A stretch of DNA of 64,000 nt from Chloroflexota bacterium (GTDB lineage: Bacteria > Chloroflexota > UBA6077 > JACCZL01), in assembly GCA_030447245.1 (NCBI GenBank), contig JAUJPG010000001.1, positions 460,129 through 524,128 of the forward strand, given 5' to 3'. How positions within the stretch are numbered: the first letter of the stretch is position 1; the number at the start of each line of letters is the position of its first letter. This document shows positions 1 to 64,000 of the stretch, one piece after another. The notes under the pieces are model-generated. The model saw only the letters and a list, made by a program, of their open reading frames with translations. It had not been told where the DNA came from and did not search any database. The translations under genes were made by a program, and so were the position numbers.

Positions 1-599
1 TCATCGTACGGGACCAGGTCCTCGCGTCGGAGGACACGGGTTACTGCTTCGCCCGGGGCATCACTCGCGCGGTAGCGCGCCTCGGCTGTCTCACGCCGAT
101 CCTCGATCAGGGCCAGCAGGTCGTCGGCAGCCACCCAGGCGAGGCCAAGCACCTCGGCAGGGTCCGGCGCATAGCTAGCGTCCGGCGGCCCGGGCATCAG
201 CACGTGGAGGGCGTGGTGCTCGCGGTCAATCAGGCCGTTCGGGTGGTGGTGCTGCTGGCGATGGCGGCCGAGCGGGACCAGATCGGTCAGCTCCACGGCG
301 ATGCCCAGCTCCTCGCGGACTTCGCGCGCTGCGGCTTCGAGCGTCTCGCCAAATCGGACGTGGCCGGCTGCCGAGGCATCGAAGCGCCCTGGCCAGACGT
401 CCTTGGCGAGTGCGCGGTGCTGGAGCAAGACTTCCGGTCCGGTCGGACCGGGGCGGGCCACCCAGCAGAAGAACGCCAGGTGCCAGTCGCCATCGCGGTG
501 GACCGCGCCGCGCGACTTGGCCTGCCCGGTCGGCCGCCCCGTGGCGTCGTAGACCTCCAGCAGCTCGTGCGGATCAGTGAGGCCAGAGAATTCAGACAT
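1..599 (-). CDS. Nudix hydrolase, IPP-isomerase-like (3' end outside window)
   Basis: The reading frame is open from an ATG at 599 to the window edge, so the C-terminus is missing. It begins MSEFSGLTDPHELLEVYDAT and carries a Nudix box from about residue 79 (GHVRFGE, then REVREELGI), the Mg-binding signature of enzymes that cleave nucleoside diphosphates linked to another moiety. The N-terminal layout (ELLEVYDATGRPTG, then HLAFFCW) resembles the YfcD/isopentenyl-diphosphate-isomerase-like subgroup. The helix between GE and RE looks one residue shorter than the usual Gx5Ex7RE spacing. It is the last gene of a minus-strand run after the PHP phosphatase and the DUF1232 gene. The substrate cannot be told from sequence. 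Confidence 0.85.
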   Translation of the reverse strand, partial: MSEFSGLTDPHELLEVYDATGRPTGQAKSRGAVHRDGDWHLAFFCWVARPGPTGPEVLLQHRALAKDVWPGRFDASAAGHVRFGETLEAAAREVREELGIAVELTDLVPLGRHRQQHHHPNGLIDREHHALHVLMPGPPDASYAPDPAEVLGLAWVAADDLLALIEDRRETAEARYRASDAPGEAVTRVLRREDLVPYD

Positions 600-632
600 C
601 ACTAGCCCTCATCGATCGCGCGACCCGGACGG

Positions 633-1088
633 TCATCCGCCCGCGGCGCGGATCGCCAGGAAGACGGCCAGAGCGAACAGCGCGACCCAGATCACGACGA
701 CGATCCCGGCGGCAACCCAGTTAGTCGGCCTGTCGGATGCCAGCGCGACGCGGGCCCGCTCGCGACACTCCGCCATGACCGGCTCGGGGATCATCCGCAA
801 CGCGAGCGCGATCCCGAGCGGGACCAACAGCAGGTCGTCGAGCCAGCCGAGGATCGGGATGAAATCAGGGATCAGGTCGAGCGGGCTGAAGGCGTAGCCG
901 ACGACGCAAGCGGCGACCAGGCGGGCGTGCCAGGGCACTCTGGGGTCGCGGTACGCGAGGTAGAGTGCGTACGTCTCGGCCTTGAGCTCGCGGACGCGTG
1001 CCTTCCACGACTCGACGGCGCTCACAGGGCGACACTGCTGTGCGAAGAACGCCTTGGCACCTGGTTCATCTACGGGAGTGCCTTCCAA
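633..1088 (-). CDS. DUF1232 (YkvA-like) small membrane protein
   Basis: A 151-residue protein with the DUF1232 core: HARLVAACVVGYAFSPLDLI followed by PDFIPILGWLDDLLLVPLG at about residues 54-92. The SPxDLIPDFIP hairpin is the family hallmark. A second hydrophobic helix follows near residues 124-146 (IVVVIWVALFALAVFLA), so it should sit in the membrane. The family has no established biochemical role. Its start overlaps the 3' end of the upstream PHP phosphatase gene by 19 bases, which implies co-transcription and probably translational coupling. The Nudix gene follows 33 bases downstream. Confidence 0.8.
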   Translation of the reverse strand: MEGTPVDEPGAKAFFAQQCRPVSAVESWKARVRELKAETYALYLAYRDPRVPWHARLVAACVVGYAFSPLDLIPDFIPILGWLDDLLLVPLGIALALRMIPEPVMAECRERARVALASDRPTNWVAAGIVVVIWVALFALAVFLAIRAAGG

Positions 1089-1906
1089 TCGCGGCGGCGC
1101 TGCTCGTAGGTAAGGACGCGGTCGTAGCCGGCTGCGCGGAGGTGGGCCACGGCGAGCGGATAGTCGGCCCCGACTTCCTCCGGCGCGTGGGCGTCTGAGC
1201 CGAGCGTGGCCGGCACACCGGCCTCGCGACAGGCGACGAGCAGGTCCGCGTGGGGGTACAGCTCGCCGACCGGCTTGCGCAGCCCGGCCGTGTTTACCTC
1301 AACCGCAACGCCGGCCGCGGCCAGGCGGCGGCCAACGCGTGCGTACAGGTCGCGCGGGTCGCGGCGCGGGCGGTGACCAAACTTTTTGACCAGGTCCAGG
1401 TGGGCGATGGTGTCGAAGCGGCCGGTTTCGGCCCCGCGGCAGACCAGGTCGAAATAGTGCTCGCACAGCACGTCGACGTCCCAGTCATCGTACCCGGCAA
1501 CGTAGCGGGCGTCGTCCAGGCCCCAGTCGCCGATGAAATGGACGCTGCCGAGGACGTAGTCCCAGGGGTAACGATCCAGGATGGCGGCCAGCGTTGCTTG
1601 GTGGCCGTCAATGAAGTCGGCCTCGACCGAGAGACGAATCGCGATCTCCGGGTGGGCCTGGCGGAGGCGGTCGACTTCCTCCACGTAGCCGTCGAACTGC
1701 TCCTCCAGCATCGCCAGCCCCGGGTCCCGCTGGTCCCGCGGCAGCCAGTACATGAAGATGTGGTCGGAGAAGCCCATCTCTGGCAGTCCGGCCCGCACGG
1801 CCTGCTCGACGTAGGCGGCCATCCCACCGGTCGCGTGGCCGCAGCGGGCGGTGTGGACGTGGTAGTCGACGAGGTCGACTCGCGGCCTGGCGGGTGGTTG
1901 GTCCAG
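1070..1906 (-). CDS. hisK: PHP-type histidinol-phosphatase, probable CTG start
   Basis: PHP-domain phosphoesterase, closest to HisK-type histidinol phosphatases, which hydrolyse histidinol phosphate in histidine synthesis. The first metal-binding motif, DYHVHTARCGHATGG, lies before the first in-frame ATG (1822), so that ATG cannot be the true start. An in-frame TAG at 1943-1945 limits the start upstream, and no ATG, GTG or TTG lies between. A CTG at 1904-1906 has a perfect GGAGG five bases upstream (1912-1916) and a TATAAT box just beyond, so I use it. This gives 278 residues, normal for HisK. Later motifs include LGSVHFIGDWG, EVNTAGLRKP and LGSDAHAPEEVG. It is the first gene of the HisK-DUF1232-Nudix operon. 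No other his genes are present, so another phosphoester substrate is possible. Confidence 0.83.
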   Translation of the reverse strand: MDQPPARPRVDLVDYHVHTARCGHATGGMAAYVEQAVRAGLPEMGFSDHIFMYWLPRDQRDPGLAMLEEQFDGYVEEVDRLRQAHPEIAIRLSVEADFIDGHQATLAAILDRYPWDYVLGSVHFIGDWGLDDARYVAGYDDWDVDVLCEHYFDLVCRGAETGRFDTIAHLDLVKKFGHRPRRDPRDLYARVGRRLAAAGVAVEVNTAGLRKPVGELYPHADLLVACREAGVPATLGSDAHAPEEVGADYPLAVAHLRAAGYDRVLTYEQRRRDWKALP

Positions 1907-1925
1907 GGCGGCCTCCGATGCTGGG

Positions 1926-1931
1926 ATTATA
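1926..1931 (-). promoter_or_regulatory. TATAAT -10 box of the hisK operon
   Basis: A perfect TATAAT reads on the minus strand in the 115-base gap between hisK and the divergent DUF151 gene. Transcription from about 1919 would give a leader of roughly 13 bases carrying only the GGAGG and the CTG start. No clear TTGACA is seen at the expected distance. Confidence 0.5.
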
Positions 1932-2021
1932 GGCAGGGCCGCCTAAACGGGACCGACCGCGTCAGGTGCTGTGCTACGATACGGTGGAGCTCGTCGCCTT
2001 GGCGCACCAGGGAGGCCAACC

Positions 2022-2639
2022 ATGGTCCTCGCGCACATTTTCGGACGCCTCATCGTGGGCGTACTTCGCGGCATGCTGCACCGCTGGCCTTCGACCGTGC
2101 TCGCGCTGACGCTGCTGATTGGCGGTGGCCTCGTCCTGGGGTCGCGCGGATTGATCCCCGGCATGCCGGCACTCTCGGAGCTTCCAGGCTTCGAGGGAGC
2201 GACCGCGTCGACGGCCGCGGCGTCCGACACCCGCGAGATGGTCGTCGAGAACATGCAGCCGGTCCGCAACGGCGAGCAGGTCAACCTGATCCTGAAGGAG
2301 AAAAGCGGCAACCGCCGCCTGATCGTGATCGCGGGGATGAGCGAGGCGCTCGGCATCGCCGGGGTCGGCAATCAGGAGGCTGCGCGCTCTGAACCCTCGA
2401 AGACGTACGATTTCATGAGCTCGCTCGTCCAGGAGCTAGGTGGCCGGGTCGACCGGGTGGTGGTGAACAACGTGACCGACACGACATTCTACGCCAAGGT
2501 CATCATGCGCACAGATGGTCGACAGATCGAGGTCGAGTCCCGCCCGAGCGACGCCGTGGCGCTGGCTCTCCGCGCCAAGGCGCCGATCTTCGCCGAGGTG
2601 AGTGTCCTCGACAAGGCCGGGGTGCTCAACCCGCGCTGA
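2022..2639 (+). CDS. Bifunctional nuclease family protein (DUF151) with N-terminal membrane anchor
   Basis: A 205-residue protein starting at an ATG with a well-placed GGAGG (2011-2015). Residues 15-40 form a hydrophobic segment (STVLALTLLIGGGLVLGS) that should be a membrane anchor or signal. Residues 80-205 match the DUF151/BFN domain: RLIVIAGMSEALGI, then VVVNNVTDTTFYAKVIM and VESRPSDAVALALRAKAPIF. In characterised members this domain is linked to nuclease activity, but the biochemical role in bacteria is poorly known. Most family members are soluble, so the anchor is a mild oddity. The gene is divergent from hisK and convergent with the cold-shock gene. Confidence 0.85.
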   Translation: MVLAHIFGRLIVGVLRGMLHRWPSTVLALTLLIGGGLVLGSRGLIPGMPALSELPGFEGATASTAAASDTREMVVENMQPVRNGEQVNLILKEKSGNRRLIVIAGMSEALGIAGVGNQEAARSEPSKTYDFMSSLVQELGGRVDRVVVNNVTDTTFYAKVIMRTDGRQIEVESRPSDAVALALRAKAPIFAEVSVLDKAGVLNPR

Positions 2640-2723
2640 CCCCCGCGCAACGATCGTCACGCACGTCCAGGCCCCGTCGGCCTACCGCCGGCGGGCCCAC
2701 TGGTGTCACGCGGCCTCAACCTG

Positions 2724-2742
2724 GCCTCGCCGGGGCCGAGGC
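2724..2742 (-). terminator. Short hairpin directly after the cold-shock gene
   Basis: GCCTCG and CGAGGC form a perfect 6-bp stem immediately downstream of the csp stop codon. There is no T-tract in either direction, so this is only a candidate transcription end between two convergent genes. Confidence 0.3.
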
Positions 2743-2966
2743 TAGCTCGGTTGGTAGGAGCCGACGACTTCGATATTCATCGCCCGCTGCCCGCGCCCGC
2801 GCGGATCGGTTTCGATATCGAACTCGAGCTCTTGACCTTCCTGAAGCGCGTCGAAGCTGCCGCGCGGCATTGCCGAGTGATGGAAGAAGATTTCAGAGCC
2901 ATCCTCGACGCGGATGAAGCCGAAGCCACGGTCGCGGATCATCCGCACGATTGTTCCCTGGGTCAT
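2742..2966 (-). CDS. Cold-shock domain protein (CspA family)
   Basis: A 74-residue single cold-shock domain. RNP1-like RGFGFIR (residues 13-19) and RNP2-like IFFHHSA (26-32) are the two RNA/ssDNA-binding motifs of the OB fold. The family binds single-stranded nucleic acid as an RNA chaperone in the cytoplasm. The start has a strong GGAGG seven bases upstream. A leader of more than 200 bases lies before the divergent amidase gene; long structured leaders are common for csp genes, but I could not assign a structure. Confidence 0.93.
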   Translation of the reverse strand: MTQGTIVRMIRDRGFGFIRVEDGSEIFFHHSAMPRGSFDALQEGQELEFDIETDPRGRGQRAMNIEVVGSYQPS

Positions 2967-3238
2967 GAGACGGTACCTCCTGCCAGGAGACCCCGCACGA
3001 CGTCCCCGGCGTCCAGAATCTCCTCAGACTTGCAAGGGCAAGGAACGTGCCACCGGCGCACATACCATCGACCGCGGCCAGGCCACGGGTTGCTCCTTTC
3101 TGGACGGGATCGATCGAGCCGATGCCCGCCGTTGCCGCGTTTGGATCGGCCTGTTACCGTCTCGCCCGAGCGCTGTGAAGCGGCCGCCCTGGCGGCGGCG
3201 AGCGCGACGCAACCTGACGCGGAAAGCGGTGGAATCGG

Positions 3239-4723
3239 GTGAGCTCCACGGGACCGGCTGCCAAGAGCTGGACGTTCGATCCGTTCGCATCGGCCACCGA
3301 AATGCTGCGTGCGCTCCGCGCCGGCGCCGTCTCGGCGGTTGAGCTGCTCGAAGCCCACCTGCAGCGCGTCGAGCGGATCAACCCGCGGCTCAACGCAATT
3401 GTGATCCCGAATCCGGCGGCGCGCCAGGCCGCGCTGAACGCGGATCGCGCCCTGGCGTCCGAGCGCAGCGGCGGACCTACGGCCGGTGCGCTGGCCGGCC
3501 TGCCGCTGACGATCAAGGATTGCATCGACGTGGCCGGCCTGCGCACGACGGCCGGCGTGCGCGACCTGGCCGACCACGTCGCCGCCGCGGACGGGCCGGT
3601 CGCGGCGCGGATCCGCGCGGCCAGCGGGGTGCTGATAGGCAAGACGAACGTGCCGCCGATGGCCGGAGATTGGCAGACGGTGAACGCCATCTTCGGGCGG
3701 ACGCTCAACCCGTGGGACCCAGAGCGGACGCCCGGCGGCTCAACGGGCGGCGGGGCCGCGGCGCTCGCCGCGGGGTTGACCTCGCTGGAGCTCGGCAGCG
3801 ACATTGGAGGCTCGATTCGGGTGCCAGCAGCCTTCTGCGGGCTGTACGGCCATCGCCCGAGCGAGACGCTGGTGCCGCGCTATGGGCACGTCCCTGGTCC
3901 GACCGGCCCGAACCCGGCCTTTGCGATGGGCGTCCAGGGTCCGCTGGCCCGCGACGCCCGCGACCTCCAGCTGGCCCTGGACGTGACCGCTGGCCCGGCC
4001 GGCGATGAGGCGGTTGCCTGGCGCCTGGAGCTGCCGCCGGCGCGGGCCGAGCGGCTCGCCGATCTGCGCGTGGCGGTGCTCCCCGCGGCCGACTGGCTGC
4101 CGGTCGACGAAGAGATCGGCGCAGCGCTCGACGAGCTGGCCGCTCGTCTGAGCAGGGTGAGCGCGCGCGTCCAGGTGGCCTCTCCCGAGAGGTTCGACCT
4201 GCGCGAGCATGAGACGCTCTACACGACGCTGCTCGACGTGATGATCTTTGGCGACCTGCCGCCGGCGGTCCGAGAGCGGGCGATCTCCGAGCACCGAGGC
4301 TCGGACGACCCGTTCGCGGCAGCCCACCTGGCGGGCCTGGAGGCGACGGCGAACGACCTATCGCGGCTGTTCGAGCGGCGCGAGCAGTACCGAGCCGCCT
4401 TTCGGGCGTTCTTCCGCGAGTGGGACGTGCTGCTCACACCGGTCACGATCGTGCCGGCCTTTTCGCACGACGACAGCGTGTTCGCCGCTCGCCGGCTGGA
4501 CGTCAACGGCGCGTCGGTGCCGTACGCTCGACTCCAGGTCTACCCGGGGCTGGCCGGCTTGAGCGGTCAGCCGGCGACGGCGTTCCCGGTCGGCCGGACG
4601 CGGGGCGGCCTGCCGATCGGGCTGCAGGCGATCGGGCCATACCTGGAAGACCGCACTCCGATCCGGTTCGCCGAGCTGGTCGCCCGCGAGTGGGGCGGGT
4701 TTACCCCGCCGCCGGGATACTGA
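3239..4723 (+). CDS. Amidase signature family protein
   Basis: A 494-residue enzyme with a complete Ser-cisSer-Lys triad: Lys93 in LTIKD, Ser168 in TPGGSTGGG and Ser192 in SDIGGSIRVPA. The family hydrolyses amide bonds (amides, carbamates, Glu-tRNA). It is unlikely to be GatA, because no gatB or gatC is nearby and the C-terminal half differs. The frame begins at a GTG with only a weak ribosome site, so the exact start is uncertain. The substrate is unknown. It stands alone between the csp gene and a hypothetical gene on the opposite strand. Confidence 0.9.
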   Translation: MSSTGPAAKSWTFDPFASATEMLRALRAGAVSAVELLEAHLQRVERINPRLNAIVIPNPAARQAALNADRALASERSGGPTAGALAGLPLTIKDCIDVAGLRTTAGVRDLADHVAAADGPVAARIRAASGVLIGKTNVPPMAGDWQTVNAIFGRTLNPWDPERTPGGSTGGGAAALAAGLTSLELGSDIGGSIRVPAAFCGLYGHRPSETLVPRYGHVPGPTGPNPAFAMGVQGPLARDARDLQLALDVTAGPAGDEAVAWRLELPPARAERLADLRVAVLPAADWLPVDEEIGAALDELAARLSRVSARVQVASPERFDLREHETLYTTLLDVMIFGDLPPAVRERAISEHRGSDDPFAAAHLAGLEATANDLSRLFERREQYRAAFRAFFREWDVLLTPVTIVPAFSHDDSVFAARRLDVNGASVPYARLQVYPGLAGLSGQPATAFPVGRTRGGLPIGLQAIGPYLEDRTPIRFAELVAREWGGFTPPPGY

Positions 4724-4793
4724 GCGGAGCAGCCAGCAGACGAGAGAAGAGAGGCCGCTCCTGACTCGCGACTCCTGAGTCCTGGCTACTCGG

Positions 4794-5276
4794 CTAGAAC
4801 GTTCGGCCGAGGGTCTGGTCCCAGGGTTGCGGGGCGGCGACTCGGATGATGTCTTCCTCGCGGTCGCGGACGTAGAGGTACAGGTGGGCGAAGAACTCGA
4901 CCTCTGGCAGCGGATAGGTCGGGTTGATGCACAGGTACGGGTAGATCCAGGGTGGCTTGACGCCGGGCGCGCAGCGGACCTCGATGCGCCGACCGACCCG
5001 GAGTCGGTAGGTGACTCCGGGGTAGATCCGCGAGGGCAGTTCAAGATAACCCTCGCGCTCAAGGCGGGCCCAGGCTTCCTCGCCGAGGGTGGTCCGGGCG
5101 ACCTCGCCGGCACGCGCGCGGGCGGCGACGTAGTCGGCAGTGGAGAAATCCCAGCCGGCCGACCTCTTAGGCAAATGGTCCCAGCGCTTGAGCCAGGGCC
5201 GCTCGAGCGTCGCGCCATCAGCGCCATCCGCGTCACTGCCGAAGAGCCAGCGCCAGAGCGCATCGAGGCTAGGCAT
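4794..5276 (-). CDS. Hypothetical protein
   Basis: A 160-residue protein I do not recognise. It has no signal peptide or membrane segment. It is rich in aromatic and charged residues, with a Pro/Tyr-rich stretch (KPPWIYPYLCINPTYPLPEV) and an acidic C-terminal half (LYVRDREEDII). Codon positions look genuine, with GC-rich third positions like the neighbours, and it is the only plausible reading of this interval. Just upstream lies the palindromic repeat cluster, so its promoter must be close to or within the repeats. Confidence 0.6.
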   Translation of the reverse strand: MPSLDALWRWLFGSDADGADGATLERPWLKRWDHLPKRSAGWDFSTADYVAARARAGEVARTTLGEEAWARLEREGYLELPSRIYPGVTYRLRVGRRIEVRCAPGVKPPWIYPYLCINPTYPLPEVEFFAHLYLYVRDREEDIIRVAAPQPWDQTLGRTF

Positions 5277-5338
5277 AGCGACAGCAGTGGGACATCGCGG
5301 GCGTCGTCGTCATACTCCCAGAACCACGGCGGAGCCCC

Positions 5339-5540
5339 GTCATCGTGAGCCCCCAGCGGTCATCGTGAACGGAGCCCGGTCATCCCGAGCGGCCCCAGCG
5401 GTCATCCCGAGCGGCCCCAGTGGGTCATCCCGAGCGGAGCGAGAGATCTCATGCTGACCGGAGCGCAACCATGAGATCCCTCGCTCCGCTCGGGATGACC
5501 GAGAAGATGCTCGGGATGACGGGGCTCCGTTCGGGATGAC
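5339..5540. repeat. Nested palindromic repeat cluster (GTCATCCCGAGCGGA units)
   Basis: Five units related to GTCATCCCGAGCGG start at 5339, 5359, 5379, 5401 and 5424 in the forward direction, and three inverted units end at 5499, 5520 and 5540. The best pair, 5424-5453 and 5470-5499, is an inverted repeat of 30-base arms with one mismatch around a 16-base spacer, and would form a very strong hairpin. Units 1 and 2 are degenerate (GTCATCGTGA). It resembles the short dispersed palindromes of many Chloroflexota and other GC-rich genomes. It carries no protein and lies upstream of one minus-strand gene and downstream of another. Confidence 0.85.
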
Positions 5541-5575
5541 CGGTCGGTCAGCCTATGCGAACGAGTCTCTGGTAA

Positions 5576-5809
5576 TCAGCCGCCGGCGATCGGCGCGATG
5601 ATCTGGTACTCCTCGACCTTGGGGTCGAACGGCTGGGTGTCGATGACGTGCTGGCCGTCGACCTTCCTGGAGACGACGCAGCCCTTGTCACGGGCCTCGC
5701 GGATGATCCGCTCGGCCTCAGCGATCTGGGCCCGCGCCTCCTCGGTGTCGGTGGTCTCCCACTCGACAACCTGGTGCCCGCGACGGTTGGCGACGATGCA
5801 CCGTTGCAT
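5576..5809 (-). CDS. Small conserved-looking hypothetical protein
   Basis: A 77-residue soluble protein beginning MQRCIVANRRGHQVVEWETT. It has a charged helix (EEARAQIAEAERIIREARDK) and ends in a hydrophobic PIAGG tail. The frame stays open upstream to ATGs at 5881 and 5926, but that part is Arg/Pro-rich and looks non-coding, so I use 5809, which has a weak GGCGG before it. I recall similar small proteins ending in a PxxGG tail in Thermomicrobia-like genomes but cannot name the family. Function unknown. Confidence 0.55.
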   Translation of the reverse strand: MQRCIVANRRGHQVVEWETTDTEEARAQIAEAERIIREARDKGCVVSRKVDGQHVIDTQPFDPKVEEYQIIAPIAGG

Positions 5810-6078
5810 GGCGCCGCCAGAGGGCGTTTTGGTCCTGCGAGGCCGGCCAGTACCACGTTCCACCCAATCCGACGCGCCCATAGTGCCGAGTTTGGGCCGT
5901 CTCGGATCGGCCTCCCCGGCCGGCACGGGCGGGACTAGCGCAGGCGGCGCGGGATGCTAGGGCGTTCTGTCTGCTATGTTGCGGCGGAGCATTGTGGGTG
6001 CGGCCCCGGGAGTGCGGATAAGGGGCCGCGGGCGCGGGGGTTCGTGGGGCTCAGCAAGAGGACGTGGATGTTCCCCAC

Positions 6079-6273
6079 GTGAAAGTACGCGACGTCCTCC
6101 GCCGCCTGCAGGACGATGGCTGGTATGTGGATCGGACCCGCGGCAGCCACCGTTAGCTAAAGCACCCGACCAAACCGGGTGCCGTGACCGTGTCGGGAAA
6201 GCTATCCGTCGACATGCCGCGGGGGACGTTGCAGAACGTGTGGCGACAGGCGGGACTCAGGGAGGAGCGATGA
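6079..6273 (+). pseudogene. hicA: HicA toxin gene with an in-frame TAG
   Basis: From a GTG at 6079 the frame reads VKVRDVLRRLQDDGWYVDRT, then RGSHR, a TAG at 6154-6156, then LKHPTKPGAVTVSGKLSVDM through RQAGLREER, ending at a TGA that overlaps the hicB ATG. The whole matches HicA, a small dsRBD-fold mRNA interferase. The catalytic His in GSHR is kept and the family normally reads GSHRQFKHP, so the TAG sits exactly where Gln (CAG) is expected: a single C-to-T change. Both halves are otherwise intact over 64 codons. Either the toxin is inactivated or the base is a sequencing error; amber readthrough is less likely. Confidence 0.88.
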
Positions 6274-6479
6274 GACAGTACGCCGTGGTCATCGAGAAGG
6301 GCGAGAGCAGCTACGGGGCGTACGTCCCGGACCTGCCGGGCTGCGTAGCGGTGGGCGCGACACCCGAGGAAGCGAGCACGCTGATCCGCGAGGCGATCGA
6401 GTTCCATCTTGAGGTCCTGCGCGATGCGGGCGAGCCGATCCCGGAGCCGACCAGCCGCCTGGAGTACGTCGAAGTTTGA
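6270..6479 (+). CDS. hicB: HicB-family antitoxin
   Basis: A 69-residue protein with the HicB core: YGAYVPDLPGCVAVGATPEE, then ASTLIREAIEFHLEVLRDAG. It binds and neutralises HicA. It has no C-terminal DNA-binding domain, so it is the short HicB form. Its ATG overlaps the hicA stop (ATGA), the usual arrangement, with GGAGG immediately upstream. It looks intact although its toxin partner carries a stop codon, so it could survive as an orphan antitoxin. Confidence 0.92.
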   Translation: MRQYAVVIEKGESSYGAYVPDLPGCVAVGATPEEASTLIREAIEFHLEVLRDAGEPIPEPTSRLEYVEV

Positions 6480-6543
6480 GACGACGTGACACGGGTCGGG
6501 CGATCGGTTGACGTGCCGAGAGCCTCAAGGTTCTGGTGATGGG

Positions 6544-6870
6544 TCAGGCGCTCGCTGCGCCTGTCGGCTCGCCGCCGAGCCCCACGGCCGCGCGAGCTCG
6601 GCGATACTCGCCGCTGCGCTCCCAATGCGGTCGCGGCTCAACCTCGTCCCACTCGGTCAAGGCCACAGTCTCCTGCCGGCTATCCCAACCGAGCCAGAAC
6701 GAGAAGATGCGCCCTTGCCAATCAATGACGCAGCCGCTCGCCTGCTCGATGCCACCGCGCATGCATTCGCCCTCGCCGGTGACAAAGAAGTAGGCATACG
6801 CCCCCCGGACCCGCTCGGAGACGAGCCGATCCAGGACTGTCCAGTACCGCGCGTCATATTCGGCAGCCAT
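6544..6870 (-). CDS. Hypothetical protein
   Basis: A 108-residue protein I do not recognise. It begins MAAEYDARYWTVLDRLVSER and contains a compact beta-rich middle (GGIEQASGCVIDWQGRIFSFWLG), then a conserved-looking WDEVEPRPHWER stretch. There is no signal peptide, membrane helix or metal motif. The last dozen residues (GLGGEPTGAASA) are low complexity. It follows hicB on the opposite strand and precedes the AtuA pair with no obvious link. Confidence 0.55.
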   Translation of the reverse strand: MAAEYDARYWTVLDRLVSERVRGAYAYFFVTGEGECMRGGIEQASGCVIDWQGRIFSFWLGWDSRQETVALTEWDEVEPRPHWERSGEYRRARAAVGLGGEPTGAASA

Positions 6871-6924
6871 GCTCTCGTCCCATCATAGGTAGTCCAACGC
6901 CCAGCCCGCGGGGCACGCGTGGGA

Positions 6925-7269
6925 CTAGCGCAGGCGGGGCGGGACGTAGTCGTCGGGGACGGTTATCGGGAGGTCGAGGACGACGGAGCTGCGGGTCTTG
7001 CCGTGGGGGTCCAGGGCCAGCGAGACGGTCACGCCGCCGTGCAGGGCACGCCGGAGGACGAAATTGAGCGCGCCGATGTTCGGCAACTCGTAGCGCGTAA
7101 CGTCGCCCTGAACGAGCGTGCCGTACAGGGCCTTGACGCGGTCGGCGGTCACCTGCTCGCGGAGCAGCTCGTAGTCGGTCGGGTCGTAGGCGATGACCCC
7201 GACATTCGAGGTGTCGGTCTTGTCGCCGGAGCGGGCATGGGCGACCTCGCGGAGCGGGATCGTCTTCAC
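6925..7269 (-). CDS. AtuA-like C-terminal (ferredoxin-fold) domain protein
   Basis: A 114-residue protein matching the small C-terminal module of AtuA-type proteins: LREVAHARSGDKTDTSNVGV near the N-terminus, then NFVLRRALHGGVTVSLALDP. In Pseudomonas AtuA (acyclic terpene utilisation) this module is fused to the large domain; here it is a separate gene 47 bases downstream of the large-domain gene, and the two were probably made as partners. No other Atu pathway gene is nearby, so a terpene substrate is not supported. Confidence 0.82.
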   Translation of the reverse strand: MKTIPLREVAHARSGDKTDTSNVGVIAYDPTDYELLREQVTADRVKALYGTLVQGDVTRYELPNIGALNFVLRRALHGGVTVSLALDPHGKTRSSVVLDLPITVPDDYVPPRLR

Positions 7270-7316
7270 GGACGAGCCAGCCTCACGGCGACGCTCGCCT
7301 CACGGCCGTGACGGCG

Positions 7317-8663
7317 TCACTCGCCGACCGCTTCCATGACGATCTCGGGACGAACCAGCTCGCGCGGGATGAAGGTTGACTCCACGGCCAGGACCTCGCG
7401 GACGGACATCGCGGCGATGCTGCCGGCGGATGGGCCGGACAAGCCGAGCGCGTCGACCTCGTGCGCCACGATCCGGGCCTCTTCCTCAGTGTCGGTCCGC
7501 GCGGCCACCCGCAGCCGGACCTCGTAGGGCGGCTCCAGCGAGCCCTTCAGCGCAGCGCCTGGAAAGAGCGCGTCGACGCCGACGCACTCGACGCGCGTCT
7601 CGCGGGCACGGACTCCGAGCAGCTCCAAACGGTCAAGCACGACCTCGCCGGCCAGGCGCGCCCGCTCCACGGCACCAGGGCCGCCGTAGGACACCTGGCC
7701 CTCGCCGATCCAGCCAGCCAGGTAGCCAACGCTCACCTTGAGCGTGTCCGGGCGGGGCGATCCGTTGCCGCCGCTGAAGCGCACCAGGTCAGGCCCGGCC
7801 TGGTGAAGCTGCACGCCAGTGAAGTCGGCGGTGACGTCCGGCGTCAGGTAACGGGCCGGGTCGTGCAGCTCGTACAGAAGCTGCTCCTTGCAGGTTGCGA
7901 CGCTGACCAGGCCGCCGGTGTCGGGCGTCTTGGTCAGCAGACCAGCACCGGAGGCGTCGACTTCGACGATCGGGTAGCCGAGGTTGGCGAGGCCCGGCAC
8001 GTCCTTGTAGCCAGGATCGGCGAAGTATCCACCGGTGACCTGGGTGGTGCATTCGACGAGGTGGCCGGCGATCGTTCCCGCCCCGAGCCGCTGCCAATCG
8101 TCCCAGCCCCAGCCGAGCTCGTACTCCAGCGGGCCGAGGGTGAGCGAGGGGTCGGCGACGCGACCGGTGATGACGACGTCGGCGCCGAGCGCGAGGGCGT
8201 CGCGAATCGGCTCGGCGCCGAGATAGGCATTGGCCGAGACGACGCGCGGCAACGCGGCGACCGGCTCGCCGGTCTCAGCCACGTTGAAGTCGCCGGCGCG
8301 GACAAGCTCCAGCACGTCGTCGCCGAGGACCGTGGCGACCTTCAGCCGTTGCAGCCCGAGCTCACGGGCAAGCTGGACAGTCCGCGTGCCGGCCGCTCTG
8401 GGATTGGCCGCGCCGAGGTTGCCGACAATCTTGACGCCGCGCTCGACGCAGGCCGGCAGCACCCGGCGGAGCCGCTCGTCGAGGTACGGGTGGTAGCCGC
8501 GCTCGGAGTCGCGAAGCTTGTCGCGCTGGGCCATCGCGATCGTCCGCTCGGCCAGGCATTCGAACACGAGGTAGCCAATGTCGCCCCGCTCGACGAGCGG
8601 CAACGCCGCGTCGAGTCGATCTCCCGAGAAGCCCGCGCCAACGCCGATCCTGACCCGCTTCAT
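7317..8663 (-). CDS. AtuA-family large domain protein (DUF1446)
   Basis: A 448-residue protein of the DUF1446/AtuA family: MKRVRIGVGAGFSGDRLDAA at the start, ERGVKIVGNLGAANPRAA, GADVVITGRVADPSLTLGPL, then VTGGYFADPGYKDVPGLANL. The reading frame is open further upstream, but that part is non-coding in character; the ATG at 8663 with an AGGTG site fits family starts. The biochemical function is not firmly known; AtuA was named from citronellol/geraniol catabolism in Pseudomonas. The small C-terminal module is encoded next. The gene is divergent from a 2-hydroxyacid dehydrogenase across 169 bases. Confidence 0.88.
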   Translation of the reverse strand: MKRVRIGVGAGFSGDRLDAALPLVERGDIGYLVFECLAERTIAMAQRDKLRDSERGYHPYLDERLRRVLPACVERGVKIVGNLGAANPRAAGTRTVQLARELGLQRLKVATVLGDDVLELVRAGDFNVAETGEPVAALPRVVSANAYLGAEPIRDALALGADVVITGRVADPSLTLGPLEYELGWGWDDWQRLGAGTIAGHLVECTTQVTGGYFADPGYKDVPGLANLGYPIVEVDASGAGLLTKTPDTGGLVSVATCKEQLLYELHDPARYLTPDVTADFTGVQLHQAGPDLVRFSGGNGSPRPDTLKVSVGYLAGWIGEGQVSYGGPGAVERARLAGEVVLDRLELLGVRARETRVECVGVDALFPGAALKGSLEPPYEVRLRVAARTDTEEEARIVAHEVDALGLSGPSAGSIAAMSVREVLAVESTFIPRELVRPEIVMEAVGE

Positions 8664-8832
8664 CAACACCTCGGCCACTACTATGCTCCGGTCCCGCGCC
8701 CGAGTCAAATGCCGCGACTGGCCGGGAGTGCCTCCGTACGAAGGTGACGCACACCCGGCTGGATCACGGGGGCTGGATGGGGAGGTCGGCGCTGGCGTAG
8801 AGTAGGACCGAACGCGGCGCCGGAGGATCGTC

Positions 8833-9822
8833 ATGCAGGTCTGCTTCCTGGACCCGCTCGAGGAGCGCGTCAGGGAGTTTCCCGCTCGGTATCTAGCAGA
8901 GCACGCGGTGCATTACGCCGAGGGGCAGCCGGAGCTCATCCCGGCCGACACCGAGGCGCTGATCACCTGGAGCGGGCTGCTGGACCGCGCGCTCGTCGAG
9001 CGGCTGCCGTCGCTCCGGCTGGTCCAGCGAATCGGATATTTCCGCGGCGGCGGGGATCTCAGGGCGGCGGAGGAGCGCGGAGTGCAGACGGCGGTCTGGC
9101 CGCACGGCGTCCTGAACCGGGTGGCGATGCACACGCTGATGTTTCTGCTGGCCCAGAGCCGCCAGCTCCTGCCGAGCCACCAGGCGACGATCGAGGGGGT
9201 CAACGCCATCGGCATGGAGCCGGCCTTCGCCGACCAGCGGCCGGTGGCGATGAACTGGGCCAAGATTCCACGTGTGGACAGCCCGTTCAACAAGACGCTC
9301 GGGATTGTCGGCTTCGGGGAGGCTGGGGCCTGCCTGGCACACCAGGCCGCGCCGCTCGACATGGACGTCCTGTACTACAAGCGCTCCCGGCTCTCGCCCG
9401 AGCAGGAGGCGTTCTACGGGGTCGAGTACGCCCAGCTCGACGAGCTGTTGCGACGCTCCGACTTTGTGGCGACGTTCGTCCCATACAGCAAGGAGACCGA
9501 GCACAGCTTCGGCGCGCGCGAGTTCGGGCTGATGAAGCCGACCGCTTTCTTCTTGAACACCGGGCGGGCGAACACGACTGACGAGGGGGCGCTGATCGGC
9601 GCCTTGAAGAGCGGGCGGATCGCCGGCGCGGGGCTAGACGTCTTCGCCTACGAGCCGCTGCCGCCGAACAGCCCGCTGCTGACGTTGAAGAATGTGATCA
9701 TGACCCCCCACAACGCTGGGGGGGTGGGCGGATGGCAGGACGTCTTCGGACGGATCGCCGCTAACCTGAGCCGCGTCCAAGCTGGGCGGTCACCGGTGAG
9801 CTGGGGCATCCCACCCGCGTAG
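8833..9822 (+). CDS. D-isomer-specific 2-hydroxyacid dehydrogenase
   Basis: A 329-residue NAD-dependent dehydrogenase. The Rossmann glycine motif GIVGFGEAGA lies near residue 155. Catalytic residues are all visible: Arg in LNTGRANTTDEGAL, Glu in LDVFAYEPLP and His in TPHNAGG. The family interconverts 2-oxo and D-2-hydroxy acids. The N-terminal domain is divergent (VQRIGYFRGGGDLRAAEERG), so the substrate is unknown. The start has GGAGG six bases upstream. A TAGAGT box about 30 bases before the ATG may be its -10. It may share a regulatory region with the AtuA pair. Confidence 0.9.
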   Translation: MQVCFLDPLEERVREFPARYLAEHAVHYAEGQPELIPADTEALITWSGLLDRALVERLPSLRLVQRIGYFRGGGDLRAAEERGVQTAVWPHGVLNRVAMHTLMFLLAQSRQLLPSHQATIEGVNAIGMEPAFADQRPVAMNWAKIPRVDSPFNKTLGIVGFGEAGACLAHQAAPLDMDVLYYKRSRLSPEQEAFYGVEYAQLDELLRRSDFVATFVPYSKETEHSFGAREFGLMKPTAFFLNTGRANTTDEGALIGALKSGRIAGAGLDVFAYEPLPPNSPLLTLKNVIMTPHNAGGVGGWQDVFGRIAANLSRVQAGRSPVSWGIPPA

Positions 9823-9907
9823 AGGCGGTTCACGAAGTAAACCTCTCCAGCTGAGGCGTCAGGACGACGGGCAACCCGGTAGGCGTGCGCGGCACTCTAC
9901 CACCCCG

Positions 9908-10450
9908 ATCTACGGCGCTTCGACCGATGCTTCCGCCACCCTGAGCGCGAGCGGGCAGGTCTGGTTCGGCGACGAGACGACTCTGCGCGAGTTCCCGCTG
10001 TTGCGAGCGGCCCGGGCCAGGCGAGGCGAGCAGGTCGAAGTGGTCATCTCCGGCCGCAACGCGCGGCGCGTGCTGCTCGGATGATCAACGTCGCCAGCGG
10101 GGAGCTCGTCCGAGTCGTCCGCGCGCGTAACCGGGGCCACGATGTCGGCGCGGCCGTGGTGGCCTTGGGCCAGCACCGGGGCCCCGGCCTGACCTTGCTG
10201 GTCTGGGATAACGCTCCGCCCTACCACCTACCTCACCCGTGGCGCTGCCGCGGCGGCCGCGATCGAGTCGGCCTGGCTGCCGTTCCGCTCCCCGGAGTTG
10301 AACCCCTGCGAGGACCTCTGGCGTCACCTCGAGGCCACCATCGCCGCCAACGGTGCCTACCCCACCGTCGACGAACTCGCGGAGCGCGCCGCCGCGTGGC
10401 TCGCTGGCATCCCGGCCGCCAACGCCCTTCGCTCCTGTGGCCTGCGCTAG
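9908..10450 (+). mobile_element. Decayed IS630-family transposase
   Basis: Three frames in sequence recover the C-terminal two thirds of an IS630 DDE transposase: VWFGDETTLREFPLLRAA from the first frame (to about 10081), INVASGELVRVVRARNRGHD through LLVWDNAPPYH in the second, and AWLPFRSPELNPCEDLWRHL to the TAG at 10448 in the third. The DDE triad residues are visible (D in FGDET, D in WDNAPP, E in NPCEDLW). The N-terminal helix-turn-helix part is gone and at least two frameshifts separate the pieces. I see no clear terminal inverted repeats. Its stop overlaps the stop of epsI on the other strand. Confidence 0.85.
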
Positions 10451-11181
10451 TCCAGGTTCGCCTGTGTACCCGCCTCACGGCCAACGGGCAGTGCGAGGGC
10501 GAGTGGGCTCGAATCGACCGTTCGGTGGAGGAGCTGGCGGATGAACCGCTCCGCCGTCATCGCCGCCGCGTCCAAGTCCCCATTGGTCACCGGCGCGGCG
10601 ACCTGCATGATGTAAGCACCATCCTCGATCCGCCGCCGCCCGTCGCGCCAGAGATACCAATAGAAGATCACGCGATCCTCGCCTCGCAGCTTGTGGTGGG
10701 CGAGCATCCGATTCAGGCCGACCTCGCCCGTGTCGAGCGCGACCGCGCGGACCGGCAGCTCCTGCACCGACCAGTCGACGCTGTAGCAGATCTCCGGACG
10801 GTGCAGCTTGCGCGACGTCGTGCTGCCCATCACGGTGAAGTACGCCTCGTCGCCAGACGATGTCCGATAGGCGCGGTTGACCAGGTACTCTGGCAGGATG
10901 TAGGCGACCGCTTCCAGGTTCAACGGGAAGTCCGTGCCCTCCCAGACGCCGATCCGGTGCGGCACCTGGCGCTCCCCTTCCTCGAGCGTGAAATTGAAGG
11001 GTGTCACGACGTCGGCCTTGCCGTTGTTGAACCGCACCACCCCGCCGCGATCCAGCGTGAAGACGAAGTGATCGGGCGCGATGTCGGCCGGCCGAGGCGG
11101 TCGAACGACCTCGAGCGCCGTGACAATCGCCAGCGTCGTGAGCAGCAGGGCGCTCGAGGTCAGGAGGCGACGGGAGACCAT
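10447..11181 (-). CDS. EpsI/DUF3485 exosortase-associated protein
   Basis: A 244-residue protein with an N-terminal membrane anchor (residues 8-25) and the exosortase-associated EpsI domain: GTDFPLNLEAVAYILPEYLV, SRKLHRPEICYSVDWSVQEL (with the conserved His and Cys), and FYWYLWRDGRR. It normally acts with an exosortase in sorting envelope proteins or in exopolysaccharide export. It overlaps the exosortase gene by 22 bases. The 3' end abuts the decayed IS630, and the last residues (REAGTQANLD) look unlike the family, so the natural C-terminus may have been cut by the insertion. Confidence 0.85.
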   Translation of the reverse strand: MVSRRLLTSSALLLTTLAIVTALEVVRPPRPADIAPDHFVFTLDRGGVVRFNNGKADVVTPFNFTLEEGERQVPHRIGVWEGTDFPLNLEAVAYILPEYLVNRAYRTSSGDEAYFTVMGSTTSRKLHRPEICYSVDWSVQELPVRAVALDTGEVGLNRMLAHHKLRGEDRVIFYWYLWRDGRRRIEDGAYIMQVAAPVTNGDLDAAAMTAERFIRQLLHRTVDSSPLALALPVGREAGTQANLD

Positions 11182-12017
11182 GGCCGCTCCAGTGCCTTAC
11201 CGACAGCGAACAGCAGGCCCAGCGCCAGGAGCCAGAACACGACGCCGCCTAGGTCGTGGTAGTAGCGCATCGCGGCATCGGCGTCCTGCCAGTGTGCGAT
11301 GCACAGCAGCGAGCCGAGCCGGAAGACGTTCGCGGTCAGCGCCACCGGCACGATCGCCCCGAGCAGCAGAAGGTTCCGTCCGACGGACGGCAGGCCGAGT
11401 ACGCGCATGAAGAGCAGGCCGAGCGAGGCCAGGGTGACGGTCGAGTAGAGCCCGCTGCACTGGACGCCGACGATGAACGAGGCCGCCGGCAGGCTCACCT
11501 CGGCGCCCTGGTAGGTCGCCGGGACGCCGACCAGGGCGACCAGGCTGGCCGTCGCCACGGTGCTCAGCCGCTGGAAGTAGAAGCCGAGGTCGTCCATGAA
11601 CGGCAGCGGGATCGCCACCAGCAGGTACCCGATCGGGAAGGCCAGCAGGCGCAGGCCCGGCGGTCCCAGCCACCAGCCGGCGAGCCCGAGCAGGACGAGC
11701 ACCAGCGCCAAGGCGGCGAGGAACTCGGACCCGGCCAGCGCGCCGACCACCCGCAGCGCCAGGCCGGCCACGACAAGCGCGGGGCCGACCCAGCCAACCG
11801 ACACGGGCACCCGGCGCACGAGGCGGGGCAGCGCGAGCACGACGAGGACGGCCGACACCAGCGGCACGAAGAGCCCGTGCTCGTAGTACGGGTTATCCAG
11901 CCATTCCCGCGTTAACCAGAGGATCGGGCCGGCGAAGACCAGCCCAACCAGCACCGCGAGCCAGCTTGCCGCGAGCAGCGCGCGCGCCGGTGGCAGGCGA
12001 AGATCCGAAATCTGCAC
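11160..12017 (-). CDS. Exosortase (membrane transpeptidase)
   Basis: A 285-residue polytopic membrane protein with about eight helices. The exosortase catalytic residues are in place: Cys187 in VGVQCSGL, Arg233 in TANVFRLGS and His254 in YYHDLGG. The enzyme cleaves the C-terminal PEP-CTERM tripartite tail of secreted proteins. It lies between its likely target gene (56 bases upstream) and epsI (overlapping downstream), so the three form an operon. Length is normal for the core exosortase without a fused EpsI domain. Confidence 0.92.
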   Translation of the reverse strand: MQISDLRLPPARALLAASWLAVLVGLVFAGPILWLTREWLDNPYYEHGLFVPLVSAVLVVLALPRLVRRVPVSVGWVGPALVVAGLALRVVGALAGSEFLAALALVLVLLGLAGWWLGPPGLRLLAFPIGYLLVAIPLPFMDDLGFYFQRLSTVATASLVALVGVPATYQGAEVSLPAASFIVGVQCSGLYSTVTLASLGLLFMRVLGLPSVGRNLLLLGAIVPVALTANVFRLGSLLCIAHWQDADAAMRYYHDLGGVVFWLLALGLLFAVGKALERPWSPVAS

Positions 12018-12073
12018 GTCGACTCCGGGCGGAGTGCGGGGGCGCGGGGCGCCCCCGGCATCGTCGCGTCGGG

Positions 12074-12799
12074 TTAGACGTCGTCACCGCGACGGCGGCG
12101 CCGACGGGTCGCACGTGCCCGGGTCAGGGCGTAGCCGCCCAGGCCGGCCAGACCGCTCCCGAACATCAGCATCGTCGACAACTCCGGAATCACCGGCGGC
12201 GGCGTCGGCGTCGGTGCGGCGCCAGTCGCCGCTGCCGCCCCCGGCGCCGGCGCTGCCGGCGGCAGCGGCAAGGCGTTCGTCAGCACGAGGCGGATTGTGC
12301 CGCCCCCCGGATCAACCGGCAGGAAGAACTGCGCCGTCCCGTTGACAATCTGGCATCCTCCTGGGAGCGGAGTGCCCCCGCCCGCCCCCTGTGTGGCGAC
12401 GCACCCCACGAGAACGAAGCCGGTGGGCGCCGTTTCGGTGATGGTTATAATCTGACCACGTTCGAAGCTGGCCGCGGTAGGGGTGAAGTCACTTGGCTCG
12501 CAGTCGGCGCTCACCGTGACCACCACGGGGTCGTTGAACCTACCCCCGATAACGTTGCCCGAGACATCAAAGCCGGCCAAACTGCCCGCAGCGAGGCCGG
12601 GGCTTGCCAGCTTGCAGAGGGACGCGGAGGGGAGGGGCGGCGGCTGCCCAAGCGGGGAACTGAGCGGCAGGCGTTCGTGGCTGCCAATGCCCACTGCCGA
12701 AGCGATCCCCTCGCTCGAGCCCAATCCTGCGAGCTGGGTGGGCCCTAGGGCCGCGGCGGCCAGCGCGACCACCAACACGAACACGCGAGCATACCGCAT
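12074..12799 (-). CDS. Secreted protein with PEP-CTERM-like sorting tail
   Basis: A 241-residue protein starting at an ATG with GGAGG seven bases upstream. A signal peptide covers residues 1-24. The body is small and Gly/Pro/Thr rich, followed by a Pro-Ala-Thr linker (about 190-207). The C-terminus is tripartite: VIPELSTMLMFGSGLAGLGG, a hydrophobic stretch and a run of six arginines. This matches a PEP-CTERM signal with PEL in place of PEP. Being the first gene of the exosortase operon makes it the probable dedicated substrate. The body fold is unknown. Confidence 0.85.
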   Translation of the reverse strand: MRYARVFVLVVALAAAALGPTQLAGLGSSEGIASAVGIGSHERLPLSSPLGQPPPLPSASLCKLASPGLAAGSLAGFDVSGNVIGGRFNDPVVVTVSADCEPSDFTPTAASFERGQIITITETAPTGFVLVGCVATQGAGGGTPLPGGCQIVNGTAQFFLPVDPGGGTIRLVLTNALPLPPAAPAPGAAAATGAAPTPTPPPVIPELSTMLMFGSGLAGLGGYALTRARATRRRRRRGDDV

Positions 12800-13330
12800 G
12801 TTGCCTCCTCCGCCTTGCTCCACTCAGGTGAGAGCAGCACCAGTCTACAGACTTGCGTGCACCGCAAGAGGGCGCCTCACCTCATAATTCCGCGGCCCGG
12901 GAAGGATGCGTCGCCTGATAACCAACCGGCCGATCCCGCTCGACGCGACCTCGGTAAATGTGCCCGAAGGCGTGGCGTCGCTACTGGGGATGCTAGTCGA
13001 GGCGTTGATCATCGCCGTGCCGAACAACGGTCTGGACGTCCGGGGTTTGGCCTTCTGGCAAGCGTTCGCGAAGGGCTTCATCATCGTCCCGGTGGTCAGC
13101 CTGGACACGCTGCCATGACGTCTCCAGCCGCTTCGCGGTGGGCAGGTCGCGGACGACGGCCGACGATGATGATACGTGCAATAGATTGCCGCGGCGCACT
13201 GCTGGCGGACGGCGCGGGACTCGCGGGCGCCACCGGCGGGGAGCAGGCGGCATGCATCTTGCGGCCCACCATCGAGTGAGACGGCCGAGCCGGATGACCG
13301 GACCGAGCTATCAGGCCGGGAGGTGCAGGC
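12800..13330. other. Gap with no supported gene
   Basis: Upstream of the PEP-CTERM gene and of the next plus-strand gene. A 70-codon plus-strand frame (12906-13118, ending VPVVSLDTLP) and overlapping minus frames are open but match nothing I know and lack convincing codon bias. The promoters of both flanking operons must lie here; I could not place them. Confidence 0.4.
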
Positions 13331-13690
13331 GTGGCGTACAACCCGATCGACCCGACACTCGGCGGCCCGCTCCCGCCGCCCGATCCGCGTGACCCAACGC
13401 CGCGGGGCATACAGCCCCCGGTCGAGCGCGACCAGGATCCATTCCGCGAAGGGTACGAGGAGAGCTTAACGGACGGGTCCTCGAGGCCGTTGACCGACGA
13501 CGAGAAGGACGCGGCGCGAGACGATCCAGGACGCCCGGGACGGACCTACGCGCCGGCCTCGGAGCGCGTCCCGGCAGAGCCGTCGGCAGTCGATCGCAAG
13601 CTGGTCGAGGAAGGGAAGGGCAGCGACGCGCCATCCTCGGGTGCATCGGCGCATCCAGGCGATCGGAGCGACCCCTCGGAGCTCCGCTAG
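13331..13690 (+). CDS. Acidic, proline-rich hypothetical protein
   Basis: A 119-residue hydrophilic protein beginning MAYNPIDPTLGGPLPPPDPR from a GTG with a perfect GGGAGG seven bases upstream (13318-13323). It is rich in Pro, Asp, Glu and Arg, has no hydrophobic segment and is probably disordered. No family is recognised. The strong ribosome site supports it being translated. It stands alone between the exosortase locus and the SRPBCC gene. Confidence 0.6.
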   Translation: MAYNPIDPTLGGPLPPPDPRDPTPRGIQPPVERDQDPFREGYEESLTDGSSRPLTDDEKDAARDDPGRPGRTYAPASERVPAEPSAVDRKLVEEGKGSDAPSSGASAHPGDRSDPSELR

Positions 13691-13786
13691 AACGAAGCCG
13701 ACCGCGGTCAGGGTGAAGCGCGCCGCGCCCCTACGCGGTTATTGGAGCGACGGGCGCCGCGACATGTGCGCGCCGCGAGGCCCGCG

Positions 13787-14239
13787 TTACGAGGTGGGGG
13801 CTTCGGCGGCGACCTTGAGGCGCTCCAGGGTTTGCTGCATTCCGCGCTCGAGGTCGCGGCGGCGGCCAATCCGCGGCAGCAGATCGGCCAACACTCGTCC
13901 CAGCAGATCGCGCGGAACCACTCGGCAGGATTCGGTGACGAGCGTGCCACCGTCGCTCGGCTCGAAGCGGTAGCGCCAGGCGGTAGAGCCAGGTGCGATC
14001 AAGAACGCGAGCTCGCGCCCGGGCTCGGCGGCAGTGATAGTGGCGGTGGTAGTCCACTGCATTGGTCCACGTCGGTTGCGCCCCTGAAAGCGCGCCCCGA
14101 CGGCCGGGCTGGTTGCGCCGTCAAGCCACGTGGCACCCACGGTCTCCGGGCTCCACTCGCCCATTCGCGTGACATCGCCGACCATCGACCAGAGGCGCTC
14201 GGGGCTGGCGTTGATCTGGAGCTGTGCCTGTGCTTGCAT
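13787..14239 (-). CDS. SRPBCC-family (START-like) protein
   Basis: A 150-residue helix-grip protein: MQAQAQLQINASPERLWSMV, then MGEWSPETVGATW, GRNRRGPMQWTTTATITAAE and WRYRFEPSDGGTLVTESCRV. This is the polyketide-cyclase/START-like pattern of one-domain SRPBCC proteins, which bind small hydrophobic ligands. The frame is open further upstream, but that part is low-complexity Arg/Pro and I start at 14239. The ligand is unknown. It is followed by the enolase-superfamily genes on the same strand upstream. Confidence 0.83.
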   Translation of the reverse strand: MQAQAQLQINASPERLWSMVGDVTRMGEWSPETVGATWLDGATSPAVGARFQGRNRRGPMQWTTTATITAAEPGRELAFLIAPGSTAWRYRFEPSDGGTLVTESCRVVPRDLLGRVLADLLPRIGRRRDLERGMQQTLERLKVAAEAPTS

Positions 14240-14313
14240 GGTGGGGTGTACTCCAAGTGGGATGACGATCCCCCGTAGGGGCGCACGTTTCCGATGTTGG
14301 CGGTAATGGGTTC

Positions 14314-15450
14314 TCACACGCGATACCGTTGGATGGCTGCTTCGTCCAGCTCCAGGCCGAAGCCGGGGCCGTCCGGGACGCGGTAGAGGCCGTCGGTCGG
14401 GCCACGGCGATTGGCAATCAGCTCCCAGAAGAGCGGGTCGCGGTTGGGATGGAAGCACTCCACATAGGTGCCGTGGGGTAGCGCGCCGAGCAGGTGGGCC
14501 GAGATCTGCGGCTCCTCATGGTGGGCCATCTGGACTGAGAAGGCCTGGGCGAGCGCGGCCGCCCGCCGCCACTCGGTCGGTCCGGACGCCCAGGACGCGT
14601 CGAAGTTGCAGACGTCGATTGCGCCGTCCATCATCAGGTCACGCACGCCAGCCAGCCCGATCTCGCTCTGCCCGGCCGCGACGGGCACCCCGCTCATGAG
14701 GCGCACGTCGCGCATCGCCCGACGGTCGTTCTCCCAGCCGCAGGGCTCCTCGAACCAGCGCAGCCCGAGGCCCTCGGTCAGCCGGCAAAAGAGGACCGCC
14801 TCGGCCACGGTGTAGCCCTGGTTCGCGTCGGCCATCAGGAGGAACTCTGGTCCAGCGGCCTCGCGCGCGACGCGGAAGCGGGCGGCGTCCTCGGTGGGCG
14901 TGGCGCCGCCGACCTTGAACTTGCAGCCGGCCAGGCCGTGCTCGCGGTACCAGGCGATCTCTTCGGCGATGGTGCCGAGTGCGTCGTGGTAGTAGCCGCC
15001 GATCGCGACGATCGGCCGAGTGTCACGGTAGCCGCCCCACAGCTTGTACAGCGGCACGCCGAGGGCGCGGCCGACGGCATCCCAGATCGCTGTGTCGACG
15101 CAGGCGATGGCACTGGTGGCGAGCTTGCGGTCGCGAAGGATGTCGCGCGTGGCCGGCAGCATCGCCTGCCAGCAGCCCTCGACATTCAAGGCGTCCATAC
15201 CATGCAAGGCCGGGGCGAGCTCCTGATGGATGATGTTGAGGATCGCGCCCTGAGTCTCGTCCTCGTCGCCGTTGTAGACCGTGCCGACGATTCCCTCCTC
15301 GGTGATCAGGCGGGTGATGATGGTGCAGCGCGTGCTCATCTGGTACTTGCTGCCGCGGAACGTCCGCGGAAGCTGCGCGCGCAGCGGGATCGTCTCGATC
15401 GCGCGGATGCGAAGCGCGGCCGGGGGCGTGACGGACGACGAGGACTGCAT
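14314..15450 (-). CDS. Mandelate racemase/enolase-superfamily enzyme
   Basis: A 378-residue enolase-superfamily protein. The barrel shows the lysine motif CKFKVGG, metal ligands in LMADANQGY, WFEEPCGWEN and VAAGQSE, and a His in QMAHHEEPQ, a pattern seen in acid-sugar dehydratases (D-gluconate/glucarate type). The chemistry is alpha-proton abstraction from a carboxylate. The start at 15450 gives a normal N-terminus (LRIRAIETIPLRAQLPRTFR). It is one of three superfamily members in the window, with low mutual similarity, so the substrates probably differ. Confidence 0.88.
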   Translation of the reverse strand: MQSSSSVTPPAALRIRAIETIPLRAQLPRTFRGSKYQMSTRCTIITRLITEEGIVGTVYNGDEDETQGAILNIIHQELAPALHGMDALNVEGCWQAMLPATRDILRDRKLATSAIACVDTAIWDAVGRALGVPLYKLWGGYRDTRPIVAIGGYYHDALGTIAEEIAWYREHGLAGCKFKVGGATPTEDAARFRVAREAAGPEFLLMADANQGYTVAEAVLFCRLTEGLGLRWFEEPCGWENDRRAMRDVRLMSGVPVAAGQSEIGLAGVRDLMMDGAIDVCNFDASWASGPTEWRRAAALAQAFSVQMAHHEEPQISAHLLGALPHGTYVECFHPNRDPLFWELIANRRGPTDGLYRVPDGPGFGLELDEAAIQRYRV

Positions 15451-15538
15451 GGGCAGACCGGACCTCCGATAACGGGGAGATGATACGCCGTTCGGCGGCT
15501 CTGGTCCGGAGTTTATGCGTCGCCGCGGCCGGCCTGGT

Positions 15539-16099
15539 CTAGTCCAGGCGCAGCATGTCGAAGACATCGCGGACGGTCAGCTCGAAGCCCGGCAGGACGG
15601 CGTCGAGGTCGACGCGATCGTCACCACGGAGCACACGCGGCTCCGCACCGGTCCCGAAGCGGATCACTGCCTCGTCACCGGGGTCCACGACGAGCGCGAT
15701 CTCCGAGCCTCGTTCCAGGAGGATCACACACTTCTGGGCGAGCACCGTCACGCTCTGCAAGGGCGAGACGATCTCGATCGAGATGTCCGGCGCTTCGACG
15801 AATCGATCGGCGACCTTGCCGTCGGGAGTGCGCGGGATACGGCCCCACCGATAGACCGCGACGTCGGGTACGAGCGAGAACTCGCCGTACGTTGCGCGCA
15901 GCTCGGTAAAGGCGAGCGCAAGCTTGCGCGGTCGAGTGAACAGGTTGATCCGCTCCGCGAGGCCCGGCTGCAGAATGCTGTGCTGCCCCTGTGGAGGCAT
16001 CTTCTGGACCACCACCCCGTCGTAGTACTCGAGCGCCGGCTCTTCCTCCGGCAGCGCCAGGAACTCGTCAAGGGTCAGCCGTCGCTGCGCGATTGCCAT
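15539..16099 (-). CDS. Uma2 family (DUF820) restriction-endonuclease-fold protein
   Basis: A 186-residue Uma2 protein: LTLDEFLALPEEEPALEYYD, then VVQKMPPQGQHS, SLVPDVAVYRWGRI, PDISIEIVSPLQS and VVDPGDEAVIRF. The PD-(D/E)xK-like residues are D in LVPDVAV and E in IEIVSP. The family is common in Cyanobacteria, Deinococcus and Chloroflexota, with unproven function, and is often linked to mobile elements. A paralogue lies at 40279-40845. It sits between two enolase-superfamily genes. Confidence 0.88.
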   Translation of the reverse strand: MAIAQRRLTLDEFLALPEEEPALEYYDGVVVQKMPPQGQHSILQPGLAERINLFTRPRKLALAFTELRATYGEFSLVPDVAVYRWGRIPRTPDGKVADRFVEAPDISIEIVSPLQSVTVLAQKCVILLERGSEIALVVDPGDEAVIRFGTGAEPRVLRGDDRVDLDAVLPGFELTVRDVFDMLRLD

Positions 16100-16223
16100 G
16101 CTGAAGGACCACCTTCTCGAGGTGTCGGGATCATACCGCGTCCACGTCGGCGCGGACCTTGACGAGGCCGAGAATGTCCCAGTGCACGTCGCCCATGACG
16201 AGGTGCCATCGGGCGAGCATCGG

Positions 16224-17303
16224 TCAGTCGGCAGCGTAGGGGCGCAGGGCCTCGCGGTCGAAGCGCAGGCCAGTGCCGGGGTCGTCGGTGGGGCGGACCT
16301 TGCCGTCCGTGACGACCTGAGGGCGTTCAAGGTACCGGTCCAGCGCGAAGGCGTGCTTCTCCAGGTAGATCGGATTGGTGCTGGCGCAGAGCAGGTGGGC
16401 GCTCAGCTCGTCGGTGTAGTGCGAGCTCGTGGGCAGGCTGGCCTGATTGGCCATCTCGAGCACTCGAAGCGTCGGCGTGATCCCGCCGTTGGTGACCGGG
16501 TCGATCTGGAGGACGCCGAGCGCCCGCTCGGCGATGTAGCGCTCGAACTCGCGGGGTGAGTGGAGGCTCTCGCCGATCGCGATCGGCATCGGCAGCTCGC
16601 GGGCGAGCCGCGCGTGGCCAGGCACGTCCTCAGGGATGATCGGCTCCTCGAGCCAGTAGGGGTTCTGCTCGGCCAGTCGGCCGCCCCGCTCGAGCGCCTG
16701 GCCCAGACTCCAGCCCATGTTGGCGTCGATCATCAGGTCGATCCCGTCGCCGACAAGGCGGCGGACGGCGGCGACGCGCTCAACGTCCTCCTCGAAATCT
16801 TCGCGCCCGATCTTGACTTTCACGCCAGGATAGCCGCGGGCCAGGAATCCCTCGACCTGGCGCAGCAGGCCGTCGAGCGGCTTCGGCAGGTCAACACCGC
16901 TGCCGTAGGCGGGGATGGGGCGGGCGGTCCCGCCGGCGAGCGCCACCAGCGGCTTGCCTTCCCGGAGCCCGCGCAAGTCCCAGAGGGCGATGTCCAGGGC
17001 GGCGATCGCGAAGGCTGCCAGGCCGCCGCGGCCGACGTAGAGCAGCCCCCGCCACATTCGCTCCCAGAGTGCGTCGACGTCGCCAGCCTCCTGGCCGACG
17101 AGCAGCGGCGCGAGGTCGTGGTCGATCAGCGCGCGCACGGCCCGACCACCGCGGCCAATGGTGTAGGCGTAGCCGTGGCCGACGAGCCCCTCGGCGGCGA
17201 GCTCGACGGTGACGAGCTCTTCGGTGTCGAGCGATCCGTGGCCGGCGTCGCCAGACGGCTCGAGCGGCAGGCGGTAGTACGCGGTAGAGATGCGTTCGAT
17301 CAT
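16224..17303 (-). CDS. Mandelate racemase/enolase-superfamily enzyme
   Basis: A 359-residue enolase-superfamily protein. Motifs: VKVKIGRED (catalytic KxK), MIDANMGWS, YWLEEPIIPED and IAIGESLH as metal-binding segments, and SSHYTDELSAHL near the C-terminus holding the second-base His. The KxK pattern with late His places it in the mandelate racemase subgroup. Its ATG lies four bases after the stop of the DUF7662-like gene, so the two are co-transcribed. Substrate unknown. Confidence 0.88.
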   Translation of the reverse strand: MIERISTAYYRLPLEPSGDAGHGSLDTEELVTVELAAEGLVGHGYAYTIGRGGRAVRALIDHDLAPLLVGQEAGDVDALWERMWRGLLYVGRGGLAAFAIAALDIALWDLRGLREGKPLVALAGGTARPIPAYGSGVDLPKPLDGLLRQVEGFLARGYPGVKVKIGREDFEEDVERVAAVRRLVGDGIDLMIDANMGWSLGQALERGGRLAEQNPYWLEEPIIPEDVPGHARLARELPMPIAIGESLHSPREFERYIAERALGVLQIDPVTNGGITPTLRVLEMANQASLPTSSHYTDELSAHLLCASTNPIYLEKHAFALDRYLERPQVVTDGKVRPTDDPGTGLRFDREALRPYAAD

Positions 17304-17307
17304 CGCG

Positions 17308-17577
17308 TCAGTCCTGGCGGCGAAAGGTGACCAGCTTGGTACGGAGGTCAAGATCCATCACGACCCACCCAATCTGCTCCCAGGGGCGCGGGCGGTGGAC
17401 GCGGCCCCAGGGGCTCTGGCCCTGCCACCATCCATCGTACTCGTACGCCGAGCGCGGCAACGGCTCGCCGAGGAGCTGTTCGATCCTGGCAAACGTCATC
17501 GTCAACCGGGCCTGGGCCGCGGGCAAGCCCGCCAGGTGATCGCGGAGCGCGGCGTACTTCAGCGCCCTCTTTGCCAT
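17308..17577 (-). CDS. DUF7662-like small protein
   Basis: An 89-residue protein: LKYAALRDHLAGLPAAQARL, then FARIEQLLGEPLPRSAYEYD, a Trp-rich segment (GWWQGQSPWGR) and a closing VVMDLDLRTKLVTFRRQ. This layout (KY..L..HL, F..IE..LG..LP.SA, WW, V..F.R) matches a small uncharacterised domain I know as DUF7662. No function is established. It is the first gene of an operon with the enolase-superfamily gene. Confidence 0.65.
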   Translation of the reverse strand: MAKRALKYAALRDHLAGLPAAQARLTMTFARIEQLLGEPLPRSAYEYDGWWQGQSPWGRVHRPRPWEQIGWVVMDLDLRTKLVTFRRQD

Positions 17578-17791
17578 CAGACCCGAGTATAGCCGTCACC
17601 GAAGTCTGTGCAGCGTGCCCAATGGATGGCCAACGATTTTGGCCGGACTGTCTCTAGGTGCCCCTCCGAGTCAGGGCGTAGGATTGGGTTGCGATGGCGC
17701 CTGCACGGTGGCCGTCGAGGCGCGAGCCGTGACGTCAGCGTCGGGCTCAGGCGCCCGACCACGGACGGGATTCTGAACAGGAGGGGACCAG

Positions 17792-18067
17792 ATGGTGGTG
17801 ACTACGATGGTTGGATGTTCCGGCTGCTGGAACCCGATCGGCGCCGGCGCCCAGTCGGTCTGGGTGTACGACCTTGCCTTCCACGAGATCTGTGCTCCGA
17901 GCTGCCGCGCCTGCGGCAGCCGGCTGACCGCCGATGCCGAGAACCGCTGGAGCTACCAGGGGGCCGTGGTGTCCGTCCAGGCTGGCTACGGCTTGCGGCC
18001 GACGGAGTTCTGGTGCGGAGGCTGCCGCGAGCTGCACGAACGAGACGACGCGTTCGCGCAGGATTGA
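17792..18067 (+). CDS. Small protein with three CxxC motifs
   Basis: A 91-residue protein from an ATG with GGAGG eight bases upstream. It has CxxC pairs in VGCSGCWN, SCRACGSRL and FWCGGCREL, six cysteines likely to bind one or two zinc ions. The order and the acidic tail (HERDDAFAQD) resemble zinc-ribbon proteins, but I recognise no family. There is no signal peptide. The strong ribosome site and clean cysteine spacing argue that it is real. Confidence 0.6.
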   Translation: MVVTTMVGCSGCWNPIGAGAQSVWVYDLAFHEICAPSCRACGSRLTADAENRWSYQGAVVSVQAGYGLRPTEFWCGGCRELHERDDAFAQD

Positions 18068-18359
18068 CGCCCACGGCCTTTCGATTTGTCGGCGAGTGGA
18101 GGGCTCCAGAAGCGGCGCCCGCGGCGGCGGGCGACGGACAGATTCGCGCCCGCGTTCGTCAATTCCTCCGTGGCGAGCTTGCGGAACGGTCCCAGCCATG
18201 CCGCGGGCGACTCAGACTCTGACCCATCCCCGCCGGAGTCGTAGGGGGTAGGGAGGGCCCAGCACTAGGGCCGCGAACTCCCGTTGCGTGAGATCTGGTC
18301 GGCCGTAGCGAGGGCTGGCGCCGCGGGCATGCGCAGCCACGTGTCGAGCACACGACCGC

Positions 18360-18386
18360 GCGTCAGCGCAAACACTGCGCTAACGC
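18360..18386. promoter_or_regulatory. Inverted repeat upstream of hsp20 (candidate operator)
   Basis: GCGTCAGCGCA (18360-18370) and TGCGCTAACGC (18376-18386) are inverted around a 5-base spacer with one mismatch, about 125 bases before the Hsp20 start. It is not the CIRCE element (TTAGCACTC-N9-GAGTGCTAA). A second small palindrome, GTACA-N7-TGTAC, lies at 18439-18455. Either could be a heat-shock or stress-regulator site. Confidence 0.4.
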
Positions 18387-18509
18387 AAATCCGATGAAGC
18401 TCTGATGTTCGTCTAGCAACGTTTTAACGCGGGCGGCGGTACAAAGGATCTGTACAGCGAACCGGCCAGAGCGCCGGGCGCAAGAACAGAGCACAGGAGG
18501 TGCACTACC

Positions 18510-18980
18510 ATGATGGAGTTGCTGCGTACCGACCAGCCGACGCTCTCGCTTCGCCAGGCCATGGATCGACTCCTGGAGCAGAGTTTCACCCCGTTGATGC
18601 GCGACCGGGGCGATGGTCCCCAGCACGTTCCGGCCAACCTGTGGGAGGATGCCCACAACTATTACCTGTACCTGCTGGTCCCCGGCGTTGATCCGGAGAG
18701 CGTTGAGATCACCATGCTGGGAGGCTCTCTGGTCATCGCTGGCGAGTTGACCGCGCCGGCTCCTCAGGACGGCAAGGCGATCTGGTACGAGTGGGGCACG
18801 ACTAAGTTCCGCCGCCAGTTCCAGCTGCCGACCGGTTTCGACGCCGAGCGGTGCCAGGCGTCGTACACGAACGGGGTCCTCTCGGTGACCATCCCGAAGC
18901 CGGAGCAGGCCAAGCCGAAGAGCATCAAGATTCAGGCCGGGCCCACGGCGGAAGGAGCGCTCTCGTCGGGACAGAACTAA
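18510..18980 (+). CDS. hsp20: Small heat shock protein (Hsp20/alpha-crystallin)
   Basis: A 156-residue sHsp. The alpha-crystallin domain spans about residues 42-140: YYLYLLVPGVDPESVEITML, then ASYTNGVLSVTIPKPEQ holding the conserved GVL motif. The protein forms large oligomers that hold unfolding proteins. Two ATGs lie in tandem at the start, and GGAGG is seven bases upstream. The 442-base region before it carries two inverted repeats. The C-terminus lacks a classic IxI motif, though KSIKIQ comes close. Confidence 0.92.
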   Translation: MMELLRTDQPTLSLRQAMDRLLEQSFTPLMRDRGDGPQHVPANLWEDAHNYYLYLLVPGVDPESVEITMLGGSLVIAGELTAPAPQDGKAIWYEWGTTKFRRQFQLPTGFDAERCQASYTNGVLSVTIPKPEQAKPKSIKIQAGPTAEGALSSGQN

Positions 18981-19113
18981 GACCGTCGACGCGGCCTGTG
19001 TCAGCCCACCGCCGGGCGCAGGGCGAGCAGACGCATCCCGAGCGTATTCGTCCCATCGGACGGTAACCCGGAGCGCGACGACGGAGGGCTGGGCGGGCAG
19101 CTAGAGTGCTGCC

Positions 19114-19151
19114 GGGAGGAGGCAGGCGCTGAGTGGCGCCTGCCTCCTCCC
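19114..19151. terminator. Strong 16-bp hairpin between convergent genes
   Basis: GGGAGGAGGCAGGCGC (19114-19129) and its exact complement GCGCCTGCCTCCTCCC (19136-19151) flank a 6-base loop, between hsp20 and the convergent hydrolase gene. No T-run follows, so it may stop transcription in another way or protect transcript ends. A second, imperfect hairpin (GGACATCCGT / ACGGACGTCC) follows it by a few bases. Confidence 0.65.
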
Positions 19152-19239
19152 TCATCCGGGACATCCGTCGGAGAGAACGGACGTCCCTCATGCATGAGAT
19201 TTTGCAGCGCGCGTGAGGCACGTCAGCGCGACCGTCAGA

Positions 19240-20100
19240 TTAGAAGCGCAGCTCGTCGGCAAAGTGCTGGACAGCCTGGATGACGCGCTCGGGCTGCTCT
19301 TCGGGAATGTAGTGGGCAGAGCCAGGGACCGGCTGGCCGCGGACATTGTCGGCGCACGCGCGCCATTGCTCGAGGACCGGAGCGTCGGCCAGGTTGCCCT
19401 CGCTGCCCCAGAGGAGGAGAAGTGGGACGTGGATGCGCGTGCCCTCGGCGAGCTCAGCCTCCCAGCGCGGACGATCGACATGGTAGGCGGTGCGGTAGTC
19501 GCCGAGCGTGGTGGTGATGCTGTGCGGGCGGCTGAACGCGGCAACGTAGTGCTCGACGTCGGCCGGGTCGAGCGGAACGTGGGCGCCGATGAACTGCTGC
19601 ATGGCGAAAGCCCGCGGACTAGCGCCAACGACCTCCTCGGCGAGCCCGTGCTGGAGGAAGAAGTACCAGTGGTAGTAGCGGCGGGCGTAGCCGTCCCGCC
19701 CCTGATTGAACACCCACTCCATGGGCATGACGTCGAGGAGCGCGCCGCCAACCAGGCGATCGGGGTGATCTGAGGCCATCCGTCGGGTGACGCGGGCGCC
19801 GCGGTCGTGGCCGATCACCAGGAAACGGTGGCCGAGGCCGAGCTCGTCCATCAGGTGGATCATGTCTTCGGACATGCTGCGCTTGTCGTAGGCATCAGGG
19901 TCTGAGGCGGGCTCGGAGTCGTCGTAGCCACGCAGGTCGGCCGTGATGACGGTAAAGCGGCGCGCGAGCACGGGGACGACCTGGCGCCACATCCGGCGCG
20001 TCTTGGGCCAGCCGTGAAGCAGGAGTATGGGCGGACCGTTGCCGGAGCGCTCGTAGGCAACCCGGACGCCGCCAGGACCCGCGGCGCTCAGTTCAACCAT
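19240..20100 (-). CDS. Alpha/beta hydrolase resembling fluoroacetate dehalogenase
   Basis: A 286-residue alpha/beta hydrolase. The nucleophile is Asp99 in GHDRGA rather than Ser, as in haloacetate dehalogenases and epoxide hydrolases. Arg100 and Arg103 follow at the carboxylate-binding positions of fluoroacetate dehalogenase, Asp123 (LLDVMP) and a late His (SAHYIPEE) complete the triad, and His144-Trp145 (RYYHWYFF) sits exactly 45-46 residues after the nucleophile, as His155-Trp156 do in that enzyme. A DYR motif (Tyr202) is also present. Haloacetate hydrolysis is therefore plausible; epoxide hydrolase is the main alternative. Confidence 0.88.
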   Translation of the reverse strand: MVELSAAGPGGVRVAYERSGNGPPILLLHGWPKTRRMWRQVVPVLARRFTVITADLRGYDDSEPASDPDAYDKRSMSEDMIHLMDELGLGHRFLVIGHDRGARVTRRMASDHPDRLVGGALLDVMPMEWVFNQGRDGYARRYYHWYFFLQHGLAEEVVGASPRAFAMQQFIGAHVPLDPADVEHYVAAFSRPHSITTTLGDYRTAYHVDRPRWEAELAEGTRIHVPLLLLWGSEGNLADAPVLEQWRACADNVRGQPVPGSAHYIPEEQPERVIQAVQHFADELRF

Positions 20101-20191
20101 GGTGCTCTCTCCCGCTGCCGGACTGGCGAGAGCTTAGCGCATGCGCAGTGGAGTAGGTCCACATTCCGGGAGAGGGAGCCCGGCCGTCGTG

Positions 20192-20197
20192 TACAAT
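20192..20197 (+). promoter_or_regulatory. TACAAT -10 box giving a near-leaderless start
   Basis: TACAAT ends eight bases before the ATG at 20206. Normal promoter geometry puts transcription start at or within a base or two of that ATG, and no ribosome site precedes it. No clear -35 was found. Confidence 0.5.
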
Positions 20198-20205
20198 CGC
20201 GCGAA

Positions 20206-22935
20206 ATGAGGACGGCCTCGCGCGAGCCGCTGGCGGAGCTTCGCCCAGGCTCGCTAGATGGACGCCGGCCGGCCCCCGTCGCGAGTATCGGCCCACTTGC
20301 TCGCGCGCTGGCGTACGTCGCGACCGCGTTGGGCGTAATCGGGCTGTACGTGCCGGCCTGGCTGGAGTCGCGGCCGGAGACCTGGCCGCTGGTCGCCGGG
20401 AGCTGGGCGCTAGGTTATGGGCTGGCAGTGGGGGCGATCGGGGCGCTGGCGCTGCTCGGGCGGACACGGCTACTGCTCCAGCTCACCGCGCTCGGCGCTG
20501 CCCTGCTGCTGGGAGCGACGGCGCTGCTCGGCGGTGTTGCGTGGGCGTACGCGGTCCTGACGGGGCTGGTCCTGATCAGTTTCGGCCTGGGCCGTTGGGC
20601 ACTTGGACGGCTTGCCCCGACCACCGACCGAGAGCTGACGGTCGAGCGGATCGCGGTCGCGGTACTGCTTGGCTTCGGGGCAATCGCCCTGGTGACGACT
20701 GTCCTGGGCGCGGTCGGCTGGCTGCACCCACCAGTCACGGTGGCAACGTTGCTCGTGCTGACGCTCCCCCTGCTCAGGCAGGTCCCGGCACTCCGGCGGG
20801 AGGTGCAGCGTCTCAGGAGTGGGGCGCGAGCAGGGGCGCTGCGCGGGACGGACGACGAGCGGATGGCCGCGGCAGTCGGGCTGGCGTCGCTGGCGCTCTG
20901 CTTCGCCGGTTCGCTGGTCTGGGCGATCGCGCCGAGCGTCCACTTCGACGCGCTGATGTACCACCTGCCGATCGCCGAAGCCGATGCGGCGAATGGCGGG
21001 TTCATCGGACTGCCGTACTACGCGTACTGGCGGCTGATCGGCCTGGCCCACACCCTGTACGCGCTTACGTTCGTGCTTGGCGGCCAGCCGCTGCCGGCCC
21101 TGCTCCATTTCACCTTTGGGCTGGTCACCACGGCGCTGGTCTGGGCATTGGCGCGGCGGCTGGCCAGCCCGGTGGCAGGCTGGGTCGCGGCGGTCCTGTT
21201 CGCGTCAATGCCGCTGGTGTCCTGGGAGGCCGGAACCGCGTACATCGACCTCTTCGTGACCGGCTACACGTTCGGCTGCCTGTATGCGCTATTCCGCTGG
21301 TGGGCCGACGACGGGGCGCCCGACGGCTGGCTGGTCGTGGCGGGCATCTCGGGCGGCCTGGCGATCGGCACCAAGCTCAACGCGGCGTTGTTGCTGGCAC
21401 CGGCAGCGGCGTTCGGGGTCCTGGGAGTGGCGCTGCGTCAACGGCGGCGGCGAGATAGCCTAATGGCGTGGTTGCGCGGGGCGCTGCCGGGCTGGCTCGG
21501 ATTGCTGGCGCCACTGGCGCTGGTGCCGCTGCCGTGGTTCGCCCGCAACTGGCAGGCGCTGGCCCAGCGGGTCTCGCCATTCTTCCGCCAGGTGTCTGAG
21601 GGGACCGGACTCGAGCAGGAGGCGATCTGGTCGCGGTTCGGGCGCGGGAGCGGCCTCACCGACTTCCTCCGCCTGCCGTACGACCTGGTCATCTACGGGA
21701 CGGCCTACGATGAGATCGGCTTCGGCGCGCTGGGGATCGTTCCGGTGCTGGCGTTGCTTGCCCTGTTCGCCGGCCGAGCGGTGCGCTGGCGCATCTGTGC
21801 GCCGATGCTGGTGCTGAGCCTGGTGATACTGGCGCTCTGGTTCCGGGCCGTCCAGGTCTCGCGATACCTGCTGCCGGCGCTGCCGCTGTTGGCGGTCCTG
21901 GCGGTGCTGCCGCTGCCGGCTGTCCCGCGGGCGCGCGGTGGCCGGGCTGGTCTGGCACGGACGGCCGGGGCAGGCATGTTGATCCTCGGGCTCGTGTATC
22001 TGGTGGCCACGCGCGGGATGTACAGCTACTGGGGCGCCCACCTGCCCGAGGGATACCCGATCAGGCTGGCGCTCGGGCTAGAGACGCGCGACGAGTTCCT
22101 GGACCGAGCGTTCCCGCCATATCGGGCTTTCCAGTTCGTGAACGCTCAGAACGGTGGTGCGCCGGCTGGAAGGGGCGGCCGGGTCCTGTCGGCGGGCGCC
22201 CCGTTCCAGCTCTACCTGGACGGCGGGCTCGAGGATGACGTCCACTCACCCGAGGCGCGGCGTCTGGCGCGACTACCAGCCGACGCCATGCTGGCGCGGG
22301 AGCTAGCCGACCGCGGCTACGAGTTCATCCTGGTCCATTGGGGGCGGGTTCGCGACCAGCAACGGACGCTGCCGTACATCGAGGACCCGTTCCTCAGGGG
22401 CTACACGGCGCTTGCGTTCGCCCACCGGGACGTCTACGTCTACCGTCTGGCCGCACTCGGGGCGCCGGCGGCCGCGCCGCCCCAAGAGCTACTCGCGAAT
22501 GGCGGACTCGACGCGACCGGAGCGGCCGACGCGCCAGCCGGCTGGGAGCCGTTCGGTGCCCCGCGTATCGAGCGTGACACGGCGGCCGCGCATTCCCCGC
22601 CGGCGGCCGCGCTGGTCACCTTCGAGGACGGACTAGCCCAGCGGTTCCCGGTCAGTCCCGGCCGGCTGTACACCGTCCGTCTGTGGGCGCGCGCCGCCCA
22701 GGTCGAGCAGTCGGCGATGGCGGAATCGGTACGGCCGCAAATCCGCTGGTTGGACGCCGAAGGCCGGCCACTCGACGTGAGCCACACGAATCTGCCGGTC
22801 ACGGCGGAGTGGCGCCAGCTCGAAGCCTCGTTCACCGCGCTCGATCCTCGCGCGGCGTACGGTGTCGTCGACGCACGGGCCTCGCGGCGCAGTCAGGTCT
22901 GGGTCGACGACTTCAGCGTGGTCGAAGGTCGCTGA
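20206..22935 (+). CDS. GT-C fold membrane glycosyltransferase with C-terminal beta-sandwich
   Basis: A 909-residue protein. Residues 30 to about 640 hold more than ten hydrophobic helices; after several, SVHFDALMYHLPIAE gives the acidic loop-1 motif of dolichyl-phosphate-mannose/ArnT-like glycosyltransferases, which use lipid-linked sugars. Another region (ALPLLAVLAVLPLPAVPRAR) ends the membrane part. From about residue 755 the protein becomes soluble and resembles a CBM4/9-like carbohydrate-binding beta-sandwich (NGGLDATGAADAPAGWEPFG, ending SQVWVDDFSVVEG), outside the membrane by topology. The frame is open upstream, but the ATG at 20206 next to a TACAAT box is the best start. The acceptor is unknown. 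Confidence 0.85.
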   Translation: MRTASREPLAELRPGSLDGRRPAPVASIGPLARALAYVATALGVIGLYVPAWLESRPETWPLVAGSWALGYGLAVGAIGALALLGRTRLLLQLTALGAALLLGATALLGGVAWAYAVLTGLVLISFGLGRWALGRLAPTTDRELTVERIAVAVLLGFGAIALVTTVLGAVGWLHPPVTVATLLVLTLPLLRQVPALRREVQRLRSGARAGALRGTDDERMAAAVGLASLALCFAGSLVWAIAPSVHFDALMYHLPIAEADAANGGFIGLPYYAYWRLIGLAHTLYALTFVLGGQPLPALLHFTFGLVTTALVWALARRLASPVAGWVAAVLFASMPLVSWEAGTAYIDLFVTGYTFGCLYALFRWWADDGAPDGWLVVAGISGGLAIGTKLNAALLLAPAAAFGVLGVALRQRRRRDSLMAWLRGALPGWLGLLAPLALVPLPWFARNWQALAQRVSPFFRQVSEGTGLEQEAIWSRFGRGSGLTDFLRLPYDLVIYGTAYDEIGFGALGIVPVLALLALFAGRAVRWRICAPMLVLSLVILALWFRAVQVSRYLLPALPLLAVLAVLPLPAVPRARGGRAGLARTAGAGMLILGLVYLVATRGMYSYWGAHLPEGYPIRLALGLETRDEFLDRAFPPYRAFQFVNAQNGGAPAGRGGRVLSAGAPFQLYLDGGLEDDVHSPEARRLARLPADAMLARELADRGYEFILVHWGRVRDQQRTLPYIEDPFLRGYTALAFAHRDVYVYRLAALGAPAAAPPQELLANGGLDATGAADAPAGWEPFGAPRIERDTAAAHSPPAAALVTFEDGLAQRFPVSPGRLYTVRLWARAAQVEQSAMAESVRPQIRWLDAEGRPLDVSHTNLPVTAEWRQLEASFTALDPRAAYGVVDARASRRSQVWVDDFSVVEGR

Positions 22936-23081
22936 GCGACGAGACGGAAGGGCTAGCCGTCCTCGCCTCCTGACTGCTCGCCTACAAGCTTCCAACCAAA
23001 GGTTGCGCCTGGGATTGCCCGCGGTAACAACGCTTCGGGTCTCGAACGAGGAGACTGGAGCCCGGCGCTGGTGGGATGACC

Positions 23082-23116
23082 GAATGTCCGCTGCGGTGAG
23101 CAGGGAGCGGACGTTC
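23082..23116. promoter_or_regulatory. Hairpin in the leader of the ThDP decarboxylase pair
   Basis: GAATGTCCGCT (23082-23092) and AGCGGACGTTC (23106-23116) pair fully as RNA, counting one G-U, around a 13-base loop. It lies about 170 bases before the GTG start of the alpha subunit, in a 349-base gap. It has no T-box or other consensus I know. The gap is also open in the same frame as the gene, so it could be coding instead. Confidence 0.35.
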
Positions 23117-23284
23117 CCGCTGTGCGTCGCGCAGCTCGGTCAGCAAGATCGGGAGTGGCAATGCATTGCGGGTGCGCCGGTCCGACCCGGCACCTACGAG
23201 ACCTACGAGATCCTGGCCACCAACCCACCACACGAAGGCAGATGCTACCGTATCGTTACTCCGTTGGCGACTGGAGGCCCTGCC

Positions 23285-23794
23285 GTGAACACCGTTGCGA
23301 CTGACCTGACCGCCCGAGTGATGGTCGATACGTTGAAGCAGATCGGCGTCACCCACATGGTCTGGCTACCAGACACCGAGTCCGGGTTCTTGCACCAGAC
23401 GCTGCGTGAGGATCCTGACCTGACGTTGGTACCAGTCACGCGCGAGGCCGAGACCTTCGCGATCGCGCTGGGGCTCTTGGTCGGGGGCGCGAGACCGGTC
23501 GTCTGTATCCAGAACACCGGCTTCTACGAGTCGGGCGACTCAGTCCGGGGGCTCTGGCTTGACCTCCAGCTTCCGCTTCTGACGCTGATCGGCTACCGCG
23601 GCTACGCTGGCGGGGGCCCGAGTGACGACTCGGCAGCGACGTTCCTCGAGCCTCATCTGCGAGCCTGGGGGATCCCGTACAAGACGGTCGAGCGTGACGA
23701 CGACGTCCTCCGTGTCGTGCCCAAGATGTACCGTCTGGCACAGGAGCGGCCGGGACCAGCGGCCGTGTTGATCGGCGGGGAGTACGGCGCATGA
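23285..23794 (+). CDS. ThDP-dependent decarboxylase alpha subunit (sulfopyruvate/phosphonopyruvate type)
   Basis: A 169-residue pyrimidine-binding half of a ThDP enzyme, like ComD: VMVDTLKQIGVTHMVWLPDT, the catalytic Glu in VTREAETFAIALGL, and PVVCIQNTGFYESGDSVRGL. The family decarboxylates 3-sulfopyruvate or phosphonopyruvate. I start at a GTG with GGAGG seven bases upstream. The frame is open much further up (through TYETYEILATNPPHEGR), so a longer protein is possible. It overlaps the beta subunit gene by four bases. Confidence 0.85.
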   Translation: MNTVATDLTARVMVDTLKQIGVTHMVWLPDTESGFLHQTLREDPDLTLVPVTREAETFAIALGLLVGGARPVVCIQNTGFYESGDSVRGLWLDLQLPLLTLIGYRGYAGGGPSDDSAATFLEPHLRAWGIPYKTVERDDDVLRVVPKMYRLAQERPGPAAVLIGGEYGA

Positions 23795-24366
23795 TCGAGG
23801 GTACACGCGCGATCGAGCTGATTGGTCGACATCGGACCGACGAGGTGGTCGTGACGACGATGTCGTCGGCCAAAGCCTGGCCCGGGGTGTCCAAGCGGCC
23901 TGAGCTGGACCTGCCGTTGACCGGCTGCATGGGCAAGGCCTCGTCTCTCGGGCTCGGGATCGCCCTGGCACGGCCGGACAGACGGGTCGTCGTCCTGGAT
24001 GGCGACGGCTCGCTGCTGATGAACCTGGGAACACTGGTCACGATCGCCGGGATGGCGCCCCGCAACCTGGTTCACATCGTTTTGGAAGGGCGGACGTACG
24101 ACACCAGTGGCGGCCAGCCGATCCCGGGCGAGGGGCGAGCCGACCTGGCCGGCCTTGCCCGAGACGCGGGCTATCACTCAGCGGTCACGATTGACGACGA
24201 GGCGGCTCTCGCCGCTGCGCTGCCCGACCTGCTGCGACGCGAGGGTCCGGCGTTTGTCTGCCTCCACGTCAATTCGATGTGGGCGAGCGGCGCGATTCCT
24301 ACCGGCGGAACCAAGAGGGCCTGGCCAGTGGTCCAGCGCGCCCTGGCCGCCGACCGGACCCGCTGA
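23791..24366 (+). CDS. ThDP-dependent decarboxylase beta subunit, altered metal motif
   Basis: A 191-residue ThDP-binding half, like ComE: CMGKASSLGLGIALARP, then VVVLDGDGSLLMNLGTL with the GDG motif at residues 71-73. In the usual GDG-x(24-27)-NN motif, Asn is a Mg ligand; here the matching place (residues 100-101) is Glu-Gly, in IVLEGRTYDTSGGQP, where relatives read DN before the xxYxSTGGQ segment. The rest of the motif is intact. The ATG overlaps the alpha stop (ATGA). No coenzyme M or phosphonate genes are nearby, so the true 2-oxo acid substrate is open. Confidence 0.85.
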   Translation: MIEGTRAIELIGRHRTDEVVVTTMSSAKAWPGVSKRPELDLPLTGCMGKASSLGLGIALARPDRRVVVLDGDGSLLMNLGTLVTIAGMAPRNLVHIVLEGRTYDTSGGQPIPGEGRADLAGLARDAGYHSAVTIDDEAALAAALPDLLRREGPAFVCLHVNSMWASGAIPTGGTKRAWPVVQRALAADRTR

Positions 24367-24666
24367 GCTGCCCCGCGCGAGGTCGTGGCTGGAGGCGTAG
24401 AAAAGGACCAGCAGCATCTGATAGCGACTCCCCACGCGGTACCCATCATTATTGAAGCAGACGCCGCGTTTGGCGTGGGTCACGCCAATTCAGACAAGTC
24501 CTGGCAAAGCCAGCGCCAGCGCACCGGCCACGAACGCGCATCGTAGGATGCTCCACCCGCCTCGTTCCGCATGCCGTCTCAACGTGCTGACGGTAGCAGC
24601 GGGCGTGGAGCTCCAGGCGTGCCTCGAGAAGCCCGACGGTCGACCAGGTAACCCAAGGCAGCTGAC
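24367..24666. other. Gap between convergent genes
   Basis: No gene is supported. A small perfect hairpin, GGCGTG-GGT-CACGCC, lies at 24472-24486 and may mark transcript ends. It has no T-tract. Confidence 0.4.
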
Positions 24667-25800
24667 TCAGACCGGACGGGCGACCCTATGGCCGGCTGGG
24701 GAGCGATCGCGGCGGCGGGCCAGGGCCGAGAACGTGATGCCGAGGGTCAGGCCGTAGGTGAGGTAGCGGGCCGCCTCGCCAAGCGCTGGGATCGGGCCAG
24801 CGCCGAGGCTCAGGCCGAGGAACCCGGCCCCGGCGAGCGGCAGGATGATGACGAGTGAGACGGCCAGCGGCAGGAGCGAGAACGCGACCCCGCGTTGCCA
24901 GCTCCGACCGGGCAGCGCGCAGACGGCCCAGGCGCCGTACACCACGCCCCAGAGCGTTGGCAGGACCACGAACGCGGGCGCGACGAGCAGCATCAGCAGC
25001 GGCGCCGACGTATTACCGAGCAGACCGGAGGCCAGGATCGCCTTGCTCGGCTCATGGTATGACAGCAAGGTGGCGACGTGGACCAGGACGCTGGCCAGCA
25101 GCGTCGATATGACGGCGGCGAGCAGCCCAGCCAGGGTGCCGCAACGGACCCGCTCCCAGAACGTCGCCGGCAGGGGCGGTTCGGGTGGGCTAGCTCGCGC
25201 CGTACGGTAGGTCCAGAAGGCCAGCCCGAGCAGCAGGATGGCCGACGCCAGCAGCTCGAGCGGCAGGTGGAGCCGCTCGGCGATTGCCAGGATCGGCGGG
25301 CCGAACACGTAGCCGAGGAGCACGAACAGGCTATTGCGCAACAGGCCGCCGAGCGCCAGCGCCGGGAGAAAGCGGCGGAACGGAAGCTCCAGGATGCCGC
25401 AGCCGACGGTCGTCATCATCGACAGGCCCGGCATCAGTCGGCCGATGATGACCGCCCGCTCGCCGTGACGCTCCAGCAGGGTGTGGGCGCGGTCGAGGCG
25501 CTCCGGCGTGGCGCCGACGTACCCGCCGATCCGATACAACAGCGTGCGCCCACCCCACGCGGCAACCCAGTAGAGGACACTACCGCCGAGCATCGTAGCG
25601 GCCTGTAGCACGGCCAGCGCCTCGAGTAGATCGACCTTGCCAGCGGCGGCGCGGACGCCGATCAGGATCATCAAGACGTCACCAGGGATCAGCGGCGGGA
25701 CGCCGGCCTCTTCCAAAAAGAGCAGGACGAAGGCGGTCCACTGACCGTGCTCGTCGAGCAGCCGCCAGATCATCCCGGCCAGGTCCGACCACCAGGGCAT
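24667..25800 (-). CDS. DedA-family membrane protein with extra C-terminal membrane domain
   Basis: A 377-residue polytopic protein. Residues 1-200 are a DedA/VTT domain: FVLLFLEEAGVPPLIPGDVL with the family Glu and Gly-Asp, then GRLMPGLSMMTTVGCGILEL, containing the conserved Arg and Pro-Gly. DedA proteins flip or transport lipids. A normal DedA is about 200 residues; here an extra ~160 residues with about four or five helices follow (VRCGTLAGLLAAVISTLLAS onwards to LTYGLTLGITFSALA). I do not recognise the second domain. GGAGT before the ATG supports the start. Confidence 0.85.
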   Translation of the reverse strand: MPWWSDLAGMIWRLLDEHGQWTAFVLLFLEEAGVPPLIPGDVLMILIGVRAAAGKVDLLEALAVLQAATMLGGSVLYWVAAWGGRTLLYRIGGYVGATPERLDRAHTLLERHGERAVIIGRLMPGLSMMTTVGCGILELPFRRFLPALALGGLLRNSLFVLLGYVFGPPILAIAERLHLPLELLASAILLLGLAFWTYRTARASPPEPPLPATFWERVRCGTLAGLLAAVISTLLASVLVHVATLLSYHEPSKAILASGLLGNTSAPLLMLLVAPAFVVLPTLWGVVYGAWAVCALPGRSWQRGVAFSLLPLAVSLVIILPLAGAGFLGLSLGAGPIPALGEAARYLTYGLTLGITFSALARRRDRSPAGHRVARPV

Positions 25801-26108
25801 GTCTACTCCGATGCAACCGATATGCCAGGCGGCGGCCGTCAGTCGTCAGCGGCCACCCTCGTCTCGTCCATAATGCGTCACGCGGCTCTGAAATGACGAT
25901 CGACCGAGAGCACGGCGGCGGCGGAGTGTAGGCGGACGGATGCCCGCTCGCGGGTCTATTGTCCCAGAACCAACCGAGCGCCCCGTCCAGCACCCGTCCG
26001 ACGGCTTGGCCGCGATGGTGCGTGGTGAGCCGTCTCGCAAGCTGCCGAATCCAGAGACGGAGGAGCAGCGCCGACGCTTCCGTAGCCGACGCGAGAGGAG
26101 ACCGAACG

Positions 26109-27092
26109 ATGCCGAGAGTTCTAGTGACGGCGCCAGGGGTGACCGGCCCGGGCGACCCGCGACTTGAGCCGCTGCGCGACGCCGGCTGGGAGATCCGCAC
26201 CCACCGCTGGCCTAGAGGGCGGCCGCCCGAGGAGGAGGTCATCGCGCTGGTCCAGGGGAACGACGCCGTCATCGCCTCGTCCGCCGAGCGGTACACTCGG
26301 ACCGTGCTCGAACGGGCTGACACGCTCAAGCACATCGCGCGCTGGGGTGTCGGCTTCGAAACGGTCGACGTGCCGGCCGCGACCGATAACGGCGTGCTCG
26401 TCACGACCACCCAGGGCTCCAACCATTGGGCGGTCGCCGACCACGCCTTCGCGCTGATGCTGGCCGTCGCGCGGCGGGTCGTCGAGCTCGATAGAGTAGC
26501 GCGGACGCGGACGTGGTCGCGTCCGCTGGCGCACGACGTCTGGCAGAAGACACTCGGCATCGTGGGTCTCGGCCGCATCGGCAAGGGGGTCGCTCAGCGC
26601 GCGTTCGGCTTCGAGATGGAGGTGCTGGCGTACGAACCGTATCCCGACCACGCGTTCTGCAAGCAGTGGAACGTCGAGCTGGTCGAGCTGGACGACCTGT
26701 TCCAGCGGAGCGACTACGTCACGCTTCACGCCCCGGGTCAGGGGGCCAGTGGGCGACTCGTCGACCGCGAGCGGCTGGCCATGATGAAGCCGACGGCCGT
26801 CCTCATCAACACGGCGCGCGGCGTCCTGGTCGACGAGGACGCCCTCTACGACGCGCTGACGACGGGGAAGATCGCCGGTGCTGGACTCGACGTCCGCGAG
26901 CAGGAGCCGCCCGAGGACGATCGCTTCGAGTCGCTCGACACGGTCGTCCTCACGCCGCACGTCGCCGGCACGACCCACGAAGCGCAGGCGGTCAGCAGCG
27001 TGATGGTCGTCAAGTCCATCCTCCAAGCAGCGCGCGGCGAGCGGCCGCACGGCCTGCTGAACCCGAACGTCTGGGATCACCGCCGACACTGA
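26109..27092 (+). CDS. D-3-phosphoglycerate-dehydrogenase-like 2-hydroxyacid dehydrogenase
   Basis: A 327-residue NAD-dependent enzyme. GIVGLGRIGKGVA (about residues 150-162) is the Rossmann motif; Arg in INTARGVLVDEDAL, Glu in REQEPPEDD and His in LTPHVAGTT complete the catalytic set. It lacks an ACT domain, so it is not the long SerA form, and the substrate is unproven. GAGGAG precedes the ATG by 8 bases. The upstream frame is open but non-coding in character. Confidence 0.9.
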   Translation: MPRVLVTAPGVTGPGDPRLEPLRDAGWEIRTHRWPRGRPPEEEVIALVQGNDAVIASSAERYTRTVLERADTLKHIARWGVGFETVDVPAATDNGVLVTTTQGSNHWAVADHAFALMLAVARRVVELDRVARTRTWSRPLAHDVWQKTLGIVGLGRIGKGVAQRAFGFEMEVLAYEPYPDHAFCKQWNVELVELDDLFQRSDYVTLHAPGQGASGRLVDRERLAMMKPTAVLINTARGVLVDEDALYDALTTGKIAGAGLDVREQEPPEDDRFESLDTVVLTPHVAGTTHEAQAVSSVMVVKSILQAARGERPHGLLNPNVWDHRRH

Positions 27093-27222
27093 TTTCGGGC
27101 CCAGGGCAGGCGTGAGCCGCTAGCCTACATTCTCACGCAGCGTGGCCCGGAATCTGAAGGGCGAGAGTCCGCGGTGGCCCAGAGTTCCCGCGTTGGGCAT
27201 ACCAGCATAGAAGGAGGAGAGC

Positions 27223-28257
27223 ATGAGGCGGACGCAGCTCCTGGGATTCCTCGCGTTGTTGGCCATGGGGATCGCCCTGGTCGGTGGAGACGGACCGCTC
27301 CCAGCGCCCGCGTCGGCGCAGAGCGATTCAGACAGTTGGGGCGAGCGTGCGCCACTGTTGCTGCCGCGGTCGGAGATGTCGATCGCGGAGCTAGACGGGC
27401 GGATCTACGTCATGGGGGGATATCCAGGCACCCGCGTCACCGCGGACGACGTGCAGGTGTACGACTCGCGCACGGATAGCTGGACGCTCGGACCGCCGCT
27501 GCCGGTGCCGGTTCACCACACGATGGCCGCCGCGGTTGACGGGCGGCTCTACCTCATCGGTGGGGAGGCCGGCAATCCCGCCCCGGGCCAGTCGGTCTTC
27601 CAGGACAGGGTCTACATGCTCGACGAGCAGGCGGGCGAGTGGGCGCCACGCGCGCCGATGCCAACCGCCCGGAGTGGCGGCGGCGCCGGCGTGATCGACG
27701 GCAACATCTACGTCGCGGGCGGCCGCCCACCCCGCGGGCACGACTTCGCGGCCTACGATCCCCGCGCAGACGAATGGACGGTGCTTCCCGACCTGCCGAC
27801 GCAGCGAAACCACCTGGCGGTCGTGGCGATCGGCGGGCGGCTGTACGTCGCGGGCGGCCGGTTCGGCGGTGGAGTCGGCAGCGAGATGACCGACGTGCTC
27901 GAGATCTACGATCCGTCTGCCAACGGCTGGACCACGGGTGCGTCGCTGCCGGCCCCGCGGGCGGGTCTGGCGGGGGTAGCGGCGAACGGCTGTCTCTACG
28001 CCATCGGTGGCGAGGGCAACACGGCTGACCCGCGCGGTGTTTTTGACTTGAACGAGATGTACGACCCGGGGACGAATAGCTGGAGCAGCCTGCCGCCGCT
28101 GCCTCTTGCCGTCCACGGGCTCACCGGCGCGACCTACCTGAATGGGTGGATTCACGTTCCGGGCGGGGCGACGAGGGCGGGTGTGAGCGGTGCGAATGTG
28201 ACATTTGCGCACCAGGTATTCCGGGTGAGCCAAACCTGCGGGCCGCCGGGGGATTGA
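27223..28257 (+). CDS. Secreted Kelch-repeat protein
   Basis: A 344-residue protein with a signal peptide (residues 1-33, ending PASAQ). It holds six Kelch blades, each with GRIYVMGGY-, GRLYLIGGE-, GNIYVAGGR-, GRLYVAGGR- or GCLYAIGGE-like beta strands and a following Tyr-Asp-x(6)-Trp pair, forming one six-bladed propeller. Such propellers bind sugars or proteins, or act as copper radical oxidases; the oxidase ligands are not evident. GGAGG precedes the ATG. No partner gene is obvious. Confidence 0.9.
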   Translation: MRRTQLLGFLALLAMGIALVGGDGPLPAPASAQSDSDSWGERAPLLLPRSEMSIAELDGRIYVMGGYPGTRVTADDVQVYDSRTDSWTLGPPLPVPVHHTMAAAVDGRLYLIGGEAGNPAPGQSVFQDRVYMLDEQAGEWAPRAPMPTARSGGGAGVIDGNIYVAGGRPPRGHDFAAYDPRADEWTVLPDLPTQRNHLAVVAIGGRLYVAGGRFGGGVGSEMTDVLEIYDPSANGWTTGASLPAPRAGLAGVAANGCLYAIGGEGNTADPRGVFDLNEMYDPGTNSWSSLPPLPLAVHGLTGATYLNGWIHVPGGATRAGVSGANVTFAHQVFRVSQTCGPPGD

Positions 28258-28405
28258 AGCCAGAAGCAGTGTGGGAGGGCGGGCGAACGATGACTTTCCT
28301 CTTCATCGCGCGGCGGCGTGTCCAGCGATGGCTAGCGGAGCGGACCTGCCAGAACAGCCACGCGAACCGCTCCAGATCGGGAGCGAGTTTCGCCCCCCGC
28401 GGGCA

Positions 28406-30463
28406 TCAGACCGGCGCGGCCTGGACCAGGTTCTCGTGGTAGGTCGCGCCGCCGCCCATGTCGGAGAGGCGCTGGGCAGTCGTGAAGTTGGCGTTGCGGC
28501 CGTCGGGGCTGAGCTTGGGCCAACGGACTTTCTCGGTCACCACGACGCCGGGCTGGAGATCTGGCACGAGCTTGACGATGAGCTCGCACTGCCCGCGGTC
28601 GTTCCAGATTCGGACGCGATCGCCGTCACCCAGCCCGCGGGCCGCGGCGTCGGTTGCGCTCATCTCCAGCCAGGGGCGCTCGCCGGTCAGCAGCGCGGCC
28701 TGATGAGCGTGGCTGGACGACGTGAGCACGTGCGACGCCGGGCTCACCAAGCGCAGTGGGAAGCGCGCCGCCAGATCCGGCTGGCGAGCCGCGCTCTCCT
28801 CGAGAGGCTGGTAGGTCGGGAGCGCGGGCAACCCGTCGGCTACCATCCGCTCTGAGTAGAGCTCCACCTTCCCGGAGCCGGTCGGGAAGACGCCGTCTTT
28901 GAAGGGCAGGTACGGCGTGGCGGGCGTCCTGGCACGAGCGTACCCGGTCTCCAGGAGCGCCTCGTACGTCACGTGCGACCAGGCTGGCATGTCTTGGAAC
29001 GCCTGGCGGACGACGTCCTCCTGGCTGTCGCGAAAACAGTCTTCCTCGAAACCGAGCGCCTGCGCGATGGCAGCGAACGTGTCGTGATTGGAGCGCGCCT
29101 CGCCTTTCGGCGCGGTGGCCGGACGATTGAGGTGCAGGTAGTAGCCCATCGAGGTGTGAATGTCGATTTGCTCGAACTGCGTGGTGGCCGGCAGCACGAT
29201 GTCGGCGTAGTCGGCGGTATCCGTCGGGAACAGCTCGTGCACGACGGTGAACAGGTCGGTGCGGCGCAGGCCTTCCCGGACCTGGTTCTGATCTGAGGTG
29301 ACGGCGGCAGGGTTCGAGTTGTAGACGTAGAGCGCACGAATCGGGGGCTGGCTCAACTCGGTCAACGCCTGGCCCAGCTGGTTCATGTTCACCGAGCGGA
29401 CCGGGCCTGGCGCCAGGTCTGGTCGGTGCAGCAGAGCCCGGTTGACCGGGAACGCCTCCGAGTTAGTCAGGAGGATGCCGCCGCCAGGATAGCGCCAGGC
29501 GCCGGTCAGCGCCGGCAAGCAGGCGATGGCGCGGACGGCCATGCCGCCGTTGCTGTAGCGCTGCATCCCCCAGCCCAGACGGATGAAGCTGTGCGGGCGG
29601 CTGCCGTACAGGCGCGCCAACCAGAACAGCGTGTCGGCCGGCACGCCCGTCTCCACCTCGACGTACGCTGGCGTGTAGGCCTGGACGTGCTCCGCGAGGG
29701 CCTCGAAGCCAACCGTGGATCGCGCCACGAAGTCGCGGTCGCACAGACCCTCGTCGATCAGGATCTTCATGATGCCCAGAGCCAAGCAGCCGTCGGTCCC
29801 CGGGCGAATCGCGATGTGGTGGTCGGCCAGCCGTGACGAGCGGGTCGGGCGCGGATCGATGACGATCAACGGCGCACCGCGCTCGCGGGCCCGCTTCAGC
29901 ATCGGCAGCAGGTGCGGTCCGGTGCTGGCAATATTCGAGCCCCAGAGCACCAGGAGCTGAGCCTGATCCACCCCTTCCGGGTCGGGACCGATGGTCTTGC
30001 CCATGGTGTAGTCGTAGCCGGCCTCCCCGGCCGCCGTGCAGATGGTCCGCAGCAGCTGGGATGCGCCGACGCGGTGGAAGAAGCGGCGGTCCATCGCGTT
30101 GTTGTGGACTAGGCCGAGTGTGCCGGAGTAGCTGTACGGGAGGATCGCCTCACCACCGCTCTCGGCGATGATCGCCCTGAATCTCCGAGCGATCTCGCCG
30201 ATCGCCTCGTCCCAGCTCATCCGCTCGAAGCGACCCTCGCCCTTCGCGCCAACCCGCCCCAGCGGATGCAGGATCCGGTCGGGGTGGGTGATTCGTGGCA
30301 CGTAGAAGCGCGCCTTGGTACACAGGTACCCGCGTGTGATCGGGTGATCGCGGTCACCAGCGATGCTCCTGACCTCGCCATCGACCACCGTGGTGATCAT
30401 GGCGCACGTGTCGGGACAATCGTGCGGGCAGACGGAGCGAACCTGATTCACAACCATGACCAT
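28406..30463 (-). CDS. Molybdopterin-dependent oxidoreductase (formate dehydrogenase/DMSO reductase family)
   Basis: A 685-residue Mo/W-bisMGD enzyme. The N-terminal [4Fe-4S] ligands are Cys12, Cys16, Cys20 and Cys48 (VCPHDCPDTCAM, GYLCTKA). Then come the cofactor regions: LLVLWGSNIASTGPHLLPML, IVIDPRPTRSSRLADHHIAI, PGTDGCLALGI and the C-terminal dinucleotide-binding domain (ASHVLTSSSHAHQAALL). It has no Tat signal, so it is cytoplasmic. No iron-sulfur or membrane subunit is nearby. It resembles single-subunit family members of uncertain substrate. ATGs at 30463 and 30457 are both possible; neither has a good ribosome site. Confidence 0.88.
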   Translation of the reverse strand: MVMVVNQVRSVCPHDCPDTCAMITTVVDGEVRSIAGDRDHPITRGYLCTKARFYVPRITHPDRILHPLGRVGAKGEGRFERMSWDEAIGEIARRFRAIIAESGGEAILPYSYSGTLGLVHNNAMDRRFFHRVGASQLLRTICTAAGEAGYDYTMGKTIGPDPEGVDQAQLLVLWGSNIASTGPHLLPMLKRARERGAPLIVIDPRPTRSSRLADHHIAIRPGTDGCLALGIMKILIDEGLCDRDFVARSTVGFEALAEHVQAYTPAYVEVETGVPADTLFWLARLYGSRPHSFIRLGWGMQRYSNGGMAVRAIACLPALTGAWRYPGGGILLTNSEAFPVNRALLHRPDLAPGPVRSVNMNQLGQALTELSQPPIRALYVYNSNPAAVTSDQNQVREGLRRTDLFTVVHELFPTDTADYADIVLPATTQFEQIDIHTSMGYYLHLNRPATAPKGEARSNHDTFAAIAQALGFEEDCFRDSQEDVVRQAFQDMPAWSHVTYEALLETGYARARTPATPYLPFKDGVFPTGSGKVELYSERMVADGLPALPTYQPLEESAARQPDLAARFPLRLVSPASHVLTSSSHAHQAALLTGERPWLEMSATDAAARGLGDGDRVRIWNDRGQCELIVKLVPDLQPGVVVTEKVRWPKLSPDGRNANFTTAQRLSDMGGGATYHENLVQAAPV

Positions 30464-30830
30464 GGGATCATACTGCCAATGCCCTCGTCTGCGCTCAAGC
30501 CGCGGCAGTTCACCCGAGCAGCGCGGCCGATGGCAGCAGATTGGCCAGGGTTCGTCGTCACCGTACCATCGGGGTGCCTGGGTCACGCCACGCCGAACCC
30601 GCCCGAGTACGTGCGTGGCAGTCGCTCGCCCTCGCATCAATCCTCAGAGGGGGCGAGCCGACGCCAGCGTTTCCCAATCGCTCGCGTCTGACGCTGCTCG
30701 CGAGCACAAGGCTCCGGGGCGATCGCCCCGAGCTTCCTCCGCCAGGCTCTAGCTTCCCAGGGGCGTTGACCGCTGCTGGCTCGGTGGGGCCGAGCATCAA
30801 CCAGGTCAGGGCTACGGCGTTAGCCCAGGG
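30464..30830. other. Gap with no supported gene
   Basis: Between the start of the molybdopterin enzyme and the DUF4242 gene, both on the minus strand. All long frames here are low-complexity and I see no repeats or clear promoter. Confidence 0.4.
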
Positions 30831-31082
30831 CTACGTGCCCTCCTTGACCTCGGTGATCTCGTCAGCGACGAGGCCGTGCGCCTCGCGGTGGACCGCCTCG
30901 GCCGCCTCCTTGCTGGGCGCATCAACCAGGCAATAGACCTTGCCGGCAGTCTCGTTGTACCAGTATTGCAGATACTTGACTCCGTGCTTGGCCTGGGTCT
31001 CCATGTCCTTCTGGTGCGCGCCCGCCACCGCCTCGGTGGTCAGGCCCTCGACGCTGTTGTGCTCGTCCATAAAGAGTGGCAT
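30831..31082 (-). CDS. DUF4242 (SCO4226-like) small protein
   Basis: An 83-residue alpha/beta ferredoxin-like protein: MPLFMDEHNSVEGLTTEAVA, AHQKDMETQAKHGVKYLQYW, then GKVYCLVDAPSKEAAEAVHR and EAHGLVADEITEV. This is the DUF4242 pattern; the Streptomyces member SCO4226 was described as a nickel-binding protein. The His, Asp and Cys residues of that pattern are present here, but the function is not settled. GGAGG precedes the ATG by six bases. Confidence 0.85.
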   Translation of the reverse strand: MPLFMDEHNSVEGLTTEAVAGAHQKDMETQAKHGVKYLQYWYNETAGKVYCLVDAPSKEAAEAVHREAHGLVADEITEVKEGT

Positions 31083-31194
31083 CACGCTCCTCCTATCGAA
31101 AGATACCCCGGATAGCACGGCTCCATAGCCGGGCTCGGTCCGCCGTCGGTCAAGCCCGGTGTGGTGGCGTTCCTGGCCCCCAGTGTACGAGTCG

Positions 31195-31487
31195 TCGATC
31201 CACGCGTCCAGACGACAACGCCCATGCGCGGGTGCGACCAGAACTTGTGACAGCTACAGGTCATCCGGGCGTCAGGCCCACTACCTGGACGATTGAACAC
31301 TAACTGGATGCCCTGAGGCACAATGTGGCGGAAACCCACAAGTCTTGGTCACATCGCCCCCATGCGGCGAGCGATTGGTGACCTGGAGTGGGGCCGCCCT
31401 CCAACCATCGGCCCCTCCTTTCCTCCGTTGCCCGATTATCGATCCACGCGTCAAGGGACCTTCCCCCGAGAGATTGGTGACTTGGAG
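31195..31487. repeat. Short direct repeats in a gene-free, IS-scarred gap
   Basis: Two repeat pairs occur here: TCGATCCACGCGTC at 31195-31208 and 31439-31452 (identical), and GATTGGTGACCTGGAG at 31373-31388 versus GATTGGTGACTTGGAG at 31472-31487 (one mismatch). The inverted form CTTGGTCAC lies between them (from 31344). They look like ends of vanished insertion sequences next to the transposase fragment at 31555-31680. Confidence 0.55.
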
Positions 31488-31554
31488 AGCATTCGGCAAG
31501 TACGCCGTGGCAGTACGCCGCGGCCCAGGCGAGCGCTAGCGGGCCACCGAGCGG

Positions 31555-31680
31555 TTCGGCCCCTGGCGCACGATCTACGGACACTATCGCCGTTGGTCTC
31601 GGAGCGGCCTCTGGCGCCAGCTCCGCCATGCCCTCTGGCGCCCTGAGACCACGGACCAGAACGCGTCGCTGTCGTCTTAG
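31555..31680 (+). mobile_element. Fragment of an IS5-like transposase
   Basis: One frame reads FGPWRTIYGHYRRWSRSGLW, then RQLRHALWRPETTDQ, ending at TAG. The WRTIY-x(2)-YRRW-x(3)-G pattern is that of the N-terminal DNA-binding region of IS5-family transposases. No catalytic domain follows; the frame ends on the purH stop. It is a fossil of about 40 codons, and with so little sequence the family call is tentative. Confidence 0.5.
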
Positions 31681-33254
31681 TGCTTGAAATGGCGCTGGTG
31701 GGTGAAGATCATCGCCATGTGGTGGCGGTTGGCGACTTTGACTGCTTCCTGGTCACGGATCGAGCCGCCGGGCTGGATCAGGGCGGTCACGCCGGCGTCG
31801 GCAGCGCGCTCGATGCCGTCCGGAAACGGGAAGAAGGCATCCGACGCGAGCACGCTACCGACCGCCCGGTCGCCGGCCTTGCGGCAGGCGATGTCGACAG
31901 CGTCGACGCGGCTCGCCTGGCCAGCGCCGACGCCGACCAGCTGGAGCCCCTTGGTCAGGACGACGGCGTTGGAGTGGACGTGCTTGACCGCCCGCCAGGC
32001 GAACAGCAGGCTGGTCAGCTCGGCGAGCGTTGGGTGGCGGGCCGTGACGACGTCTCGGGTCAACATGTTCTCAGGGAGCGCGTCACGGGTCTGAACCAGC
32101 CAGCCCCCGACGACGCGCTTGAAGTCCAGGTCACCGGCCTCCAGCTCGCCGGGTCGCTCGGGCTGGACGCCGGTGGCCATCACCCGCAGATCGCGCTTCT
32201 TCTCCAGGAGCGCCAATGCCTCCGGGGTATAGTCCGGGGCGATGATGTCCTCGAAGAACACCTCGACAATCTCGCGCGCGGTGGCGCCGTCGACGGCGCG
32301 GTTGATGCCGATCGCTCCGCCGAATGCCGACTGCGGGTCGGCCGCGAGGGCCCGGCGGTAGGTCTCGGCAAGGTCCTCGCCGCACGCTAGCCCGCACGGA
32401 TTGCCGTGCTTGACGATGGCAACGGTTGGCACGGAGAAGTCCGCGACAATCCGCCAGGCGGCGTCGAGATCGTAGGTATTGTTGAAGGAGAGCTGCTTGC
32501 CGTGAAGCTGGCGAGAGCTGACGACGCCTCGCGGAGCCTGGCGGACCGCGCTATCGGCGTAGAACGCGGCGAGCTGGTGGGGATTCTCGCCGTACCGCAG
32601 CTCGGCGATCTTGGACATTGCCAGTGTGATCTCGTTCGGAAACAGCTCGTCGGCAGTCCGCAGGAAGCCGGCGACGTGGGTGTCATAGACGGCACAGTGC
32701 TGGAACGCCTTGGCGGCCAGCCGACGGCGGATGCCGAGGCCGACGCCGCGCTCGCCCCGCAGCTCGTCCAGGACGGTCGAGTAGTCGCTCGGGGCGCAGA
32801 GCGGGATGACGTCGGCGAAGTTCTTGGCGGCCGCGCGGAGCAGCGTCACGCCGCCGATGTCCAGGCTTTCGAGGGCGGCATCCAGCTCCGGGCCATTGCG
32901 CGCGCCACCTCGGCCGGCGACCTCGCGGAACGGGTATAGGTTGGCCACGACGACGTCGATCGGTGCTGCGCCGATTTGCTCCAGCTCCTCGGCGTGGGCT
33001 GGGTCCTGGCGGAGGGCCAGGATGCCGCCATAGATCAGCGGGTGGAGCGTCTTGACGCGGCCCCCGAGGATCTCCGGGAAGCTCGTCAGCTCGCTGACGC
33101 TCTTGACCACGACCGCATTCTCGCGCAGCAGCAGCTCGGTGCCGCCGGTCGAGTACACCTCGACGCCCAGCTCGGCCAGGCCGCGGGCGAAGTCGACGAT
33201 GCCGGTCTTGTCAAAGACGCTGATCAGCGCGCGCATTCCCACCTCGATGCTCAC
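31677..33254 (-). CDS. purH: Bifunctional AICAR transformylase/IMP cyclohydrolase
   Basis: A 525-residue PurH, which carries out the last two steps of IMP synthesis. The N-terminal cyclohydrolase domain shows ISVFDKTGIVDFARGL, LGGRVKTLHPLIYGGIL and NLYPF; the C-terminal transformylase domain shows ELRYGENPHQLAAFY, KHGNPCGLA and DAFFPFPDGIERAADAGVTA. Length is normal. The frame begins with GTG at 33254; an ATG at 33236, closer to the conserved start, is an alternative. No other pur gene is in the window. The stop touches an IS fragment. Confidence 0.96.
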   Translation of the reverse strand: MSIEVGMRALISVFDKTGIVDFARGLAELGVEVYSTGGTELLLRENAVVVKSVSELTSFPEILGGRVKTLHPLIYGGILALRQDPAHAEELEQIGAAPIDVVVANLYPFREVAGRGGARNGPELDAALESLDIGGVTLLRAAAKNFADVIPLCAPSDYSTVLDELRGERGVGLGIRRRLAAKAFQHCAVYDTHVAGFLRTADELFPNEITLAMSKIAELRYGENPHQLAAFYADSAVRQAPRGVVSSRQLHGKQLSFNNTYDLDAAWRIVADFSVPTVAIVKHGNPCGLACGEDLAETYRRALAADPQSAFGGAIGINRAVDGATAREIVEVFFEDIIAPDYTPEALALLEKKRDLRVMATGVQPERPGELEAGDLDFKRVVGGWLVQTRDALPENMLTRDVVTARHPTLAELTSLLFAWRAVKHVHSNAVVLTKGLQLVGVGAGQASRVDAVDIACRKAGDRAVGSVLASDAFFPFPDGIERAADAGVTALIQPGGSIRDQEAVKVANRHHMAMIFTHQRHFKH

Positions 33255-33402
33255 GGCGACGGCCGTGCCAAAAGAACACGATTATGTCGCGCCGCATTGT
33301 AGAGCACCGGGTGGCGTCAGCGTAGGCGCGGGTTGGTCGTGATGACGCGCGGCGCCGGCTCCCGCTACAGTACGCTCGACACCGTACAGGAGCCGCGCGC
33401 CG

Positions 33403-34821
33403 ATGCCGACGGACCAGCCTGCCTCAGTGCCCCCGCTCCCATCCTCGACCGTGTCCGACTCCCCTAAGCCAGCTGGGCCGCTGGCCGGTGTACGGGTGTT
33501 GGAGCTCGGCTCGCTCATCGCCGGGCCGTTCTGTGGGCGGATCCTGGCCGACTTCGGCGCGGACGTGCTGAAGATCGAGCCGCCAGACACCGGCGACCCG
33601 CTGCGGACCTGGAGCCTGGTGACCGAGCACGGCTCGTTGTGGTCGATGGTCCAGTCGCGCAACAAGCGGAGCGTCGCGGTCGACCTGCGGATCGAGGAAA
33701 GTCGGGACATCGTGCGGCGGCTGGCTGGCCAGTGCGACGTGCTGATCGAGAACTTCCGCCCGGGCCGGCTGGAGGCATGGGGGCTGGGCTACGAGGAGCT
33801 GTCACGCGCGCGGCCGTCGCTGGTGATGGTGCGGATCTCCGGGTTCGGCCAGACCGGGCCGTACAGCCACCGCCCGGGCTTCGGCAACATCGCCGAATCG
33901 ATGGGCGGCATCCGCTACATCACCGGCTGGCCGGACTCGCCGCCATTGCGAATCGGGCTGAGCATCGGCGACTCGATCGCCGCGCTGTACGGCGTGGTGG
34001 GCACGCTGCTGGCGCTCCACTCCGCCCGCGAGACTGGCCGCGGGCAGGTGGTTGACGTGGCGCTCACGGAGTCGGTCCTGTCAATGCTGGAGGCGATCAT
34101 CCCGGAGTACGGCTACGACGGGCGCGTCCGCGAGCGGGCCGGCAACCTGCTGGGCGGCGCCGCCCCGACCAACACCTACTTCACCGCCGACCGCAAGTGG
34201 ATCGCGATTGGTGCCAACGGCGACGGCATCTTTCGCCGCTTCTGCAGCGCCATCGGCCGCCCGGAGCTGCCAGACGACCCGCGCTACGCGACCAACCAGG
34301 CCCGCCGCGAGCACATTGACGAGTTGGACCCGATCATCATCGCCTGGGTGGCTGGCCGCACGCTCGACGAGGCGATGGCCACGCTCGACGCCCACGACAT
34401 GCCCGGCCCGGCCGGTCTACTCGGTCGCCGACATCGCGGCCGACCCCAATATCGGGCGCGCGAGATGCTCCTCAAGGTGCCGGACGATCGACTCGGCGAG
34501 ATCCTGATGCCGGGCGTCGTCCCGCGCCTGACCCGCACGCCTGGCGCGATCCGCTGGCCGGGCCCCGACGTCGGCGCCCACACCGCCGAGGTGCTCCCGA
34601 GCTACTCGGCACGGACCCTGAGGCGCGTGGCCGCGCGGACGGTGAGCGCGGCGCGTAAGCCCGGCGCGGGATGGCAAGCATCCCGAGAGAAGTGTCTAGG
34701 CGGGCCGTGGCGCTACGGTCGAGCAGCCAGGGAACGACGCCGGCTCACAAGCGGCGACCAGATCGGCGGCGGCGAGGACCGCTTCGATGCCCATGTCGGT
34801 GACGCACCGCGGTTCGATTGA
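33403..34821 (+). CDS. CaiB/BaiF family III CoA-transferase with frameshift scars
   Basis: A family III CoA-transferase: LAGVRVLELGSLIAGPFCGR, ADFGADVLKIEPPDTGDPLR, then the catalytic Asp region FGNIAESMGGIRYITG. These enzymes move CoA between acyl-CoA and a free acid. Two errors are visible by comparison with a 297-base copy at 39825-40121. In residues about 335-347 the frame reads GLLGRRHRGRPQ where the copy reads VYSVADIAADPQ, from one extra base before 34414 and one missing base near 34447. Near 34598 one more base is missing, which replaces the natural end (a TAA at 34656-34658, giving about 418 residues) with a long Arg-rich tail overlapping the GT9 gene. It is functional only if the middle scar is tolerated. 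A TACAGT box at 33366 and CAGGAG at 33387 precede the ATG. Confidence 0.83.
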   Translation: MPTDQPASVPPLPSSTVSDSPKPAGPLAGVRVLELGSLIAGPFCGRILADFGADVLKIEPPDTGDPLRTWSLVTEHGSLWSMVQSRNKRSVAVDLRIEESRDIVRRLAGQCDVLIENFRPGRLEAWGLGYEELSRARPSLVMVRISGFGQTGPYSHRPGFGNIAESMGGIRYITGWPDSPPLRIGLSIGDSIAALYGVVGTLLALHSARETGRGQVVDVALTESVLSMLEAIIPEYGYDGRVRERAGNLLGGAAPTNTYFTADRKWIAIGANGDGIFRRFCSAIGRPELPDDPRYATNQARREHIDELDPIIIAWVAGRTLDEAMATLDAHDMPGPAGLLGRRHRGRPQYRAREMLLKVPDDRLGEILMPGVVPRLTRTPGAIRWPGPDVGAHTAEVLPSYSARTLRRVAARTVSAARKPGAGWQASREKCLGGPWRYGRAARERRRLTSGDQIGGGEDRFDAHVGDAPRFD

Positions 34822-35826
34822 CGCACCGCAGGGCGGATCCACGAGGGTACGGCACGGGCTACACGGCAGTTGCACGCGGACGATCTGGCGGCGAGACGGC
34901 GGGCACCAGGGCGCGAACTGCAGCGGGTCAGCCGGCCCGTAGAGGCCGACGACCGGTGCCCCGACCATGGCCGCCAGGTGGAGCGGGCCGCTATCGGTGG
35001 CGATCACCAGGCGAGCGCGGCGGTGGAGCGCGGCGAGCCCGCCTAGCGACAGCCGCCCGGCGAGTCCCTCTGCGCACGCATCGCTCGCCGCCACGACGCG
35101 CTCGACCAGCTCCCGCTCACCTGGGCCGCCGATGACGAGCGGGGCAGTGCCGTGGCGGCGCCAGAGCGCGGAGGCCAACTCGCCCCATCGGTGCGCCGGC
35201 CAGTTCTTGAGCGCCCAACCGGAGCCGGGATGAACAACAAGGGGCCTGGGTCCGACGCCAGGTGCGCCGCGAGCGAGGACGTCAGCCGCTTCCGCCACTT
35301 CAGCCCTGGATGGCACGAAGCACGATCGCCCTCGCTCCTCGGTGTTGACAGCTCGCGCCCCGAGGTACTCAGCGGCCGCGGCGGCCAGATCGAGCGCGAG
35401 GAGGGCGACGTGCCGAAGCCGGGGCAGGGGCAACGCAGCGGTCAGGAAGGGACGTGTGTGCGGGTGGGCGTAGCCGAGGCGGATGGGTATGCCGGCGGCC
35501 GCGACGAGTCGGCCCGACCAGGGGTCGGTGGGGCGCGGCACGAGGGCAACGTCGAAGCGCCCGCGTAGCGCGCTTGCCTCGCGTGTGACGACTTCGGCCC
35601 AGCCGGGCGGATCGGGCGGGGCCGTCAGTGGGGGGAAGGACAACGTGTGCGTCTGGTCGACGGCCGGACAGTGACGTGGGACCTCGCTCGCCTCGGCCGC
35701 CACCAGGTAGCTGATGTGGGCGCTCGGCAGGGCGCGGCGGAGCGCGACCACGGCCGGTAAGGTGAGCAGCACGTCGCCGAGGTGATCGGGGCGGACCAGC
35801 AAGACGCGCGGACGTGCCGGAATCAC
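34696..35826 (-). CDS. Glycosyltransferase family 9 (heptosyltransferase-like)
   Basis: A 376-residue GT9: ARPRVLLVRPDHLGDVLLTL at the start, PRPLVVHPGSGWALKNWPAH in the middle, then ATDSGPLHLAAMVGAPVVGL and YGPADPLQFAPW. These are the motifs of ADP-heptose:LPS heptosyltransferase-type enzymes, which act at the inner membrane face. Chloroflexota generally lack LPS, so the acceptor is probably another cell-surface glycan. Starts with GTG. Its 3' end overlaps the read-through tail of the convergent CoA-transferase. Confidence 0.9.
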   Translation of the reverse strand: MIPARPRVLLVRPDHLGDVLLTLPAVVALRRALPSAHISYLVAAEASEVPRHCPAVDQTHTLSFPPLTAPPDPPGWAEVVTREASALRGRFDVALVPRPTDPWSGRLVAAAGIPIRLGYAHPHTRPFLTAALPLPRLRHVALLALDLAAAAAEYLGARAVNTEERGRSCFVPSRAEVAEAADVLARGAPGVGPRPLVVHPGSGWALKNWPAHRWGELASALWRRHGTAPLVIGGPGERELVERVVAASDACAEGLAGRLSLGGLAALHRRARLVIATDSGPLHLAAMVGAPVVGLYGPADPLQFAPWCPPSRRQIVRVQLPCSPCRTLVDPPCGASIEPRCVTDMGIEAVLAAADLVAACEPASFPGCSTVAPRPA

Positions 35827-35962
35827 CGCGGGCTATCCACCTCGTCCCGCCTCACGGTTGTCAGGTTCAGAAGCCGGTGCGACTCGTGACCGGGCGAGCG
35901 AGCAGCTTCTCGCAGAAGGCGTGCCGCGGACTGCTACCATCCAGTGGATGCGCCGCCGGGGC

Positions 35963-36853
35963 TCAGCGGACGGCGAGCGGAGCGGGCGTTGAGCTCAGGT
36001 CGTCCCAGCTCGCGGTGAGGTCCGCTGTCCCGGGGGCGAGGCCGACGGCCAGGCCGGTGCTGTTGACCCGGACGACCTCGGGAGCGGCGCTGGACCAGGA
36101 TACCCGGTCGCTGACGTCGGTCTCCGTGCCGTCCGTGAACGTACCGACAGCGCGGAGCTGTAGGACGCGGCTGCGCTCCAGGTCCGCGAACTCGGGCTCG
36201 ACCCGCGGGGTGACGGGGGCACCCGGGTCCGGGCCACGGTGGATCGCGATCAGGACGACGCTCGACGGCGGCTGGTCCAGGGCCAGGCGTCCGTCCGCGA
36301 CCGTGGGGGGGGAGACGATCTCGTTGCGATGGGCCGGGGAGGCGGCCCAACTCCGCGCGACGTTCGCCATCCAGGGCGGCAGGTTGGCCTGGCGGGTCGA
36401 GCCCGAGCCGCCGTGGCGGAGCAAGACAACCGGCGTGATCCCGACTCGAGCATAGGTCCCGAGCCGCCGGTCGACGTCCCTGAACCGGAATCCGGGCCAG
36501 GCCAGGTACGGGTTGCGCTCCGGGTCGGCCAGCACGGCCGACCGAGCGGCGCGGAAACCGGCCTCGTCTGCGACGGCGTTGCCGTAGTCGCCGTCCTCGT
36601 TCTCGGGCTCGATCTCCTCCATGTTGGCTCACTCGCGAGCAGCGTTCATCCGCGAGTCGCGCAGCCACGCCTCCCAGTTCGGATCCGTCGCCAGGCCGGG
36701 ATTGGCGCCGACGAACAGTGGGCTGCGGCCCATCACGCGATCGTGCACGACGATCGTCGCGGGCGTCGGGCCGACCGAGCGTGCGGCCAGGGCGGGGCCG
36801 GAGTCGAGGGGGGCGAAGACGAAGAGCAGGGGGAAGAAGAGCAGGCGGGGCAC
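35963..36853 (-). pseudogene. Secreted Ig-like (Big_2) protein with an in-frame TGA
   Basis: From a GTG at 36853 the frame reads a signal peptide (MPRLLFFPLLFVFAPLDSGP) and then, after residue 74 (RDSRMNAARE), a TGA at 36629-36631. The same frame reopens at once (ANMEEIEPENEDGDYG) and runs to 35963, ending in a Big_2-type Ig-like domain (TFTDGTETDVSDRVSWSSAA, then VVRVNSTGLAVGLAPGTADL). Joined, it is one 296-residue secreted protein; TGA would come from TGG or CGA by one change. As drawn, the second part could also start at the ATG at 36622 but would lack a signal peptide. The start overlaps the upstream gene's stop (TAGTG). Confidence 0.75.
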
Positions 36854-37656
36854 TAGCTCGGGCGCTTGACGACGAACAGGCGGTAGCTCGCCTCGTAGGA
36901 AACGTAGCGGCTCTTCGGCTGGCCGAGCGCGGCGTCAGCCGGCTCTTGCAGGCTCAGCTCGCCATAGAGCAGCTCGTCGAAACCGTCCCAGCAGACCCGC
37001 CCGTCCGGACCGGCCGCGCGTCGGTCGGGCGGAGCGTCGGTCGGCGCCGACAGGCCGAGGACCACGCCGGAGGCCGACTCGGCGTCGGGATAGACCACGT
37101 CCGCGCAGACGGTGCCCGGGGATGGCTGGGTCGGCGCCGGGAGGCGGGCGACGAATTCGCCCGTCTCGGGACGTCGGATGGTCAGGGTCTCAAGCTCGGT
37201 CTTCATCGCGGTGGAGTTCCACTCGGAGAACGGCTTGATCTCGAAGTCGATGGTCCGCTCTTCGCCGACCTGGAACGCGGCGTAGGCCCGGCTGCCGTCG
37301 AACGCGAAGCCACCGCGATTGAGCAGTCGTGCAAACGGCGTCAAGCGGCTGACGTTCAGCCGGACCAGACAGTCCGGGCCAGATGGCCGGGCCGACCCCT
37401 CGAGCGGCCGAACCAACAGCCGGTACATCTGGCCGGACCGAGCCTCGATCTCGGTGACCGGCGGGCCCACCGGCACGCGCTCGCCATCCGACCCGGCGAC
37501 GAGTGGCTGGGCCACGACCTGCGCACCAGTCTGCACGCGCAGCTCGGTCCGGCAGCCCTGCTGCTGCGCATCCGCGGGCACCGTGGCCACGAGCCAGGCG
37601 AGCAGAAGCAGTGCTCCGAGGAACACGCGGGGCGCCCAGTGGAACGTGACCTGCAC
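36853..37656 (-). CDS. Secreted hypothetical protein
   Basis: A 267-residue protein with a signal peptide (about residues 1-33; LGALLLLAWLVATVPADA). The body is beta-rich with several Cys (GCRTELRV, DCLVRLNV, VCADVVY, VCWDGF) and no recognised domain. I start at a GTG at 37656, which puts the hydrophobic segment near the N-terminus and leaves room for promoters; the frame is open to an ATG at 37719. It is co-transcribed with the Ig-like gene, whose start overlaps its stop by one base. The 3' part includes YVSYEASYRLFVVKR. Confidence 0.7.
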   Translation of the reverse strand: MQVTFHWAPRVFLGALLLLAWLVATVPADAQQQGCRTELRVQTGAQVVAQPLVAGSDGERVPVGPPVTEIEARSGQMYRLLVRPLEGSARPSGPDCLVRLNVSRLTPFARLLNRGGFAFDGSRAYAAFQVGEERTIDFEIKPFSEWNSTAMKTELETLTIRRPETGEFVARLPAPTQPSPGTVCADVVYPDAESASGVVLGLSAPTDAPPDRRAAGPDGRVCWDGFDELLYGELSLQEPADAALGQPKSRYVSYEASYRLFVVKRPS

Positions 37657-37669
37657 TTGACCATAATCC

Positions 37670-37697
37670 TTGACGAAACGATAGCAGCGGTTATATC
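37670..37697 (+). promoter_or_regulatory. Promoter of the beta-helix pair
   Basis: TTGACG (37670-37675), a 16-base spacer and TATATC (37692-37697) lie 37 bases before the ATG at 37734. On the other strand the same AT-rich core gives TATAAC for the divergent secreted-protein gene, so the two promoters overlap face to face. Confidence 0.6.
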
Positions 37698-37733
37698 GTC
37701 CCATTGCCGGCGAGGGCAACCCACCTCAGCCTC

Positions 37734-38843
37734 ATGCCTAGACATTCTCATCGCCGCTCGCTTCGAGGTCCCGAGCCACTCCGCGTCTTGCGCCCGGCTG
37801 ACCACCGACCCGGTCGTGGCGGCCCGTTGCCGCGGCTGGTCCCGGTCGTGGCGCCCTTCGTCGCCTGGTCGCTTGCGCTGCTGGCGCTCGCCCTAGTCTG
37901 GCCCGCTCGGGTCGCGCTGGCCCAGGATCGGCCTGCCCTCAGCGCCCGCGATTTCGCCACGATCCAGCACGCTGTTGACGCACTGCCCGCCGGAGGTGGG
38001 ACGGTCCTGATTCCTGCCGGCGTCTACAGCGTCGCCGAGAAGATCCGATTGCCGAGCAACGTCGAGCTGCGCGGGGCCGGTATCGACCGCACGATCCTGG
38101 TCCTAGCGGACGGTGCCCGCGACCACCTCATCTCCAACGCGAACCTGGCGGAAGGCAACGTGGGGATCACGATCCGCGACCTCCAGCTCCAGGGCAATCG
38201 GGCCGGCCAGCGCAGCTTCGGTTTCGCCGGTCGCCTGGCGACATCGTCGGCCGGCGAGGTCTGGAGCTTTGGGGTCCGGCTGGTCAACGTGACGGACTCG
38301 CTGATCCACAACGTCGAGGCGAGCGACTTCGCCAAGGACGGCTTCTACCTTGGCTACAACCGCTACAACGGGGTCTACCGCACGCGGCTGAGCAGCTGCC
38401 GCGCCCGCGACAACGCCCGCAACGGGATCTCACTGACCCACGGCTCGTACAACGTCATCGAGGGCTGCCTGGTCCAGGACAACAACCGCGTCGAGCGAGT
38501 TGGCGGCATTCAGCTCGAGCCGGACGAGGGGCTCGAGATCTCCCACAACCTGGTGATCGGCAACCACGTCGTGGGCAACCACACTGGGATCACGCTGTAC
38601 ACCGAGGAGCCAAGCTGGCAGGGCATCTCGACGCTGGTGGGCAACGCCGTCTGCTACAACCGGGCCGAGCAGAACGGCTTCGTCGGCATCTGGGACCACT
38701 TCGGGCAGGGCAATGTCTTCGTGGACAACATCGCAACGGGCAGCAAGAACCCCTTCGGTGAGGCCGAGACCTCGCTCGTCGGCGGCGAATTCGCGGCCGC
38801 CTGTGCGCCCCCGCTCGGGGCGCGCGCGGCGGAGGCGCCGTGA
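37734..38843 (+). CDS. Secreted right-handed beta-helix protein
   Basis: A 369-residue protein with a signal segment (residues 35-63, WSLALLALALVWPARVALA). After it comes FATIQHAVDALPAGGGTVLI, the typical entry of pectate-lyase-like beta-helices (PAGVYSVAEKIRLPSNVELR), then coils such as RLVNVTDSLIHNVEASDF and NGISLTHGSYNVIEGCLVQD. Such solenoids bind or cut polysaccharides; no clear catalytic triad is evident. It is about 60% identical by eye to the next gene over the core. An internal 16-residue insert (FGFAGRLATSSAGEVW) is missing in the paralogue. Confidence 0.88.
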   Translation: MPRHSHRRSLRGPEPLRVLRPADHRPGRGGPLPRLVPVVAPFVAWSLALLALALVWPARVALAQDRPALSARDFATIQHAVDALPAGGGTVLIPAGVYSVAEKIRLPSNVELRGAGIDRTILVLADGARDHLISNANLAEGNVGITIRDLQLQGNRAGQRSFGFAGRLATSSAGEVWSFGVRLVNVTDSLIHNVEASDFAKDGFYLGYNRYNGVYRTRLSSCRARDNARNGISLTHGSYNVIEGCLVQDNNRVERVGGIQLEPDEGLEISHNLVIGNHVVGNHTGITLYTEEPSWQGISTLVGNAVCYNRAEQNGFVGIWDHFGQGNVFVDNIATGSKNPFGEAETSLVGGEFAAACAPPLGARAAEAP

Positions 38844-39781
38844 GGGCGGGGCGTCGTGAAGGAGGAGGGACGACAAGGCTGATGCTGGCGCTCGTGGTGG
38901 CGTCCGCGCTGACGCTGGCAGACGGCAGCGCGGGGCGCACGGATGCCGCGGCATCGGTCGATCAGCCGCGGCCACTCGTGATCGCGGGCGAGGCTGGGAT
39001 CCAGGACGCGATCGACAGCCTGCCGCCCGGCGGTGGGACCGTGATCGTGCCGGCCGGGACCTACGTCCTGACCAAGAAGGTCCGCCTGCCGTCCCACGTC
39101 GAGCTGCGCGGCGAAGGGATCGACCGGACCGTGCTCATCCTGGCCGACGGCGCGAACGATCACCTGATCTCGAACCGCGACCTGCGCCGCGGCAACTCCG
39201 GCCTGGTCATCCGCGATCTCGGCCTGCGCGGCAACGCGGCCAATCAGTCGGACTGGAGCTTCGGCGTGCGGCTGGTCAACGTGACCGACACGCTGGTCGA
39301 GAACGTCGAGGCGAGCGACTTCAGCAAGGATGGCTTCTACCTCGGCTACAACGCCGAGAATGGGGTGCGGAACGTCCGCGTCGCGGGCTGTCGAGCGGTC
39401 GGCAACCGCCGCTACGGGCTGGCGCTCAAGCACGGGACGGGCAACCTGATCGAGGGCTGCACGTTCGAAAGCAATGGCTTCCCCGAGGAAGGGGCGGCCG
39501 TGAAGCCCGGGCCGGACCAGGGTCTAGACGCCTCGGGCAACCGGATCGTCGGCAACCACGCGGTCGGCAACTACGCCGGGGTCGTGCTCTACGCCGCCGA
39601 GGACTATGGCTCGCGCGTCGGCGACAACGCCGTCTGCCATAACTACGCCGCCGACAACCTGCTGGTCGGCTTCCAGGACTTCCGCGGCGAGAGCAACCTG
39701 TTCGTCGGTAACACAGTCGAGGGCAACGGCCGCGACTTCGACCTCGCGCCGACGACCCACCTTGCGGGCGACGGCTGCTAG
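38840..39781 (+). CDS. Secreted right-handed beta-helix protein (tandem paralogue)
   Basis: A 313-residue paralogue of the preceding gene, overlapping it by 4 bases (GTGA). Signal peptide about residues 14-36 (MLALVVASALTLADGSAG). The beta-helix again starts IQDAIDSLPPGGGTVIVPAG and shares DFSKDGFYLGYNAENGV. The last coils are VVLYAAEDYGSRVGDNAVCH and LFVGNTVEGNGRDFDLAP. The pair arose by tandem duplication. Probably secreted together to the cell surface. Confidence 0.88.
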   Translation: MRAGRREGGGTTRLMLALVVASALTLADGSAGRTDAAASVDQPRPLVIAGEAGIQDAIDSLPPGGGTVIVPAGTYVLTKKVRLPSHVELRGEGIDRTVLILADGANDHLISNRDLRRGNSGLVIRDLGLRGNAANQSDWSFGVRLVNVTDTLVENVEASDFSKDGFYLGYNAENGVRNVRVAGCRAVGNRRYGLALKHGTGNLIEGCTFESNGFPEEGAAVKPGPDQGLDASGNRIVGNHAVGNYAGVVLYAAEDYGSRVGDNAVCHNYAADNLLVGFQDFRGESNLFVGNTVEGNGRDFDLAPTTHLAGDGC

Positions 39782-39797
39782 GCTATCCTTCTGCCGC

Positions 39798-40146
39798 GCG
39801 GCTTGCCCTCGCTCAGATCAACAGCATTGACGAGCTGGACCCGATCATCATCGCCTGGGTGGCTGGCCGCACGCTCGACGAGGCGATGGCCACGCTCGAC
39901 GCCCACGACGTACCGGCCGGCCCGGTCTACTCGGTCGCCGACATCGCGGCCGACCCCCAATATCGGGCGCGCGAGATGCTCCTCGAGGTGCCGGACGATC
40001 GACTTGGTGAGATCCTGATGCCGGGCATCGTCCCGCGCCTGACCCGCACCCCGGGCGCGATCCGCTGGCCGGGCCCCGACGTCGGCGCCCACACCGCCGA
40101 GGTGCTCCGAGAGCTACTCGGGATCGGCCATCAGCAAGACGTATAG
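39798..40146 (+). pseudogene. Chimeric fossil: nadE 5' end joined to a CoA-transferase 3' fragment
   Basis: Bases 39798-39826 match 41028-41056, the start of nadE (RLALAQINS), at 28 of 29 positions. From 39825 the sequence matches 34314-34609 of the CoA-transferase at about 96% identity for 297 bases (IDELDPIIIAWVAGRTLDEA, then PAGPVYSVADIAADPQYRAR). The join is in frame (LALAQINS-IDELD), but there is no start codon or ribosome site. It ends at a TAG at 40144. This fragment keeps the ancestral reading of the block that is out of frame in the long copy. Confidence 0.8.
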
Positions 40147-40278
40147 CTTTCCAACGCGGACGCCGGCGTGCTCGGCCCTGTCGCTGCCAGCAACATGGAT
40201 CGTCGGGACGCCGAGGCTTGCCTTCTTGGTGGGATGGTGACGGATCGCCCCAACGGGGTGGGCCGGCTCGGGGGCAGA

Positions 40279-40845
40279 TCAGCCGATGTCGATCGAAGCG
40301 AAGAGGTCCTGAACGACAAAACTGAAGCCAGGCAGAACGTCGCCGACATCGATCCGATCGGGGCCGCGCAGAGGGCCGGAATCGGAGCCGGAGCGGAACG
40401 CGCGCACTGTGCGACGCCGCGGGTCAACGATAAGGACGACCCGAACGCCATGCTCGACATACCAGCGTGCTCGGCGTGCAAGGTGGGCCATCGTCTGGCC
40501 GGGTGAGGCGATCTCGACTGCGATGTCGGGCGGGTCGAAGATGTCATCGGCGACCTCACCGCCTGGTTTGGTCGGGATGCGGCCGGCGAGGTACACGGCG
40601 ATGTCGGGCACCAACGACGCGTTGGCCTGGGGGTAAGTCGTCCGCAGCTCGGTGAGGACCCACCCCAACCGACGCGGTCGAAGGAACGACTCGAATTGAA
40701 AGGCGAGCTCGACCTGGAGCATGCTGTGGGGGACCTTCGGCGACATCTTCTGCGTCACCGCTCCATCCAAGTACTCAAGAGCCGGCTTTTGCTCCGGGAG
40801 CTGCAGGAATGTTTCGAGGGTCAGTCGTTGCCGCGCGATCGCCAT
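40279..40845 (-). CDS. Uma2 family (DUF820) protein
   Basis: A 188-residue Uma2 protein, paralogue of the one at 15539-16099: LTLETFLQLPEQKPALEYLD, VTQKMSPKVPHSMLQ, SLVPDIAVYLAGRIPTK, then PPDIAVEIASPGQ. The PD-(D/E)xK-like residues are kept. The family is often amplified in its hosts, so its nearness to duplicated scars could be chance. The frame is open upstream to 40953, but the MAIARQR start at 40845 matches the paralogue's MAIAQRR. Confidence 0.88.
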   Translation of the reverse strand: MAIARQRLTLETFLQLPEQKPALEYLDGAVTQKMSPKVPHSMLQVELAFQFESFLRPRRLGWVLTELRTTYPQANASLVPDIAVYLAGRIPTKPGGEVADDIFDPPDIAVEIASPGQTMAHLARRARWYVEHGVRVVLIVDPRRRTVRAFRSGSDSGPLRGPDRIDVGDVLPGFSFVVQDLFASIDIG

Positions 40846-41025
40846 GCGTGATCTCCGGGCGCTACGCCTGTTGGGTAGTGTACCCCCAGCACTGCACGAG
40901 ACGTCCTTGGCATACCACGTCACGCGACACATGCCTCGCTGATCGAACGTCATAGCGTGGTTTTGTGCCCCGCGCCGTGCGCGCGGTACCCTCTTCTCGC
41001 ATCACACAGCCAGGTGGCGGACCCT

Positions 41026-42846
41026 ATGCGGCTGGCCCTCGCTCAGATCAACAGCACGGTCGGCGACCTTGAAGGGAACACGCGCAAGATCCTGGACTGG
41101 ACCGCGCGCGCGCGCGAGGAAGGCGCCGATCTGGTGGCGTTCCCGGAGCTGGCGGTGACGGGATACCCACCGGAGGATCTGCTGCTCAAGCCAGACTTCC
41201 TGCGCGCGAACCTGGCCTGTCTGGACGAGATCGCGCGGGCGTGCCGCGGGATCGCGGCGGTGGTGGGCTACGTTGAGGTGGCCGAGGCGGCGTACAACGC
41301 GGCCGGGCTGCTGGCGGACGGGGCGCTCGTCGAGGTGACCCGCAAGGAGCGACTGCCGAACTACGGCGTCTTCGACGAAGAGCGCTATTTCCGGACCGGG
41401 AAAACCGGGCCGCTGTTCGCGCTCGGCGGCGCGCGCTTCGGCGTCAACGTGTGCGAGGACATCTGGTACCCAACCGGGCCGGCGGCGGCGCAGGCGGCGG
41501 CCGGGGCCGAGCTGATCGTCAACATCAATGCCTCGCCATATCATCGCGGCAAGTGGTCGCAGCGCGAGCGGATGCTGGCGACACGCGCGACCGACAGCAC
41601 GGCGATCGTGGCGTACGTGAACGCGGTCGGCGGGCAGGACGAGCTGGTCTTCGACGGGGCAAGTGTGATTTTCGACGAGCGCGGCGACCTAGTCGCGCGT
41701 GGCAAGAGCTTCGCCGAAGACTTACTCGTGGTCGACCTGGACCTCGGAGCGGTGTTCCGCTCGCGCCTGCACGACCCGCGCTGGCGGCGCGGCGAGAACG
41801 TTGGGCTGCCCTGCATCGCGGTTGGCGGCGGCAGCGCGGCGACGGACGACCGCGCGCGAGCGACGGCGCCGGACGGGCCGCTGGCCACGGGTCCTCAACG
41901 TCCCGCCCGCGACAGCCCCCACGCCACCCAGCACGCTGCACTGCAGGGCGACTGCGCGCCCAGGCGTATCGAGCCTCCACCCGGCGACGTGGAGGAGGTG
42001 TACCGGGCGCTGGTGCTCGGGACTGCTGACTACCTCCGCAAGAACGGGTTCGAGCGGGTGGTGATCGGGCTTTCGGGTGGGATCGACTCGAGCCTGGTCG
42101 CGGCTGTGGCGGTGGACGCGATCGGCTCGAAGCGGGTGACCGGTGTGTCTATGCCGTCGCGCTACTCGAGCGACCACAGCAAGTTGGACGCGCAGCAGCT
42201 GGCCGAGAACCTGGGCGTCGACTATCTCACCGTCCCGATCGAGCCGGCCTTCATCGCCTACCGCGAGATGTTGGCCGAGCTGTTCGCCGGCTCCGCCGAG
42301 GGGCTGGCGGAGGAGAACATCCAGGCGCGCGTCCGCGGGATGATCCTGATGGCGCTGTCGAACAAGTTCGGCTGGCTGGTCCTAACGACCGGCAACAAGA
42401 GCGAGATGGCAGTCGGCTACGCAACACTGTACGGCGACATGGCCGGCGGCTTCGCGGTCATCAAGGACGTGCCCAAGATGCTGGTGTACGAGCTCTGTCG
42501 CTGGCGCAACGCGCGGGACGGCCGACCGGCGATCCCTGAGAACGTCCTGGAGAAGCCACCCTCGGCGGAGCTACGCCCAGGCCAGCAGGACCAGGACAGC
42601 CTGCCGCCGTATGAGGTGCTGGACGCGATCATCACGGCCTATGTCGAGGAGGACCGCTCGGCAAGCGAGATCGCTCATCTGGGCTACGACGCCGAGACGG
42701 TTGCCCGGGTGATCAGGCTCGTCGACACGGCCGAGTACAAGCGCCGCCAGGCGCCGCCGGGGGTCAAGATCACCCCCCGCGCCTTCGGCCGTGACCGCCG
42801 CCTCCCGATCACCAACCGTTACCGACAGCCGGTCCCGTTAGCGTAG
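41026..42846 (+). CDS. nadE: Glutamine-dependent NAD+ synthetase
   Basis: A 606-residue two-domain enzyme that makes NAD+ from deamido-NAD, ATP and glutamine. The N-terminal nitrilase-type glutaminase has the triad Glu41 (FPELAV), Lys107 (TRKERLPNY) and Cys143 (NVCEDIWYP). The synthetase domain has the P-loop LSGGIDSSLVA (about 347-357), TTGNKSEMAVGYATLYGD, and KPPSAELRPGQQDQDSLPPY. A Pro/Ala-rich linker between the domains (about 285-318) looks expanded. GGTGG precedes the ATG at 41026. Present as a single gene; a 29-base copy of its start lies at 39798. Confidence 0.96.
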   Translation: MRLALAQINSTVGDLEGNTRKILDWTARAREEGADLVAFPELAVTGYPPEDLLLKPDFLRANLACLDEIARACRGIAAVVGYVEVAEAAYNAAGLLADGALVEVTRKERLPNYGVFDEERYFRTGKTGPLFALGGARFGVNVCEDIWYPTGPAAAQAAAGAELIVNINASPYHRGKWSQRERMLATRATDSTAIVAYVNAVGGQDELVFDGASVIFDERGDLVARGKSFAEDLLVVDLDLGAVFRSRLHDPRWRRGENVGLPCIAVGGGSAATDDRARATAPDGPLATGPQRPARDSPHATQHAALQGDCAPRRIEPPPGDVEEVYRALVLGTADYLRKNGFERVVIGLSGGIDSSLVAAVAVDAIGSKRVTGVSMPSRYSSDHSKLDAQQLAENLGVDYLTVPIEPAFIAYREMLAELFAGSAEGLAEENIQARVRGMILMALSNKFGWLVLTTGNKSEMAVGYATLYGDMAGGFAVIKDVPKMLVYELCRWRNARDGRPAIPENVLEKPPSAELRPGQQDQDSLPPYEVLDAIITAYVEEDRSASEIAHLGYDAETVARVIRLVDTAEYKRRQAPPGVKITPRAFGRDRRLPITNRYRQPVPLA

Positions 42847-43020
42847 GGGCGCGGCCCAGGCAGCGTGGACGACGCGGGCACGGGCGATGGCGTCAAGCGT
42901 GTCGCCATCCGCGACGACGTGCTCGGCCCTGGCATCGACATTCGCGACCAGCGTGGGGCCGCCGGTCTGGCTCGCGATGATCAGCAAGAGGATAGCCGCG
43001 CGAAGGGCGTGACCGGGCAT
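42838..43020 (-). CDS. Small secreted protein, possibly truncated
   Basis: A 60-residue protein with a signal-like segment (residues 7-22, AAILLLIIASQTGGP) and a tail reading EHVVADGDTLDAIARARVVH, which recalls the start of a LysM (GDTL..IA) or nuclease-like motif. It may be the stub of a longer cell-wall protein. Its end overlaps the last codons of nadE by nine bases. It has GGGGG before the ATG. Weakly supported. Confidence 0.35.
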   Translation of the reverse strand: MPGHALRAAILLLIIASQTGGPTLVANVDARAEHVVADGDTLDAIARARVVHAAWAAPLR

Positions 43021-43275
43021 GTGGCCCCCTGCCCGACTCCCAAGACTAAGGCGAGTCTACGGACTACGTCGTCACAGGCCCGGCACGGTGGTCCGGCCTG
43101 AGGTCACGGTGTCGTCACGATGGGCAGGCCGCGGCGCGCCGCAGCCGCGCGGGGGACGGGAGTGGTCCGTATACTGCCAGGGACGCAGCTTGACGGCACG
43201 AACAGGCGATCGGGGGACGAGGGTGCGCGACACTCGGAGCAGAGCCTGGGGGCACGGCCGCGGAAGCTGCCGTCG

Positions 43276-43683
43276 ATGGGCTCGGCACGCGGCCGCCGAG
43301 TGACCAGCAGCGCGGGACGCCCGCGGGTCCTGATCGTCGACCACGACCCGATGAACCTGGAGATGCTCGCCGTGGCCTTGCTGAACAGCGGGTTCACGGT
43401 ACGGACTGCTGCTAGCGCGACGGAAGCGTTGGCCGAGGCACGTCGGCTGCAGCCTTCGTTGATCCTGGCGGACGTGATGATGCCGGAGATGGACGGCTTC
43501 GAGTTGTGCGCAGCGCTCAAGCAGGATCACGAGTTAGCCGCGGTGCCGGTCGTGCTGCTGTCGGCCGTGTCGGGCAACCTGGCCGACCGGAAGCGCATGG
43601 TCGACGTCGGCGCCGCCGACTACCTGACCAAGCCGGTCGACCTGCCCGGGCTGGTGGGCATCCTGCGTCGGCTGGCCGCGTAG
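43276..43683 (+). CDS. Stand-alone response-regulator receiver protein
   Basis: A 135-residue single REC domain: RPRVLIVDHDPMNLEMLAVA, the phospho-accepting Asp in SLILADVMMPEMDGF, Ser/Thr-like VVLLSAVSGN and Lys in DYLTKPVDLPG. One of the usual acidic pair is His (VDHDP rather than VDDD). It has no output domain, so it acts through protein contact. It is the only signalling protein in the window and has no histidine kinase neighbour. The start is not certain; a GTG lies eight codons further on. Confidence 0.85.
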   Translation: MGSARGRRVTSSAGRPRVLIVDHDPMNLEMLAVALLNSGFTVRTAASATEALAEARRLQPSLILADVMMPEMDGFELCAALKQDHELAAVPVVLLSAVSGNLADRKRMVDVGAADYLTKPVDLPGLVGILRRLAA

Positions 43684-43708
43684 CGGATGACCCCCGGCGC
43701 ACGCCGAC

Positions 43709-44485
43709 TCAGTGCATGACCAGGCCGCCCGAGACGTTGACCGCCTCGCCGGTGATGTAGGCCGACGCGCTGGAGGCCAGAAAGCCGACGACGCGGGCAA
43801 CGTCCTCCGGCTGCTCCCAGCGCCCGAGCGGGATCTGGGCCAGGCGCTGCCGATTGACCTCCTCCACGCTGGTGTTGAGGACGCCGGCAACGCCTTGCTC
43901 GACCTGGGTCCACATGTCAGTCTGGACGAAGCCAGGGCAGACGCAGTTGGCGCGAATGCCGTCAGCCGCGAACGAGAGCGCGAGGCTGCGGGTGATGCTG
44001 ATCACCGCGGCCTTGCTGGCGGCGTAGGCCAGGCTCGACGTGGTGCCGATCTTCCCGGCCATCGACGCCAGGCTGATGATGTTGCCGCGCTTGGCCCTGA
44101 CCATGTGCGGGAGCACGGCCTGACTGGCGAAGAAGAGCGCCCTGGCGTTGATGTCCATCACCGCGTCCCAGTGCTCCTCGCTGATCTCGAGCGCGGGCGC
44201 GGCGCGGTAGATGCCGGCGTTGTTGACCAGGACGTCGATCCGACCGAGCTCTTGGAGTGTGCGCGCCACCATCGTGTCCAGGTCGCCGCGCTGTGTGACG
44301 TTCGTCCCGATCGCGACGGCCTGCCGCCCAAGGGCACGGACCTCCTCAGCGGTGCGCTCGGCGGTCGCCGCGTCCAGTTCGGCGACGGCGATATTGGCGC
44401 CCAGCGACGCCAGCTCCAGCGCGATCGCGCGCCCGATGCCCCGGCCCGCGCCGGTGACGATTGCCGCCTGCCCCTCCAGTTCCAT
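43709..44485 (-). CDS. Short-chain dehydrogenase/reductase
   Basis: A 258-residue classical SDR: TGAGRGIGRAIALELASLGA, the NNAG motif (LVNNAGIYRAAP), Ser in ISLASMAG, the YxxxK pair in LAYAASKAAV and the closing SGGLVMH. It oxidises or reduces a hydroxyl or keto group with NAD(P). It follows the luciferase-like gene at 76 bases on the same strand. GGAGG precedes the ATG at 44485. Substrate unknown. Confidence 0.9.
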   Translation of the reverse strand: MELEGQAAIVTGAGRGIGRAIALELASLGANIAVAELDAATAERTAEEVRALGRQAVAIGTNVTQRGDLDTMVARTLQELGRIDVLVNNAGIYRAAPALEISEEHWDAVMDINARALFFASQAVLPHMVRAKRGNIISLASMAGKIGTTSSLAYAASKAAVISITRSLALSFAADGIRANCVCPGFVQTDMWTQVEQGVAGVLNTSVEEVNRQRLAQIPLGRWEQPEDVARVVGFLASSASAYITGEAVNVSGGLVMH

Positions 44486-44561
44486 ACTCACCTTCCTCCC
44501 TCGGTCCAGTCGCGTTCGGCCCACCCCGGCGCGCGCGACCGCATCGCCGGTCAGACCGGCG

Positions 44562-45665
44562 TCAGACGGCGACCGCCGGCGCGGCGCCCAGATCGGCCAG
44601 ACGGGGCATCACCTCGGTGGCCAGCAGCGTCGTCGAACGATCCCAGACGGCGACATCAGGCCAGTCGACCCCGGCCACCAGGATGCTGCCGAAGCCACCG
44701 ACTGCCTCGTACAGGTCGCGAATCTTGCGGGCGACGGTGGCCGGGCTCCCAACCACCCAGACGTTGTCGCAGAGATAGTCGAGAGTGACCTCGGCGTCCG
44801 GCATCGACGGGTCGACCTTCAGCCCTCCGAGGCCGCGGGAGCGGGCCTGGAGCGGGATGAAGTAGTCGTGGAAGTCGCGCCCGATGGCACCGTCGATCGC
44901 CTCACGGCGGGCGTGATCGTCCGTCTCGGCGACGTGGATCGTGCGGGCGACACGCCACTCCTCGCGGCGGGGCGTCCGCCCTGCCCGCGCGGCGCCGGCG
45001 GCGATGCCCTCCCAGTGGGTCTCGAGGACTCGGGTGGTCACCAGGTTGATGCTCATTGGGATCCAGCCGCGCTCGCCCGCCAGGCCGAGTGTGTCCGACT
45101 TCTCGGTGACGCCGGCGACGGCGATGGGCGGGTGGGGCCGTTGGTACGGCTTCAGGTAGACGTGCTTGGCGATCTCGGCGTCCGGGACCGGCACGGTGAA
45201 CGTCCAGCCATGCCGCTCGTACGTCCCAGGCTTTGGGTCGGCCCAGAGCTCGAGGATGGTATCGATACCGTCGATCGTCACCTGGCGCTGCCGGCCGCTC
45301 TTCGGGTCGATCCCGGCGACCTCGAAGTCGCCGGGGAAACCGCCCGAGCCGACGCCCCACAAGAAGCGGCCGCGTGCCAGCTGGTCGAGCATGGCGATGC
45401 GGTGCGCGAGGTGAAACGGATTGTGGTTCGGGAGGCAGGTGACACCTGTGCCGAGCTTGATGCGCTCCGTTCGCTCGAGCGCCGCGGCGATGAAGATGTC
45501 CGGGCCTGGAATGTTCTCCCACTCGGCAGTGAAATGCTCGCCGATCCAGGCTTCCTCGAAACCGAGCTGGTCCAGGCGTTCTATCTGGGCGAGGTCGGCT
45601 TGCAACGTCTCGGAAGGGTCCGAGCCCGGGACGTGCATGGGCATCATGAAGTATCCGCACTGCAT
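44562..45665 (-). CDS. LLM-class flavin-dependent monooxygenase
   Basis: A 367-residue bacterial luciferase-like protein: MQCGYFMMPMHVPG at the start, then IERLDQLGFEEAWIGEHFTA, LGTGVTCLPNHNPFHLAHRI and RFLWGVGSGGFPGDFEVAGI. These enzymes use FMN or F420 with oxygen on sulfonates, alkanes, pyrimidines and similar. The size and the LPNHNP motif resemble the limonene/alkanal monooxygenase side. It shares an operon with the SDR (43709-44485) and is divergent from the ThDP enzyme. Confidence 0.9.
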   Translation of the reverse strand: MQCGYFMMPMHVPGSDPSETLQADLAQIERLDQLGFEEAWIGEHFTAEWENIPGPDIFIAAALERTERIKLGTGVTCLPNHNPFHLAHRIAMLDQLARGRFLWGVGSGGFPGDFEVAGIDPKSGRQRQVTIDGIDTILELWADPKPGTYERHGWTFTVPVPDAEIAKHVYLKPYQRPHPPIAVAGVTEKSDTLGLAGERGWIPMSINLVTTRVLETHWEGIAAGAARAGRTPRREEWRVARTIHVAETDDHARREAIDGAIGRDFHDYFIPLQARSRGLGGLKVDPSMPDAEVTLDYLCDNVWVVGSPATVARKIRDLYEAVGGFGSILVAGVDWPDVAVWDRSTTLLATEVMPRLADLGAAPAVAV

Positions 45666-45880
45666 GGGAAGTGAATCCTTCGCGACTCTCGACGCGAGAC
45701 GCGCCGGGTCGTTGCAACGGGAAGCGCTGGAACGATAGGCCGGGCGTGCGCGGCCGTCAAGCTGACGAGCGTGGCCGAGCAACACGCCAGGTCACGCGTG
45801 GTAACGTAGGGACGCGGAACGTTGAGCGGCGCCGAGGACGTGGGTTACGCCCCGCCCTCCAGGCGCGGAACGGGGGCGTG

Positions 45881-47536
45881 ATGGGACGGATGAACGGCGG
45901 GCACGCCGTGGCGCGAAGCCTCGCGGCCGAGGGTGTCGACGTCGTCTTCGGGATCGTCGGTACGCACAACGTCCAGGTCTTCGATGGGCTGCACGACCAG
46001 GCCGGGATCCGGGTGGTCACCACCCGGCACGAGCAGGGCGCCGGATTCATGGCGGATGGCTACGCCCGGGCCACCGGCCGGATCGCCGCGTGCGTCGTGG
46101 TGCCCGGCCCGGGCCTGACGAACCTCATGACCGCGCTCGGCCAGGCGTACTCGGACTCCGTCCCCATCCTGGCGATCGCCGGCCAGAACCCGAGCAGTCG
46201 GCTCGAGCGCCGGCTGGAGGATTTCCACGAGCTGCCGGGCTCGCTCGGCGTCGCCGCGTCTGTCACGTCCAGCTCCGCCCGGGTGGCCAGCGCCGCCGAG
46301 GTGCCGGCCGCGATTCGCGCGGCGATCCGGATCATGCGGAGCCGCCGACCGCAGCCGACGTATCTCGAGATCCCGATGGAGGTGCTCGGCGGGGAGCACG
46401 ATGTAGAGCTGCTGCCCGCGGTTGAGGATTGGACCCGCCCGAGCGGCAGCCCCGAAGCGATCGCCCGCGCGGCGCGCGTCCTTGGCGAGGCTCGCCGACC
46501 GATCATCCTGGCCGGGGGCGGGGTCATCAGCGCCGAGGCCGGCGGGGCGCTGGGTGCCGTCGCCGAGCGGCTCGGGGCGCCGGTCATCACCGGGATCCAC
46601 GGCAAGGGGGCGCTACCGGATGACCACCCGCTGGTGCTGGGCGACGGCTGGGGCCGGCTAGACTTTTTCGACGAGCTGTTCGCCCAAGCCGACGCCTGCC
46701 TGGCAGTCGGGACCCGCTTCGACGTCGTAACCGACTTCCACCAGGGCGCCAGGCTCCCCGACCCGCTCGTCCACGTCGACATCGACCCGACTGTCATCAA
46801 CCAGCTCCGCACGGCAACGGTCGGGATCGTCGGCGACGCGCGGCTGGTGCTGGAACGGCTGCGCGACGAGCTGGACGCCGCTTCGGGCGGGGCGGCCACA
46901 CCACCCAACGTAGCCACGTCCTGGTGCGACTGCGACGAGGTTCGGGCCAACAAGCGACGAACGCTGGAGCGGTTGGCCGGGCCGGTCCTGGGGCTGCTCG
47001 ACGCGATCCGGGCGACGATCCCGCGCGACGCGATCGTCGTCGACGACCTGTGCCTGCCGGGTTACTGGGCGGTGCCTGGGCTGGACGTGTTCGAGCCGCG
47101 CACGTTCATGCACCCGGGTACCTACGGGACGCTTGGCTACGCCCTGCCGGCAGCGATCGGCGCCCAGATCGGCCGGCCGGACCGCCCGTCGATCGCTCTC
47201 TGCGGCGACGGCGGCTTCTTGTACACCTCGCAGGAGCTGTCGACGGCAGTGCGCGAGTGGGCGAACGTCACGGCGATCGTGTTCAACGACAACGCCTACG
47301 GCGCCTTGAAGCTGCTCCAGGACCGCGCCTTTGACAGTCGTCGCATTGGCGTGGACCTGCACAACCCGGACTTCGCCCTTCTGGGCGAAGCCTATGGGGC
47401 TCGCGGGATCAAGCTAGCCGCGAGTGGTGATCTCGGTCCGGCTCTGGCCCGTGCCATGGAACAGGGCGGCCCGACGGTGATCGAGTGCCCGCTCGACTTC
47501 GACGTGGCCACGGCCCGTCCTCCGTGGATGGCGTGA
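45881..47536 (+). CDS. Acetolactate synthase-like ThDP enzyme
   Basis: A 551-residue three-domain ThDP enzyme. The pyrimidine domain has catalytic Glu in TTRHEQGAGFMADGYARATG; the central domain (PIILAGGGVISAEAGGAL) is Rossmann-like; the ThDP domain has ALCGDGGFLYTSQELSTAV and FNDNAYG. It differs from valine-pathway IlvB in lacking the expected partner IlvN and in the central region, so it may act on another 2-oxo acid, like benzoylformate or oxalyl-CoA relatives. The start at 45881 has a GGGGG site; a second ATG follows at 45890. Confidence 0.88.
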   Translation: MGRMNGGHAVARSLAAEGVDVVFGIVGTHNVQVFDGLHDQAGIRVVTTRHEQGAGFMADGYARATGRIAACVVVPGPGLTNLMTALGQAYSDSVPILAIAGQNPSSRLERRLEDFHELPGSLGVAASVTSSSARVASAAEVPAAIRAAIRIMRSRRPQPTYLEIPMEVLGGEHDVELLPAVEDWTRPSGSPEAIARAARVLGEARRPIILAGGGVISAEAGGALGAVAERLGAPVITGIHGKGALPDDHPLVLGDGWGRLDFFDELFAQADACLAVGTRFDVVTDFHQGARLPDPLVHVDIDPTVINQLRTATVGIVGDARLVLERLRDELDAASGGAATPPNVATSWCDCDEVRANKRRTLERLAGPVLGLLDAIRATIPRDAIVVDDLCLPGYWAVPGLDVFEPRTFMHPGTYGTLGYALPAAIGAQIGRPDRPSIALCGDGGFLYTSQELSTAVREWANVTAIVFNDNAYGALKLLQDRAFDSRRIGVDLHNPDFALLGEAYGARGIKLAASGDLGPALARAMEQGGPTVIECPLDFDVATARPPWMA

Positions 47537-47598
47537 GGACCGTCCAGAACCACGGTATCCGCGAAACGAGGCGCTCCCCGGCAGAGGAGGCATCCAGG

Positions 47599-48351
47599 AT
47601 GAGGCTCTCCGGCAAGAACGCGGTCGTCACGGGCGCGGGCAGCGGGATCGGACGGGCGCTGGCGGCCGGCTTCGCACGCGAGGGCGCCGGCGTGGTGGCC
47701 GCGGACGTGCATGCCGAGACGGCCGAGGAGACCGCCGCGATCATCCGCGAGGCCGGCGGGCGGTCGATCAGCGTCCGGGTCGACGTGGCCCAACGCGCGT
47801 CGGTCGAGCAGATGCTCTCGGCGGCGCTCGCCGAGTATGGGCGGGTGCAGGTGCTGGCCAGCAACGCCGGGGTGAGCGGAGGCTATCACTTTCTGGATCT
47901 TCCCGAGGAGGAGTGGGATCGGGTCCTCGGCATCAACCTCAAGGGGCAGTACCTCTGTGGCCAGGTCGTCGGTCGGCACATGGCCGCGGCCGGCGGCGGC
48001 AGCATCATCAATACCTCGTCGCAGCTCGGCGAGGGCGCGGCTACGCCGAGCCGGGCGCACTACCTGGCGTCGAAGGGCGGCTCGCGGATGCTGACCCGCG
48101 CGATGGCAGTCGACCTGGCATCCCACGGCATCCGGGTCAACGCACTGGCGCCCGGCCTGACCGAGACGAACCTGACGCGCGAGCGCCTCGAAGAGCCGGA
48201 GTTCCGGCGCTGGGCGCTCGAACGCATCCCACTGGGCCGCCCTGGCCAGCCTGACGACCTTGTCGGCGCGGCCGTCTTCCTGGCCTCGGACGAGTCCGCC
48301 TACGTCACCGGCAGCACGCTCGTCGTCGACGGCGGCTACCTGGCGCGCTAA
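47599..48351 (+). CDS. Short-chain dehydrogenase/reductase
   Basis: A 250-residue classical SDR: VVTGAGSGIGRALAAGFARE, SNAGVSGGY in place of NNAG, Ser in INTSSQLG, the YxxxK pair in RAHYLASKGGS and the closing VDGGYLAR. GAGGAGG precedes the ATG by about ten bases. It lies 62 bases after the ThDP gene and 1 base before the amidase gene, so the three are one operon. Substrate unknown. Confidence 0.92.
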   Translation: MRLSGKNAVVTGAGSGIGRALAAGFAREGAGVVAADVHAETAEETAAIIREAGGRSISVRVDVAQRASVEQMLSAALAEYGRVQVLASNAGVSGGYHFLDLPEEEWDRVLGINLKGQYLCGQVVGRHMAAAGGGSIINTSSQLGEGAATPSRAHYLASKGGSRMLTRAMAVDLASHGIRVNALAPGLTETNLTRERLEEPEFRRWALERIPLGRPGQPDDLVGAAVFLASDESAYVTGSTLVVDGGYLAR

Positions 48352-48352
48352 C

Positions 48353-49381
48353 ATGGGCGGCATGCGGCAGGACGTCAGGCAGCACCGACTTGGGCGCGAG
48401 ACGGTCCACTACGCCTGGGACCGCGACTTGCCGCCGTTGCTGGAGATCGAGTCCGGCGACACCGTCACGGTCGAGACGCGCGACGCCGCGGACGGCTACT
48501 TTTCGCGGCATTCTACGCCCCAGGACGTGCTGGCGCGCGTCCGCAAGGGCCACGCGCTGACCGGGCCGATCGCCCTCACCGGTGCGCGGCCCGGAGACGT
48601 GCTCCAGGTGGAGATCCTGGAGCTCCAAACGGGCGACTGGGGCTGGACGATGATCGCCCCAGGACGCGGGCTGCTGCCGGAGGATTTTCCGGACCCGTAC
48701 CTCAAGAGCTGGGACCTGTCCGACGGCGAGACGGCCCGCTTCAACCGAGACATCGGCGTGCCCATCGAGCCGTTCTGCGGAGTCATGGGCGTGGCCTGGG
48801 ACGAACCAGGCCAGCAGACGACGATGCCGCCGCGTAGATGGGGCGGCAACCTGGACGTCAAGCAGCTCACCACCGGCGCCACACTCTGGCTACCGATCGC
48901 GCTGGACGGCGCGCGGTTCTCGCTCGGAGACGCCCACGCCGCCCAGGGCGACGGTGAGGTCTGCATCAGCGCCATCGAGACCGCGGCGACTGCGACGCTT
49001 CGCCTCAGCGTGCGCCGTGACTTCTCGCTCGACTCGCCGGAGCTCCGCACGGCGGGACCGCTGACGCCCAAGACGAACACGGCCGGCTGGCACGCGACGA
49101 CCGGCATCGCGCCGGATCTGATGGACGCGACCAGGGCGGCGGTCCGCGCGATGATCGGCTACCTGGGCCGCGAGCACGGGCTGAGCCGCGAGGAGGCGTA
49201 CGTCCTGTCGAGCGTCGCGGTCGACCTCAAAATCAGCGAGGTCGTCGACGTCGTACGTCCTGTCGAGCGTCGCGGTCGACCTCAAAATCAGCGAGGTCGT
49301 CGACGTCCCGAACTGGGTCGTCAGCGCCTTCTTTCCACTCAGCATCTTCCACCGCACTGGTTAGCACCGCGCTCGAGCTGA
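48353..49381 (+). CDS. Acetamidase/formamidase (FmdA/AmdA), C-terminus frameshifted
   Basis: A 342-residue reading of the formamidase/acetamidase family: GDTVTVETRDAADG, GPIALTGARPGDVLQVEILE, then WLPIALDGARFSLGDAHAAQ and GDGEVCISAIET. It hydrolyses small amides to acid and ammonia. Near the end an exact 55-bp tandem duplication shifts the frame, giving an Arg-rich tail (VRPVERRGRPQNQRG). Removing one copy restores the family ending (VDLKISEVVDVPNWVVSAFF) and a TAG at 49362-49364, for 318 residues. It is probably damaged unless the duplication is an assembly error. It forms an operon with the SDR upstream. Confidence 0.85.
   Translation: MGGMRQDVRQHRLGRETVHYAWDRDLPPLLEIESGDTVTVETRDAADGYFSRHSTPQDVLARVRKGHALTGPIALTGARPGDVLQVEILELQTGDWGWTMIAPGRGLLPEDFPDPYLKSWDLSDGETARFNRDIGVPIEPFCGVMGVAWDEPGQQTTMPPRRWGGNLDVKQLTTGATLWLPIALDGARFSLGDAHAAQGDGEVCISAIETAATATLRLSVRRDFSLDSPELRTAGPLTPKTNTAGWHATTGIAPDLMDATRAAVRAMIGYLGREHGLSREEAYVLSSVAVDLKISEVVDVVRPVERRGRPQNQRGRRRPELGRQRLLSTQHLPPHWLAPRSS
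49198..49307. repeat. Perfect 55-bp tandem duplication inside FmdA
   Basis: Bases 49198-49252 and 49253-49307 are identical, both starting GTACGTCCTGTCGAGCGTCG and ending GTCGTCGACGTC. As 55 is not a multiple of three, it shifts the frame of the amidase. The lack of any divergence means it is very recent or artefactual. Confidence 0.95.
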
Positions 49382-49577
49382 TCGCCTCGACGGTCGTCGC
49401 CATCGCCACCACGCCCGCTGGGTGATGGCAAGCCGCGGCGATCGCGGCGAGGTCTGCACGCTCACAGCCAGGCGCACAGCTGGTTGACGCCACCCGGGGC
49501 GGGGCGTACCATGCGGTCGCCTCGACCATCGCGGCGTGGGGAGGCCGGCACGCGGCAATCACGGTGGGGGGTGGGCG

Positions 49578-50573
49578 GTGAAGTTCGGGTTCATACCTAC
49601 TGAGGGTGGGCGCTTCTATCGGGAGGCGCTCGAGGAGGTGGTGCTCGGCGAGGAGCTGGGGTTCGACTCGATCTGGATGGAGGAGCACCACGGTCTGAAG
49701 GACCATTACTGGCCCTCGCCGCTGATGGTGCTGGCCGGGTTCGCCACGCGGACCGAGCGAGTCCGGCTGGGGACGAACATCCTGGTGCTGCCGTTCTATC
49801 AGCCGGCGAAGATCGCCGAGGATGCGGCGATGCTTGACGTGATGTCCGACGGGCGGTTCACGCTCGGCGTTGCGATCGGCTACCGACCAGACGAATTCGC
49901 GATGTTCCAGACGCCGCTGGAGCGGCGCGGGGCGCGCTTCGTCGAGCAGATCACGATCATGCGGCGGCTGTGGACCGAGGACAGTGTCGACTTCGAGGGC
50001 GAGTTCTTCAAGCTTGAAGGGGCGCGGATCGAGCCGAAGCCAACGCGAACGGACGGCGTGCCTATCTATATCGGGGCCTGGGGGCCGCTGGGGATGAAGC
50101 GCTCGGCGCAGCTCGCCGAGGCCTGGATACCGGGCCCGACTGCCAACCTGGACAAACTGCTCTCGGCGCGAGACACCTACCATGACGAGCTGCGCGCCGT
50201 CGGCAAGGACCCGAACGCCGTGCCGAAGCCGCTCACGCGCGAAGTCGTGATCGCCGAGACCGAAGCCAGGGCGCGCGAGCTGGCCGAGCGGCACCTGATG
50301 GTCAACTACCGGGAGGAGTACGGCGGCGGTAAGTGGGACCACCCGCTGATCGGCAAGGAAGACGCCACACCGGTCGGCGAGCTGGACGAGATCGGCCGAG
50401 ACCGCTTCATCGTCGGCTCGCCGGAGCAGTGCATCGACAAGATCCGGCGCTTTCGAGATGCCTTCGGCACCGACGAGCTGATCTGCCGGCTCTACTTCCC
50501 GGGCATGCCGCACGAGCACATCATGCAGGAGCTGCGGCTGCTAGCATCCGAAGTGATGCCGGCGTTCAAGTAG
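49578..50573 (+). CDS. LLM-class flavin-dependent oxidoreductase
   Basis: A 331-residue luciferase-like protein, of the F420/FMN-dependent type: VKFGFIPTEGGRFYREALEE, LGFDSIWMEEHHGLKDHYW, then LGTNILVLPFYQPAKIAEDA and DGRFTLGVAIGYRPDEFAMF. It starts at a GTG. It resembles the methylene-H4MPT-reductase/monooxygenase side of the superfamily more than the first copy at 44562-45665. Substrate unknown. It lies upstream of the enolase-like gene. Confidence 0.9.
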   Translation: MKFGFIPTEGGRFYREALEEVVLGEELGFDSIWMEEHHGLKDHYWPSPLMVLAGFATRTERVRLGTNILVLPFYQPAKIAEDAAMLDVMSDGRFTLGVAIGYRPDEFAMFQTPLERRGARFVEQITIMRRLWTEDSVDFEGEFFKLEGARIEPKPTRTDGVPIYIGAWGPLGMKRSAQLAEAWIPGPTANLDKLLSARDTYHDELRAVGKDPNAVPKPLTREVVIAETEARARELAERHLMVNYREEYGGGKWDHPLIGKEDATPVGELDEIGRDRFIVGSPEQCIDKIRRFRDAFGTDELICRLYFPGMPHEHIMQELRLLASEVMPAFK

Positions 50574-50624
50574 CGCCCGGTCTAGAAGATCCTGCGTCGA
50601 GCCCGCCGCGCGGGAGTGATCGCC

Positions 50625-52079
50625 ATGCGCCTCGTCATTCGAGGCACCAGCTTGCACGTCGTGAACGCACGGACGCGGATGCCGTTCCGCTACGGCATCG
50701 CGACGCTGACGGCGCTGCCGCACCTGTTCGTCAGCGTGGACCTCGAGGTCGACGGGCGGCGACAGCCCGGCATCGCCGCCGACGGGCTAGCGCCCAAGTG
50801 GTTCACCAAGGACCCGAACACGACGACCCGCGAGGACGTGGCTGAGATGCTGCGCGTGATCGAGTCGGCCTGCGCGATAGCCCGCGACCAGGCCGAGGCT
50901 CGTACCGTCTTCGATCTCTGGCGGGGCATCTATGCCGAGCAGATGCGCCGCGCCGCGGTGGCAGGCTGGCCGCCGCTGCTGGCGGTATTCGGAGTGAGCC
51001 TGGTCGAACGGTCGGCGATCGACGCCTTCTGTCGTGCGCATGACGCGCCGTTCGCGGCTGCCCTCCGAGCAAACACGCTGGGCATCCGCCTGGAGGAGCT
51101 GCACCCAGAGCTTGCCGGACGCGCGCCAGCGGACCTGCTGCCAGAACGGCCGCTGCGCGCGGTCGCCGTGCGCCACACGGTCGGGCTGACCGACCCGCTG
51201 ACCGACGACGAGATCTCGCCCGCCGAGCGGCTCGACGACGGCCTGCCCCAATCGCTGCAGGCGAGCATCACGACGTACGGGCTGCGCTACCTCAAGATCA
51301 AGCTCGGCGGGGATCGGGCGGCGGACGTGGCGCGGCTTCGACGAATCGGAGAGGTGGTCGGCGCGCGTGGAGGCGGTGACCTGGCGGTCACGCTGGACGG
51401 TAACGAGCAGTACGCCGCGGTGGAGCCATTCCGGGCGCTCTGGCAGTCGCTCGCAGACGAGGCCGCGCTCGCCCCGCTGTTGGGGCGGCTGCTCTTCGTA
51501 GAGCAGCCGCTGCACCGCGACGTTGCGCTCAGCCCAGCGGCGGGCGTCGCGCTGCGCACGTGGACGGATCGGCCATACCTGATCGTCGACGAGTCGGACG
51601 ACGCGCTGGACAGCCTGCCGCGCGCGCTCGACGGCGGCTACGTCGGCACGAGCCACAAGAACTGCAAGGGCGTCTTCAAGGGGATCGGCAACGCCTGCCT
51701 GCAGGAGCACCGCCGCCGCGCCCACCCGACAGTCACCCACGTCCTCAGCGGCGAAGACCTGACGACCATCGGCCCGGTCGCACTGACCCAGGACCTGGCG
51801 GTGATGGCCAGCCTCGGCATCGGGCACGTCGAGCGGAACGGCCATCATTACTTCAAGGGCCTGAGCATGTTCTCCGAGGCGGTGCAGGCAGGCGTACGCG
51901 AGCGGCACGGCGACCTGTACCGCCGCCACGACCGCGGCTTCGCAACGCTCAACATCCTCAGCGGCGCAATCGACCTGAGCAGCGTCGTCGACGCCCCGTT
52001 CGGCGTGGGCTTCGAGGTCGACACGAGCGAGTTCACGCCGCTGGAAGGCTGGAGCTTCGACACGCTCGGAGCGTCATAG
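50625..52079 (+). CDS. Enolase-superfamily (mandelate racemase-like) protein
   Basis: A 484-residue member, about 100 longer than usual. After an expanded N-terminal part (VNARTRMPFRYGIATLTALP), the barrel shows YLKIKLGGD (KxK), LAVTLDGNEQYA, LLFVEQPLHRD and LIVDESDDAL as metal-binding segments; then TSHKNCKGVFKG and IGHVERNGHHYFKGLSMF, where the His would sit. It follows the LLM gene at 51 bases. I start at ATG 50625; a GTG three codons earlier is an alternative. Chemistry is likely proton abstraction from an acid. Confidence 0.8.
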   Translation: MRLVIRGTSLHVVNARTRMPFRYGIATLTALPHLFVSVDLEVDGRRQPGIAADGLAPKWFTKDPNTTTREDVAEMLRVIESACAIARDQAEARTVFDLWRGIYAEQMRRAAVAGWPPLLAVFGVSLVERSAIDAFCRAHDAPFAAALRANTLGIRLEELHPELAGRAPADLLPERPLRAVAVRHTVGLTDPLTDDEISPAERLDDGLPQSLQASITTYGLRYLKIKLGGDRAADVARLRRIGEVVGARGGGDLAVTLDGNEQYAAVEPFRALWQSLADEAALAPLLGRLLFVEQPLHRDVALSPAAGVALRTWTDRPYLIVDESDDALDSLPRALDGGYVGTSHKNCKGVFKGIGNACLQEHRRRAHPTVTHVLSGEDLTTIGPVALTQDLAVMASLGIGHVERNGHHYFKGLSMFSEAVQAGVRERHGDLYRRHDRGFATLNILSGAIDLSSVVDAPFGVGFEVDTSEFTPLEGWSFDTLGAS

Positions 52080-52115
52080 CGTAGCCAACGTGATCGGCGC
52101 GACCGGTCGGCGTGT

Positions 52116-52144
52116 TTGACAGCCGGTCAGTGGGCGCGTAGGAT
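52116..52144 (+). promoter_or_regulatory. Promoter of the MetE-like/ABC operon
   Basis: TTGACA (52116-52121), a spacer of exactly 17 bases and TAGGAT (52139-52144) lie about 90 bases before the MetE-like start. This is the best sigma-70-like promoter in the window. Confidence 0.7.
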
Positions 52145-52234
52145 GCGGCGTGGGTCACCCTAACGGCCGAGAAGACGCGGGGTCAGCCACGGGACCGTCG
52201 GAGTGGCGCTCGACGGATGATGGAGGCGGGATCG

Positions 52235-53353
52235 ATGACGAAGACGCTGCTGCCGACGACGGTGATCGGGTCGTACCCGCTGCCTCCCTGGCTCGAACAG
52301 GCGCGCGGGGCGGCCGAGCGCGGCGAGCTGACCGCCGAACAGCTCGAAGAGGCGCACGACAACGCGGTCCGCTCGGCGATTGTGGACCAGGAGATCGCCG
52401 GCATCGACGTCATCACCGATGGCGAGCTGCGCCGCGAGACGATGGTCTACTTCTTCACCAAGCGAATCGGCGGCTACGACAACAGCGGTCGGATGCAGCC
52501 GATTGGCAACCTGGACCCGAGCATCCAGATGCCGGACCCGATCGTCCGCGACAAGGTGCGCCCTGGCAGCCTCGGCGCGGAGATGGCACGCCACTTCCGC
52601 TTCCTCCAGGAGTATACTCGGGCTAAGACCAAAGTCTGCGTAACCGGGCCGCACATGCTGGCCAAGCGGGCCCATAACGAGGCGTACGGGTGGGACCGCG
52701 AGCTGGTTTTCGAGCTGGCCGAGATCATGAACGCCGACCTGAAGCAGGTCGTCGCGGCCGGCTGTCGGGCGATCCAGATCGACGAGCCGGTCTGGGTAGG
52801 CTGGCCGGATGAGGTCCGCGAGTGGGCGGTGGAGGCGTTCAATCGGACGGTGGACGGCGTCGACGCCGAGATCTCGCTGCACATCTGCTACGGCAACTAT
52901 CGGCTGCAGCGACTGTTCGTGGGTGAGTACGCCGACCTGTTTCCAGCCGTGCTCGACGCGAACGCCCACCGAATCCTGCTGGAGTTCGGGCGCCTGGGCC
53001 ACGACATGCTGGAGCTGTTCCAGAAGTACGCGACCGACATGGAGCTGGGCGTCGGCGTTGTCGACGTCAAGTCGCCGGAGGTCGAACCGGTCGAGACGAT
53101 CGCCGAGCGGATGCGGACGGCGCTGCGCTACGTTCCGGCCAACAAGGTCTGGTTTACGCCGGATTGCGGGATGAAGTTTGCCCGGCGCGACGCCGCGTTC
53201 GGCAAGCTGCGGGCGCTCGTCGCGGCGGCGGATCAGGTGAGGGCGGACGTGGAGGGCCGGCCGCCGACCGCGGTCTCGGCCACGAGCGCCGCCACCAGCG
53301 GCGAGGTTGACGGGGACATCCGCGTCCAGGCTGGCGCGCCGAGCGACGGATGA
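52235..53353 (+). CDS. MetE-like methyltransferase (methionine synthase II family)
   Basis: A 372-residue protein of the cobalamin-independent methionine synthase C-terminal family: TTVIGSYPLPPWLEQAR, DVITDGELRRETMVYFF, CVTGPHMLAK, RAIQIDEPVW, then HICYGNY and FTPDCGMKFARRD, which supply the His, Cys and Cys zinc ligands. It lacks the N-terminal half of true MetE. Stand-alone members include epoxyalkane:CoM transferases and uncharacterised methyltransferases. It lies in an operon with a SsuABC-like importer, so it may act on the imported compound. GGAGGCGGG precedes the ATG at 52235. Confidence 0.88.
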   Translation: MTKTLLPTTVIGSYPLPPWLEQARGAAERGELTAEQLEEAHDNAVRSAIVDQEIAGIDVITDGELRRETMVYFFTKRIGGYDNSGRMQPIGNLDPSIQMPDPIVRDKVRPGSLGAEMARHFRFLQEYTRAKTKVCVTGPHMLAKRAHNEAYGWDRELVFELAEIMNADLKQVVAAGCRAIQIDEPVWVGWPDEVREWAVEAFNRTVDGVDAEISLHICYGNYRLQRLFVGEYADLFPAVLDANAHRILLEFGRLGHDMLELFQKYATDMELGVGVVDVKSPEVEPVETIAERMRTALRYVPANKVWFTPDCGMKFARRDAAFGKLRALVAAADQVRADVEGRPPTAVSATSAATSGEVDGDIRVQAGAPSDG

Positions 53354-53374
53354 TCGGCGATCAGGAGGGAAGCC

Positions 53375-54244
53375 GTGGCGGTTGACGAGCGGCTGGGCGC
53401 GGCGGCGGCGATGCCGCCGGCCGAGTCCCCGCCGGCTCGCCCTCGGGGGCGAGGGTCGGGAGCGGCCGAGCTCTTCCAGCGACGGGTGATGCCGCTGCTG
53501 GTGATCGTGCTGTTCCTTGGCGTCTGGGAGGTCTTGTGCCGGGTGCTGGACGTCAAGACGTACCTCTTGCCGACGCCTTCGCGCATCTGGGAGGAGCTGG
53601 TCAGGCAGGGACCGAGCCTGGTTGAGCACACCTGGATCACCACCTACGAGATGCTGCTCGGCTTTGGGCTGGCCGCGGTGGTCGGGATCGGGCTGGCCGT
53701 GCTGATCGTGTCGTCGCCGCTCTTCGACCGCAGCGTCATGCCGGTCCTGATCTTCAGCCAGACCGTCCCGAAGATCGCGATTGCGCCGCTGTTCATCGTC
53801 TGGTTCGGCTTTGGGCCGACGGCCAAGGTGCTCGTCGCTTTCCTGATCTGCTTCTTTCCGATCGTCATCGACACGGCGATCGGGCTGCGGTCGGTCAGCC
53901 CGGACATGCTGAACCTGGCGCGATCGATGGGCGCGAGCTGGTGGGACATCTTCCTGAAGATCCGTCTGCCGACGGCGCTGCCGTACATCTTCGGCGGGCT
54001 CAAGGTGGCCATCACGCTGGCGGTGGTCGGCGCCGTCGTCGGCGAGTTCGTCGGATCGACCAAGGGGCTCGGCTACGTGCTGTTGAAGGCGAACGGCGAG
54101 CTCCAGACGCCGCTGCTGTTCGCGGCGATCGCAATCCTGACCGCGATTGGGATCCTGTTCTACTACCTGCTCGAAGCGGCCGAGCGGCTAGCAATCCCGT
54201 GGCACGTCTCGCGCCGGGGCCAGGAGGGCAACTGGACGATGTGA
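53375..54244 (+). CDS. ABC transporter permease, nitrate/sulfonate/taurine type
   Basis: A 289-residue inner-membrane protein with about six helices: VMPLLVIVLFLGVWEVLCRV, then FSQTVPKIAIAPLFIVWFGF and the EAA loop region DMLNLARSMGASWWDIFLKI RLP in two pieces. It belongs to the SsuC/TauC/NrtB family. A GTG start follows GGAGG by six bases. It forms an importer with the lipoprotein and ATPase that follow. Confidence 0.92.
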   Translation: MAVDERLGAAAAMPPAESPPARPRGRGSGAAELFQRRVMPLLVIVLFLGVWEVLCRVLDVKTYLLPTPSRIWEELVRQGPSLVEHTWITTYEMLLGFGLAAVVGIGLAVLIVSSPLFDRSVMPVLIFSQTVPKIAIAPLFIVWFGFGPTAKVLVAFLICFFPIVIDTAIGLRSVSPDMLNLARSMGASWWDIFLKIRLPTALPYIFGGLKVAITLAVVGAVVGEFVGSTKGLGYVLLKANGELQTPLLFAAIAILTAIGILFYYLLEAAERLAIPWHVSRRGQEGNWTM

Positions 54245-54323
54245 GGCCGGGCTCGGATCCCAGCACTTGACGCCGAGTGGGCGCACAGCGTGCGCCCGTG
54301 AGCCACATAGAGGGAGATAACTG

Positions 54324-55490
54324 GTGCACCAAATCACGCTTCGTCGCCTGTTCGCCGGCCTGACGGTCGCAACAATGGTTCTCGCCGCCTGCCAACCGAC
54401 GCCGCCCGCCGCGCCGGCCAAGCCGACCGAAGCGCCCAAGCCGGTCGCCAGCCCGGGCGTGGCAGCCTCGCCGTCGCCGAGCCCGTCGCCAAGCCCGGCC
54501 GCCAAGCCCGGCGCGGCTGCGCCGGCCGCCCCGGCGCCGGTGGCCGCGGCCAAGCCGGCGAGCGGCCCACTGACCAAGCTGGCGCTCTCGCTCAACTGGA
54601 CGCTGTACGGCGAGCACGCCTTCTTCTTCGTCGCCCGCGACAAGGGCTTCTTTGCCGAGCAGGGATTGGACGTCGAGATCAAGGAGGGTAGCGGCTCGGC
54701 CAACACCGTCAAGCTGGTCGGCGCGAACGCCGATCCGCTCGGCTACGCTGACACGCCGACGGTGATGCGGGCCCAGGCCGAGGGTGTCCCGGTGACGATG
54801 ACGCTCGTGGTCCAGCAGAACGGCCCGTCGTCGGTGATTCACCTGGCCGAAAAGCCGCTCAAGACGCCGAAAGACCTGGAAGGCAAACGGATCGCACTGA
54901 CCGCCGGCGACAGCTTCAGCGCGATCTTCCCGGCCTTTTTGGCGGCGAACGGAGTCGACCAGTCGAAGGTCGAGATCGTCTCGCTGCCGACGCCCGCGGC
55001 CAAGGAGACCGCCCTGCTTCAGGGGCAGGTGGATGGCTTCCTGGGCTTCTTCAACGACCAGCCGTTGCGGATGATGGACCGCGAGAAGATCGAGCTGAGC
55101 TGGCTGCCGTTCTACGAGCACGGGGTCAACGTGCTGAGCACCGGGATCATCGCGAACGAGTCGTTCGTCACCCAGAACCCTGAGCTGATGAGGAAGTTCC
55201 TGGCAGGCTTCGTCAAGGGGATCGAGTACACGCGTCAGAACGTCGACGAAGCGGCCGAGATTTTCGCCAAGGCCGCGCCGACCTTCCACCATGCGCTCGG
55301 CAAGCAGGAGATCGAGATGACACTCCCGCTGCTCCAGACCGCCGCCAGCCGGGGTCAGCCGACCGGCTGCATGGCCGAGAAGGACTTCCGCGACACCTAC
55401 GACCTGTTGGTCAAGAACGCCAACCTCAAGGCCGATCTGGACCCCAAGACGCTGTTCACGAATGAGTACCTACCCAGCCGCTGCGGCTAA
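54324..55490 (+). CDS. ABC substrate-binding lipoprotein, NMT1/SsuA-like
   Basis: A 388-residue lipoprotein. The lipobox VLAAC ends at Cys22. A 55-residue Pro/Ala/Ser linker tethers the binding domain, which is NMT1/THI5-like: LALSLNWTLYGEHAFFFVAR, EQGLDVEIKEGSGSANTVKL, then ADTPTVMRAQAEGVPVTMTL and LEGKRIALTAGDSFSAIFPA. Related domains bind sulfonates, pyrimidine precursors or riboflavin-like compounds; this cannot be resolved here. GTG start with a GAGGGAGA site. Confidence 0.9.
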   Translation: MHQITLRRLFAGLTVATMVLAACQPTPPAAPAKPTEAPKPVASPGVAASPSPSPSPSPAAKPGAAAPAAPAPVAAAKPASGPLTKLALSLNWTLYGEHAFFFVARDKGFFAEQGLDVEIKEGSGSANTVKLVGANADPLGYADTPTVMRAQAEGVPVTMTLVVQQNGPSSVIHLAEKPLKTPKDLEGKRIALTAGDSFSAIFPAFLAANGVDQSKVEIVSLPTPAAKETALLQGQVDGFLGFFNDQPLRMMDREKIELSWLPFYEHGVNVLSTGIIANESFVTQNPELMRKFLAGFVKGIEYTRQNVDEAAEIFAKAAPTFHHALGKQEIEMTLPLLQTAASRGQPTGCMAEKDFRDTYDLLVKNANLKADLDPKTLFTNEYLPSRCG

Positions 55491-55548
55491 CGAAGGAGAC
55501 AGGCGTGCGTAGGGCAACCCCCCGTCTCCTGTCTCCTGACTCCGCGCC

Positions 55549-56319
55549 ATGATCTCCCTCCGTGACGTCGACAAGACGTATCAGACCAGGGACGGGTCGG
55601 TGCCCGCGCTGCGCGGGGTGTCGCTGGAGATCGGCGATGGCGAGTTCGTGTCGATCGTCGGACCGAGCGGCTGCGGTAAGTCGACGCTGCTGATGCTCGT
55701 TGCCGGGCTTACCCCGGCTGATCGGGGCAGCGTGGTCGAGGTGCGGGGCCGGCCGGTGGTCGGACCGGTGACAGACCTGGGCATCGTGTTCCAGGACGCG
55801 ATCCTGCTCGACTGGCGGACCGTCCTGGACAACATCATGCTCCAGGCCGAGGTCCGCCGGCTGGACCGGACGGCCCATCGCGCCCGGGCGCTGGAGCTGC
55901 TCCGAATGGTGGGGCTGATCGGGTTCGAGCAGAAGCGGCCGTTCGAGCTCTCGGGCGGCATGCGCCAGCGTACATCGATCTGCCGGGCGCTGGTCCACGA
56001 CCCGCCGTTGCTCTTGATGGACGAGCCGTTCGGGGCGCTGGACGCCTTGACCCGCGAGCAGATGACCATCGACATCCAGCGGATCTGGCTGACGACACGC
56101 AAGACGGTGCTGTTCATCACCCACAGCATCATGGAGGCGGTGCTGCTTTCGGACCGCGTGGTGGTGATGTCGCCACGTCCCGGCCGCGTCGAGGAGATTC
56201 TGACGATCGACCTCCCACGCCCGCGCAAGCTGGACGAATCCGGCGCCCAGGAGTACACCCGCTACACGTCGCGCATCCGGGAGATCTTCCGCGCCCAGGG
56301 TATCCTGAGCCGGGAGTAG
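55549..56319 (+). CDS. ABC transporter ATP-binding protein, nitrate/sulfonate type
   Basis: A 256-residue ATPase with Walker A GPSGCGKST (residues 38-46), Q-loop VFQDAILLDW, signature ELSGGMRQR, Walker B LLLMDEPFGALD and H-loop FITHSIMEA. The family is SsuB/TauB/NrtD. It powers the importer with the preceding permease and binding protein. No good ribosome site precedes the ATG. Confidence 0.95.
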   Translation: MISLRDVDKTYQTRDGSVPALRGVSLEIGDGEFVSIVGPSGCGKSTLLMLVAGLTPADRGSVVEVRGRPVVGPVTDLGIVFQDAILLDWRTVLDNIMLQAEVRRLDRTAHRARALELLRMVGLIGFEQKRPFELSGGMRQRTSICRALVHDPPLLLMDEPFGALDALTREQMTIDIQRIWLTTRKTVLFITHSIMEAVLLSDRVVVMSPRPGRVEEILTIDLPRPRKLDESGAQEYTRYTSRIREIFRAQGILSRE

Positions 56320-56341
56320 AACACTGCAGAGGAGCAGCACT

Positions 56342-57442
56342 ATGACCACGCAGGAGCAGGGGCGGCTGATCTTTTTGGCCGAGCCGGGCAAGACGGAGTA
56401 CCTGACGTTTGATCTGGCCGAGCCGGAGCCGGGCGGAATTCTGGCCAAGGTGACCCGAGCAAACGTCTGCGGGTCGGAGCTGCACATCTGGAAGGGGCTG
56501 CACCCAACGGTGAAGCAGTGCGTGATGGGCCACGAGATGGTGGGGCGGGTCCACACGCTCGGGGCGGGGGTGGAGACGGACTTCAACGGCGAGCCGCTGG
56601 CGGTGGGTGATCGGATCGCGGCGACCTACTTCCAGACGTGTCGGAAGTGCCGGGCGTGTCGGCGGGGCCAATTCAACCTGTGCGAGAATGCCTACAAGTT
56701 CTGGATGCAGTCGCCGCGGAACGCGCCGCACTTCCACGGGACGTTCGGGACGCATTACGCGATCCACCCGGATCAGTACGTGTACAAGGTGCCGGACGGC
56801 GTCTCGGACCAGGTCGCCTCGTTCGCCAACTGCGCCCTGGCGCAGGTCTACTTCGGCCTCGGGCTGGCCGAGCTTCAGGCTGGCGAGACGTTGGTCATTC
56901 AGGGGGCAGGCGGGTTGGGGTTGTCGGCGATCGCCGTGGCCAGGGAGCGCGGAGCGCGGGTGATCGCCATCGACGGCGTCGGCTACCGACTCGAGGCCGC
57001 CGAGGCGTTCGGCGCCCACGAGATCGTCGACATGCGCGAGCACGAGACGCCCCAGGCGCGGGCCGAGCGCGTGGCCTACCTGGCCGAGGGCTGGGGCGCC
57101 GACGTGGGCATCGAGCTGACCGGCGTGCCGGCCGCCTTCAGCGAGGGGATCTCGCTGGTCCGCCCCGGTGGGCGGTACGTCTCGATCGGCAACGTCTCGC
57201 CGGGGCTGACCACCGAGTTCGATCCTGGAGCGCTGACCCGCCGCGCGGTGCGGATCATCCCCGTTGTCCGCTACCAGCCGTGGTACCTGGCGCGCGTGCT
57301 GCGGCTGCTGTCCGAAACGGCAGGTCGCTACCCCTGGGCGTCGCTGGTCGACACCGACTTCCCGTTCGAGCAGGTGGACGATGCCTTGGAGAAGTCCGAA
57401 CGCCGTGAGGTTCGGCGAGCCAGCCTGGTGATGCCAGATTGA
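56342..57442 (+). CDS. Zinc-dependent medium-chain dehydrogenase
   Basis: A 366-residue MDR enzyme. Catalytic-zinc ligands are Cys43 (NVCGSELHIW) and the His/Glu of VMGHEMVGRV; the structural-zinc loop CRKCRACRRGQFNLC carries four cysteines. The Rossmann motif is VIQGAGGLGLSAIAVARERG. It oxidises an alcohol with NAD(P). GAGGAG precedes the ATG. Its stop overlaps the TTG of the CoA-transferase (TTGA), so the importer, dehydrogenase and transferase are coupled. Confidence 0.92.
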   Translation: MTTQEQGRLIFLAEPGKTEYLTFDLAEPEPGGILAKVTRANVCGSELHIWKGLHPTVKQCVMGHEMVGRVHTLGAGVETDFNGEPLAVGDRIAATYFQTCRKCRACRRGQFNLCENAYKFWMQSPRNAPHFHGTFGTHYAIHPDQYVYKVPDGVSDQVASFANCALAQVYFGLGLAELQAGETLVIQGAGGLGLSAIAVARERGARVIAIDGVGYRLEAAEAFGAHEIVDMREHETPQARAERVAYLAEGWGADVGIELTGVPAAFSEGISLVRPGGRYVSIGNVSPGLTTEFDPGALTRRAVRIIPVVRYQPWYLARVLRLLSETAGRYPWASLVDTDFPFEQVDDALEKSERREVRRASLVMPD

Positions 57443-58710
57443 GCCTGCCTCCCCCCAACCCTCTGCCCCGAGGGGAGGGGGAGCACACCGCGCCGCTGGA
57501 CGGCGTGCGGATCGTCGCGGTCGAGCAGTACGGGGCCGGGCCGTACGGCACGCTGTACCTGGCCGACATGGGCGCCGACGTGATCAAGATCGAGGACCCT
57601 TCGAGCGGCGGCGACATCGGGCGGTACGTGCCGCCAGGTCAGGAGGGGACTGACAGCCTGTTTTTTGAGTCCTTCAACCGCGGAAAGCGGAGCCTCGGCC
57701 TGGACCTCAAGAGCAGCGGCGGTCGCGCGGTGTTCGAGCGGCTGGTGGCCGGCGCGGACGCCGTCTACAGCAACGTGCGCGGCGACCTGCCGGCCCGGCT
57801 CGGCTTGACCTACGAGGCGCTCGGGCCGATGAACCCGCGGATCGTCTGCTGCTCGCTGTCGGCGTACGGGCGGACCGGCGAGCGCGCGGCCTACCCTGGC
57901 TATGACGCGCTGGTGCAGGCCGAGGCCGGCTGGGCTGCGCTGACCGGTGACCCCGATGGACCGCCGACCAAGAGCGGGCTGTCGCTGGTCGACTACGCGG
58001 CCGGGCTCGTCGCCGCGCTGGGGTTGATGGTGGCCCTGTTCGACGCGCAGCGGACCGGCCGCGGGCGCGACGTCGACACGAGCCTGTACGACACGGCGAT
58101 CGGTCTGTTGACCTATCCGGCGGCGTGGCACCTGACCGCCGGGCTCAAGCCCGAGCGCCAGCCGCTCTCGGGTCATCCGAGCATGGTCCCGTTCCAGTTC
58201 TTCGAGACCCTGGATGGCCACGTCGCCGTCGCCTGTCCCAAGGAGAAGTTCTTCCGTCTGCTCGTCGGCACGCTCGGCCTGCCCGAGCTGTTGGACGACG
58301 ACCGCTTCACGTCGTACGAGGCGCGCCGCCGGAACCGCTCGACGCTCGTCGGGATGTTGAACGACCGCTTCCGCGAGCGCTCAACGGCCGACTGGCTCGG
58401 CGAATTGCGCGGCCTGGTCCCAATCGCGCCGGTCCGCTCTCTGGAAGCCGCCCTCGACCGCGACGAGCTGATCGCACGCGACCTGCTGGTGCGCTACCCG
58501 CACCCGACGTTCGGCACGGTCCAAGGCGTCGGCACCCCGTTCACCCTTGGCGGCTTCCGTCCGGACTATCGCGCTGCCCCAGGTCTTGGCGCCGACCGTG
58601 AGGGTATCCTGGCCTCGCTTGGCTACAATGCCGCCGACGTCGAAGCGCTGGCCGCGGACGGCGCATTCGGCGAGCGTCGGACCGATGCCGCGGGCAGGGA
58701 CCAGCCTTGA
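57439..58710 (+). CDS. CaiB/BaiF family III CoA-transferase
   Basis: A 423-residue family III CoA-transferase: LDGVRIVAVEQYGAGPYGTL, YLADMGADVIKIEDPSSGGD, catalytic Asp in YPGYDALVQAEAGWAAL, then KSGLSLVDYAAGLVAALGLM. It activates an acid as its CoA ester. It starts with TTG overlapping the previous stop. Residues about 3-15 (LPPPNPLPRGEGE) are encoded by a palindromic repeat and are not part of the family fold. No later start codon fits as well. Confidence 0.9.
   Translation: MSLPPPNPLPRGEGEHTAPLDGVRIVAVEQYGAGPYGTLYLADMGADVIKIEDPSSGGDIGRYVPPGQEGTDSLFFESFNRGKRSLGLDLKSSGGRAVFERLVAGADAVYSNVRGDLPARLGLTYEALGPMNPRIVCCSLSAYGRTGERAAYPGYDALVQAEAGWAALTGDPDGPPTKSGLSLVDYAAGLVAALGLMVALFDAQRTGRGRDVDTSLYDTAIGLLTYPAAWHLTAGLKPERQPLSGHPSMVPFQFFETLDGHVAVACPKEKFFRLLVGTLGLPELLDDDRFTSYEARRRNRSTLVGMLNDRFRERSTADWLGELRGLVPIAPVRSLEAALDRDELIARDLLVRYPHPTFGTVQGVGTPFTLGGFRPDYRAAPGLGADREGILASLGYNAADVEALAADGAFGERRTDAAGRDQP
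57449..57483. repeat. REP-like palindrome encoding the start of a CoA-transferase
   Basis: CTCCCCC (57449-57455) and GGGGGAG (57477-57483) are exact inverted arms, with an inner CCCC-GA-GGGG hairpin (57466-57475). Translated in frame it gives PPPNPLPRGEGE, a peptide I recall from many proteins whose starts overlap such repeats. The element has been taken into the coding region. Confidence 0.75.
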
Positions 58711-59486
58711 GCCAGAGGGCTGAGACGTTGACGCACCCCCGAATGATCGACCCTTCGGCCCTGCCGCGCATCGCGGAGCGGCTGAAGCAGGACGTCGGGG
58801 CCGAAGCCGTCATCGTCTACGGATCGGTCGCACGCGGCGACGCGACAGTCGACAGCGACATCGATCTCCTCGTGATCGCCCCCCTCGACGGGGATGATGA
58901 GCCTTACCTGGAACGCGTACGCCGCGCAATTGACGATTCCGGCTACCGACTGCCGATCTCGCCGCTGGTGCTCACACCCGATCAAGTTCGGCGGCGGTTG
59001 GAAGCTGACGACCGCTTCATCCGGCAGATCATCGAGCGCGGCGTTGAACTTGGCGCAGGATCACTCGCCGCTCACAGCAGGTGGGGGGGGATCAAGCCGT
59101 TTCCAGGAGCGAAGGCATCTGATACCTGGCGCGCAAACGCTCGGCGAGACTGGCACCGGGTTGGCGTACTGCTGGCCGACGACGACGGCGCGGCCGCCGG
59201 GTTCTTTCTCCAGCAAGCGCTCGAGAATTTCCTGAAGGGTTGGCTCTTAGACCGCGGCTGGGATCTGCGAAAGACGCATTGGGTCAACGATCTGCTCGAC
59301 GAGGCCATCGGCCACGCGGCGGCTCTGGCGGAGTTCAGACCGATCTGTGGCCGGGTCAAGGACTACTACTTCGCGGATCGCTATCCCAGTCTCCCAGCCC
59401 CGCCCAGCGCTCAACAGGTCCGTCAGGACCTGGATGAGACGCGGCGGCTAGTCGCCGCCTTGTTCCCGGACGAACAGCTCACCTAG
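58707..59486 (+). CDS. MNT nucleotidyltransferase-HEPN fusion protein
   Basis: A 259-residue two-domain protein. The N-terminal nucleotidyltransferase has VYGSVARGDATVDSDIDLLV (Gly39-Ser40, Asp51 and Asp53). The C-terminal HEPN domain (about 140-250) has ANARRDWHRVGVLLADDDGA and FFLQQALENFLKGWLLDRGW. Separate MNT and HEPN genes form MntA-HepT toxin-antitoxin pairs; fused forms are known. The start is TTG overlapping the CoA-transferase stop; an ATG at 58743 is possible. Confidence 0.85.
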   Translation: MSQRAETLTHPRMIDPSALPRIAERLKQDVGAEAVIVYGSVARGDATVDSDIDLLVIAPLDGDDEPYLERVRRAIDDSGYRLPISPLVLTPDQVRRRLEADDRFIRQIIERGVELGAGSLAAHSRWGGIKPFPGAKASDTWRANARRDWHRVGVLLADDDGAAAGFFLQQALENFLKGWLLDRGWDLRKTHWVNDLLDEAIGHAAALAEFRPICGRVKDYYFADRYPSLPAPPSAQQVRQDLDETRRLVAALFPDEQLT

Positions 59487-59499
59487 GACGCCCGCTCAC

Positions 59500-60108
59500 T
59501 CAGGCCTTGATCCAGGTTTCGGAGAAGGCCAGAAAGGCGGTGCTGCTCTGGGTGCCGTACATGTCGCGCGGGCCGGGCACGCCGCGGCCGCGGACGCCAT
59601 TGGCGACGACCTCGCAGGCGCGGGCGGGGACGAACAGGGAGAACATCTCGTGCTTGCCGGTCGACGACTGCTCCTTGAGGAACTCGACCATGAATGGCTC
59701 GCCAAGCTCGCGCCAGGTCAGGGTGATGTCGACGTCAGGGCCGGTGATGCGCTCGGTCCAGGCAGTCTTGTGGTCGCCGCTGTGGGTGAACGACTCGGCG
59801 GGCTTGAACGGGAGGTTGGCGAGGTTCGGGTTGCCCTTCCAGGTCCCGAAGTGGGCGATGAAATCGCTGAGAAGGTAGCGGGCGAGCGGCTCGTTGTCGG
59901 TGTAGCACGCGTTCACCGCCTGGCCGCCGGCGCGGCCGGTCGGGTCAGTCAGGATGAACACGGCGTGACCAGGGCCCCGCGGGGAGACGACGACGCGGAA
60001 GAACGACACCAGGCAGGTGGTCTCGCCCTCCGGCGAGTCCTTGAGGGTGATGCCCGGGTTTTCACCGGACCAATCGATCGGGTTCGGGTTGATCGGCGGG
60101 CGCGCCAT
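59500..60108 (-). CDS. Hypothetical protein
   Basis: A 202-residue protein starting MARPPINPNPIDWSGENPGI from an ATG with GAGGTGG upstream. It has a central FILTDPTGRAGGQAVNACYT and VEFLKEQSSTGKHEMFSLFV, no signal peptide and no recognised domain. It looks like a single beta-rich domain. The frame is open upstream to 60507 but with low-complexity Arg-rich content. It is divergent from the family-5 binding-protein gene. Confidence 0.6.
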   Translation of the reverse strand: MARPPINPNPIDWSGENPGITLKDSPEGETTCLVSFFRVVVSPRGPGHAVFILTDPTGRAGGQAVNACYTDNEPLARYLLSDFIAHFGTWKGNPNLANLPFKPAESFTHSGDHKTAWTERITGPDVDITLTWRELGEPFMVEFLKEQSSTGKHEMFSLFVPARACEVVANGVRGRGVPGPRDMYGTQSSTAFLAFSETWIKA

Positions 60109-60350
60109 CTTCACCACCTCAGGTCCGTGGGTCTTGCGATGGGCGCTGGATACCACGCCGCGCGGTCGGCGGACAAGGCGTAGCTCGGTTGGATGCTCGT
60201 CACGAAGCCGGTTCTGGATCGGCTGCGCAGGCCGTGCGAGCACGCACGCTTGACAGATGGAACGATTGGTATTTTCGGTATATAGTGGGACCATCGGCGG
60301 TCCATGGCGCTGTCGGGACCGGTGCCGGGCACAGCCGGTGAGGAGGGAAC

Positions 60351-62018
60351 ATGAGCGGCATCGAACGAAACCCCGGCGGCGAGACGCCTCGAGTTCGCCT
60401 GAGCCGACGCGCGGCGCTGAAGCGATCGGCGCTGCTGACCGTCGGGCTGGCCGGCGGCGCGTTGCTGCAGGCGTGCGGTCAGGGCGGCACGCCCCCAGCA
60501 GCGGCACCTCCCGCCAAGCCGACTGAGGCCCCGAGGGCGGCCGCGCCGCCGACCGCGCCGGCCGCCGCGGCGCCCCGTGGCGAGATCGTGGCCGCGATGT
60601 CCCAGGATCTTCAGAGCATGGACCCGGCCAACCACGTCAATATCTCCGACTGGTCAGTCCACCGTCATATGTTCGACCCGCTGCTCGAGAAAGACTTCGA
60701 CGGCAAGTTCGTGCCGATGCTGGCCGAATCGTGGTCGCCCGTCGACGACACGACCTGGCAGTTCAACTTACGCAAGGGCGTGAAGTTCCACAATGGTGAG
60801 GAGTTCACCGCCGAGTCGGTCAAGGCGACGATGGAGCGGATGCCGCCAGGCAGCCAGCTAGTCCAAGCCGGGCTCCTCTGGACGTCGCTCAAGGAAGTGG
60901 AGATCAAAGGACCCTTCTACACCGTCCTGCTACGCGGCTCGCTGCCGATCGGCTCGATGCTCCACAACCTGACGATGACCGAAATGCTACCTGGCCTCGG
61001 CCACGAAAGACCTGGAGGAGTACTTCCGCAAGCCGGTTGGGACCGGACCGCCTGAAGTTCGTGAGCCGGTCGCGCGGCGACCGGATCGTCTTCGAGGCGA
61101 ATCGTGAGTACTGGCAGCCAGGCGTCCCTAAGGTGGAGAAGGCGACGATCCGCTTCATCCCGAGGGTTCGACGCGGCTGGCCGGGCCTCAAGGCCAGCGA
61201 GATCGACGTTGTCGACCGCTGCCGTTCGAGGAAGAGGAGTCGATCAAGGCAACCCAGACCTGCGCTGGGAGCCGGTCGTCGGCGTCGAGTCGCAATACAT
61301 CGGGTTCCAGTGCGAGAAGCCGCCGTTCAACGACCCGCGGGTCCGTCAAGCGCTGAACTACGGGACCAACAAGGACACGATTATCAAGGAGCTGTTGCTC
61401 GGCAACGGCAAGATCGCCGACGCGCCGATGGCACCGGGGATCTTTGGCTACGCCCAGCAGACGCCGTACGCCTATGATCCGGAGCGCGCCAGGTCGCTGC
61501 TGCGCGATGCGGGTGTCTCGGGCGGCACCATCGAGCTGATCGTCCTGAAGGGGCTGTACACCAAGGGACTCGAGATCGCCCAGGCGATCGGCGCCCAGTG
61601 GCAGCAATTGGGCTTCACGATCAACATCAACGACATGGAAGTTGCCCGCACGCGCGAGGTCCGCGCGGCCGGCACGTTCGACACGTTCTTCGCTGGCTGG
61701 GTGACGATGAGCCGCGACGCCGACTTCGCACTGTGGCGTAACTTCCACAGCACGACGACCGGCCAGTTCCGCAACGTCAGCCAGGTCCGCTACTCGAACC
61801 CGCAGGTCGACAAGCTGCTCGAGACCGGGCAGACCAGCATCAAGGACGAGGACCGTGCACGGGCATACGCCGAGGCGCAGAAGATCATCTGGGACGACGC
61901 GCCGTGGGTTTTCCTGTTCTACACCACCAACGCCTTCGGCGTCCGCAAGCGCGTCGAGGGCTGGCGCTCGCGGCCAGACTACTTCACGCTGGTCAAAGAC
62001 GTCGGAGTAGGAGCCTAA
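60351..62018 (+). pseudogene. Family-5 ABC substrate-binding lipoprotein, six frame changes
   Basis: The start, from a well-placed GGAGG, is a Tat-type lipoprotein signal (RLSRRAALKRSALLTV, then LLQAC). The frame continues as SBP_bac_5 (DLQSMDPANHVNISDW, FVPMLAESWSPVDDTTWQFN, LRKGVKFHNGEEFTAESVKA) to about 61000. Between 61000 and 61251 the reading changes frame six times (near 61000, 61052, 61162, 61187, 61219 and 61251), each piece still recognisable (KDLEEYFRKPVGTGP, LKFVSRSRGDRIVFEANREY). It then returns to the first frame and runs intact to 62018. Such a gene should import peptides or nickel with the two permeases after it. Confidence 0.85.
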
Positions 62019-62104
62019 CCCCACCCCGCGAAGCGCACTCGTTCCGCGAAGCGCACGTGCTCCAACCTTTCATTCACGAGCGTAAGGGCCGGTAGAGGCA
62101 ACCC

Positions 62105-63025
62105 ATGGGCAGCTATCTCGCGCGACGGCTGGTCCAGTCGGTCTTCACGCTGGTCGGCGTGTCGCTGGTCGTGTTCCTGGTGCTGCGAATAATCCCGGGC
62201 GATCCGGCTCGACTGTTACTGCCGGAGGGCGCGTCGCCCGAGGAGATCACGCGGCTGCGCACCAAGCTGGGGCTGGAGCAAGCACTGCCGATCCAGTACC
62301 TGATCTTCTTGCGGGATGCCGTCCGCGGCGACTTTGGCCGCTCGTACCAGTACGACGAGCCAGCGCTCGGGATCGTGCTGGAGAAGGTGCCGGCGACGGC
62401 TGAGCTGACCGTCTACGCGCTCCTGTTCGCGATCCTGGTCGCCGTGCCAATCGGCGTGCTGGCCGCGACACGCCGCCAGACAGTGTTCGACTACGGCACG
62501 ATGGGCTTCGCGTTCCTGGGCCAATCGATGCCCAGCTTCTGGCTCGGGATCATGCTGATTCTGGTTCTGGCGGTCGGGTTGCGGCTGCTGCCGACCTCCG
62601 GTCGCGGAACCTGGCAGCACCTGGTCATGCCGGCGCTGACGCTGGCCAGCTTCCAGATGGCGCTCATCGCACGGCTGGTCCGCTCGAGCATGTTGGAGGT
62701 GCTGCGCGAGGACTACGTTCGGACGGCGCGCGGTAAGGGGCTGCCGGCCCGCACGGTGGTCCTGCGCCACGCGCTCCGCAACAGCATCATCCCGGTCGTG
62801 ACCGTGATCGGGCTGCAGTTCGGGACACTGCTCGGTGGAGCGGTGATCACCGAGACGGTGTTCAACTGGCCGGGGGTGGGCAAACTGGTAGTCGACGCGA
62901 TCTACATCCGTGACTACCCGATCGTTCAGGCGGTGCTGGTCGTCTCCGGCACGGCATTCGTGCTGATCAACCTGCTCATCGACCTGAGCTACAGCTACCT
63001 CGACCCACGGATTCGATACGCGTGA
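62105..63025 (+). CDS. ABC permease, dipeptide/nickel type (DppB-like)
   Basis: A 306-residue permease with six helices: YLARRLVQSVFTLVGVSLVV at the N-terminus, FLVLRIIPGDPARLLLPEGA, then SSMLEVLREDYVRTARGKGL and TETVFNWPGVGKLVVDAI, the EAA-loop and C-terminal signatures of the DppB/NikB family. It pairs with the DppC-like gene that follows 39 bases on. No ATPase gene is inside the window; they may lie beyond 64 kb. Confidence 0.95.
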   Translation: MGSYLARRLVQSVFTLVGVSLVVFLVLRIIPGDPARLLLPEGASPEEITRLRTKLGLEQALPIQYLIFLRDAVRGDFGRSYQYDEPALGIVLEKVPATAELTVYALLFAILVAVPIGVLAATRRQTVFDYGTMGFAFLGQSMPSFWLGIMLILVLAVGLRLLPTSGRGTWQHLVMPALTLASFQMALIARLVRSSMLEVLREDYVRTARGKGLPARTVVLRHALRNSIIPVVTVIGLQFGTLLGGAVITETVFNWPGVGKLVVDAIYIRDYPIVQAVLVVSGTAFVLINLLIDLSYSYLDPRIRYA

Positions 63026-63064
63026 AGCTAGACGCTGCGCTCAGGACCGGGTTGGAGCCGGCCG

Positions 63065-63970
63065 GTGGCTGAAGCTCTCCCGACGCCGATCGCCGCCACA
63101 CCGGCTGCGCTTGCCCCGGGCCGAGTCTCGCGTCGGCCGTCGAACATCCGGCGGCTGCTGCGCAACCGCCAGGCCAGCGCCGGCGGGCTGCTGATCCTGC
63201 TGATGCTGCTGGCGGCAATCCTGGCGCCGCTGCTTGCGCCGTGGGACCCACTGGCGCAGCAGCTCTCGCGGCGGCTGGAGCCGCCGGGATCGCCAATTTA
63301 CCTGCTGGGCAGCGACCCGAACGGCCGCGACATCCTGAGCCGGCTCTTGTTCGGGGCACGCGTCTCGCTCTCGGTCGGCTTTCTCAGTATGCTGCTCGCC
63401 GGGGTGGTCGGGGTCGTGCTCGGGCTGGTCTCCGGCTACTTCGGCGGGAGCCTCGACGACCTGATCATGCGGCTGGCGGACGTCCAGCTTGCGTTCCCGG
63501 TGATTCTGCTGGCGATCACGATCGTCTCGGTCGTCGGGCGCAACGTGGCGACCATCGTGCTGGTCCTGGGGCTGACCGGCTGGGTGGTCTACGCGCGGAC
63601 GGTCCGCAGCTCGGTCCTGAGCCTGCGCGAGCGCGACTTCGTCCTGGCCGCGCGCTGCCTGGGGGCGGGCCATCACCGCATCTTGCTGCGCCACATCCTG
63701 CCGAACACGGCTGCGCCGATCCTGGTGGTCGCGACCGTCCAGATCGCGACGATGATCGTGCTGGAATCGGGGCTGAGCTTCTTCGGCCTGGGCATTCAGC
63801 CGCCAACGCCGACCTGGGGCGGGATGCTGGCGGAGGGCCGCGACTACCTGAGCAACGCGTGGTGGGTGAGCACGATACCCGGCCTGGCGATCATGCTCAC
63901 AGTGCTGGGGATCAACCTCCTTGGCGACGGCCTCCGCGACGTGCTCGACCCGCAGCTGAAGGACTACTAG
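63065..63970 (+). CDS. ABC permease, dipeptide/nickel type (DppC-like)
   Basis: A 301-residue permease: RNRQASAGGLLILLMLLAAI, LLGSDPNGRDILSRLLFGAR, then RERDFVLAARCLGAGHHRIL, LPNTAAPILVVATVQIATMI and LESGLSFFGLGIQPPTPTWG. This is the full DppC/OppC pattern. It starts with GTG. With the DppB-like gene and the broken binding protein it makes one operon; ATPase genes are expected downstream. Confidence 0.95.
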   Translation: MAEALPTPIAATPAALAPGRVSRRPSNIRRLLRNRQASAGGLLILLMLLAAILAPLLAPWDPLAQQLSRRLEPPGSPIYLLGSDPNGRDILSRLLFGARVSLSVGFLSMLLAGVVGVVLGLVSGYFGGSLDDLIMRLADVQLAFPVILLAITIVSVVGRNVATIVLVLGLTGWVVYARTVRSSVLSLRERDFVLAARCLGAGHHRILLRHILPNTAAPILVVATVQIATMIVLESGLSFFGLGIQPPTPTWGGMLAEGRDYLSNAWWVSTIPGLAIMLTVLGINLLGDGLRDVLDPQLKDY

Positions 63971-64000
63971 CCGAGTGTATGGCCGCCCGATCGATCCCCA

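Follow-up and report, generated by a model that had tools for sequence, protein, structure and literature searches.

A three-gene operon from a Chloroflexota bacterium probably encodes, as judged from its sequence, a working sorting system of the exosortase/PEP-CTERM type, in which the client protein ends in a PEL tail and the host apparently lacks an outer membrane. The operon lies in a stretch of 64,000 nucleotides, hereafter called the window, and represents a variant of the known exosortase system with a tail that falls outside the standard model. The case for a working system is made by the protein families, the catalytic residues, the recognition of the tail by a profile from which it had been left out, the adjacent tails in relatives, the co-occurrence of tails and enzyme, and the absence of Omp85. 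Against it stand the Leu that takes the place of Pro in the motif, the lack of a match to the TIGR02595 model, the lack of an exopolysaccharide context, and family relatives without an exosortase.

The Operon and Its Enzymes

The operon is read on the minus strand from 12799 to 10447, and its open reading frames give the order secreted target, exosortase, EpsI. The target gene (12074..12799, minus strand) codes for 241 residues, with its ATG at 12799, preceded by AGGAGG, and its stop at 12074. It is followed by the exosortase gene (11160..12017, minus strand; GTG start, 285 residues), which overlaps by 22 bases with the gene of the EpsI-like protein (DUF3485; 10447..11181, minus strand; 244 residues). 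The region upstream of the target gene showed no recognisable promoter of the sigma-54 or sigma-70-like type. Within the window, the operon is surrounded by metabolic genes (AtuA, 2-hydroxyacid dehydrogenase and mandelate racemase-type genes) and not by exopolysaccharide genes. On the plus strand, a truncated and frameshifted IS630-like transposase remnant (window ~9890-10440, translation read by eye) has its end close to the EpsI stop codon, and a 70-codon ORF (MRRLITNRPIPLDATSVNVPEG...VSLDTLP; window ~12904-13116), matched by no Pfam family, lies divergently upstream of the target gene.

The exosortase passed the TIGR02602 model with 127.3 bits (cut-off 105.55) and scored 155 bits against PF09721. 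From its hydropathy it is predicted to be a polytopic membrane protein, and in an alignment of 11 exosortases Cys187, Arg233 and His254 sit in conserved columns. Exosortase A (XrtA, TIGR03109) was the top-scoring named subfamily with 131.9 bits, far below its cut-off of 208, and the enzyme stayed under the cut-off for every other named subfamily too, so that it belongs to no assigned exosortase type. EpsI passed PF11984 (41.6 bits, cut-off 26.1), came slightly below the cut-off of 42.8 for TIGR02914, again with 41.6 bits, and has a single hydrophobic segment, at its N-terminus. No solved structure matched the exosortase or EpsI by sequence, and the first scans of genome contigs and viral contigs, in which a single exosortase was used as the query, gave no match.

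The Target and Its Sorting Tail

The target is laid out as a signal peptide (MRYARVFVLVVALAAAALG..., judged from sequence and hydropathy), an orphan ectodomain, a Pro/Ala-rich linker and a PEL-type sorting tail (12089..12190, minus strand). The C-terminus has the form VIPEL-hydrophobic-RATRRRRRR: the tail, IPELSTMLMFGSGLAGLGGYALTRARATRRRRRRGDDV, consists of the IPEL motif, a glycine-containing hydrophobic stretch of ~18 residues and the basic cluster RARATRRRRRR, whose six Arg are followed by GDDV, and the protein end reads VIPELSTMLMFGSGLAGLGGYALTRARATRRRRRRGDDV. Together with the signal peptide, the target thus carries all three C-terminal elements, i.e., motif, hydrophobic stretch and basic cluster. 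The motif departs from Pro-Glu-Pro, on which TIGR02595 is based, in its third residue, which is Leu and not Pro, and this model gave no match to the tail, either in the protein or in the host genome with the E limit relaxed to 10.

A leave-one-out profile was made with the window tail excluded, from 20 tails that all belong to other genomes. It gave the window tail 24.8 bits and, at the scale of the genome, an E of 3.5e-5, whereas 20,000 shuffles of the last 45 residues reached 11.5 bits at best, which argues that the tail is not a product of chance. Using the same profile, no second tail was found in 104 kb (the window plus 20 kb on each side), where the next ORF had an E of 3.8, confirming that the window holds no other tail. 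A preliminary description of this DNA had claimed the three-gene order with EpsI as the third gene, an exosortase with all three catalytic residues, a PEL-type tail with a six-arginine end, and the absence of any other sorting tail in the 64 kb; all of this held, the coordinates being exact and the families now being assigned by profiles (EpsI by PF11984).

The ectodomain has no convincing homologues in 400 genomes of the phylum, and its matches in other genomes were rejected as out of frame or unrelated. The target matched PF24514 (prealbumin-like) weakly, with an E of 0.02 and a score short of the cut-off, and its AlphaFold model, made without an alignment, had a pLDDT of 43 and was too poor for a structure search.

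Tails in the Host Genome and in Its Relatives

The host assembly is a Chloroflexota MAG of 5.2 Mb in 131 contigs with one copy of the exosortase. The genome-wide search for further tails that had been proposed in the preliminary description was carried out with a codon-degenerate pattern, with the tail as a single query and with two profiles, and the window target was the only tail found; because the assembly is 90.2% complete and 150 of 166 and 150 of 231 first-look candidates were scored in the profile searches, this count of one is a lower bound. A second match to the pattern (C73:302002), PEAATMLLFGVGGDSGRGLY, is without the helix and the basic end and was put down to chance. The other profile matches that were read proved to be a dioxygenase/glyoxalase-like protein (recognised by eye), internal helices and out-of-frame ORFs, none of them a motif-bearing tail, and the sub-threshold TIGR02595 matches, readable at four of seven loci, were a transporter-like C-terminus without the motif and internal or antisense frames. 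Matches to the pattern with one mismatch were at background (61 vs 69 for a reversed-pattern control), and none of the 28 that were read was a tail.

Exosortases are sporadic in the Chloroflexota, being present in 19 of 400 sampled genomes and in 4 of 16 from the order. The two remaining members of the host's family are without one, and the system is therefore either dispensable or acquired. With an order-trained profile, each of the four genomes of the order that have an exosortase yielded tails at E<0.001, and none of the 12 non-carriers did, no tail there falling below E 0.008, so that tail and exosortase are either both present or both absent. All four carriers have a tail protein immediately upstream of the exosortase; loss of the tail with retention of the exosortase among close relatives, which had been named as one finding that would speak against the preliminary description, did not occur.

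Three carriers of the same order (G001, G002 and G009) share the gene order of the window; in each of them one tail protein immediately precedes the exosortase, and the remaining tails are not linked to it. G001 and G002 have three PEL tails each, and G009 has three clear PEA tails and two less certain ones, for one of which the reading frame continues. The target of G001 and G002 is immediately preceded by a sugar transferase, with a HlyD-type adaptor downstream in G002, and the system is thereby connected with polysaccharide export in these genomes. Outside the order, a single PEP tail adjacent to the exosortase was found in G090 (same class), a single PEL tail in G229 (another class), and tails at a distance from the exosortase in G188 (two), G360 (two) and G025 (about four), which belong to other classes. 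The client set in the lineage is small, with one to about five per genome and one detected in the host. TIGR02595 missed every PEL and PEA tail tested, and the PEP tails of the loci L036, L143 and L144 passed; annotation therefore misses such targets, and target counts for the Chloroflexota come out too low with the standard PEP-CTERM model.

One Client or Several

An ordinary multi-target system, whose further targets lie in the missing tenth of the host genome or end in tails that have diverged beyond the reach of the profiles, has close to an even chance of being the correct description. Several targets are present in all three of the exosortase-bearing relatives of the order, the failure of TIGR02595 on all PEL and PEA tails tested indicates that such tails are easily missed, and the two profile searches scored 150 of their 166 and 150 of their 231 candidates. 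Yet the order-trained profile detected the tails of the relatives, with E from 1e-20 to 1e-3, and no further one in the host, and a single tail is also what G090 and G229 have.

That the exosortase serves its adjacent target alone, with PEL tail and enzyme mutually matched, is plausible but falls short of an even chance. It would account for the one tail given by the four host searches and for the target being the first gene of the operon, and there is a precedent in rhombosortase, as single-target sorting enzymes tend to adjoin their target (PMC3237569). The completeness of the assembly (90%) and the two incompletely scored candidate sets weigh against it, as do the relatives: of the dedicated target that had been proposed in the preliminary description, the single tail detected in the host agrees with it, but G001, G002 and G009, which belong to the same order and share the gene arrangement, have 3, 3 and 3-5 targets, most of them unlinked, and dedication is therefore not a property of the lineage.

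The preliminary description had also taken the PEL motif to suggest a matched enzyme-substrate pair, and had proposed an exosortase tree as a check. In a maximum-likelihood tree of 35 sequences, the window enzyme groups with that of G090, which serves a PEP target (support 99/94, with a long-branch warning), and the enzymes of G001, G002 and G229, all with PEL tails, form a distant clade (support 100/99). PEL therefore accompanies two distant enzyme groups, and its use as a marker of a matched enzyme is not supported by the tree, in which tail type and enzyme clade disagree. Since all tails seen in the clade of G001, G002 and G229 are PEL, some matching of enzyme and tail may exist there, which would provide no explanation for the window. 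A dedicated and matched pair is possible for the host genome alone and is not backed by the relatives.

It is improbable that the operon is a remnant, acquired horizontally or decaying, with one surviving client and its function gone: the two exosortase-free family genomes, the degraded transposase that abuts the operon, the lack of exopolysaccharide genes beside it and the treatment of low target counts as possible remnants in PMC1569441 would agree with this, but the three frames are intact, the catalytic residues and EpsI are kept, and GC and third-position GC of the exosortase and EpsI genes are near those of the neighbouring genes.

The Envelope and a Proposed Mechanism

A homologue of Omp85/BamA (PF01103), used as a single marker, was not found in five exosortase carriers (the host and four others), and 7 of 14 control genomes were positive. 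This agrees with reports on the Chloroflexota, which are described as being without BAM and LPS genes and as having an envelope whose nature is under debate and which can consist of several layers (PMC13319060, PMC8871954). The host appears to be monoderm-like, with an outer membrane apparently absent by this one marker, and the possibly monoderm-like lineage of the preliminary description is borne out to that extent. The PEP-CTERM/EpsH system was described in 2006 as restricted to outer-membrane bacteria (PMC1569441); here, none of the five carriers has Omp85, and the occurrence of an exosortase with a tail in an archaeon (L132, see below) means that an outer membrane is not a requirement of the superfamily. 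Among the papers searched, none was found that deals at length with exosortases of Chloroflexota or of monoderms, and an earlier notice is possible.

With the exosortase/PEP-CTERM system (EpsH, TIGR02602; TIGR02595; PMC1569441), the window system shares the Cys/Arg/His exosortase, the EpsI partner, the signal peptide, the C-terminal tail of motif, helix and basic end, and the co-occurrence of tail and enzyme. It differs in the PEL tail (PEA in a relative) that TIGR02595 misses, in a host without Omp85, in the location of the operon outside an exopolysaccharide locus, and in the one target detected, compared to the median of eight given in PMC1569441. Single-target rhombosortase/GlyGly-CTERM (PMC3237569) resembles it in having one detected target beside the enzyme, whereas its enzyme is unrelated, and the multi-target relatives of the window system still keep one target adjacent.

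The steps of the proposed mechanism, i.e., retention by means of the tail, cutting and passing on, are modelled on those of the exosortase and sortase families (PMC1569441). The target would be exported via its signal peptide, and the C-terminal hydrophobic stretch would hold it in the cytoplasmic membrane with the arginines inside. Going by the known family, the exosortase would then cut near the P-E-L motif by means of Cys187, together with Arg233 and His254, and the protein would reach the surface either released or transferred to a putative acceptor (a lipid, a glycan or an envelope polymer), with EpsI as the presumed membrane-anchored partner in the cleavage or transfer step. For diderms, it has been proposed that the exosortase route takes proteins to the outer membrane or across it. 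A tentative and somewhat doubtful generalization would be that Chloroflexota without an outer membrane use exosortase systems in which the third residue of the motif is loosely constrained (PEL, PEA, PEP), clients are very few and the enzyme attaches proteins to a single-membrane envelope, the system of the window species being reduced to one enzyme and one client. The action of exosortases on their targets is hard to test in genomes with many targets and an outer membrane; the Chloroflexota loci, with few targets, one of them beside the enzyme, and cells without BamA, would separate the job of the enzyme from outer-membrane transport.

Exosortase Loci Elsewhere

As in the window, a secreted tail protein lies directly upstream of the exosortase in other Chloroflexota loci (L143 from Anaerolineaceae, L144 from a Litorilinea aerophila MAG, and L140 from G090), which differ from it in their classical PEP motif and, for L143, in having two adjacent tail proteins. 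The archaeal locus (L132, Methanosarcinales MAG, 4800-6786) has a PEA-tail protein (CIPEAATIALVGVGILGIFGIGLRRRE) directly upstream of a TIGR02602-type exosortase. In L041 (G065, 3038-3589), a long exosortase-like ORF is preceded by two short secreted proteins in tandem, both with PEA-type tails. In L039 (G269, 5860-9800), a repeat protein ending in YDPPTWALLAGGAAALGFYAVLSRRRRRQ precedes the exosortase, and the tail profile matches a second place on the same contig, just before the exosortase, which is possibly another tail variant.
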